From Pseudomonadota bacterium (lineage in GTDB: Bacteria > Pseudomonadota > Alphaproteobacteria > SMXQ01): a DNA stretch of 38,299 nucleotides. Below, in pieces: positions 1-38,299 of this stretch (position 1 is its first letter; every line of letters begins with the position of its first letter). A model generated the notes under the pieces. That model was not told where the DNA came from. It worked only from the letters and a program-made list of their open reading frames with translations, and did not search any database. The translations under genes and the position numbers were made by a program. Location of the stretch: positions 1 to 38,299 of the forward strand of contig JACZQV010000004.1 of assembly GCA_022545545.1 (NCBI GenBank), written 5' to 3'.

Positions 1-669
1 GACGTGCTCGATCACGCGCAAGGCCCACTGCGCCCCGAGCATGCACTGGGCTCCGTAGATGTGGTCCGACGACACGCCGGCAATTTCCGGCGGCGCCCAA
101 TCATCGACGGTGACCTCGTAAGCGCCGAAATGGCCCTTGGCGGCGCTGATCACGCCCTTGAACAGGGCGACCTCGGTGACGCTCGGCGGCAACACGTCAT
201 CGGCGCGCGCCAGCAGCACGGTCGCATCCAGGCGGCTCGACAGTTGCTTGGCCGCGTCGATGGCGCTCTCGCCGCGGCCGTAAACCAGCACCCTGCCTTC
301 GGAAACGAGGGCCGACGTGCGCGAGTCCGGGATATCCAACGCCGCCTCGGCGATCAGCGCCACGATTTTCGCCGTCGCCCCCTTGGCCTCCGCCGACCAG
401 CCCGCGCGCTCACGGATATTGGTGAAGGTGAGGTCCGTCTCGTGCGGGCCCTCCTCGACGGTCTCGGAAAAAAGCGGTGCCTCCTGGGTGCAGCAGACGA
501 TCAGGCGATCGCCTTTCGCCGCCGCATTCTCGAAATTGGCGATCTCGGCACGGCAGAGCTGCCTGTGGATATGGATGTCCTCGCCCAACGCCTTGGCCAA
601 CGCCTTGGCGTCCAGCGGCATGGTGCCTTCACAGTTGCAGACCAGGAGTTTCTTGCCTTGTTGTGCCAT
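1..669 (-). CDS. Fe-S (4Fe-4S ferredoxin-like) protein of FDH locus, N-terminal part
   Basis: The window edge cuts this gene; 223 codons are visible from an ATG at 669, reading leftwards without a stop. The N-terminus (MAQQGKKLLVCNCEGTMP) and the Cys-rich stretches LCRAE and IVCCTQEAP resemble the N-terminal half of the large cytosolic 4Fe-4S dicluster protein that sits divergently next to DUF3305/DUF3306 in alphaproteobacterial formate dehydrogenase loci. A second domain with LVYGRGESAIDAAKQL follows. The ferredoxin cluster motifs themselves would lie in the missing C-terminal part. A role in electron transfer or assembly for formate dehydrogenase is inferred from the neighbourhood. The family call is fairly firm, the biochemical role is not known. 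Confidence 0.75.
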   Translation of the reverse strand, partial: MAQQGKKLLVCNCEGTMPLDAKALAKALGEDIHIHRQLCRAEIANFENAAAKGDRLIVCCTQEAPLFSETVEEGPHETDLTFTNIRERAGWSAEAKGATAKIVALIAEAALDIPDSRTSALVSEGRVLVYGRGESAIDAAKQLSSRLDATVLLARADDVLPPSVTEVALFKGVISAAKGHFGAYEVTVDDWAPPEIAGVSSDHIYGAQCMLGAQWALRVIEHV

Positions 670-713
670 GGTTACGGTTGCGAATGCTCCCTTCACCCCT
701 TATCCGAAATTTT

Positions 714-752
714 GAACGTTGCCGGACTGGAACGTTGCCAGACTAGTTGCCA
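714..752. repeat. Tandem 16-bp repeats, possible regulator site
   Basis: GAACGTTGCCGGACT (714-728) is repeated 16 bases later as GAACGTTGCCAGACT (730-744), and GTTGCCA recurs at 746-752. The spacing places the copies about 1.5 helical turns apart, upstream of the leftward Fe-S gene. A binding site for a regulator of the divergent promoters is an inference; no known box was recognised. Confidence 0.45.
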
Positions 753-813
753 AAGTATAGGTGGAGCCCCTGGTGCTTTCCATCCCAAAGTGCTCGTTGT
801 TCTATCACCAAAA

Positions 814-843
814 TTACCTTTTGTTGTCATATTATCTTATAAT
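814..843 (+). promoter_or_regulatory. Possible sigma-70 promoter for the FDH operon
   Basis: A perfect -10 hexamer TATAAT lies at 838-843. The hexamer 18 bases upstream (TTACCT, 814-819) is a weak -35; TTGTTG at 821-826 is too close. It sits about 135 bases before the DUF3305 start. An activator-dependent promoter would fit the weak -35. Confidence 0.35.
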
Positions 844-979
844 AACCGAGATTGGCATGCCGGCTGTCGCGGCGCCGACCATGCCCGCCCGCGCCCGTTG
901 CGCTCACCCGGCGGTAACGGCTGAGATCGGCCTTACTTTGGAGATCGTGGCGTTCGGCGTCAACCGATGAGGGATAACG

Positions 980-1489
980 GTGGTCACTGAGTCCATGGCC
1001 TTAGGGATCGTGCTCGAGCGGCGCGAGATCGACCATCCGTGGGAGTCCCATAGCTGGAACGCGGTGGCGGTGATCCCGGGCGCGGCCGAAGGGGACGAAT
1101 GGCGGGTCCTGGCCGAGGAGCCGGGGCTGGTGCGCTATCACGCCGGCACGCTGACCCTGGAAATCCACCACAAGGAAACCGAGGGCTACCGCTTAAACTT
1201 GACGACCGAGCTGCCAAAGGTTTACATCGTGTTGCGCTACGACGATGGGAACGAGGCCGGCATCGTTCCGTTTTTGGCCACGGTGTGCCCATACGAGGCG
1301 CAGAATTACCTCGACGGCGACGAGGACCTGGTCGAGGCGGCGCCGATGCCCGATGTGGTGGCGGCGTGGCTAACGGACTTCGTCGCCAAACACCACGTCG
1401 ATGAGCCGTTTTACAAGCGCAAACGCAAGCCCCACGATCCGCGCAAGGGGCCGCCGGAACGGCCTCGCCGCCGGTCCGAGGAGGGATGA
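980..1489 (+). CDS. DUF3305 domain protein, FDH-associated
   Basis: A protein of 169 residues from a GTG start preceded by GAGGG at 969-973 with a 6-base gap; an ATG at 995 is the alternative. The core (GIVLERREIDHPWESHSWNAV, shown here only by its W-E-S-W spacing, and the later PEAQ-like PYEAQNYLDG) matches the DUF3305 family. This family is found almost only beside DUF3306 in formate dehydrogenase loci. The C-terminus is basic and probably disordered (KRKRKPHDPRKGPPERPRRR). Its stop overlaps the DUF3306 start in an ATGA, so the two are probably translationally coupled. Function is unknown; a role in assembling or delivering the dehydrogenase is inferred. Confidence 0.85.
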   Translation: MVTESMALGIVLERREIDHPWESHSWNAVAVIPGAAEGDEWRVLAEEPGLVRYHAGTLTLEIHHKETEGYRLNLTTELPKVYIVLRYDDGNEAGIVPFLATVCPYEAQNYLDGDEDLVEAAPMPDVVAAWLTDFVAKHHVDEPFYKRKRKPHDPRKGPPERPRRRSEEG

Positions 1490-2082
1490 TGGCGCGCACT
1501 GACGAAAGATTCATCGGGCGCTGGTCGCGTCTTAAACAGAAGCGCCGCCGGCGCGAGCCCGGGCCCGGCGATGTTCCCAAGGATGAGAGCGCCAGGCCCG
1601 AGCCGGCAGATGCGCAACCCGCGACCGGCGAAGAAGAGACCGCGGCCCTGGATTTGCCGGACATCGAGACGCTCGACAAGGACTCCGACTTCACCGTGTT
1701 CATGAAGGAAGGGGTGCCGGAGGAGTTGAAGAAGCTTGCCTTGCGCAAGCTGTGGCGGAGCGATCCGGTCTTCGCCGTCATCGACGGCCTCGACGATTAC
1801 GATGAAGACTACCGTACCGCCTTTGTCGTCGCCGAAAATCTCGCGAAAAGACTCAAAAAGTCCGGCAAGGATGCGGCCGATCACGGCGCCGAGACCGCAG
1901 CGGAAGGAGATGAAGGGCCGACAAAAGAAGACGGGGAAGCGCCGGCGCGGCTTGGCGCGGACAGCGGACGGGAGACTGGGGCCGGCGATGACGCCAAGGC
2001 CGGCGAGCGGGCAGGCGATGACGCCAAGGCCGGCGAGCGGGCCGGCGAACCGGAAGACGATGACGCTAAGCAGAGCGGCTGA
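1486..2082 (+). CDS. DUF3306 domain protein, FDH-associated
   Basis: A 198-residue protein whose start overlaps the DUF3305 stop by 4 bases. The family hallmarks are visible: FIGRWSRLK near residues 9-17, and the conserved block around residues 57-109 with LDKDSDFTVFMKEGVPEELK, then ALRKLWRSDPVF and DGLDDYDEDYR. The tail after residue 120 is low-complexity, acidic and repetitive (AGDDAKAGER twice) and is likely disordered. DUF3306 partners DUF3305 in periplasmic formate dehydrogenase loci; its function has not been worked out. The ATGATG at the start gives two adjacent possible initiators. Confidence 0.85.
   Translation: MMARTDERFIGRWSRLKQKRRRREPGPGDVPKDESARPEPADAQPATGEEETAALDLPDIETLDKDSDFTVFMKEGVPEELKKLALRKLWRSDPVFAVIDGLDDYDEDYRTAFVVAENLAKRLKKSGKDAADHGAETAAEGDEGPTKEDGEAPARLGADSGRETGAGDDAKAGERAGDDAKAGERAGEPEDDDAKQSG
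1984..2043 (+). repeat. Two 30-bp tandem repeats in the DUF3306 tail
   Basis: A 30-base unit starting GGCGATGACGCCAAGGCCGG occurs at 1984-2013 and again at 2014-2043, differing only at the final base. It encodes the repeated GDDAKAGERA segment in the disordered tail. It keeps frame, so it lengthens the tail in 10-residue steps. Confidence 0.8.
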
Positions 2083-2387
2083 CCGGCCGCTTGCGCCGCC
2101 ACCGCCCGCCTCTTTCCGACCGGACCCCAAACCACGGCGGAACACCCTCGGGCAAGCCTGCCTGAGGCGTGTCTAATGAGGTCACCTAACCATAAATACA
2201 ATGAGAGTATGCGTGAAAATTTTTGATCATCTTTTCTTTGACAAGAGGCCGGCGTTGGTCCAGACTTACGGCTAGGTTCTTGGGCTCAAGCCACCGGTGA
2301 GAGTGGCGTGACAGAAAAAGCGCTTTCGCGCGACGGGGAGGCCAAGCCATCACGGAAAATTCGCCGAGCGAAGTTGCCGCCGAAGAT
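2083..2387. other. Intergenic region before the chaperone gene
   Basis: About 300 bases between DUF3306 and the first ATG of the chaperone. The central part (2185-2245) is AT-rich and contains TTGACA at 2238-2243, but no convincing -10 at 16-18 bases, so a promoter is only possible. The last part includes a strong Shine-Dalgarno sequence and probably the first codons of the chaperone (see 2335-2351). Confidence 0.5.
2335..2351 (+). promoter_or_regulatory. Strong ribosome binding site in front of an ATC codon
   Basis: GGGGAGG (2335-2341) is followed after 7 bases by ATC (2349-2351), which is in frame with the chaperone. Reading from it gives (M)TENSPSEVAAEDMLRAN. The first ATG at 2388 has no Shine-Dalgarno sequence. 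Either initiation occurs at ATC, or the base call here hides an ATG. Confidence 0.5.
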
Positions 2388-2951
2388 ATGCTTCGGGCCA
2401 ACACCTATATGCTGTTGGCGTCGCTGCTTCGCGCGCCGCCGGACGCGGAGACGCTTGCCGGCGTCGGCGCGCTCGAGGCCGGCGAAGGCGAGATGGGCGG
2501 GGCGTTGGCCCGGCTCGCGTCCGCCGCACGCGACAGCACGCCGGAAGCCGTCGATGACGAGTTCCACGATATCTTCGTCGGTGTCGGGGAAGCGGAGCTG
2601 AACCCTTACGCGTCCTACTATTTGACCGGGTTGTTTTACGAGAAACCCCTGGCCAAGGTTCGTTTGGAGATGGCCGAACTCGGCATCGCCGGAAGCGACG
2701 ATTCTTCGGAGCCGGAGGACCATATCGTGGCCCTTTTCGAAATGATGTGCGGGTTGATTACCGGCGCCTTCGGGAAGCCGGTCGACCTGGCCCGGCAGCA
2801 GGCGTTCTTCGACACCCACATCGCGCCATGGGCCGAGCGCTTTTTCGAGGATCTGGAAGCGGTGGAGAGCGCCAGCTTCTACAAACCGGTGGGGACGATC
2901 GGCAAGCTGTTCTTGCGGATCGAGTCCCAGGCGTTTGAGATGGCGGCCTAG
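2388..2951 (+). CDS. TorD/DmsD-family molecular chaperone for formate dehydrogenase
   Basis: An all-helical, roughly 187-residue protein (200 if translation starts at ATC 2349) of the TorD family. These cytosolic chaperones bind the Tat signal and apo-form of molybdoenzymes, help cofactor insertion and prevent premature export. Visible family features are LRANTYMLLASLLRAPPD at the start, the DDEFHDIFVGVG and LNPYASYYLTGLFYEKPLA block (residues 45-80, the usual Y-x-S-x-Y-x-T/L-G signature region), and EPEDHIVALFEMM (the conserved E-x-D-H motif). It lies directly upstream of the Tat-signal proteins it would serve. The start codon is uncertain. Confidence 0.85.
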   Translation: MLRANTYMLLASLLRAPPDAETLAGVGALEAGEGEMGGALARLASAARDSTPEAVDDEFHDIFVGVGEAELNPYASYYLTGLFYEKPLAKVRLEMAELGIAGSDDSSEPEDHIVALFEMMCGLITGAFGKPVDLARQQAFFDTHIAPWAERFFEDLEAVESASFYKPVGTIGKLFLRIESQAFEMAA

Positions 2952-3023
2952 CGCCGGCAAAGGGCGGAGCCCCCTAGGCAGACTTTTTTGGCACCAACAC
3001 ATGCCGCATGAAAGGGTAAGACC

Positions 3024-3230
3024 ATGAGTAAAAATGAAACACTGAAATCGCCGGGACGCCGGGCCTTTTTCAAGAAGGCCGGTGTCGGTGCCGGCGCGGC
3101 CGGTGTGGTCGCGGCGGGTCTTTCCGGTAATTCGGCGAAGGCCGAGGTCAAACCCGGCAAGGGCTTCAAGAAGAGCGCTTACCAGGAAACGGAGCACGTT
3201 AAGAAGTATTACGAATTGGCGCGGTTCTAA
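3024..3230 (+). CDS. Small Tat-signal protein of formate dehydrogenase locus
   Basis: A 68-residue protein made of a twin-arginine signal (SPGRRAFFKKAGVGAGAAGV, residues 9-28) and a short mature region of about 30 residues with KSAYQETEHVKKYYELARF. It fits the family called formate dehydrogenase region TAT target (TIGR02811 type), a near-constant neighbour of the FDH catalytic gene. The mature part is too short for an enzyme. It could be a small subunit or a maturation aid; no function is proven. It lies 48 bases before the catalytic gene, in the same operon. Confidence 0.8.
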   Translation: MSKNETLKSPGRRAFFKKAGVGAGAAGVVAAGLSGNSAKAEVKPGKGFKKSAYQETEHVKKYYELARF

Positions 3231-3278
3231 GGGACCGTCGGCGCCAATCGGAGCCTTAACAAAGCTAGGAGACAGGCA

Positions 3279-6152
3279 ATGCTTAGAAAGAAGACCAACG
3301 GGGTAGCGAATGGCCCTCGTTTGTCTCATGCGCTGGCCGGCGTAGTCGGCCGCGCCGTCGATCGCCGCGGCTTTCTGATCGGTTCGGGACTTGCCGCCGG
3401 CGGGTTTGCCGCGGCCTCGACGATGCAATTCGGGATGGTCAAAATGGCCGATGCCCAGGTGACGGGGCCTAGTGGCAAAATTAAAATTGTCAGATCGGTC
3501 TGCACCCACTGCGCCGTCGGCTGCACGGTGGAGGCCGAGGTGCAAGGCGGCGTCTGGATCGGCCAGGAGCCAGGATTCGACAGTCCCCTCAACAATGGCA
3601 CCCATTGCGCCAAGGGGGCGTCGGTCCGCGACGACACCCATGGCGCCCGGCGGCTGAGGTACCCGATGAAGCTGGAGGGCGGAAAGTGGAAGCGGCTCTC
3701 CTGGGATCAGGCCATCGACGAGATCGGCGACAAGCTCTTGGCGATTCGCAAGAAGGCCGGACCGGATTCGGTCTATTGGATGGGCTCGGCCAAGGTGAGC
3801 AACGAGAACGCGTATTTGCAGCGTAAGTTCGCCGCCTTCTGGGGCACCAATAACATCGATCACCAGGCGCGCATCTGCCACTCGACCACGGTCGCGGGCG
3901 TTGCCAACACCTGGGGCTACGGCGCCATGACCAACTCCATGCCGGACATCCGCAATGCGCGTGCGATCTACCTGATCGGCAGTAACGCGGCGGAAGGGCA
4001 CCCGGTGGCCTGCCAGCACATCCTCAGGGCGAAGGAGCAGAACAACGCGCCGCTGATCGTCATCGACCCGCGCTTCACCCGCACGGCGGCCCATGCCGAC
4101 GAATTCGTCCGCATGCGGTCCGGGTCCGACATGGCGGTGATCTGGGGCACTCTCTGGCACATTTTCGAGAACGGCTGGGAGGACAAGGAATACATCCGCC
4201 GGCGCACCTGGGGAATGGACCAGATCAGGGCCGAGGTCAAGAAATGGAACCCGAAGGAGGTCGAGCGGGTTTCCGGCGTACCGGGCGCCCAGTTGAGGCG
4301 CGTGGCGCGGCTCATGGCCAACAACCGTCCGGGGACGGTGATCTGGGCCATGGGCATCACCCAGCACACCATCGGCAACAACAACACCCGGGCGCTCTGC
4401 ATCCTGCAGCTCGCCTTGGGCAACATGGGCGTCGCCGGCGGCGGATGCAACATCTTCCGCGGCCACGACAACGTCCAGGGCGCCACCGACTTTGGCGTGC
4501 TGTGCCATACGCTTCCGGGGTACTACGGCCTGAAGACCGGCTCGTGGAAGCATTGGGCGCGGGTATGGGATGTCGATTACGACTACCTGCTCAAGCGTTT
4601 CGCGTCCAAGAAGCTGATGCAATCCGCGGGGATGCCGGTTTCGCGCTGGATCGACGGCGTGCTGATTCCGAAGGATCAGTTGGATCAGCCGGAACAAGTC
4701 AAGGCGCTGGTCTACTGGGGCCATTCGGCCAACTCCCAGACCCGACTGCCGGAGATGAGAAAGGCTTTCGACAAGCTGGATCTCTTGGTCAATATCGATC
4801 CGATTCCGGGCATCGCTTCGGTTTTGCACGACCGCACGGACGGCGTCTACTTGCTGCCGGCCTCCACGCAGTGGGAGCAATACGGTTCGGTGACGTGTTC
4901 GAACCGGAACCTCCAGTGGCGTGACAAGGTGAGCGAGCCGATCTTCGAATCGAAGCCCGATCACGTCATCGCGTACCTGTTGGCCAAGAAGTTCGGCTTC
5001 GCCAAGGAGATGTTCAAGAACATCAAGGTCAACGGCAACGAGCCGTTGATCGAGGACATCACCCGCGAGTGGAATCGCGGCATGTGGACCATCGGCTACA
5101 CCGGCCAGTCGCCGGAGCGGCTGAAGATGCACATGAAGTACCAGCACACCTTCGACAAGACGACGCTGAAGGCCGTGGGCGGTCCCGCGGATGGCGAGAC
5201 CTACGGTCTGCCGTGGCCGTGCTGGGGCACGCCCGAGATGAAGCACCCGGGCACCCACATCCTCTACGACACCTCGAAACCGGTGGCGGAAGGCGGTCTG
5301 ACCTTCCGGGCCCGCTTCGGGGTGCAGAGGAACGGGGAGAACCTGCTTGCCGAGGGCTCGTACTCGGTGGGCTCGGAGATCAAGGACGGTTACCCCGAGT
5401 TCTCCATGGCCGTGCTCAAGAAGCTCGGCTGGGACAAGGACCTCACCGCGAAGGAACGGGCGACCATCGCCAAGATCGCCGGCGACAAGACCAACTGGAA
5501 GACCGACCTTTCGGGCGGCATCCAGCGGGTGGCGATCAAGCATGGCTGCTCGCCCTTCGGCAACGCCAAGGCGCGGTGCGTGGTGTGGAACTTCCCGGAT
5601 CCGGTGCCGATCCACCGCGAGCCGTTGTATACGCCGAGGCGGGATCTGGTCGCCGACTACCCGACCTATCCGGATACCCGGCGCTATCGTACGCCGACCT
5701 ACTACAAGTCGATCCAGGATAAGGATGTCTCCAAGGACTATCCGCTGATCATGACGTCCGGGCGGATAACGGAGTACGAGGGCGGCGGCGACTTGACTCG
5801 GGCCAACCCGTGGCTCGCCGAACTCCAGCAGGAAATGTACTGCGAGGTCAACACCTATGACGCCAACAACGCGGGCATCCGCAACGGCGGCGACATGTGG
5901 GTCGAGGGTCCGGAGGGCGGCCGCATCAAGGTCAAGGCCATGGTCACCGATCGCGTGGGCCGCGGCGTCGTCTGGCTGCCGTTGAGCTTCGCGGGAGTCT
6001 GGGAAGGCAAGAGCCTGAGGGACAAGTACCCGTCGGGGGCCGATCCCTACGTCATGGGGGAATCCGCCAACGCCGTGTTCACCTACGGCTATGACTCGGT
6101 CACTCAGATGCAGGAAACCAAGTGCAGTCTCTGTCGCATCAAGGCAGCGTAA
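3279..6152 (+). CDS. fdhA: Formate dehydrogenase catalytic (alpha) subunit, Mo/W-bisMGD, Tat-exported
   Basis: A 957-residue enzyme that oxidises formate to CO2. A Tat signal with RRGFLIGSGLAAGG sits at residues 29-42. The N-terminal [4Fe-4S] site is C75-x2-C78-x3-C82-x27-C110. The metal ligand is Cys200, followed by His201 (HQARICHSTTV), the position that holds selenocysteine in E. coli FDH-N, so this is a Cys-type enzyme. The molybdopterin domains and the C-terminal molydopterin-binding domain (GGGDLTRANPWLAEL, near residues 831-845) follow. Length and layout fit the FDH3-type exported enzymes. The ATG is preceded by AGGAG at a 7-base gap. The beta subunit starts 12 bases downstream. Confidence 0.95.
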   Translation: MLRKKTNGVANGPRLSHALAGVVGRAVDRRGFLIGSGLAAGGFAAASTMQFGMVKMADAQVTGPSGKIKIVRSVCTHCAVGCTVEAEVQGGVWIGQEPGFDSPLNNGTHCAKGASVRDDTHGARRLRYPMKLEGGKWKRLSWDQAIDEIGDKLLAIRKKAGPDSVYWMGSAKVSNENAYLQRKFAAFWGTNNIDHQARICHSTTVAGVANTWGYGAMTNSMPDIRNARAIYLIGSNAAEGHPVACQHILRAKEQNNAPLIVIDPRFTRTAAHADEFVRMRSGSDMAVIWGTLWHIFENGWEDKEYIRRRTWGMDQIRAEVKKWNPKEVERVSGVPGAQLRRVARLMANNRPGTVIWAMGITQHTIGNNNTRALCILQLALGNMGVAGGGCNIFRGHDNVQGATDFGVLCHTLPGYYGLKTGSWKHWARVWDVDYDYLLKRFASKKLMQSAGMPVSRWIDGVLIPKDQLDQPEQVKALVYWGHSANSQTRLPEMRKAFDKLDLLVNIDPIPGIASVLHDRTDGVYLLPASTQWEQYGSVTCSNRNLQWRDKVSEPIFESKPDHVIAYLLAKKFGFAKEMFKNIKVNGNEPLIEDITREWNRGMWTIGYTGQSPERLKMHMKYQHTFDKTTLKAVGGPADGETYGLPWPCWGTPEMKHPGTHILYDTSKPVAEGGLTFRARFGVQRNGENLLAEGSYSVGSEIKDGYPEFSMAVLKKLGWDKDLTAKERATIAKIAGDKTNWKTDLSGGIQRVAIKHGCSPFGNAKARCVVWNFPDPVPIHREPLYTPRRDLVADYPTYPDTRRYRTPTYYKSIQDKDVSKDYPLIMTSGRITEYEGGGDLTRANPWLAELQQEMYCEVNTYDANNAGIRNGGDMWVEGPEGGRIKVKAMVTDRVGRGVVWLPLSFAGVWEGKSLRDKYPSGADPYVMGESANAVFTYGYDSVTQMQETKCSLCRIKAA

Positions 6153-6164
6153 GGAGGATCTATC

Positions 6165-6764
6165 ATGGCAAGAATGAAATTCCTGTGTGACGCCGAGCGC
6201 TGCATCGAGTGCAACGCGTGCACCGTGGCGTGCAAGAACGAGCACGAGGTTCCGTGGGGGATCACCCGCCGTCGGGTAGTTACGATTAACGACGGCAGAC
6301 CCGGGGAACGGTCGATCTCGGTCGCCTGCATGCATTGCTCGGACGCGCCGTGCATCGCGGTGTGCCCGGTGGACTGCATCTACCAGACCGAAGACGGTGT
6401 GGTGCTGCATTCCAAGGACCTCTGTATCGGCTGCGGCTACTGCTTCTACGCCTGCCCATTCGGCGCGCCGCAGTATCCGCAGGCGGGCAATTACGGCAGC
6501 CGCGGCAAGATGGACAAGTGCACCTTCTGCAACGGCGGTCCGGAGGAGGACCACTCGGACGCCGAGTTCCAGAAGTATGGCCGCAACCGTCTGGCCGAAG
6601 GCAAGCTGCCGCTGTGCGCGGAGATGTGCTCGACCAAGGCGTTACTCGCCGGCGACGGCGAGAAGGTGTCCGACATTTACCGCGAGCGCGTGGTCGCCCG
6701 CGGCTTCGGTTCGGGCGCCTGGGGTTGGGGCACCGCTTACCAGATCAAGGGCGGAAGAATCTAA
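6165..6764 (+). CDS. fdh3B: Formate dehydrogenase beta subunit, four [4Fe-4S] clusters
   Basis: A 199-residue polyferredoxin that carries electrons from the catalytic subunit to the cytochrome b. Cysteine groups at residues 8-23 (CDAERCIECNACTVAC), 55-67, 87-97 (CIGCGYCFYAC) and 119-122 with a later CAEMC give four cluster sites. It has no signal of its own and no membrane helix, so it probably crosses the membrane with the Tat-signalled alpha subunit. A canonical AAGGAGG precedes the ATG. Length matches the FDH3 beta family, which is shorter than E. coli FdnH because it lacks the C-terminal anchor helix. Confidence 0.95.
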   Translation: MARMKFLCDAERCIECNACTVACKNEHEVPWGITRRRVVTINDGRPGERSISVACMHCSDAPCIAVCPVDCIYQTEDGVVLHSKDLCIGCGYCFYACPFGAPQYPQAGNYGSRGKMDKCTFCNGGPEEDHSDAEFQKYGRNRLAEGKLPLCAEMCSTKALLAGDGEKVSDIYRERVVARGFGSGAWGWGTAYQIKGGRI

Positions 6765-6788
6765 AGCCCTGGCGCTGGCAAATTTCGA

Positions 6789-6820
6789 GGGGGGGCGGCC
6801 CAAATGTACGCCGCCTCCCC
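6789..6820 (+). terminator. GC-rich hairpin after fdh3B (attenuator or partial terminator)
   Basis: Left arm GGGGGGGCGGC (6789-6799) pairs with GCCGCCTCCCC (6810-6820) through 11 pairs including one G-U, around a 10-base loop. The following TTGTCATTT is only weakly T-rich. Because FDH genes continue downstream, it may protect the upstream mRNA or lower downstream expression rather than end transcription. Confidence 0.45.
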
Positions 6821-6933
6821 TTGTCATTTGGAGGACGCGTCGGTGGCGGAACCCGAGAGAGGCCTTGCGCCGAGGTCCGCCGTGGGCGCATGATCCGAAA
6901 GTTGATCGAACAGCCTGCGGTCGGGATTTGCTC

Positions 6934-7245
6934 ATGAAAACCGGAAAGCTCATCATTACGCTCGCTTGTCTAGTGGCGGTCGGCGCTTCGCTCGGCGCCT
7001 GCCGCGAGGACGAGCAGGGTCGCGTACTCCTTTACGATAAGGGCGTTTACCTGGGTAAGCCCGATACGCCGGTTTCCAAGCAGGCGCGCCGCGCCCTTTT
7101 GATACGAATTCAGCGCCAGAACGAACTCACCGGGCCACAAGGCGGCGGCGGACCGGGTTCGGGGACACCGCCGGACGTGCGCCCACCGGCGTCGACGCCC
7201 CTCGATGCCCTGCGTGAACGCGCGCGTCGACAGAGCGGCAACTGA
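6934..7245 (+). CDS. Small lipoprotein of the formate dehydrogenase locus
   Basis: A 103-residue protein with a lipoprotein signal ending in the lipobox LGAC, with the lipidated residue Cys23. The mature part has RVLLYDKGVYLGKPDTPVSK followed by RRALLIRIQRQ, then a Gly/Pro-rich linker (GPQGGGGPGSGTPPDVRPP) and a short basic tail. Small proteins with a similar L-x-Y-x-K-G-x-Y-x-G-x-P-D-T-P core are found beside the gamma subunit in other FDH operons, as far as I recall; their function is unknown. The ATG at 6934 was chosen because it gives a complete signal peptide. It lies 17 bases before the gamma gene. Confidence 0.7.
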   Translation: MKTGKLIITLACLVAVGASLGACREDEQGRVLLYDKGVYLGKPDTPVSKQARRALLIRIQRQNELTGPQGGGGPGSGTPPDVRPPASTPLDALRERARRQSGN

Positions 7246-7262
7246 ATTAACGGGGAACGGTC

Positions 7263-8357
7263 ATGGAATATTGGCTGAAGCGAATTTTAGCGGCGGCGGT
7301 CGCGTCGCTGTTGATCGCCGGCGTCGGCGGCGTCGACCTTTCCGACGCCTTGATCGGTCCGGCGGCGGCGCAGGAAAAGGGCAACGTGCCGGGCAAGAGC
7401 CTGGGCACGAGCAGCGACTCCGACCTCTGGCGCGCCCTGCGCAGAGGTTACCGCAGTGACGTTCCCTATCGCGACAAACAGAAGGGCGTGGCGATCCAGT
7501 CCGAGGGCGAGAACTGGCGAAACATGCGTAACGGACCGCTCTCGGTCTATGGCGGGTGGGGGTTGGGCGGGGTCATCGCCGTGTTGGCGGTATTCTTCCT
7601 CCTCCGCGGCCGGATCAGGGTCGAGAAGGGGATGTCGGGCCGGACGGTCGAACGGTTCAATGGTGTCGAACGCTTCGCTCACTGGCTGACGGCGACGAGC
7701 TTCATCGTCCTCGGGCTCACGGGTCTGAATATCTTGTACGGCCGCTATGTGATTTTGCCCGTCATCGGGCCCGAGGCGTTCTCCACCCTGACCCTGGCCG
7801 GCAAATACGCCCACAACTTCGTTTCCTTCGCCTTCATGATCGGGATCGTCATGATCGCCGTGCTTTGGCTCCGCCAGAACATCCCCGACCGGCACGACCT
7901 GGCCTGGGTGGCGAAAGGGGGCGGAATGTTCACCAAGGGGACCCATGTATCGGCGAAAAAGTTCAATGCCGGACAGAAGGTCATATTCTGGGCGGTGATC
8001 CTTGGTGGCATTTCGATCAGCTTCTCCGGCCTGGTGTTGATGTTCCCGTTCACTATCGAGGCGTTTGGGCCGTCATTCGCCCTCCTCAACATCTTCGGCT
8101 TCGACTTGCCGACCGATCTGACGTCGATGCAGGAAATGCAGCTGTTCCAGCTCTGGCATGCCCTGATGGGCCTGGTGATGATCGCCCTCATCATCGCTCA
8201 CATCTACATCGGCACGCTCGGCATGGTGGGCGCCTTCGACGCCATGGGCAGCGGCCAGGTCGATGAAAATTGGGCGCGCGAACACCACGACCTGTGGTTG
8301 GCGGAGCTGGAGCCGGGCGCGAAGTCGGCGGGTCCGAGCGAGGCCGGCGATGATTGA
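7263..8357 (+). CDS. Formate dehydrogenase gamma subunit, cytochrome b556
   Basis: A 364-residue membrane protein that anchors the enzyme and passes electrons to the quinone pool. An N-terminal signal-like helix (residues 5-20, then PAAAQ) leads to a periplasmic stretch of about 70 residues. Helices lie at about 95-115, 140-160, 182-203, 238-261 and 297-320. Candidate haem ligands are His140 (ERFAHW), His184 (KYAHNF), His299 (LWHALMG) and His313 (IAHIYIG). The N-terminal signal and periplasmic extension make it longer than E. coli FdnI, which is normal for the FDH3-type gamma family. Its stop overlaps the next gene by 8 bases. Confidence 0.92.
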   Translation: MEYWLKRILAAAVASLLIAGVGGVDLSDALIGPAAAQEKGNVPGKSLGTSSDSDLWRALRRGYRSDVPYRDKQKGVAIQSEGENWRNMRNGPLSVYGGWGLGGVIAVLAVFFLLRGRIRVEKGMSGRTVERFNGVERFAHWLTATSFIVLGLTGLNILYGRYVILPVIGPEAFSTLTLAGKYAHNFVSFAFMIGIVMIAVLWLRQNIPDRHDLAWVAKGGGMFTKGTHVSAKKFNAGQKVIFWAVILGGISISFSGLVLMFPFTIEAFGPSFALLNIFGFDLPTDLTSMQEMQLFQLWHALMGLVMIALIIAHIYIGTLGMVGAFDAMGSGQVDENWAREHHDLWLAELEPGAKSAGPSEAGDD

Positions 8358-8730
8358 TGGGAAACGCGTCGGCGTCTGCTTCGCGGCAGCGCTGCTGGTC
8401 GCCGCGTTGTCGTTTCCCTTACCAGCCTTGGCGGCGATGAACGCCGATCAGGTCAAGGCGAAAGTCGCCAAGGCCTTCGGCGTCAAGGTCCTCAAGGTGC
8501 GGCCGGGAAAAGTCGACGGCCGCAAGGTCTTCGTGGTCACGATAATGAACCCCGGCGGAAATTTCGACGAGGCCTTCCAGGTCAGCACCATCGTCGTCGA
8601 TGTCGAGACCGGGAAACTGGTTTCGGGCTACCGCCACCGCGCCAGCGGGCTTGACGCCAACCAGGCTCCATCGTACGTACCCAACCTCCATTCCCCGGAC
8701 ACATTGAGCTGGGGTTTCATCTGGCGTTAG
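8350..8730 (+). CDS. Small exported protein, PepSY-like, end of FDH operon
   Basis: A 126-residue protein with a clear Sec signal (hydrophobic core at residues 7-26, cleavage near ALA-AM at 28). The mature part contains MNADQVKAKVAKAFGVKVLK and VFVVTIMNPGGNFDEAFQVSTIVVDVETGKLVSGYRHR, a layout of one helix and a small sheet like PepSY-type domains; the match is by eye and weak. It overlaps the gamma subunit gene by 8 bases, so it is translationally coupled and probably acts in the periplasm with formate dehydrogenase. The inverted-repeat element begins 10 bases after its stop. Confidence 0.65.
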   Translation: MIDGKRVGVCFAAALLVAALSFPLPALAAMNADQVKAKVAKAFGVKVLKVRPGKVDGRKVFVVTIMNPGGNFDEAFQVSTIVVDVETGKLVSGYRHRASGLDANQAPSYVPNLHSPDTLSWGFIWR

Positions 8731-8740
8731 CGCCGCCGGC

Positions 8741-9015
8741 CTAGTACTTACTTTCATAGGAGGGTGACACATCTGACGGCCTTGCGGGTTCTCTCGGCTA
8801 GGAGCGTGGTCCGCCGTGATGCCGGGCGCATCACAAGGGCCGCGCGCCGCCGTCCGAAGGGCCCGCAAGGCCGCCCGAAGGGTCCGTTTTTCGCGGCCAC
8901 CGGAGGGCTCAAGCGCCGCTTGACGATGTCCGGAGAACGCCGGCGCGCCGCTTCCACCCCGGAGGCCGCGAAAAGACGATCATATGTATCACCCTCCTAT
9001 GAAAGTAGGTACTAG
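8741..9015 (-). mobile_element. MITE-like inverted-repeat element, copy A (275 bp)
   Basis: A non-coding element with 32-base terminal inverted repeats (8741-8772 and 8984-9015, 30 of 32 matching). The ends read CTAGTACTTACTTTCATAGG then AGGGTGACACAT. It is in reverse orientation to copies B and C: its right end carries the CATATGATCGTCTTTTCGCGG subterminal block (read on the minus strand). An inner inverted repeat (TTTTCGCGGCC near 8888 against GGCCGCGAAAAG near 8963-8974) forms a second hairpin. TA is present at both edges of the repeats, as expected for a TA target duplication. It sits 10 bases after one gene and ends 18 bases before the next start codon. Confidence 0.85.
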
Positions 9016-9033
9016 TGGTCGCGGTGACGGTCG

Positions 9034-9786
9034 ATGACCCAGCACCCCAGAGTTCCGCCGGCGTATCGTCTGGTCGCACTGGCGCCGGACGCCGAGCTTA
9101 ATTCCAAGGCCCGGCAGATGGCCGCCGAGGGGGCCGAAGACGGCACCCTGCTTTGGCGCGCGCGCGACGACAGGCTCGACTGCGCCGTGATCCTGCACCC
9201 GGACGATGTCTTCGAGCGCGCCATGCTGGTCACTTACGTCGCTATGCTGGGGCTCAATGACGCCCTCGCCATCGTCGTGCCGCCGCTGACGGAAGTGACA
9301 TTGATCTGGCCGAACCGGGTCGACGCCAACGGCGCCCGCGTCGCGCGCATCGGCGTCGAACTGCCTGGGGACGCCACCGCCGGATCGGTTCCCGAGTGGC
9401 TGGTTCTCCTCGCCCATGCCAATGTCGCGCCGCCAACGGCCGGCGGCGACAAGATCGACCTCGAAGTCACCTCGCTTGTCGAGGAAGGCTGCCAGGACCT
9501 CACGGCCGGGGCCCTGTTGGAAGTTTTCGCCCGGCATTTCCTCAACTGGGTCAACCGCTGGCAGGATGACGGTTTCGATCCGATTCGGACCATGTGGCTG
9601 CGCCACGCGCCGGGTCACGGTGAAAAAATCGAGTTGGAGCTCGGAGGAGAGCGTATCTCCGGCACCTTCGGCGGCATCGACGACGACGGCGCCTTGTTGC
9701 TCGGCGGTGATGGCGCCGACCGGCCGATCGCGCTTCTCGCGGCGCTTTCAGCCATCGGACGGCGAGACGGGGTGGAGACGCCATGA
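9034..9786 (+). CDS. Biotin/lipoate protein ligase family protein with DUF4444-like tail
   Basis: A 250-residue protein recognised as a divergent member of the biotin/lipoate A/B ligase family, with LLWRARDDRLDCAVILHPDD near residues 39-58, AMLGLNDALAIVVPPLTEV and LIWPNRVDANGARVARIGVEL in the ligase fold, and a C-terminal small beta domain (GEKIELELGGERISGTFGGI, residues 196-215) that fits the DUF4444 extension. Canonical ligases use a lysine in the R-V-N-K/DGRK region; here NGARVARIGVE replaces it, so activity is uncertain. It overlaps the WD40 gene by 4 bases. Genes like this occur near FDH loci in related bacteria; its target here is unknown. Confidence 0.65.
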   Translation: MTQHPRVPPAYRLVALAPDAELNSKARQMAAEGAEDGTLLWRARDDRLDCAVILHPDDVFERAMLVTYVAMLGLNDALAIVVPPLTEVTLIWPNRVDANGARVARIGVELPGDATAGSVPEWLVLLAHANVAPPTAGGDKIDLEVTSLVEEGCQDLTAGALLEVFARHFLNWVNRWQDDGFDPIRTMWLRHAPGHGEKIELELGGERISGTFGGIDDDGALLLGGDGADRPIALLAALSAIGRRDGVETP

Positions 9787-10751
9787 GGAAACCGCGATCG
9801 ATCACACCGGCCCTGGCGGCGTCGATGCTGTTGGCGGCCGTCCTCGCCTTACCGGTCCAGGCGGCGCCGATGGAGCACGACGCAATCGTCAACGTGCTCA
9901 CCTATTCGGCCGATGGCAAGACCATCCTTTCGGGCAGCTGGGACCAGACGCTGAGGCTGTGGGACGCCGCCACCGGCAAGGAGATCCGCCGCTTCGCCGG
10001 CCATGAAGGCTCGATCAACTCGGTCGCCTTCTCGCCGGACGGCAAGACCATCCTTTCGGGCAGCTGGGACCAGACGCTGAGGCTGTGGGACGTGGCCACC
10101 GGCAAGGAGCTCCGCACCTTCAACGGCCACATCAACAGCATCTACTCGGCGGTGTTCACGCCGCAAGGAAAGACGGTGTTATCCGCCAGTTGGGACCGCA
10201 CCGTGAAGGTCTGGGATACCGCTACCGGGGGTGTGATCCGCACCTTCGAAGACCACGGCGCCAACGTCAACTCGGTCGTCGTGACCCCCGATGGCCGTTT
10301 CGTGCTGTCCGTGGCCTACGATGCGACGATGTTTCTGTGGGAACTGGAAAGCGGGAGCGTGGTCAAGAGGTTCAACGGTCACGACTATTCCATCAACTCC
10401 GTGGCGCTTTCCCCCGATGGCGCTTGGGCCGCCTCGGCCAGCACGGATAAGACCATCAAGCTCTGGGACCTGGCCACCGGCGCCGAGATCCGCACCCTGG
10501 AAGGCCACGACCAATACGTCTCGCGCGTCGTCTTTTCGCCCGACGGCCGGCTCCTTCTTTCAGCCGGCGGTGACGGCACCGCCCGGCTCTGGGAGGTGGC
10601 ATCGGGACGGGAGGTGCATCGTTTTTTCAGGGGCCGCTTCCCGGTGTGGGCGGTCGCCTTTTCGCCCGACGGGCGGCGCGCGCTTACCGGCGGACACGAC
10701 CGCGTCATCCGGGTCTGGGACGTCGCCACCGGCAAGGAGGTGACGCCGTGA
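9783..10751 (+). CDS. Exported WD40-repeat beta-propeller protein
   Basis: A 322-residue protein with a Sec signal (residues 1-27, ending VQAAP) followed by seven WD40 repeats of about 42 residues, each closing with a W-D or W-E dipeptide such as LRLWDAATGKEIRRFAGHEG. The propeller is therefore likely periplasmic. No enzymatic motif is present; WD40 propellers are usually binding platforms. The first two repeats are almost identical in DNA: 52 bases match exactly at 9915-9966 and 10041-10092, 126 bases apart. The ATGA overlap with the ligase-like gene suggests coupled translation. Confidence 0.85.
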   Translation: MRKPRSITPALAASMLLAAVLALPVQAAPMEHDAIVNVLTYSADGKTILSGSWDQTLRLWDAATGKEIRRFAGHEGSINSVAFSPDGKTILSGSWDQTLRLWDVATGKELRTFNGHINSIYSAVFTPQGKTVLSASWDRTVKVWDTATGGVIRTFEDHGANVNSVVVTPDGRFVLSVAYDATMFLWELESGSVVKRFNGHDYSINSVALSPDGAWAASASTDKTIKLWDLATGAEIRTLEGHDQYVSRVVFSPDGRLLLSAGGDGTARLWEVASGREVHRFFRGRFPVWAVAFSPDGRRALTGGHDRVIRVWDVATGKEVTP

Positions 10752-10807
10752 GGGCAAGGCGCGCGCCGGCGCCCTTGATTCGGTTGGAGGAGGAATTGGG
10801 CGGCGGG

Positions 10808-10924
10808 TCAGTCGAGACGGACGCTGCCTATCGCAAGGAATCCTTGATCCAGGCTGGTCATGACCACCCCGGCCACGACGCCGATGCAGATGCACGCGGC
10901 GACGGCCCAAATGAATGCTTTCAT
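10808..10924 (-). CDS. 38-residue single-helix membrane protein
   Basis: A small gene on the opposite strand between the WD40 and DUF6505 genes. It reads MKAFIWAVAACICIGVVAGV, then VMTSLDQGFLAIGSVRLD and TGA: one membrane helix (residues 3-22) and a short tail ending in S-V-R-L. Small proteins with an MKAF start, one helix and a T/S-S-V-R-L tail are frequent in alphaproteobacteria and are usually unannotated. The Shine-Dalgarno sequence is weak (GGGG about 7 bases upstream). Function unknown. Confidence rests on the coherent composition and not on length. Confidence 0.6.
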   Translation of the reverse strand: MKAFIWAVAACICIGVVAGVVMTSLDQGFLAIGSVRLD

Positions 10925-11020
10925 CGCGCAACCCCGTTATCGATGAGGCTGGAGTGTAGCACGTGGACGGCCCCCTGACCAGCCTGCCTGGAGAGGCCAC
11001 CGGAGAGGCCGAGGGACGCC

Positions 11021-11503
11021 ATGCGCTTTCCGCGCGCCATACGGTTTGACGAATCGGACACCCGGATCTTCGAGCGCGCCGCTTCACCGGGGGAGTGGGC
11101 CATCCCCGGAACCTTCGTCTTCGCCGACGCCGACCCGGAGACCCTCACCGGCAAGGTCCGCCAGGCCTTCGCTTACGGCTTCTTGGCTATCGGCAGCTTC
11201 GGCTGGTCGACCTTCGTCGAGGTCGATAACATCAGCGAGGCCGCCTACGAGGCCACCCTCGAGGTCCTCGCCGGGTATCTGCTCGCCCACTTCGGTGCCC
11301 CCGACCGCGAGGCGGCGCTAAGCGCGGCCCGGGCGGAGGCCGAGTACGCCGCCGGCTTGTGCGAGCACGAGCGGCGCACGCTGCTGGCGGTCGAGCGCTC
11401 ATTCGGCGAGGACGGCATCGTCGAGCGCTTCAAGGTCATCCACGGGACCTCCGACCCGGACCATCCCCAAGCCTGGACGATGACCGGGGACGGCGACGCT
11501 TGA
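11021..11503 (+). CDS. DUF6505-like protein
   Basis: A 160-residue soluble protein without signal or membrane segments. It begins MRFPRAIRFDESDTRIFERA, followed by EWAIPGTFVFADADPETL and AYGFLAIGSFGWSTFVEVD. This pattern matches, from memory, the DUF6505 family found near formate dehydrogenase loci of alphaproteobacteria. No catalytic motif is evident. GAGGGA lies 7 bases before the ATG. Its stop is 8 bases before inverted-repeat element B, which separates it from the DUF6352 gene. Confidence 0.65.
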   Translation: MRFPRAIRFDESDTRIFERAASPGEWAIPGTFVFADADPETLTGKVRQAFAYGFLAIGSFGWSTFVEVDNISEAAYEATLEVLAGYLLAHFGAPDREAALSAARAEAEYAAGLCEHERRTLLAVERSFGEDGIVERFKVIHGTSDPDHPQAWTMTGDGDA

Positions 11504-11511
11504 GGGGTCAC

Positions 11512-11784
11512 TTAGTCCTTACTTTCATAGAAGGGTGCGACATATGATCGTCTTTTCGCGGCCTCCGGGGTGGAGGCGTCGCGCCGGCGTTCTCTGGACA
11601 TCGTCAAGCGGCGGTGACGCCCTCCGGTGGCCGCGAAAAGCGACCCTGCGGGCGGCCTTGCAGGCCCTTACGCTCACCTCGCGCGGCCCTTGTGATGCGC
11701 CCCCATCACGGCGGACCACGCTCCGGGCCTGAAGAACCCGCAAGGCCGTCGGATGTGTCACCCTCCTATGAAAGTAAGTACTAG
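11512..11784 (+). mobile_element. MITE-like inverted-repeat element, copy B (273 bp)
   Basis: Second copy of the element at 8741. Its right end (11753-11784) is the exact reverse complement of the left end of copy A; its left end (11512-11543) has diverged (TTAGTCCTTACTTTCATAGA). Inside, CTTTTCGCGGCC (11552-11563) pairs with GGCCGCGAAAAG (11629-11640). TA is found at both outer edges. The left end carries an RBS-like AAGGGTG followed by CATATG. No transposase gene is inside. Reverse complementing the copy aligns it with copy A over its whole length. A short palindrome and GTACTAG at 11818-11837 may be a fragment of another end. Confidence 0.85.
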
Positions 11785-11869
11785 GGCGGCTCCGCCACGG
11801 CATCCACTTTCACGCCTCTCCCGGCCGGGAGTACTAGGCCGCCGGCCCTTTGCGCGGTATCCTTCGGCC

Positions 11870-12883
11870 ATGGATGATTTCTGGCGGTCCTCGGGATTTC
11901 ACCTGCTGGAGCGGGACGGCGACGGCAACATGGCCGTGACCGACGGGTTCCTGCGGGCGTATTTACGAAGGCCGGAGATGGAACCGGTGGCGGAATCCTG
12001 TGAAGCCGAAATCGCGCTCCATAAGGATTTGCTCGCCAACCCCAGGCTTGCGGTCGAGGCCGGGCGCATCGGGGCGCTTGCCGACGCCGACGCGCGCGAG
12101 AACTACGAGGTCGTTCTCGCCTTCCGCGATCTGCTTCTCGAAGCGGGAACGGTCGAGGGGTGCTATCTCAACCTCTTCCGGAAGGGGCGGGTGACGGTGC
12201 CGCCGCTGTTCATCCAACAGATGACCCGCGTGATCCTGCGCAACATCCTCGAGGGCTGCTCCGATCCCATCCGCCTGAGGGCGGCGGAGCTGTTTTTCCG
12301 CGGCCAGATGGTCGGCCTGCATGAGGGCGCCATCATGCTGGCCGACGAGGAGACCGTGGAGATGGCGAATGTCACCGGCGGCTTCGGCAATCTCGGCCGC
12401 TTGCTGGCCGACGCCCAGATCCCGACGCAAAGCGTCGAGCTCGACGTGCTGAACGAGGACAACGGCGCGCTCTATTGGCAACGCGACGAGGACCACGATA
12501 CCGTGCTCGACTTCAGTTTCGGGCGCGCCGGACAGGACCGGCTGTGCCGCGTGCTCGAGGCCTGGGTCGACCATTTCACCGGCGCCGGCGTCGAAATCGA
12601 GCCGGTGGAGGAGATCAACGACGAACGCTGGACCTGGCATGTCGGGCTCGACGCCGAGGCGACGGCCATCCTCAACGATCTCTATGAGGGCAAGGAACTT
12701 ACCGACGAACGCCGCCGTCAACTGATCACCTTGTTCCGCCTCGAATTCAAGGATTCCGCCCTGGTGCGCCCGGACCTCGCCGGCAAGCCGGTCTATCTCG
12801 GCCTGGCGATGGACGGGGACAATCTGTTGCGGCTCAAGCCCCAGAACCTGCTAGTCAACCTGCCGCTCGCCGATTCGGCCTGA
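11870..12883 (+). CDS. DUF6352-like protein
   Basis: A 337-residue soluble protein starting MDDFWRSSGFHLLERDGDGN, followed by VTDGFLRAYLRRPEM, which fits the DUF6352 family known from alphaproteobacterial FDH-linked neighbourhoods. No signal peptide, membrane helix or catalytic motif was seen; the C-terminal part has KPVYLGLAMDGDNLLRLKPQ. An in-frame ATG lies farther upstream at 11753 inside the inverted-repeat element, but the extra 39 codons are element sequence and low complexity, so the start at 11870 was chosen. The Shine-Dalgarno sequence is weak. Function unknown. Confidence 0.7.
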   Translation: MDDFWRSSGFHLLERDGDGNMAVTDGFLRAYLRRPEMEPVAESCEAEIALHKDLLANPRLAVEAGRIGALADADARENYEVVLAFRDLLLEAGTVEGCYLNLFRKGRVTVPPLFIQQMTRVILRNILEGCSDPIRLRAAELFFRGQMVGLHEGAIMLADEETVEMANVTGGFGNLGRLLADAQIPTQSVELDVLNEDNGALYWQRDEDHDTVLDFSFGRAGQDRLCRVLEAWVDHFTGAGVEIEPVEEINDERWTWHVGLDAEATAILNDLYEGKELTDERRRQLITLFRLEFKDSALVRPDLAGKPVYLGLAMDGDNLLRLKPQNLLVNLPLADSA

Positions 12884-12977
12884 AGCCGAGCCCGGCGCCA
12901 AAGTGGTGCCGACAGAGGCCGCCGCCGCCGTGGCGCGGCCTGCCGGGCTGGCGCCGGCCTCGCGGTCTGGTAACATC

Positions 12978-13016
12978 CGCCCCCGGAGATCGCCCCCGGA
13001 GATCGGGCCCGGGGAT
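12978..13016 (+). repeat. 13-bp tandem repeat upstream of the aldo/keto reductase
   Basis: CGCCCCCGGAGAT occurs twice in tandem (12978-12990, 12991-13003) and a third degenerate copy (CGGGCCCGGGGAT) follows at 13004-13016, 27 bases before the start codon. It may be slippage-generated. Confidence 0.7.
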
Positions 13017-13043
13017 CGGCAAAGAACGGGAAGGCATGAAACG

Positions 13044-14033
<990 letters not shown>

Positions 14034-14271
14034 GAAGGCCCGCTGGTCCCGGCAAGGAGAGGGTCGGCGGGGGGAGGGCGCTCGGCTCCTAAACCTTCCC
14101 TAAACCCATGGCCCGCGCTTCGGAGCGGGAAATCCGGGCGAGTGGCGTTACCGGCCAAGCTTCGCTGTACAAATGCCTGATTCCTTGGCAAAACAGGAGT
14201 GCTCGGAGCAAAGAAGCCGATTGGCGAACCGTCCGCTCCATGACAGCGGGCGGGCATCGAGGGAGATCGAG

Positions 14272-15639
14272 ATGGACCCGAGAAAGGTGACCGACGCCGC
14301 CGGCGCCCGCGAGATCGTGGAAAAGCGCAAGCTCAGCCACGTCAAGGTCGGCCTGTTCGATGTCGACGGCGTCATGCGCGGCAAGTACATGTCGGCGGCT
14401 AAGTTCTTCTCGGCCCTCGATGGCGGCTTCGGTTTCTGTGACGTGGTGCTGGGCTGGGATTCCCACGATCAGCTTTACGACAACGTCACCTATACCGGCT
14501 GGCACACGGGCTACCCGGACGCGCCGGTCCGCATATTGCCGGAAAGCTGCCGCGACATCCCGTTCGAGGACGGCACCCTGTTCTTCCTTTGCGAGTTCGC
14601 GCCACCGGCCGACAAGCTTTGCCCCAGAGGCGTGCTGCGCCGGGTGATCGAGCGTTGCCGCCACATGGGCTTCGAGCCCTACGCCGGCTTCGAGTACGAA
14701 TTCTTCCTCTTCGACGAGACGCCGCATTCGGCGCGGGAGAAGCACTACCGTAACCTCAAGCCCATGTCGCCCGGCTTCTTCGGCTATTCGGTGCTGCGCA
14801 ACACGGTGCACGCGGATTTCTACCGCGAGCTTCTCGGCACCTGCGAGGGCATGGATTTCGGTCTCGAGGCCCTGCACGAGGAGACCGGACCCGGCGTGCT
14901 CGAGGCGGCGATCGCGGTCGATGGCGGCGAGGCATCGGCGGACAAGGCGGCGCTGTTCAAGACCTTCACCAAGGTGATGGCACAACGCAACGGCCTGATG
15001 GCCACCTTCATGGCCAAGTGGTCGCCCGACTGGCCCGGCCAGAGCGGCCATATCCACCTGTCGCTCAAAGGTAAGAACGGAAAGCCGGCCTTCTACGACG
15101 CCAAGGCGCCCGACAATATCTCCGACACCATGCGCCACTTCATCGGCGGCCAGCAGAAGCTGATGGGGGAGTTGCTGTCGATGATCGCGCCGACGGTCAA
15201 TTCCTTCACCCGGCTGATCCCCGGCTTCTGGGCGCCGACCGAGGCCAGTTGGGGGGTGGACAACCGCACCTGCGCGCTCCGTGCGATCTGCGGCTCGGAG
15301 AAGGCCCAAAGGGTCGAGTACCGCATCGCCGCCGCCGACGCCAATCCCTACATCGCCTACGCCGCGGCCCTGGCGTCGGGCCTTTGGGGGATAGAGACCA
15401 AGGCCGAGCCCGAGGCGCCGGTCGTGGGCAGCGCTTACGACAAGAAGTTCCCGAAGCGCCTGGCCTTTCCGGCGACCCTGTGGGAGGCGGCCCAGCGTCT
15501 CAAATCCTCGAAGGTGGCGCGCGAGTGGTTCGGCGATGACTTCGTCGAGCATTACGCCGCCTCGCGCGAGTGGGAGGAGCGGGAATTCCGCAAGCACATC
15601 ACCGACTGGGAGATGGAGCGCTACTTTGAGATCATCTGA
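14272..15639 (+). CDS. Glutamine synthetase-like ligase, probable gamma-glutamylamide synthetase
   Basis: A 455-residue member of the glutamine synthetase superfamily. Seen motifs: FDVDGVMRGKYM near the N-terminus, GFEYEFFLFD (metal-binding Glu), SGHIHLSL (the G-H-x-H motif) and QRVEYRIAAADANPYIAYAA near the C-terminus. The sequence resembles the PuuA/GlnA-like group that joins glutamate to amines and not the housekeeping GlnA. Its position as first gene of an operon with an alcohol dehydrogenase, an aldehyde dehydrogenase and a sarcosine-type dehydrogenase supports glutamylation of an amine substrate. GAGGGAGA precedes the ATG; an in-frame ATG at 14173 lacks such a site. The actual amine is not known. 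Confidence 0.85.
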   Translation: MDPRKVTDAAGAREIVEKRKLSHVKVGLFDVDGVMRGKYMSAAKFFSALDGGFGFCDVVLGWDSHDQLYDNVTYTGWHTGYPDAPVRILPESCRDIPFEDGTLFFLCEFAPPADKLCPRGVLRRVIERCRHMGFEPYAGFEYEFFLFDETPHSAREKHYRNLKPMSPGFFGYSVLRNTVHADFYRELLGTCEGMDFGLEALHEETGPGVLEAAIAVDGGEASADKAALFKTFTKVMAQRNGLMATFMAKWSPDWPGQSGHIHLSLKGKNGKPAFYDAKAPDNISDTMRHFIGGQQKLMGELLSMIAPTVNSFTRLIPGFWAPTEASWGVDNRTCALRAICGSEKAQRVEYRIAAADANPYIAYAAALASGLWGIETKAEPEAPVVGSAYDKKFPKRLAFPATLWEAAQRLKSSKVAREWFGDDFVEHYAASREWEEREFRKHITDWEMERYFEII

Positions 15640-15687
15640 GGACGAGTCGCCCGCCGGGCTCTTGGCCCGGCGATAGAGAGACGGCCC

Positions 15688-17079
15688 ATGTCCGGGAAAT
15701 TCAGCACCATCACGCCGGTCGACGGCAGCGTTTACCTCGAACGCCCCTTCGCCGACGAGGCCGGGATCGCCGATGCCCTGACGCGCGCGGCCGACGCGCA
15801 GGCCAGCTGGAAGCACGTGCCGGTGGCGGCCCGCGCGGGGTATTGTTCGGCCGCCGTCGACGCCTTCGTCGCCAAGGGCGCGGCCATCGCCGAGGAAATC
15901 AGTTGGCAGATGGGCCGCCCCATCCGCTTCGCGCCGGGCGAAGTGCGCGGGTTCGAGGAGCGCGCGCGTTACATGATCGCCGCCGCGGCCGATGCCCTCG
16001 CCGATCTCGGGATCGAACCGAAGGACGGCTTCACCCGCTTCATCCGCCACCAGCCGCTGGGCGTCGTCTTCACCATCGCGCCCTGGAACTACCCCTACCT
16101 TACGGCGGTCAACTCGGTCATCCCGGCGATCATGGCGGGGAACGCGGTGATCCTGAAGCATTCCTCCCAGACGCCGCTTGCGGCGGAGCGCATGGCCGAG
16201 GCCTTCTCAGGCGCCGGTCTGCCCGAGGGTGTCTTCCAGTACCTCCATCTCGATCACGCCCAGGCCGAGAGGATGATCGGCGCCGATGGTATCGATTTCG
16301 TCGCCTTCACCGGCTCGGTCCCCGGCGGGCGGAGGGTGGAGACGGCCGCCGCCGGGCGTTTCATCGGCGTCGGCCTCGAGCTCGGCGGCAAGGATCCGGC
16401 CTATGTGCGCGCCGATTCCGACCTCGATCATGCGATCGAGAATCTGGTCGACGGGGCGTTCTTCAACTCGGGCCAGTCCTGCTGCGCCGTCGAGCGCATC
16501 TACGCCCACGTCGATATCCATGACCGCTTCGTCGACGGCTTCGCGGAACGGACCCGCGCATACGTCCTCGGCGATCCGCTTGACCGCGCCACGACGCTCG
16601 GTCCGATGGTGCGGGCGGCCGCCGCCGATCATGTGCGGGGGCAGATCGCCGACGCCGTCGCGGCGGGCGCCAAGGCGCTGATCGATCCCGGCGGCTTCGC
16701 CAGCGACAAGGAAGGGACGCCCTATCTCGCGCCCCAGGTGCTGATAGATGTCGATCACTCCATGGCGGTGATGCGCGAGGAGACTTTCGGCCCCGTCGCC
16801 GGCATCATGAAGGTGAGCTCCGACGAGGAAGCGGTCACACTGATGAACGACAGCCCCTATGGTCTCACCGCCTCGATCTGGACGACGGACGAGGAAGCGG
16901 CCATCGGCATCGGCGATCGGGTCGAGGTCGGCACCTGGTTCATGAACCGCTGCGATACTCTCGACCCGGCGCTGGCATGGACCGGGGTCAAGGATTCGGG
17001 ACGCGGCTGTGCCCTCTCATCCATCGCTTACGGGCACCTGACCCGCCCCAAGTCGTTCCACTTGCGCACCGCCCTCTAG
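15688..17079 (+). CDS. NAD(P)-dependent aldehyde dehydrogenase
   Basis: A 463-residue aldehyde dehydrogenase. Active-site elements: Asn134 (APWNYPY), Lys157 (ILKHSS), Glu231 (LELGGKDP) and the nucleophile Cys265 (NSGQSCC). Length is slightly short of the 480-500 typical for the superfamily, as in the succinate semialdehyde dehydrogenase-like branch. It lies 48 bases after the glutamine synthetase-like gene and 34 before the alcohol dehydrogenase. In a glutamylation pathway it would oxidise the gamma-glutamyl-aminoaldehyde to the acid. Substrate is inferred from context only. Confidence 0.92.
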   Translation: MSGKFSTITPVDGSVYLERPFADEAGIADALTRAADAQASWKHVPVAARAGYCSAAVDAFVAKGAAIAEEISWQMGRPIRFAPGEVRGFEERARYMIAAAADALADLGIEPKDGFTRFIRHQPLGVVFTIAPWNYPYLTAVNSVIPAIMAGNAVILKHSSQTPLAAERMAEAFSGAGLPEGVFQYLHLDHAQAERMIGADGIDFVAFTGSVPGGRRVETAAAGRFIGVGLELGGKDPAYVRADSDLDHAIENLVDGAFFNSGQSCCAVERIYAHVDIHDRFVDGFAERTRAYVLGDPLDRATTLGPMVRAAAADHVRGQIADAVAAGAKALIDPGGFASDKEGTPYLAPQVLIDVDHSMAVMREETFGPVAGIMKVSSDEEAVTLMNDSPYGLTASIWTTDEEAAIGIGDRVEVGTWFMNRCDTLDPALAWTGVKDSGRGCALSSIAYGHLTRPKSFHLRTAL

Positions 17080-17113
17080 CGGCGTATCGGACGGGAAGAG
17101 GGGAGCGAACGCC

Positions 17114-18292
17114 ATGGCCAACGGCAACACCGGACTCAGGGGCGATTGGGCCTATCCGACCCAGTTCCGCTTCGGCGCCGGACGGATCGCCGAACTGGCC
17201 GAGGCGTGCCAATCCCTTGGCATGAAGCGCCCCCTGCTCATCACCGATGCCGGCCTCGCCGCCCTTCCCATGGTCGCCGACGCGGTGAAGATCTGTGAAG
17301 CCGCGGGCCTCGGCGTTGGCGTCTTCTCGGACGTCAAGCCCAACCCGACGGGCGGCAACGTCGCCACCGGCGTCGACGCCTACCGCTCGGGCGGCCATGA
17401 CGGCGTCATCGCCTTTGGCGGCGGCAGCGGGATTGACGCCGGCAAGGCGGTGGCCTTCATGATCGCCCAGGACCGCCCGGCCTGGGACTTCGAGGATGTC
17501 GGCGATAACTGGACCCGCGCCAATACGCAAGGCCTGGCCCCGGTGGTGGCGGTGCCGACGACGGCGGGAACGGGGTCGGAGACCGGGCGCGCCGCGGTGC
17601 TGCTTTGCGAGGAGACCGGGACCAAGAAGATCATCTTCCATCCGAAGATGATGCCGGGCGTCATCATCGCCGATCCGGCGCTGACCCTTACGCTTCCGCC
17701 CCGGATCACGGCGGCGACGGGGATGGACGCGCTCGCCCACAGCTTCGAGGCGTTCGCGGCGCCCGGTTTCCATCCCATGGCCGACGGCATCGCCTTGGAG
17801 GCCATGCGCCTGATCAAGGAATGGCTGCCGATGGCCTATGGCGACGGCCGGAACCTTGCGGCGAGGAGCCACATGATGGCGGCGGCCAGCATGGGGGCGG
17901 TCGCCTTCCAGAAGGGGCTCGGCGCCGTCCATTCCCTGAGCCACCCCGTCGGCGCGCTCTATGACACCCACCACGGGCTGACCAACGCCGTGTTCCTGCC
18001 CTATGTCTGCGTCTTCAACCGCGCCGCGATCGAGGGCAAGATGGCGCGTCTCGCCCGCTGCCTGGCATTGGATGAACCTTCCTTCGACGCCGTGCTCGAT
18101 TGGCTGTTGCGCCTGCGCGAGACCTTGGACATCCCGCCGACGGCGAAGGATCTCGGCGTCGAGGAGGGCCGCCTTCCGGAACTGGCCGAAATGGCGGCCA
18201 AGGATCCGACCGCCGCCACCAACCCGGTCCCGGCCGGGCCTGAGGAGATGCTTTCGATCTATCGCGCGGCGTTCGAAGGAAGGCTGGAGTAA
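17114..18292 (+). CDS. Iron-containing alcohol dehydrogenase
   Basis: A 392-residue group III alcohol dehydrogenase. The nucleotide loop FGGGSGIDAGK (residues 101-111) and PTTAGTGSET are present, and metal ligands by comparison with FucO are Asp205 and His209 (GMDALAHS), His277 (LSHPVGA) and His287 (YDTHHG). Its gene sits between the aldehyde dehydrogenase and the flavoprotein, 34 and 25 bases away. Together with the aldehyde dehydrogenase it could take a primary alcohol group stepwise to an acid. It could also act on another alcohol; the sequence alone does not say. Confidence 0.92.
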   Translation: MANGNTGLRGDWAYPTQFRFGAGRIAELAEACQSLGMKRPLLITDAGLAALPMVADAVKICEAAGLGVGVFSDVKPNPTGGNVATGVDAYRSGGHDGVIAFGGGSGIDAGKAVAFMIAQDRPAWDFEDVGDNWTRANTQGLAPVVAVPTTAGTGSETGRAAVLLCEETGTKKIIFHPKMMPGVIIADPALTLTLPPRITAATGMDALAHSFEAFAAPGFHPMADGIALEAMRLIKEWLPMAYGDGRNLAARSHMMAAASMGAVAFQKGLGAVHSLSHPVGALYDTHHGLTNAVFLPYVCVFNRAAIEGKMARLARCLALDEPSFDAVLDWLLRLRETLDIPPTAKDLGVEEGRLPELAEMAAKDPTAATNPVPAGPEEMLSIYRAAFEGRLE

Positions 18293-18317
18293 GCCCGAAA
18301 AGCTGGCGCAGGACTGC

Positions 18318-20768
18318 ATGGACCAAACCTTACCCACCCAGGCCCGGGCGGTGATCATCGGCGGCGGCATCGTCGGCTGTTCCGTCGCCTATCATCTGGC
18401 CAAGCTTGGTTGGCGCGAAATCGTGCTCCTCGAACAGGGCCAGCTCAGTTGCGGCACGACATGGCACGCCGCCGGGCTGGTCGGCCAGTTGCGCGCCCAT
18501 CAGAACCTGACCCGCCTCATTCGCTACTCGTGCGAGCTCTATGAAAATCTCGAGGCCGAGACCGGCCAGGCGACGGGCTGGAAACGCTGCGGCAGCCTCG
18601 CCGTCGCCCGCACCGATGACCGCATGACCCTGCTCAAGCGCACCGCCGCCATGGCCCGGGCCCACGGCGTCGAGGCCGAGGTGATCGGCGCCGAAGAGGC
18701 CGGGCGGCTATGGCCGGTGATGCGCGCCGACGACCTCATCGGCGGCGTCTGGATCCCGGGCGACGGCAAGGTCAACCCGTCGGACGTGACCCAGGCGCTG
18801 GCCAAGGGCGCGCGCGCCGGCGGCGTCAAGATCTTCGAACGGGTCAAGGTCACCGGCGTCGACATCGCGGGCGGCGCCGTCACCGGGGTCGCGACCGATC
18901 ACGGCGCCATCGCCTGTGACATCGTCGTCAACTGCGCCGGCCAGTGGGGGCGGCAAGTGGGGCGCATGTGCGGCGTCACGGTGCCGCTTTATTCGGCCGA
19001 GCATATGTACATCGTCACCAAGGAGATCGACGGCGTCACCCCCGATCTGCCGGTGCTGCGCGATCCCGACGGCTCTATCTACTTCAAGGAGGAAGTCGGC
19101 GGCCTCGTCATGGGCGGGTTCGAGCCCGAGGCCAAGCCCTGGGGCATGGACGGCATCCCGGATGGCTTCGAGTTCACCCTGCTGAACGAGGACTGGGACC
19201 AGTTCGAGATCCTGATGACGAACGCCCTCATCCGCGTGCCGGCGCTCGAGACCGCCGAGGTGCGCCAACTGGTGAACGGGCCCGAATGCTTCACGCCGGA
19301 CACCAACTTCATCCTCGGCGAGGCGCCCGAGGTCAGGAACTTCTTTGTCGGCGCCGGCATGAATTCCATGGGCATCGCCAGCGCCGGCGGCGCCGGCAAG
19401 GCCTTGGCCGAATGGATCGACGCCGGCGAGCCGACCATGGACCTCTGGCCGGTGGATATCCGCCGCTTCGCCCCGTTCAACGCCGATGAGGCGTGGCTCG
19501 CGGCGCGTGTCGGCGAAGCCGTCGGCAAGCACTACGCCATACATTGGCCCAACCTGGAGATGGAATCGGCGAGGCCGCTTCGCCGCTCGCCGCTATATCG
19601 GCATCTGAAACGGGCCGGCGCCTGCTTCGGCTCCAAGATGGGGTGGGAGCGGGCCAACTGGTTCGCCCCCGATGGCGTCGAACCCAGGGTCGAATATTCC
19701 TTCGGGCGTCAGAACTGGTTCCCCTATGCCGCCCGTGAGCACCGCGCGGCCCGCGAGGCGGTCGCGATCTTCGATCAGACCTCGTTCTCGAAATTCCTGC
19801 TCCAGGGGCGGGACGCCGAGGCGGTGTTGCAGAATCTCTGCGCCAACGATGTCGGGGTCGATGCCGGGCGGATCGTCTATACCGGCATGCTCAACGGTCG
19901 TGGCGGGTACGAGAGCGATGTGACCGTCACCCGCTTGGCCGAAGACGCCTATTTCATCGTCTCGGGCACGGCCCAGACGACGCGCGATGCCGATTGGATC
20001 CGCCGCAATATCGCCGATGGCGCCAACGCCGCCCTCACCGACGTCACCGGGGCCTATGCGGTGATCGGCGTCATGGGGCCGAAATCGCGCGAGTTGCTGG
20101 CGGCGCTAAGCGGCGCCGATCTCGGCAATGACGCCTTCCCCTTCGGCACCTGGGGCGAGATCGGCATCGGTTACGCGACCTTGCGGGCCCATCGCATCAC
20201 CTATGTCGGCGAGCTCGGCTGGGAGCTTTACGTGCCGGCGGAGTTCGCCGTTTCGGTCTACACCGCGCTGATCGAGGCCGGCGCCGAGTTCGGCCTCCGC
20301 GCCGCCGGTTATTACGCCATCGATTCACTTCGCATGGAGAAGGGCTATCGCGCCTGGGGCGCCGACGTGACCCCCGATTACACCCCCTACGAGGCCGGGC
20401 TCGGCTTCGCCGTCAGGTTGGACAAGGGCGTCGATTTCATCGGCCGCGAGGCGCTGATGCGCCAGAAAGAAGCGGGAATCACCCGCCGCCTCGTCCAGTT
20501 CACCCTCGAGGACCCGGACGCCATCGCCTTCGGCAAGGAGTTGATCCTGCGCGACGGCGAGGCGGTGGGCGAGGTGACGTCCGCCGCCTACGGTCACACA
20601 TTGGGCCGCGCCGTCGCCATGGGCTATGTCAAGAATGCGGACGGGGTGGCCGACCGGGAATTCATCGAGACAGGGCGTTACGAGATCGACATCGCCGGCG
20701 AGCGCTTCGCCGCCACGGCGCATCTGCGCCCACCCTACGATGCCAAGGGCGAACGCATCCGGGCCTAG
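18318..20768 (+). CDS. Dimethylglycine/sarcosine dehydrogenase-like flavoprotein (FAD + GcvT domains)
   Basis: An 816-residue protein with the domain order of dimethylglycine dehydrogenase: an FAD/DAO domain (GGGIVGCSVAYHLAKLG, residues 15-31), a probable covalent-FAD His50 (TTWHAAG), a middle domain, and the folate-binding GcvT and GcvT-C domains from about residue 440 on (GYESDVTVTRLAED, YAVIGVMGPKSRELL, ELGWELYVPAEFAVSVY, SLRMEKGYRAWGAD). Such enzymes demethylate N-methylglycines and pass the carbon to tetrahydrofolate. It is the last gene of the operon, 25 bases after the alcohol dehydrogenase. The start at 18318 is where homology begins; an open frame upstream is the shadow of the preceding gene. 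Confidence 0.9.
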   Translation: MDQTLPTQARAVIIGGGIVGCSVAYHLAKLGWREIVLLEQGQLSCGTTWHAAGLVGQLRAHQNLTRLIRYSCELYENLEAETGQATGWKRCGSLAVARTDDRMTLLKRTAAMARAHGVEAEVIGAEEAGRLWPVMRADDLIGGVWIPGDGKVNPSDVTQALAKGARAGGVKIFERVKVTGVDIAGGAVTGVATDHGAIACDIVVNCAGQWGRQVGRMCGVTVPLYSAEHMYIVTKEIDGVTPDLPVLRDPDGSIYFKEEVGGLVMGGFEPEAKPWGMDGIPDGFEFTLLNEDWDQFEILMTNALIRVPALETAEVRQLVNGPECFTPDTNFILGEAPEVRNFFVGAGMNSMGIASAGGAGKALAEWIDAGEPTMDLWPVDIRRFAPFNADEAWLAARVGEAVGKHYAIHWPNLEMESARPLRRSPLYRHLKRAGACFGSKMGWERANWFAPDGVEPRVEYSFGRQNWFPYAAREHRAAREAVAIFDQTSFSKFLLQGRDAEAVLQNLCANDVGVDAGRIVYTGMLNGRGGYESDVTVTRLAEDAYFIVSGTAQTTRDADWIRRNIADGANAALTDVTGAYAVIGVMGPKSRELLAALSGADLGNDAFPFGTWGEIGIGYATLRAHRITYVGELGWELYVPAEFAVSVYTALIEAGAEFGLRAAGYYAIDSLRMEKGYRAWGADVTPDYTPYEAGLGFAVRLDKGVDFIGREALMRQKEAGITRRLVQFTLEDPDAIAFGKELILRDGEAVGEVTSAAYGHTLGRAVAMGYVKNADGVADREFIETGRYEIDIAGERFAATAHLRPPYDAKGERIRA

Positions 20769-20785
20769 GGTCTGTGGGCTCAAAC

Positions 20786-20804
20786 GGGGTCAAGTCTTGA
20801 CCCC
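20786..20804. terminator. Perfect palindrome, possible terminator or REP-like unit
   Basis: GGGGTCAAGTCTTGACCCC is a perfect inverted repeat (8-bp arms, 3-base loop) placed 17 bases after the flavoprotein stop. No T-run follows. It could end or protect the operon transcript; similar GGGTCAAG/CTTGACCC palindromes are, to my memory, common as dispersed intergenic repeats in many bacteria. Confidence 0.45.
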
Positions 20805-20875
20805 TTCACGAGCAGCCGGAAGGCCCGGCGGAAGCCTAAGGGGCCGCCGGCGGAGGCAATCGCGTTGTTGAGAAG

Positions 20876-21202
20876 TTAGGGCTTTTTGTCGGCCTTGCCG
20901 CCGCCGAGACAGGGCGGGGAAGCGGCGGTCTCGCCGCCCTTTTTTTGCCATTCCTCCCCGGTCAGGGTCTGGAGCGAGAGCGCGTGCAAGCCACCATTGA
21001 GCTCTTCCGCCAGGATGCCGTTGACCCTTTGGTGGCGGCGGAGGAGCGGCTCGTCCCCGAACTTCTCGGAAACGATGATCAGCTTGAAGTGGGATTGGGC
21101 GCCCGGCGGCACGGAGTGCATATGGCTCTCGTCGATCACCTCGAGGTGCTCCGGTGAAAGCTCGGCCATGATCTTGGTCTCGATGTTTTGGCGCATGCTC
21201 AT
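20876..21202 (-). CDS. bolA: BolA family protein
   Basis: A 108-residue protein with the BolA fold: HLEVIDESHMHSVPPGAQSHF, then KLIIVSEKFGDEPLLRRHQRVN and LNGGLHALSLQTLTGEEW. The His in SHF and the RRHQRVN helix are the sites used for cluster binding with monothiol glutaredoxins. BolA proteins act with such glutaredoxins in Fe-S trafficking and stress control. No glutaredoxin gene lies next to it here. The C-terminus has a Gly/Lys-rich tail of about 20 residues beyond the fold. AAGGGAG lies before the ATG; a second ATG is two codons in. Confidence 0.92.
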   Translation of the reverse strand: MSMRQNIETKIMAELSPEHLEVIDESHMHSVPPGAQSHFKLIIVSEKFGDEPLLRRHQRVNGILAEELNGGLHALSLQTLTGEEWQKKGGETAASPPCLGGGKADKKP

Positions 21203-21380
21203 CTCATCGCTCCCTTGCGGCTTGGCGAAAATCCGGGTCCGGCGGCTCGAGCCCTCGCCCGGCCACGGTCAAGCGCCGCAACCTTTGATCTGGTGATGCC
21301 AACTCTGATATTCACTCTCTTTATCACCCCATCCGGCGCCGGCGGTCTTGGCCGCGCCTTGGCGCGCCCCTGACGGCGCC

Positions 21381-22220
21381 CTATCGCGCGTTCTCCATGA
21401 TCTCCAGGTTCTTCTTGGCCATATCGTTCCCCTGTTCGGCGGCGCGGCGGAACCATTTGATGGCTTCCGCCTTGCTTTCCGGCACGCCCCTTCCCTTGGC
21501 GTACATGTCGGCGAGGTTGTTCTGGGCGAAGGCGTCGCCCTGCATCGCCGCTTGGCGGTACCAATTCACCGCCAGCCCATCGTCATTGGGCACGCCCACG
21601 CCTTCGGCATAGAGCAATCCGAGATTGTACTGGGCCTTGGCGTGGCCCTGCTGGGCGGCCTTGTGGTACCACTTGGCGGCGTCTTCCGGGTCCTTGGAGA
21701 CGCCCCGGCCCCGGGCATACATGACCCCTAGATTGTACTGGGCCTGGGCCAGACCCTGCTCGGCGGCCTCGCGGTACCACCTGGCGGCATCGCCGTCATC
21801 CTTGTCGACGCCGCGGCCCTGGGCGTACATGACGCCGAGGTTATACTGGGCCTTGGCGTAGTCCTCCTCGGCGGACTTTTCGAACCAGTCGACCGCCTCC
21901 TTGTCGTCCTTGGCGACGCCCAGCCCCTTGGCGTAGGCCCTGCCGAGCTGGTACTGGGCCAGCGCGTCGCCCTGCCCGGCGGCCTTCCGGTACCACTTGA
22001 CGGCCTCGGCCTCGTCCTTGGCGATGCCCTCGCCATTGGCGTACATGTGGCCGAGGTTGAACTGGGCCACCGGGTTGCCTTCCCCGGCCGCCGTCTTGAA
22101 TTCCTCGAACGCGGTCGCGTAGTCGCCCCGCAGATAGGCCCAAAGGCCGGTCTTGAAATCGGCCCCCACCTCGGCCGCCAAGGCGGCGAGCAGCGCCAGC
22201 GCGATCAGAAGGCGTTTCAC
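21381..22220 (-). CDS. Exported Sel1-repeat protein
   Basis: A 279-residue protein with a signal peptide (residues 1-20, cleaved near AEVGAD) and about seven Sel1 repeats of 36 residues, such as AKAQYNLGVMYAQGRGVDKD followed by WYREAAEQG. Sel1 arrays form alpha-solenoids that bind partner proteins; the location is probably periplasmic. The start is GTG, supported by GGAGG nine bases upstream. It lies 18 bases after the uncharacterised gene at 22239-22742, probably one operon. The repeat units are also alike at DNA level, which makes copy-number change likely. Confidence 0.88.
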   Translation of the reverse strand: MKRLLIALALLAALAAEVGADFKTGLWAYLRGDYATAFEEFKTAAGEGNPVAQFNLGHMYANGEGIAKDEAEAVKWYRKAAGQGDALAQYQLGRAYAKGLGVAKDDKEAVDWFEKSAEEDYAKAQYNLGVMYAQGRGVDKDDGDAARWYREAAEQGLAQAQYNLGVMYARGRGVSKDPEDAAKWYHKAAQQGHAKAQYNLGLLYAEGVGVPNDDGLAVNWYRQAAMQGDAFAQNNLADMYAKGRGVPESKAEAIKWFRRAAEQGNDMAKKNLEIMENAR

Positions 22221-22238
22221 GGCTTGATACCTCCGTCC

Positions 22239-22742
22239 TCAGGCGTGGACCACTACCTTGTCGGCGCCCGCGTCTGTCCTTGGCGGGCGCGAAACCGCCC
22301 GCGGTGCCAGGCCGGTTGTGACTTTCTCTTGTCCCTGGCCGGCATTTGGCCCGGTGCGTGCAAGATACGCGCGAATCCGCGTCGCCATTCGTGACGGGTG
22401 CGGTTGCGCCTGCTTGGCGTAGCTTCGCCGGCCGAAGAGATGGGCCGCCTCGTTGACGCCGATCTGGAAGAAGCTCGCCACCGCCCGCCAGTCGGTCTTG
22501 CCCTGATATACCGGCCGGCATTGCGCGACATCGTCCTTGTCGGCGAGGCGCACGCCCTGGGCCTTGAACCATGGGTCGAGCGCGGCGGCCAGACCGACGG
22601 CGCAGCCGATGCCGTCGCCATACCATCGCGTCAGGCTAAGCTTCTCCGGTGCAAGTCCGTCGAGGAATTCCGCCAAGTGGCTCAGCCGCTCGCGGCCGCT
22701 GGCGAGGTAAGTGGGTATTTCACGCGCTGCCCTGTACTCCAT
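22239..22742 (-). CDS. Hypothetical protein, Sel1-operon partner
   Basis: A 167-residue cytosolic protein of no family I recognise. It has RERLSHLAEFLDGLAPEKLS, a W-Y-G-D-G-I-G-C-A segment, DWRAVASFFQIGVNEAAHLF, then a basic, Pro-rich, likely disordered tail. The middle looks helical. The start at 22742 is supported by GGGGAGA just upstream; a TTG 7 codons earlier is an alternative. It precedes the Sel1 gene by 18 bases, so both are probably co-transcribed. No function is proposed. Confidence 0.6.
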   Translation of the reverse strand: MEYRAAREIPTYLASGRERLSHLAEFLDGLAPEKLSLTRWYGDGIGCAVGLAAALDPWFKAQGVRLADKDDVAQCRPVYQGKTDWRAVASFFQIGVNEAAHLFGRRSYAKQAQPHPSRMATRIRAYLARTGPNAGQGQEKVTTGLAPRAVSRPPRTDAGADKVVVHA

Positions 22743-23115
22743 GGTTCTCCCCAATCCTGTCAAATCAGCAACGAAACACCGGCCTCGACCGACCTCCCGA
22801 GGGTAAAAACGACGACATTACCAGTCTAGCAAATTCGGCGTCGAATGTCTGCCGCGAGCGGTAGAAAGCGGATCCGGACAGGAGGGTTGCGGAAGAGGAA
22901 GGCCCTCCAAAGGAAGGCGTATTCCCCGGCGTTTTGCAGGGCCCCGTCCGGCGCCGTGGGGCACGGCCATCTCGCCCCGGCCATCCGCGCCGCATCGCGT
23001 GCGAACCCGCCCGAAAGTAAGTACTGGATCGCCCAGGCAGTGGTAGGATCGGGCCGCGAGAGGGGCTCGGCCTGAGCGCCCCGGAAGTCCCTGAACCGGC
23101 CGGGGAGAGACCGCC
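22743..23115. other. Intergenic region with a solo element end
   Basis: About 370 bases between divergent genes. At 23012-23027 the sequence CGAAAGTAAGTACTGG matches the outermost 13-14 bases of the inverted-repeat element family (in the orientation of a right end), but the inner part of the element is absent. The rest is GC-rich with no open frame that looks coding. A promoter could not be singled out. Confidence 0.45.
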
Positions 23116-24222
23116 ATGACCACTATCAGCGAAATCACCCTTCATCTCGTGAAGCTGCCGCTGGTAACGCCCTATCGCGTCTCCTATCGGGTCTATGAGG
23201 ACTTCGATCCCATCATCGTCGAGGCGCGCGATACGGACGGGGGCATCGGCTGGGGCGAAGGGCACATTTCCCCCGGATACAGCTTCGAGACCATCGAGGG
23301 TGGCTGGGCGTTCTGCCGCGCCCAGGCGGAGAACGTCATCGGCCGGGAGGTGGCGGAGGCGATCGCCGGGGTGAGCAGGCATATCGATAGAAGCCCGGTG
23401 GCGGCGAGCGGATTGCTCAACGCGCTGGAGATGCTCGCCGGGAGCCCCATCCTCACGCTCGCCGAGGACACCCGGGTGCCCTTGCTGACGCCGATGCACG
23501 TGATGGACCCGGACGGCATCGCCGCCGAGGTCGAGGCCAGGCTGGCAGACGGGTTCACGACGCTCAAGGTCAAGGTCGGCAAGGATGTCGACGGCGACCT
23601 CGCGCGCGTCGCCGCCACCCGGCAGGCGGCGCGGGGCCGGGCGAGCATCCGTATCGACGCCAACCGGGGTTTCAGCGAATCACAGGGCTGCCGCTTCGCG
23701 GCGGCGCTCGATGCCCAGGGAATCGAGCTCTTCGAGCAACCTTGCGGCGCCGATGATTGGGCCGCCAACGCCGCCGTTGCCAAAGTTTCGGCCGTTCCGG
23801 TGATGCTCGATGAATCGGTCTATGGCGTCGCCGATATCGAACGGGCGGCCGGGATAGAGGGGATCGGTTTCATCAAGCTCAAGCTCAAGAAGTTCGGCCG
23901 TATGGACCTCCTCGAGGCGGCGCTCAAGCGCATCCGCGATCTCGGCATGGAGCCGGTGCTGGGCGACGGCACCTCGGCCGAGATCTGCTGCTGGATGGAG
24001 GCCTGCGTCGCCCGCCTGGTGATCGACAATGCCGGCGAGATGAACGGCTATCTCAAGCCCAAGGCGCGGCTGTTCGCCGACCCGCTTGGTTTCGAAAAGG
24101 GCGCGATGGTCCTGAAAGCGGGGTTCGTGCCGGAAATCGACCGTGAGACGCTGATGCGCCACACCGTGAAGGCGGAACGAATCTCCCGGCCCGCCGCGGG
24201 TATTCGCGCCGCCGCCGTATAG
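23116..24222 (+). CDS. Enolase-superfamily enzyme (mandelate racemase/muconate lactonising type)
   Basis: A 368-residue enzyme of the MLE/MR branch. The K-x-K motif is at residues 151-153 (LKVKVGKD), metal ligands are Asp181 (DANRGF), Glu207 (FEQPCG) and Asp232 (LDESVYG), and the second acid/base Lys pair is at 254-256 (FIKLKLKK). This arrangement fits the muconate-lactonising/dipeptide-epimerase subgroups. It forms an enolate by abstracting an alpha proton of a carboxylate; the substrate cannot be read from the sequence. GGGGAGAG precedes the ATG. A strong hairpin follows 44 bases after the stop. Confidence 0.88.
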   Translation: MTTISEITLHLVKLPLVTPYRVSYRVYEDFDPIIVEARDTDGGIGWGEGHISPGYSFETIEGGWAFCRAQAENVIGREVAEAIAGVSRHIDRSPVAASGLLNALEMLAGSPILTLAEDTRVPLLTPMHVMDPDGIAAEVEARLADGFTTLKVKVGKDVDGDLARVAATRQAARGRASIRIDANRGFSESQGCRFAAALDAQGIELFEQPCGADDWAANAAVAKVSAVPVMLDESVYGVADIERAAGIEGIGFIKLKLKKFGRMDLLEAALKRIRDLGMEPVLGDGTSAEICCWMEACVARLVIDNAGEMNGYLKPKARLFADPLGFEKGAMVLKAGFVPEIDRETLMRHTVKAERISRPAAGIRAAAV

Positions 24223-24265
24223 TGCTCTGATCGGAGGACGTTTTAGGCGTTGGCGGCGGGCGCGC

Positions 24266-24293
24266 GAAGGCCGTGGCCTTCGCCACGGCCTTC
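24266..24293. terminator. 11-bp perfect hairpin downstream of the enolase-superfamily gene
   Basis: GAAGGCCGTGG (24266-24276) pairs perfectly with CCACGGCCTTC (24283-24293) around CCTTCG, where the C-G closing pair can extend the stem to 12. It ends the gene at 23116 and could work for the convergent gene at 24479 too. There is no T-run, so it may act with Rho or as an RNA-stabilising hairpin. Confidence 0.5.
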
Positions 24294-24478
24294 ACTTCCT
24301 TGGGAATGACCGGCCGGCCTCCCGTCGCAAATAATTGCGCTGGCCGGGACGTTGGTCAAGTCGCGCCGTTCGAATGCTTGTATCAGGTACCGGATCGCCG
24401 GAGTAAATCTGGCCGATGCAAAGAAGCCGCGTTTTTCCGGTGCCGGCGTAACTGGATCGTGGCTGCGAGACCGTGATG

Positions 24479-24772
24479 TTAGTCGGCGCTTGCCCGCGTC
24501 ACAATAACCCGTCCCCTGCCGCGCTTGAGAATATAACCACCGCGCGGGATCGAGAGATTCTTCTTCTTGATCAGGGCAACGAGTTCGCCGGCGATCGTCT
24601 CGGCCGTCTTGTCGGTTTCCCCGTTCGCGCCCTTATTCTGGGTCTTGAGCCATTGGGTGAATGCCTTGGTGCCGATGTCCTCCCCCACGGACTTCCGCAA
24701 AGCAGTGAGCTTACGCAACTGGCCCTTGGTCAGGCTTTCTTGGTCCAATTTTTGCGAAGACTTACGCGCCAT
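24479..24772 (-). CDS. Small basic hypothetical protein
   Basis: A 97-residue protein without signal or membrane segment and strongly basic (MARKSSQKLDQESLTKGQLR at the start, SIPRGGYILKRGRGRVIVTR near the end). The middle is a predicted helix pair (KAFTQWLKTQNKG). The family was not recognised; a nucleic-acid-binding role would fit the charge but is only a guess. AGGGAG lies 8 bases before the ATG. A near-consensus promoter and a palindromic operator-like site lie just upstream, and the surrounding DNA is more AT-rich than the rest of the window, which may point to transfer. Confidence 0.65.
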   Translation of the reverse strand: MARKSSQKLDQESLTKGQLRKLTALRKSVGEDIGTKAFTQWLKTQNKGANGETDKTAETIAGELVALIKKKNLSIPRGGYILKRGRGRVIVTRASAD

Positions 24773-24804
24773 TTTGATATCTCCCTAGAATATTACCAAT
24801 CTAA

Positions 24805-24837
24805 TTGTGATGCTATTTAATAAATCACAAATGTCAA
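24805..24837 (-). promoter_or_regulatory. Near-consensus promoter overlapped by a palindromic operator
   Basis: Reading leftwards: -35 TTGACA (24837-24832), 16-base spacer, -10 TAGCAT (24815-24810), about 38 bases before the ATG at 24772. TTGTGAT (24805-24811) and ATCACAA (24824-24830) form a perfect 7-bp inverted repeat with a 12-base spacer that covers the spacer and -10. This looks like a repressor site, perhaps for the small basic protein itself. Confidence 0.55.
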
Positions 24838-25275
24838 CTTGTAAAGCCGTAATCCAAGGACGCGCTCTGTTAATTTTGACCTCAAAGGGTCCTGGCGCCG
24901 CTCGCCTCATCCGCGTTCGAAGCCGCGCTTCGTCCTCGGGTGATCTGACGGGCGAGGGCGCGGCGGTCTCGCCGGCCATCGTGATCGGCCGGGGTTGAGG
25001 GGGCTGAACTTGCGCCCGTCCGCGACCGACGTGGGTTCGGCCACGCCATCGGTGGAATTTCCTAACTAACGGAATTTTCAGCATTATTAAACATACAAGA
25101 GGGCCGTTTGGCTTAAGGGACCCTTAAGGACTTAGGCTAATAATTGGCGTTCTGGGGTGAATGGGCGCCGGGGTCACCGGAATTGGCGATAGTCATCCGG
25201 AAAATCGGGACCTGAAACGGTCGGACCAATGTCTTGCCCAAAATCTAATCCCATGATGAAAATGGAGGACCTGGG
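24838..25275. other. Intergenic region with a perfect palindrome before the ATPase gene
   Basis: More than 400 bases without a gene. The left part is GC-rich with no supported frame; the right part (25060-25160) is AT-rich. CTTAAGGGACCCTTAAG at 25112-25128 is a perfect palindrome (8-1-8), followed by TAATAAT at 25138-25144. It may be an operator of the downstream ATPase gene. A matching -35 could not be identified. Confidence 0.45.
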
Positions 25276-26781
25276 ATGCTGCTAGGGGATCTTTTGGTAG
25301 CGAACGGCGTGGTGTCGAGGGAGGACGTCCGCAAAGCGACCGAGAGACAAAAGACCACGGGGGGGCTCTTGGGCGAGAACCTGATCGCCCTCGAGGTGGT
25401 CACGGCTGAACAGTTACAAGAGGTTATCGCCACATTTCCGGATCCGCCCAAGAATATTGCCGACACCGGGCTGAAGGCCTCTTTCATCGAAACCCTGGTG
25501 TTAAAACTGATGTACGTGCACGGTTATGAAATGCCTACCGAAGTGGCGGCGGCTCTCAAGCTGTCGACGACGATAACGAACGAGGTACTGGATTCGGCCC
25601 GCGATAAGGGCCTGTTGGAGGTTCTCGGTTCGAGCGGCGCGATGCTGGCGTCGGAGCTTCGCTTCGCGTTGACCGGCAAGGGAAGGGACTGGGCGACCGA
25701 GGCGCTGGAACAATGCCAGTATATCGGCGCCGCGCCGGTGCCGCTCTCGGCTTATTGTGACCAGATAGAACGCCAGGCGATGAGCACCGAACGGGTCAGC
25801 CAGGAAGTCCTGACGCGGAATGTTTCCCATCTGGTCCTGCCCGACGGGTTCATCGACCATCTCGGCCCGGCGGTGAACTCCGGCCGCGCCGTGCTGCTCT
25901 ATGGCCCGCCGGGGAACGGCAAGTCGTCCATCGCCGAAGCGATCGGCGCGTCGTTCGAGGGTATCGTTTATATCCCCTATGCCATCGAGGTCGACGGTCA
26001 GGTCATCAAGGTCTTCGACCCGACGGTTCACGATATCGCCGGCGAGGAAGAAGAGCCGAAGAAAAAGGTCAGGGCCATTATCGATGACGATGACGATGAC
26101 GTGCCGCTGCGCAAGGAAGGCATCGATGAGCGCTGGGTGGGGTGCAAGCGGCCGGTGATGATCACCGGCGGTGAACTGACGCTCGATATGCTCGACTTCC
26201 GGTACGATACGACCTCCAAATTCTATGAGGCGCCGTTACAGGTCAAGGCGATGAACGGCGTCTTCATCATCGACGACTTCGGCCGCCAGACGGTGTCGCC
26301 GAAGGATCTCTTGAACCGGTGGATCATTCCCCTGGAAAAGCGCGTCGACTATCTGGCCCTGCACACCGGGAAAAAGTTTCTAATCCCGTTCGACGAGCTG
26401 GTGATATTTTCGACCAATCTTTCGCCGGCCGACTTGATGGACGAGGCCTTTCTCAGGCGCATTCCTTACAAGATCCCGATGGAAAGGCCCAGCGTCGAAG
26501 ACTTCATCCAGATTTTCGTGCGGGTTTGCGAGGAAAAGAAGATCGAGCTTCCCGAGGACCTGATCGATTACGTCTTCGATTCCTTCTACAAGAAACAAGG
26601 CGAAAAGCTGGCGAGCCACCATCCCAGGTTCATCGTCGAACGGATCCTCGACAAGAGCCGTTACACCGGTGGCGAGCCTTATCTGGATCACGCCTCGGTG
26701 GATTTCGCCTTGAAGAACCTCGCCATCCGGGGAGGCGAGGACAACGAACCCATCATCGTCCACAACCCCGGGCTAAACTGA
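25276..26781 (+). CDS. AAA+ ATPase with MshEN/GspE-N-like N-terminus
   Basis: A 501-residue ATPase. Residues 1-55 (LLGDLLVANGVVSREDVRKA, then GGLLGENLIALEVVTAEQL) fit the MshEN/GspE N-terminal domain, which in other proteins binds cyclic di-GMP. Residues 65-150 look like a winged-helix segment. The ATPase core has Walker A GPPGNGKSS (210-218), Walker B VFIIDDFG (329-336), sensor Asn381 (FSTNLSP) and an arginine pair 394-395 (FLRRIPYKI). An acidic insert (EEEEPKKK, then D6) lies between Walker A and B. GGAGG precedes the ATG. It has no pilus or secretion genes beside it, so its target is unknown. Confidence 0.85.
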   Translation: MLLGDLLVANGVVSREDVRKATERQKTTGGLLGENLIALEVVTAEQLQEVIATFPDPPKNIADTGLKASFIETLVLKLMYVHGYEMPTEVAAALKLSTTITNEVLDSARDKGLLEVLGSSGAMLASELRFALTGKGRDWATEALEQCQYIGAAPVPLSAYCDQIERQAMSTERVSQEVLTRNVSHLVLPDGFIDHLGPAVNSGRAVLLYGPPGNGKSSIAEAIGASFEGIVYIPYAIEVDGQVIKVFDPTVHDIAGEEEEPKKKVRAIIDDDDDDVPLRKEGIDERWVGCKRPVMITGGELTLDMLDFRYDTTSKFYEAPLQVKAMNGVFIIDDFGRQTVSPKDLLNRWIIPLEKRVDYLALHTGKKFLIPFDELVIFSTNLSPADLMDEAFLRRIPYKIPMERPSVEDFIQIFVRVCEEKKIELPEDLIDYVFDSFYKKQGEKLASHHPRFIVERILDKSRYTGGEPYLDHASVDFALKNLAIRGGEDNEPIIVHNPGLN

Positions 26782-26862
26782 CGCCCCGCGTTCGGGACCG
26801 GTGGAGACCCGCCGGCGTTAGAGCGCTATGCGGGACCGCCAAGCCGGCGTCCGATCGGCGGT

Positions 26863-28149
26863 CTACCAATGCCTGCAACGCCGGCGTATGCGCCGGTATT
26901 CGCCGGGGGTGTCGAGCGCCGCCTGATCCTTGCGAAGCTCGTCCATCATCTCCCGATAGACCGGTGTCAGCAGTTCTTGTGACAATCCCTCCATCCGCTC
27001 CTTCGCTTGCGTGGGCGAGGAGACGACGACGGGTTCGAGGCCCGTCGGTATGCGATAGGACGTCAGTGCCTTGCGGACCTTGGGGGCGTAAAGCTCGAGG
27101 CTCGCCCGCGCGACGCGGACGTGGTCTTCCTCGTGAAGCAGGATCTCATGATAGGGACATGAGCCCGGCTGGTACTCCTTGGCGACATAGATGTCCATGG
27201 TCGGGTAACGCAGGATCACGTCGACCGCGGTGACGAAAAAGCAATAGGTCTTGCCCACCGGCACATAGGAATATCTGGCGGCGGTCTTGATCTCGAGCGG
27301 GTAGCTGGTCAAGCCGAGGATTTGAGAACCCGGCCCGTGGGGCATCAACCTGCCGAGCTGCCGGATGGAAAGATTGTGATTTATCGGCGCGCTCGGGACC
27401 TCGATCTTCACGTTCACGTCGTAGGGGGCCTTGGCGAAGATCGGGCATTTGCGGCCCGGCTTGATCCGCGGCACCGCCGCGATTCGCGTCGATAGGGTCT
27501 CTTGCCGTGTGCCGGTCTCGGCTTGGCTACCGCCGCCGGGCGCTCTTTTGAGCTTGGCCTCGAGCTCGCGCAGCCTGCGCCTGGCCTTGGCATCGCCCTT
27601 ATCGGCGGCGGTGCGCAGCCAGGCCATGGCCATATCGGTATTTCGCTTGACCCCCTTGCCCCTTGCCAATAGATCGCCCAACTTGCGCTGCGCCTCCACG
27701 TGGCCCTGCTCGGCCGCGAGCTCGTACCACGTGGCGGCCTTGGCGTAGTCCTTCTTCCCCCAGAGACCGGCAACGTACAGATCGCCGATGGCGTTCTGGG
27801 CATCGGCATCGCCGTTCTCGGCGGCGCGCACATACCACTTCGCCGCCTGGAAGAGACCGCGCTCGACCCCGAGGCCGTGATGATACAAAAGCCCCAGATT
27901 GTATTGGGCCAAGGCATCCCCGCGCTCGGCGAGCGGTGTCCAGATCCGCTTCGCGGCGGTGTAATCGCCGCGCTCGTAGGCGGCATAACCGTCATCGGTC
28001 TGACTCCATACCGGCGCCGCCAGGGTGAGGGAGAGCCCCAGTGCGAGGCCCGCGCGAAGGACCCCCCAACGAAGCCGCCGGGGGAATGCATCCCCGGCGT
28101 TACCCCCGGCTCGGCGCCCGGCACGATGAGGTTGGCAGGCAATCGGCAT
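26863..28149 (-). CDS. Exported Sel1-repeat protein fused to an HExxH metalloprotease-like domain
   Basis: A 428-residue protein. After a long basic N-region, a signal helix ends near residue 50 (VWSQ). Residues 55-195 hold about four Sel1 repeats (ALAQYNLGLLYHHGLGVERG, WYVRAAENGDADAQNAIGDL). Residues 230-400 form a separate domain with HEEDH at 339-343 (YHEILLHEEDHVRVA), which fits the zinc-binding HExxH pattern of the DUF922-like secreted protease families. Two cysteines (235, 331) may be disulfide-linked in the periplasm. A third zinc ligand was not identified, so activity is unproven. No other gene shares its transcript. Confidence 0.78.
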   Translation of the reverse strand: MPIACQPHRAGRRAGGNAGDAFPRRLRWGVLRAGLALGLSLTLAAPVWSQTDDGYAAYERGDYTAAKRIWTPLAERGDALAQYNLGLLYHHGLGVERGLFQAAKWYVRAAENGDADAQNAIGDLYVAGLWGKKDYAKAATWYELAAEQGHVEAQRKLGDLLARGKGVKRNTDMAMAWLRTAADKGDAKARRRLRELEAKLKRAPGGGSQAETGTRQETLSTRIAAVPRIKPGRKCPIFAKAPYDVNVKIEVPSAPINHNLSIRQLGRLMPHGPGSQILGLTSYPLEIKTAARYSYVPVGKTYCFFVTAVDVILRYPTMDIYVAKEYQPGSCPYHEILLHEEDHVRVARASLELYAPKVRKALTSYRIPTGLEPVVVSSPTQAKERMEGLSQELLTPVYREMMDELRKDQAALDTPGEYRRIRRRCRHW

Positions 28150-28528
28150 GTGCTCGAAGGACCCCTTAAACGCCCATTATTTTTACCACGATTGGATGTT
28201 ACCACAGATCGGCGCCGGGGGGCATGCCAAGCCCCATTTTTGCCTTTGGGAGGTCCCTTTAGGTGGGAACATAACAGGAACATTTGGACTGGGCGTTGCT
28301 CTCTTGGCGCGATCCTGAATGCGGTATCCGAATCATCTGTCGGCATCGAACAGTGGACCCTGGCAGGCTTGAGGGCGGGCCTTCGCCGCGCCGACCCGCT
28401 ACGCCAGCGAAGCGTGACGAGAACGGCTTCGGCCGCACAGGCGGGCCTTCGCCGAGGCGGGCCGTGTCTGCGGCCAACGGGGGCCGTCCGCCTCGCGTAC
28501 TTAGTGCACGCCGCGATTTGCGCCGGCG
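28150..28528. other. Intergenic region with paired direct repeats
   Basis: About 380 bases. Near the Sel1-protease start, TTACCAC occurs twice 16 bases apart (28183-28189, 28199-28205), directly upstream of an AATAAT -10-like hexamer for leftward transcription (28176-28181). Further right, a short GC-rich sequence, GGCGGGCCTTCGCCG, appears twice (about 28373 and 28441). No coding frame is credible. Confidence 0.45.
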
Positions 28529-28756
28529 TCAGCCTTCTCCCGCCGCCGGTTCCGGGACACGGCTTCTTCGCCGGCGTGGGCCCTGACCGCAGAACTCCTC
28601 TTCAGGTGAATAGACCAGGGTCTTGCGGCCGTGGATGGCGAAATAGATCGATGCCGCCAGGTACCAGATGGCGCCGCCGAACACGCCGACCCGGTAGTCC
28701 GGGTTGAGGAACAGGAACAACAGCGTGGCGACGGCGATCTTGGTGTCGATGCCGGC
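28529..28756 (-). pseudogene. C-terminal remnant of an APC-family amino acid/amine permease
   Basis: A minus-strand frame of about 75 codons without a start reads DTKIAVATLLFLFLNPDYR, then VGVFGGAIWYLAASIYFAIHG and RKTLVYSPEEEFCGQGPR. Two hydrophobic stretches and the N-P-D-Y-R ... G-R-x-x-L-V-x-S-P-E-E-E-F pattern are what the extreme C-terminus of ethanolamine-type APC permeases looks like. The remaining 400 or so residues are missing; the frame closes upstream with a stop next to the TPR gene. The permease was probably lost by deletion. Recognition is by eye. Confidence 0.5.
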
Positions 28757-28825
28757 GCCCGGCCTATCATCATGGGCGCGGTGATGGTCCGTGCCGGACC
28801 GCTGGGTGTGGAAAATCCTTCGGCG

Positions 28826-30046
28826 CTACGCCTGACCGCCTCCGGCCCGGCCGCGAATGGTGGCGGCGCGCGTTTCCATGTTGACCGCATCATTGCCGCG
28901 TCCGGTCATGCGCAACAAGGCGGCATAGTTGTCCAGAGTCGTCGCCACGTCCGGGTGTTCCTCTCCCAGGGCCTTCTCCAGGACCCCCAACGACAGCTTG
29001 TAGAGGGGTTCGGCGGCGGCGAGCTTGCCATGGGTGCGGTAGAGCTCGGCCAGGTTTTCCAGGCTTATCGCCACATGGGGGTGCTCCGGCCCCAGGGCCT
29101 CGGTGTAGATGCTGAGCGAGCGCTTGTAGAGGTTTTCCGCCTCGTCGAAATTGCCCTCATCGTCATGCATCCCGGCCAGGTTGTTGAGGGACGTGGCGAC
29201 GTTGGGGTGCTCGGGCCCCAGGGATTTTTCCAATATGGCGACGGCGCGTCTCGACAGCGGTTCGGCATCCGCGAACCTTCCCTGGGCGTGGTAGACCTGC
29301 GCCAGGCTGTCGAGTGTCAGCGCCACCTGGGGATGGTCCACGCCGACCGCCTTCTCGCGGATTTCCAGGGCCCGCTCATAGAGCGGCTGGGCGAAGGCGA
29401 ATTTCCTCTGGGCGCGGTAGGTTTGGGCCAGTTCATTCAGGCTGTTGGCGATTTCCTCGTGATCCGGCCCGAAGGCCTTCTCATCGACCGCGAGAGAGCG
29501 TTTGTAGAGCTGTTCGGCGTCGGCGTAGTCCCCTCTGGCGCGGTGGACCTGGGCCAGGTTGGAAAGGCTCGTGGCCAAACGCGGGTCGTGCCGCCCGAAG
29601 CCTTCCGCCAGTCTCAAGGCGGCGAGGAAAGGGGTCTCGGCCTCGTCATAGCTCGATCGCTCGAAAGCCGCGGTTCCGGCGTCGGTGTAACTTTCCCAGC
29701 GCTTGTTCTCGCGGGCCTCCTCGCGCGTACCCGACCGGCGGCGCGCCTTGATCACGACGCCGACGCCGACCGCCAGAGACAGGAAGCTGGCCGCCACGAG
29801 GAATTCGATCAGCCGCCAGGATACGACGTAGCGGTAGATGTCGGTGACGATACCGCTCGTCGGCAGGATGTCCGGGACCTTTCGCGTTTTGGCGGCGGAC
29901 GGCGATGGGTCCGCGGGCGGTGTCTGTCCGGCGGACGTCTGGGCCAGTGCCGACGACAAGACGCCGCCGCCGGCGGTGGCGCCGGCGATCAACATCAAAA
30001 CGACACAGGCGGCCCGGGCCGCTTTTGGTACGCCCAACCCTGACAT
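28826..30046 (-). CDS. Membrane-anchored kinesin-light-chain-type TPR protein
   Basis: A 406-residue protein. The N-terminus has a signal-like helix (ACVVLMLIAGATAGGGVLSS), a Pro-rich linker, and a membrane helix (FLVAASFLSLAVGVGVV), followed by RRRSGTREEARENKR. The C-terminal 270 residues are about six 42-residue TPR repeats of the TPR_10/12 kind, for example ALGPEHPHVAISLENLAELY. These proteins bind partners; function is unknown. The start at 30046 gives the better signal, though an in-frame ATG at 30109 exists and neither has a strong Shine-Dalgarno sequence. Confidence 0.8.
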   Translation of the reverse strand: MSGLGVPKAARAACVVLMLIAGATAGGGVLSSALAQTSAGQTPPADPSPSAAKTRKVPDILPTSGIVTDIYRYVVSWRLIEFLVAASFLSLAVGVGVVIKARRRSGTREEARENKRWESYTDAGTAAFERSSYDEAETPFLAALRLAEGFGRHDPRLATSLSNLAQVHRARGDYADAEQLYKRSLAVDEKAFGPDHEEIANSLNELAQTYRAQRKFAFAQPLYERALEIREKAVGVDHPQVALTLDSLAQVYHAQGRFADAEPLSRRAVAILEKSLGPEHPNVATSLNNLAGMHDDEGNFDEAENLYKRSLSIYTEALGPEHPHVAISLENLAELYRTHGKLAAAEPLYKLSLGVLEKALGEEHPDVATTLDNYAALLRMTGRGNDAVNMETRAATIRGRAGGGQA

Positions 30047-30323
30047 CTGCCTGATCAATGCCCCTGGCGGACTTAATGTTGGTGCTGCGCGAGCAGTGAT
30101 TGGGCCCACGCTAGCACAAATCCCCGCCCGACGTAATACCCGGTGGTGATAGAGGGTTAACCTTCGCCGCCCAATGGCGGGCCGAATTTCCCTGTGGTTT
30201 CCAGCCGCACGCTGCCCTCGGTCCGGCGGTGGTCACCCTCGGTCCGGGTCGCTCTCGAAAAGGACGCCGCCGTCGCCGAGGAATATCCGCAATCTACTTG
30301 CCTTACCGCCGGGCGGGGGTGGC

Positions 30324-30755
30324 TCAGGCCTTGGCGACATAATCGCGAAGCGCGTTGGCCTCGCGCTCGATCTCATCCAAGCGGTCCTTCACCACGTCGC
30401 CGATGCTGACGATGCCGCAAAGCCCGCCGTCCTCGATCACCGGGATGTGGCGGATTCGCCGCTCGGTCATGACCGCCATCAAATCCCCCGTGGTATCGTT
30501 CGGCGTGCAGGTAAACACCTCGGCCGTCATCAGCTCATCGGCCCGCTTTTCCAGCAGATCGAGACCGTGATCGGCGAGACCCCTTATGATATCCCGCTCG
30601 GAAATGATGCCGAGCACCTTGACGCCGTCGTCGCTGACGACGAGCGCCCCGATCTTTTCCTGCTTCAGCTTTGCGGCGATGTCGGTGATCGTCGCCTCCG
30701 GTGGCGCCGTCGCGACGGACGACCCCTTGGTTCTCAGTAACGACGCAACATCCAT
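30324..30755 (-). CDS. CBS-domain protein
   Basis: A 143-residue protein formed by two CBS domains: MDVASLLRTKGSSVATAPPE with ALVVSDDGVKVLGIISERDI for the first, MTAEVFTCTPNDTTGDLMAV with HIPVIEDGGLCGIVSIGDVV for the second. Such stand-alone Bateman modules bind adenine nucleotides and act as energy sensors. The ATG at 30755 follows GGAGGGA. An in-frame ATG farther upstream lacks this site. It is not clearly in an operon: 138 bases separate it from the slipin gene, which is transcribed in the same direction from upstream. Confidence 0.9.
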   Translation of the reverse strand: MDVASLLRTKGSSVATAPPEATITDIAAKLKQEKIGALVVSDDGVKVLGIISERDIIRGLADHGLDLLEKRADELMTAEVFTCTPNDTTGDLMAVMTERRIRHIPVIEDGGLCGIVSIGDVVKDRLDEIEREANALRDYVAKA

Positions 30756-30893
30756 GATTCCCTCCGTTGATCCCTTGATTCGAGTAACCGTCCCCTCAAT
30801 GAAACGACGCAACTTACGAAGGCAAATTCCGTCGCGCGGGCGGCCTATTGCGGCGCCCAAGCCCCTATGTTCGCTCCGGCATCGTTACCGGGT

Positions 30894-31670
30894 TCAATCC
30901 TCCCCGCCAGGGCGCTCGCCCGGCGATGGCAGGAGGGCGTTGAAGAGGTCGATAGGCAGTGGAAAGACGATGGTCGAGGTCCTCTCCCCGGCGATGTCGT
31001 GGAGCGCATTGAGATAGCGCAGCTGCATGGCCTGTGGGTTCGCGGACATGATATTGGCGGCGTCCAGCAGCTTCTCGGCGGCCTGAAGCTCGCCCGTGGC
31101 ATTGATGATCTTGGCGCGGCGCATGCGCTCCGCCTCCGCCTGCTTGGCGATGGCGCGGATCATGCTCTCGTCCAGGTCCACGTGTTTGATCTCGACGTTC
31201 AGCACCTTGATACCCCAGGCGTCGGTCTGCTCATCGAGCAAGCGTTGAAGGTCCACATTCAGCTTGTCGCGTTCGGCCAGCATCTCGTCGAGCTCGTGCT
31301 GGCCCAGCACCGAGCGCAGGGTCGTCTGCGCGAGCTGGCTGGTGGCGGCGCGGAAATCCTCGACCTGGATGATGGCCCTCTGGGCATCGATGACCCGGTA
31401 GTAGACGACGGCGTTGACCTTGACCGAGACGTTGTCCCGCGAAATCACGTCCTGGGTCGGCACGTCCAGCACCACGGTGCGCAGATCCACCCGCACCATC
31501 TGCTGGATGATGGGCACCACGATGATGAGGCCAGGCCCCTTGACCTTCCAGAAGCGGCCGAGCAGGAAGATTACGCCGCGCTCGTACTCGCGCAGGACGC
31601 GCAGGGTATAGATAACGAGTGCGAAGACGATGACGGCGGCGCCGAGATAGACGTAAAGTTCGATCGACAT
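30894..31670 (-). CDS. Slipin (stomatin/SPFH-band 7 family)
   Basis: A 258-residue protein with one N-terminal membrane helix ([20 protein letters not shown]) and an SPFH domain: [60 protein letters not shown] and the C-terminal helix [19 protein letters not shown]. Slipins form membrane oligomers and are paired with NfeD-type proteases. The NfeD gene is directly upstream, with a single base between its stop and this ATG, so the two are coupled. Confidence 0.93.
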
Positions 31671-31671
31671 A

Positions 31672-33162
31672 TCAGTCCTCCCTTTCTTGCTCCGCCGGTT
31701 CCACCAACAGGGTCAGCCCTTCGATACCGGCGATGTGAACCCGCGCGCCCGGCTCGAAAACCGCCGCCGCGCTTGCCTGCCAGGCCTCGCCATGCACCCG
31801 GATGGTACCATCGCGGTCCGTCCAGTTAATCACCCGGCCGTAACTGCCGAGAAGTTCTTCCCGGCCGCTGACCACCGGGCGCTTCCGTGCCTTCAACGCC
31901 ATGGCGAGCACGAACATGAAGAAGGCGCCGCTGGTCGCCGCCGCGACGGCGATGAGGGGCCAGGAAATGGTGTAGTCCGGGACTTCAGTGTCGATAAGAA
32001 ACACAGACCCGATGACGAAGGCAATAACGCCGCCGATGCCAAGGATGCCGAAGGACGGAAGGAACGCCTCGGCGGTCATCAAGGCGATGCCGAGCAGGAT
32101 GAGGCCAAGACCGGCGTAATTGATCGGCAGGAGGTTGAGCGCATATAGAGCGAGCAGCAGGGAGATGGCGCCTACGACGCCCGGCACCACGGCGCCTGGA
32201 TTCCAGAACTCGAGGATCAGGCCGTAGAAACCGATCATGAGCAGGATATAGGCCAGATTGGGATTGGTGATGACGGCCAGCAGTTCGTTGCGCCAGTCGG
32301 GCACGATGGCGACCACTTTCGCCCCCTTGGTGGCGAGACGCCGCTCCTCCTTGAGCACGGTGACCTTGCGCCCGTCGATCACCTCTAGAAGCTCCGCGAT
32401 GTCGCGGGCCATGACATCGATCACCCCCTTCTTCAACGCCTCTTCGGCGGGAAGGCTGGCCGCCTCGCTGACCGCCTTCTCGGCCCATTCGACGTTGCGC
32501 CCGCGCATCTGGGCGAGGCCGCGGATATAGGCGACGGCGTCGTTCAGCGCCTTGTCGCCGATGGTGGGATGGTCGCCACGCTCCGCGGCCGGAGACTTTT
32601 TGGCGCCCCCGTCCTCGGTCTTTTTCTCTTTATCGGCTTCGCCGTTCTCGTCCTTGCCCTTTTCCTTTTGGGGCTTTTCCTTGTCGCCTTTGGGGTCGCG
32701 TCCGGGCATTGGGATGGGCGATCCGCCGCCGATCTGCACCGGCGTCGCGGCGCCGAGGTTGGTCCCCGGCGCCATGGCCGCGACGTGGCTCGCATAGAGG
32801 ATGTAGGTCCCGGCGCTGGCGGCGCGGGCGCCGCTCGGCGCGACGTAAGTGACGACGGGGATGGGAGAGGCGATGATGTTCTTGATGATCTCCCGCATCG
32901 AGGTGGAAAGCCCGCCGGGCGTGTCCATGTGCAGGAGGACGATGGAGGCGTTGCGCTCCCGCGCCTTGGCGAGGCCGCGCTCGATATAGTCGGCGGTGGC
33001 GGGACCGATGGCGCCCTTGATTTCGAGCTGGACGACCGTACCCGGCCCGTCGGCTTCGGCGCCGATAACGGCGTCCGCCTCGGCCCCCGGAGCCGCTTGG
33101 GCGTGGCCAAGGCCCGCCGCAAGGACGGCCAGGACCACGACAAGGGGTCTTAGAACGACCAT
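31672..33162 (-). CDS. nfeD: NfeD-family membrane-bound serine protease
   Basis: A 496-residue protein. A signal peptide (residues 1-24) is followed by a ClpP-like protease domain with the Ser/Lys dyad placed at Ser116 ([11 protein letters not shown]) and Lys204 (GDKALNDA), after [16 protein letters not shown]. Four or more membrane helices lie at about 300-430, and a C-terminal OB-fold domain with [20 protein letters not shown] follows. Family members cleave stomatin-type partners. Between the two catalytic residues there is a highly charged, Lys/Glu/Asp-rich insert of about 45 residues (155-198), likely disordered. It forms an operon with the slipin gene. Confidence 0.92.
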
Positions 33163-33477
33163 GCCCTGAATTCCTGCGCGCCGCGGTTGACGTCGCCGGG
33201 CGGCGTTCAGTGGCTTTCATCCGCGCCCGCCACCTGCCGGCGGTGCCAGGCGCTACGTTCCGATCATAGGCCGGCCCGGAGGTTTTCTCAAGCGAACCGC
33301 CGACAACGCCGGCGGGACCGTAGACTAGGGTGGCCGGGTGGGTGCGCGGTATGCGCGGTCAGTGTCCAGCCAATCGGATAACGCTCTAGCAATCCCTGGG
33401 CGCCCCGGGGCTCAGGGCCGACGGGAAGGGGCGGGGAAAGCGCCGGGCCGGGGCCCGACGCTCTCCGGATCCATGCC
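33163..33477. other. GC-rich intergenic region, no gene seen
   Basis: About 315 bases between nfeD and hsp20, both read leftwards. It should hold the nfeD promoter and the end of the hsp20 transcript. The sequence is very GC-rich with many short inverted repeats (for example around 33400 and 33445), and no hairpin followed by a T-run or clear promoter could be picked out. Confidence 0.4.
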
Positions 33478-33945
33478 TTAGGCGGCTTTCTTCTTATTGT
33501 CGTGGAACAGCTTCTTGCGCGCCGAGGTCGAAATTTCGATCCGGCGCGGTTTCATCTCTTCCGGCAGCTCGCGGACGAGATCGATGTGCAAGAGGCCGTT
33601 TTCGAGATCGGCGCCGGCGACCTTGACATGGTCGGCAAGGCGGAACTGACGGGTGAAGCCGCGCCCGGCGATGCCGCGATGGAGATAGGCGTTATCCGCC
33701 ACCTCCTCGCGCCTCTTGGCGCTGACGACGAGGGTGTTGGCGCGGGCTTCGACGTTCAGGTCTTCCTTGCCCAACCCGGCGACCGCCATGGTGACGCGGT
33801 AGCTGTCCTCGCCGGTCTTCTCGATGTTGTAGGGCGGGTAGCCGACCTCGGCGGTATCCCGCCTCAAGGCATCCTCGAAGAACAGGAACAGACGGTCGAA
33901 GCCGACCGTGGAACGGAACAATGGAGAGAAGTCGAGAGTAGTCAT
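33478..33945 (-). CDS. Hsp20/alpha-crystallin small heat shock protein
   Basis: A 155-residue ATP-independent holdase of the class A IbpA-like kind. It has TTLDFSPLFRSTVGFDRLF at the N-terminus, the alpha-crystallin domain with YPPYNIEKTGEDSYRVTMAV, GRGFTRQFRLADHVKVAGAD and the A-x-x-x-N-G-L-L signature as LENGLLHIDLVRELPEE, and a C-terminal I-x-I motif (RIEIST). The start codon 33945 lies ten bases after GGAGG. Regulation is unusually readable: an RpoH-like promoter, a perfect CIRCE and a ROSE-like hairpin over the ribosome binding site all precede it. Confidence 0.95.
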   Translation of the reverse strand: MTTLDFSPLFRSTVGFDRLFLFFEDALRRDTAEVGYPPYNIEKTGEDSYRVTMAVAGLGKEDLNVEARANTLVVSAKRREEVADNAYLHRGIAGRGFTRQFRLADHVKVAGADLENGLLHIDLVRELPEEMKPRRIEISTSARKKLFHDNKKKAA

Positions 33946-33950
33946 GGCTA

Positions 33951-33975
33951 CATATCCTCCTTCAGAAGCAACATG
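33951..33975 (-). promoter_or_regulatory. ROSE-like RNA thermometer hairpin over the hsp20 ribosome binding site
   Basis: In the hsp20 leader CATGTTGCTTC (33975-33965) pairs with GGAGGATATG (33960-33951) around a TGAA loop. The pairing has ten pairs (three of them G-U) and one bulged G inside TTGCT. The T-T/C-G-C-T element with a bulged G facing the Shine-Dalgarno sequence is the hallmark of ROSE thermometers of alphaproteobacterial small heat shock genes. A further hairpin (33985-34006, arms GGCCC and GGGCC plus ACC/GGT) lies just upstream, as in multi-hairpin ROSE leaders. Confidence 0.65.
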
Positions 33976-34010
33976 CAGATTGTTGGCCCACCGCGATGGT
34001 CGGGCCGCTC

Positions 34011-34037
34011 TTAGCACTCATTCACATCGAGTGCTAA
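34011..34037 (-). promoter_or_regulatory. CIRCE operator (HrcA binding site)
   Basis: TTAGCACTC, nine bases, GAGTGCTAA: a perfect match to the CIRCE consensus at 34011-34037. HrcA bound here would repress hsp20 at normal temperature. It sits right after the predicted -10 (34047-34052), at the start of the transcript. Confidence 0.93.
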
Positions 34038-34046
34038 CCCACATCC

Positions 34047-34076
34047 CATATGGGAATTCCGCCCGGCGCCGTCAAG
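34047..34076 (-). promoter_or_regulatory. RpoH-like or sigma-70 promoter of hsp20
   Basis: Reading leftwards, CTTGAC (34076-34071), 18 bases, CATATG (34052-34047), with CCCATAT as the alternative -10. It fits the alphaproteobacterial heat-shock sigma factor pattern (CTTG, then a C-rich TAT-containing -10), and as TTGACG with a 17-base spacer also sigma-70. The CIRCE operator starts 9 bases downstream. Confidence 0.6.
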
Positions 34077-34229
34077 ATGGTTCGAGGCTTCGCCGGCGAC
34101 GGGACTCCCGGCCTCATCCGGATTACAATGAAATAGTGACCCGATCGCGCGAGGAGGCCGGCCGGCCGGTGGCGGGCCGCGCGCGCGGTGCCTTGACGAA
34201 AAATAGACGGCCGATCGCAGGGAGGATTT

Positions 34230-35114
34230 ATGTTCGAAGGCTTCACCAAGACCCAAATCGAGACCACCGGGGCGACCATCAACCTGGTCCATGGCGGCTC
34301 CGGGCCGCCGCTCCTGCTGCTTCACGGCAATCCCTTCAACTACGTCATGTGGCACAAGATCGCGCCCGAGCTTGCCCGCGACTTCACCGTCGTGGCGGCC
34401 GATCTCAGGGGTTACGGCGACAGCTCCAAGCCCGACGGCGGCCCCGATCACGCCGCCTATTCCTTCCGCGCCATGGCCGATGACCAGGTCGAGGTCATGG
34501 CCAAGCTCGGCTTCGATTCCTTCTTCCTCGCCGGTCACGACCGCGGCGCCCGGGTCAGCCACCGCCTGGCGCTGGATCATCCCGACAAGGTCGTCAAGCT
34601 CGCCCTCATCGACATCGTGCCGACCCACACGGCGCTGACCGAACTGCCGCTCGGCTGGGTCCGGGAATCCTATCACTGGTTCTTCCTCGCCCAGCCCTAT
34701 GACTATCCCGAAAGGCTGATCTGCACCGATCTCGAATATTACATGCGCAAGAAGCTCGACAAGAAGGGGGTGGGCTTGAGCCCCTTCACCGAAGAGGCCT
34801 TGGCCGAATATATCCGCTGCTGCACGCCGGAGCAGATCCACGGGGTGTGCGAGGATTACCGCGCCACGCTCACCATCGACTTCCCCCTGGATTCCGCCGA
34901 TTTCGGCGCCAAGAAGATCGCCTGTCCGGTGCAGGCGCTGTGGGGGGAGTTGAGCCATGTCGAGCGCCACTTCAAGCCGATGGAGGCGTGGAGCCGCTGG
35001 GCCGACGATCTCCGCGGCAAGGCCTTGCCGTCGGGCCACTATCCGGCCGAACAGTGCCCGGAAGAGACCTATGAAGCGCTCTACGGCTTCTTCTCGGGCC
35101 GGGAGGACGCATAA
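34230..35114 (+). CDS. Alpha/beta hydrolase, haloacetate (fluoroacetate) dehalogenase-like
   Basis: A 294-residue alpha/beta-hydrolase. The oxyanion-hole motif is LLLHGNPFNYVMW; the nucleophile is Asp104 in GHDRGAR, with Arg105 and Arg108 in the place of the carboxylate-binding pair of fluoroacetate dehalogenases. His149-Trp150 (SYHWFFLAQP) match the halide-binding His and Trp of that family, and a terminal GHYPAEQCPEET provides the catalytic His. An Asp nucleophile marks dehalogenases and epoxide hydrolases; the combined pocket favours the first. It would release halide from haloacetate to give glycolate. The stop is only two bases before the next gene. The SD is GGGAGGA. Confidence 0.82.
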   Translation: MFEGFTKTQIETTGATINLVHGGSGPPLLLLHGNPFNYVMWHKIAPELARDFTVVAADLRGYGDSSKPDGGPDHAAYSFRAMADDQVEVMAKLGFDSFFLAGHDRGARVSHRLALDHPDKVVKLALIDIVPTHTALTELPLGWVRESYHWFFLAQPYDYPERLICTDLEYYMRKKLDKKGVGLSPFTEEALAEYIRCCTPEQIHGVCEDYRATLTIDFPLDSADFGAKKIACPVQALWGELSHVERHFKPMEAWSRWADDLRGKALPSGHYPAEQCPEETYEALYGFFSGREDA

Positions 35115-35116
35115 AG

Positions 35117-36193
<1,077 letters not shown>

Positions 36194-36340
36194 GGGCGAT
36201 AATCCCGCGGCGATGGTGGCACGCGCGCATCTCATCGAGGCCGCCGGTCATTGCCGCTGAACGAGAATCCTTCTAAAATTGCGCGTAACAACAAGGCATA
36301 TCCGGGATGTGCTGAATCGTAATCGGGGATGCTTCGGGCC

Positions 36341-38077
36341 ATGAAACTGCTATCGGTCAATGTTTCGCTGCCTCGCGAGATCAGCCATGAAGGCAGGACC
36401 GTGACGACCGGCATCTTCAAGCAGCCGGTCGACGGACGGGTCATGCTCGGAACGCTCAACCTGGAAGGAGACGGGCAAGCGGACCTGGTCGGCCACGGCG
36501 GCGTCTATAAGGCGGCCTATGTCTATTCCATGGAGAACTACGCCTACTGGGAAAGGGAACTCGGGCGAAGCGACTTCGGCTTCGGGCAGTTCGGCGAGAA
36601 CTTCACCGTCGAGGGGATGGCGGACGAAGCTATCCATATCGGCGATGTGTTCCGGATCGGCGACGCCCTGGTTGAAGTCTCCCAGCCGCGCGTGCCGTGC
36701 TTCAAGCTTGCCATCAGAATGGGAATCGACGGGTTCGAGCACGTCCTGTTGTCAAGCAACCGCGTCGGCTTCTACCTCAGGGTGCTCGAGGAAGGCGAGG
36801 TGGGCGCCGGCGATACCATAGAGCGGGTAGAGGCCTCCTCCGCCGGCGTGACCGTCGCCGAGATGAACAATCTCCTCTATTTCGACCTCGGCAATCTGGC
36901 AGGCGCGAGGAAGGCCCTTGGCATCAAGGCGCTGTCGCCAGGCTGGCGCGGATCCTTCGAAGATCGCCTGGCCAAGGCCGAGGTTTCGGGCAAGGCGCCG
37001 GAGGGCTTCCGGTCCCTGATCGTGGAGCGCAAGGAGCGTGAGAGTGAGACCATCACCTCGTTCTATCTCGTGGCCGAGGACGGCAAGCCCCTGGCCCCCT
37101 TCATGCCGGGCCAATTCCTCCCGATCCGGCTCGAGATACCCGGCCAACCGAAGCCCCTGAACCGCACCTATTCGATTTCCGATGGTCCCAACCGGGACAC
37201 CTACCGGCTTTCCATCAAGCGGGAGGTGGCGCCTGGCGACGCGCCCGACGCGCCGCCCGGACGGTCGTCCAACTACTTCCACGATCATGTGAAGCCGGGC
37301 ACCAGGCTCCGTGTCAAGTCACCGCGCGGAAAATTCTTCCTCGACCCCAAGGGGGAGGGGGGACTGGCACTGGTCAGCGCCGGGGTCGGGCTTACGCCGA
37401 TGGTCAGCATGCTGAACGCCATCGTCGAGGCCGGCTCGAGGAGGCCGACATGGTTCGTCCACGGCGCACGCAATGGCGCCGAGCACGCCATGGGCGCGCA
37501 GGTTCGCCGCCTCGCCCGGGAAAACGATAATGTGGACGTTCACGTCCGTTACAGCCGGCCCGGGCCGGATGACATGGAGGGCCGGGACCACGACAGCGAG
37601 GGCCATGTCGACGTGGCGCTTCTGAAGCGGCTGCTTCCCGGCAACGATGTCCACTTCTACCTGTGCGGCCCGACGCCCTTCATGAGGTCCCTGTTCAACG
37701 GTCTTATCACCTGGGGGGTCCCGGAAGATCGCATCCATTACGAGTTCTTCGGACCCGCATCGGCGCTGATCGAGAGAAAAGGCGCGAAGGCGACCGGGGG
37801 CGACTGCGTCGAGTGCGCGACGGACATCGAGGTGACGTTCACGCGCTCGGGCCGGACCGCCAACTGGAACCCGTCGTTCGGAACCATCCTCGACATGGCG
37901 GAGGGATTGGGCCTCAATCCGCCCTACAGTTGCCGGTCGGGCATCTGCCATACCTGCAAGTGCGCGATCGAGTATGGCGAGGTGGAATACGTGGAGGAGC
38001 CGCTCGATCCGCCGGAACCGGGAACGGCCCTGATCTGCTGCTCCAAGCCCAAGACCAATGTGTCGGTCGATGCGTGA
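36341..38077 (+). CDS. MOSC domain - flavin reductase - [2Fe-2S] ferredoxin fusion
   Basis: A 578-residue three-part protein. Residues 1-180 form a MOSC domain (YiiM-like: LGTLNLEGDGQADLVGHGGV, and Cys120 in QPRVPCFKLAIRMG, which would bind molybdenum). Residues about 225-470 are a ferredoxin reductase-like FAD/NAD module (LNRTYSISDGPN, GVGLTPMVSML, YLCGPTPFM). The C-terminal [2Fe-2S] domain has C531-x4-C536-x2-C539 and C566/567. Electrons should flow from NAD(P)H via flavin and the cluster to the MOSC Mo site, as in N-oxide or N-hydroxyl reduction. The ATG at 36341 gives the usual MKLLSVNV start; one at 36329 is the alternative. Confidence 0.88.
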   Translation: MKLLSVNVSLPREISHEGRTVTTGIFKQPVDGRVMLGTLNLEGDGQADLVGHGGVYKAAYVYSMENYAYWERELGRSDFGFGQFGENFTVEGMADEAIHIGDVFRIGDALVEVSQPRVPCFKLAIRMGIDGFEHVLLSSNRVGFYLRVLEEGEVGAGDTIERVEASSAGVTVAEMNNLLYFDLGNLAGARKALGIKALSPGWRGSFEDRLAKAEVSGKAPEGFRSLIVERKERESETITSFYLVAEDGKPLAPFMPGQFLPIRLEIPGQPKPLNRTYSISDGPNRDTYRLSIKREVAPGDAPDAPPGRSSNYFHDHVKPGTRLRVKSPRGKFFLDPKGEGGLALVSAGVGLTPMVSMLNAIVEAGSRRPTWFVHGARNGAEHAMGAQVRRLARENDNVDVHVRYSRPGPDDMEGRDHDSEGHVDVALLKRLLPGNDVHFYLCGPTPFMRSLFNGLITWGVPEDRIHYEFFGPASALIERKGAKATGGDCVECATDIEVTFTRSGRTANWNPSFGTILDMAEGLGLNPPYSCRSGICHTCKCAIEYGEVEYVEEPLDPPEPGTALICCSKPKTNVSVDA

Positions 38078-38088
38078 GCGATCGGCGC

Positions 38089-38299
38089 CCAGTACTTACT
38101 TTCATAGGAGGGTGATACATATGATCGTCTTTTCGCGGCCTCCGGGTAGGAAGCGTCGCGCCGGCCTGCCCTCCGTACGACTTCGGGAGGCGGGCGATGC
38201 TGGCATCGTCAAGCGGCGGTGACGCCCTCCGAAGGCCGCGAAAAGCGACCCTTTGGGCGGCCTTGCGGGCCCTTCGGACGTCGTCGCGCGGCCCTTGTG
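38089..38299 (+). mobile_element. MITE-like inverted-repeat element, copy C (cut by window end)
   Basis: Third copy of the element family, beginning 11 bases after the MOSC gene stop and running off the right edge after about 210 bases. The left end reads CCAGTACTTACTTTCATAGG then AGGGTGATACATATG. Same orientation as copy B. Inside, CTTTTCGCGGCC and GGCCGCGAAAAG recur, but between them there is a different loop carrying its own hairpin (GCCCTCC against GGGAGGC). The left TA is changed to CA. Confidence 0.82.

Follow-up and report, generated by a model that had tools for sequence, protein, structure and literature searches.

How has a gene-free inverted repeat come to occupy three places in a single contig, and do its CTAG edges make it a member of the IS630/Tc1-mariner group? 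The window, i.e., the whole stretch of DNA analysed here, is the entire contig C12 (38299 bp) of a 2.75 Mb metagenome-assembled draft genome in 196 contigs (G000), and its three copies, A, B and C, belong to a repeat family that we denote R1. In our assessment, R1 is a new MITE-like family that is related to IS630 at most by its choice of target. More specifically, we favor, with a probability of roughly 0.7, a non-autonomous MITE-like palindromic element of ~267 bp that is moved in trans, prefers CTAG, generates no target duplication and leaves altered flanks. Short repeats of this kind that have never been described are common, so that the family in itself is modest news; its junctions are less ordinary.

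Copies and structure of R1

The features of the window that belong to the family, with exact copy boundaries set from the AGTACT ends, are as follows:

8741..8742, no strand: outer flank of A, CT, completed to CTAG by AG of the element
8743..9013, minus strand: R1 copy A, 271 bp, full copy, AGTACC...AGTACT; in plus-strand coordinates, its right edge is the ATG-type end
8743..8776, plus strand: left terminal inverted repeat of A, AGTACTTACTTTCATAGGAGGGTGACACATCTGA, basal helix in the consensus fold
8777..8979, minus strand: interior of A, gene-free, two hairpin arms and a small CCC-TTC-GGG hairpin
8980..9013, minus strand: right terminal inverted repeat of A, AGTACCTACTTTCATAGGAGGGTGATACATATGA on the minus strand, basal helix in the consensus fold
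9014..9015, no strand: outer flank of A, AG, completed to CTAG by CT of the element
11514..11782, plus strand: R1 copy B, 269 bp, full copy
38091..38299, plus strand: R1 copy C, stops at the contig end, with ~28 bp extra in arm I

In the repeat search of the window, A and B are 90% complementary over 130 and 92 nt and 82% complementary over 67 nt, whereas the two arms of A (8741-8783 and 8973-9015) are 86% complementary over 43 nt. The preliminary description of this locus had recognized an inverted-repeat family with an inner hairpin and no coding gene, with A reversed relative to B and C, and all of this is confirmed by the repeat search, the window alignment and the folding and end-motif analyses given below. 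Copy C, which had been regarded as a truncated element, is incomplete because contig C12 ends there, i.e., this is an assembly cut and not a truncation of the element, which in fact carries the additional sequence in one arm. Each of the three copies lies 10-13 bp 3' of the stop codon of a gene. Elsewhere in the window (21409-22019), there are six to seven 108-bp repeats, Sel1-type-like, within a coding frame.

The whole-element search yields ~40 scored copies in the host genome, in which the R1 end motif occurs at 101 places, as opposed to none for the reversed pattern used as a control. The relatives searched include one other genome of the genus, that of the sister species (G001), which contains at least 28 scored matches and 65 occurrences of the end motif. 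In the other 383 of the 385 genomes of the class that were searched, the end motif is absent at up to 3 mismatches, and R1 was not found in the collections of viral contigs, plasmids and phages searched. Judging from these searches, R1 is confined to one bacterial genus. The marker genes appear to be of alphaproteobacterial type. The copies are 76-97% identical to each other, and some of the close pairs span both species.

R1 has the typical organization of a MITE, being short (full forms of 267-421 bp), bounded by terminal inverted repeats of 24-34 bp and gene-free. The commonest sizes are 267-271 bp and ~300 bp; the longer forms (344, 379 and 421 bp) contain extra hairpin-folding inserts within arm I, and forms of 45-169 bp are internal deletions. 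In one place (L044:1455-1520), an 18-bp R1 end (AGTRCTTACTTTCATAGG) is repeated three times in tandem with 20-bp spacing. In the consensus fold, the inverted ends pair to give a basal stem of 32 pairs, and there are, in addition, a long arm, a very small hairpin and another arm. The minus and plus strands of A have folding energies 10.7 and 12.9 s.d., respectively, below those of dinucleotide shuffles. Across 32 copies, 98% of the pair cells are paired, and the stem contains 10 two-sided compensated pairs, whereas shuffles give a mean of 4.6 and slid structures 0-3. The left and right arms within one copy are more alike than arms from different copies. Selection for the hairpin and templated repair of the palindrome are both possible causes of this pattern.

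By crude gene calling, R1 copies are placed at gene boundaries, with 12 apparent intragenic matches, several of which begin less than ~65 bp from the junction; we read the latter as start-site uncertainty. Some copies are fused with a TAG stop codon, and a lone R1 end (L037:1495-1525, G000:C24:2371) directly precedes the ATG of a membrane-protein-like gene. The AGGAGG of this end is positioned as a putative ribosome-binding site. A predicted influence of R1 on transcripts is plausible.

Mobility, decay and rearrangement

In G001 (C165), the site orthologous to that of copy A is empty and lies between the same two genes, and a batch comparison of flanks revealed more empty sites, in both directions between the two species. 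Because A and many other copies have such empty counterparts, R1 is a mobile element and not a structure fixed at the same places in relatives. Thus, R1 is dispersed, multicopy and polymorphic in position, again as in MITEs. It is also found within other repeats that exist in R1-free form, namely, R3 (17 R1-free copies aligned), R4 and R5; the latter two (L249-L257 and L258-L269, respectively) are repeat families with many copies in G000, each of which carries R1 in one G001 copy. The earlier suggestion of MITEs mobilized in trans therefore stands with respect to dispersal, gene-free organization and mobility, whereas movement in trans is presumed.

At one site, G000 has just a 24-bp R1 end where G001 has a full copy, which implies that single ends can be decayed copies. 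Accordingly, the idea that single R1 ends before genes represent a regulatory 24-mer was abandoned, given that the one with an ortholog proved to be a decayed copy. Within R3, R1 occurs at the same tip in both orientations, as a result of in-place inversion or of two separate insertions at the same point. Furthermore, the flanks of one and the same G001 site recur in two G000 contigs that carry R1 or end in it, which points to probable recombination between R1 copies. The presence of R1 at assembly breaks and rearrangement points matters for the reading of these draft genomes. R1 ends also repeatedly abut, at GTGGTCC, a third repeat family, R2, which starts with AGAGCRCTATCCGRCCAGATGGAATCG and has mostly TA flanks (L064:1770-1995, L121:937-994, L022).

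Target site and junctions

At position -2, 96% of 145 distinct R1 ends have C or T, and at position -1, T accounts for 53% and C for 35%. Of 47 copies, 42 have TA on at least one side. However, TA is present on both sides in only 10 of the 47, compared to 32 with TA on one side and 5 with TA on neither, an excess of one-sided cases relative to independence (p 0.01). The inner A is almost never altered, in contrast to the outer base, which is altered in nearly half of the ends. Direct repeats of 2-9 bp at the flanks, a usual mark of young MITEs, do not exceed the shuffles at offsets from -2 to +2.

The validity of this test is supported by another MITE-like family, R3 (~246 bp, ends AGCCCGAATATTTCATGAAGG, TA flanks; L181-L209, e.g., G001:C64:2638-2888), which has more than 20 copies in G001 and is represented in G000 by two that are near-complete. 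Counted from flanking bases in the same way as for R1, perfect 2-bp direct repeats are found in 16 of 21 R3 copies (14 TA, one CA and one TG; Fisher p 3e-5 against 10/47 for R1). R3 passes, and therefore the duplication test works in these genomes; R3 itself looks like an IS630/Tc1-mariner MITE.

The empty sites tell the same story. There are 23 empty-site comparisons, 13 of them gap-free (11 orthologous and 2 paralogous, the latter between R1-carrying and R1-free R3), with the caveat that the two species differ by ~5-20% at the compared places, so that single sites are noisy. In all 13, the inserted length is exactly that of the AGTACT...AGTACT unit, and no direct repeat is formed. The center of the clean empty site is TA in 6 of 13, compared to a background of 1.8% (binomial p 5e-8). 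Differences between filled and empty sites are concentrated next to the element (27 of 52 at positions 1-2 on each side vs 36 of 260 further out), and the pair flanking the filled element is T and G in 9 cases, C and A in 3, and G and A in 1. The outer bases do not appear to be inherited with the lineage of the element (no signal, p 0.2). Taken together, these two observations indicate that insertion, or something soon after, rewrites the bases flanking R1. To our knowledge, the altered bases match no established transposition mechanism.

Two further accounts of the junctions were discarded. A 6-bp duplication of AGTACT is incompatible with the left and right variants, AGTACC and GGTACT, which co-vary as an inverted, not a direct, pair, and donor coupling bases, as in Tn916, fail, by reasoning, to predict the observed flank pairs.

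These results bear on the proposal, made from the edges of A, that R1 uses a TA target in the IS630/Tc1-mariner manner. CTAG at both edges holds for A but not as a rule of the family, and a preference for CTAG/TA-like targets is upheld, with TA far more frequent than background but not at the center of every clean empty site, whereas TA duplication as a general rule failed on the 47 copies and the 23 empty-site comparisons, with no direct repeat at any of the 13 gap-free sites. Because this duplication was tested and did not hold, we do not assign R1 to IS630/Tc1-mariner. R1 appears to resemble IS630 in its target but does not show the duplication, and to classify it by its CTAG edges alone would be an error.

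Candidate enzymes and relationships to known elements

Genes of the DDE_3 (IS630) family are present at three loci, G001 C165, G001 C14 and, as a fragment, G000 C179. No R1 end was detected within 5 mismatches at these loci of both genomes; all three have other ends and were rejected as the source of R1, so that the expectation of an IS630-like transposase with matching ends did not materialize. The element at the first of these loci (L110:328-1410, G001:C165), an IS630-family element with ends TATAGATCATTGCA, lies near the region orthologous to window position 11139. The sole DDE_Tnp_1 gene of G000 (C45) belongs to the IS1380 family and was also dismissed, with no R1 end nearby. A single Y1 gene of G000 (L272, C86; 326 aa), which is RAYT-like, has an ortholog in G001 (L273, C6), where there is also a second Y1 gene; the product shows a weak match, below the cut-off, to the model of REP-associated tyrosine transposases and has a DnaA-like C-terminal part. 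The sequence examined around the Y1 loci (L271-L273) contains no R1 ends. Thus, no transposase with R1 ends was identified among the DDE_3, DDE_Tnp_1 and Y1 genes of G000 and G001, drafts that may lack multi-copy IS, and the autonomous partner of R1 is therefore missing, lost or located in an unassembled repeat.

We propose the following scheme. An enzyme supplied in trans would recognize the AGTACTTACTTTCATAGRAGGGTG ends of R1 and insert copies at C-NN-G sites, with CTAG preferred, mostly at gene boundaries. The inserted unit is AGTACT...AGTACT, without target duplication, and the 2 bp on either side are altered during or soon after insertion. The copies then decay by deletion, to palindromes of 45-69 bp or to single ends, probably serve as recombination points, and may have been inverted in place.

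The leading rival is still an IS630-like enzyme, for two reasons: the length inserted fits 265+2 as well, and exceptions in which one side has TA and the other only A have been described for ISY100 in vitro (PMC2170065). Under this interpretation, R1 would be an ordinary IS630/Tc1-mariner MITE, GTACT...AGTAC, of 265 bp, with TA duplicated and, mostly, one outer base since mutated. Elements of the IS630 family are described as duplicating TA, and a preference of transposition for TA within CTAG is cited (PMC2170065). MITEs of this group resemble R1 in being small, gene-free and intergenic, with terminal inverted repeats and ends starting with TA-G, and in the CTAG/TA target that R1 appears to prefer; the TA centers of some of the empty sites and the TA on at least one side of most copies would fit. 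Nevertheless, most R1 copies lack the TA direct repeat that R3 retains, mutation would have to affect the outer base in nearly half of the ends while sparing the inner A, the excess of copies with one changed side is hard to reconcile with this route, and the IS630-family genes that are present have other ends. We therefore consider an ordinary IS630-type MITE possible but, on balance, unlikely. Conversely, the junctions could reflect a novel integration reaction, unlike those of DDE, Y1 or serine enzymes, that acts on CTAG-like sites without duplication and rewrites two bases on each side, with one T and one non-T outer end and perhaps a single-stranded or hairpin intermediate. This is an improbable scenario at present; if recent insertions confirm the R1 junctions, such an unusual reaction becomes testable.

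The remaining alternatives explain less. Like the REPINs associated with RAYT, R1 is a palindromic, non-autonomous, intergenic element that leaves no duplication, in genomes where a Y1 transposase gene, single-copy in G000, is conserved in both species, and this enzyme could be the mover. However, in the stretches examined, R1 ends do not accompany either Y1 gene, R1 is far longer than REPs, its ends and insertion anatomy are symmetric, and G001 encodes a second Y1 protein; hence we find this origin very improbable. The extreme stability of the fold, the compensated pairs and the location at gene boundaries, with some fusions to a stop codon, would suit a functional structured RNA or transcript-end element that is maintained by selection and is not transposable. 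Against this, the orthologous position in the sister species is frequently empty, R1 is found nested in other repeats and decays freely, the window has no Rfam match above the gathering score, and the compensated changes may stem from palindrome repair, so that we give hardly any credence to this possibility.

Among the described short repeats, the ERIC elements of enterobacteria are long imperfect palindromes with internal hairpins that are intergenic, occur in dozens of copies and include length variants made by inserts. R1 resembles them in size class, palindromic structure with internal hairpins, intergenic location, copy number and length variants, but unlike ERIC is confined to one genus; the comparison is by description, and we know of no sequence similarity between the two. 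The Correia elements of Neisseria are likewise gene-adjacent, high-copy MITEs with terminal inverted repeats, from which R1 differs in its ends, its longer interior hairpins and its lack of TA duplication. Inversion has been reported for the Correia elements (reviewed in PMC10969869).
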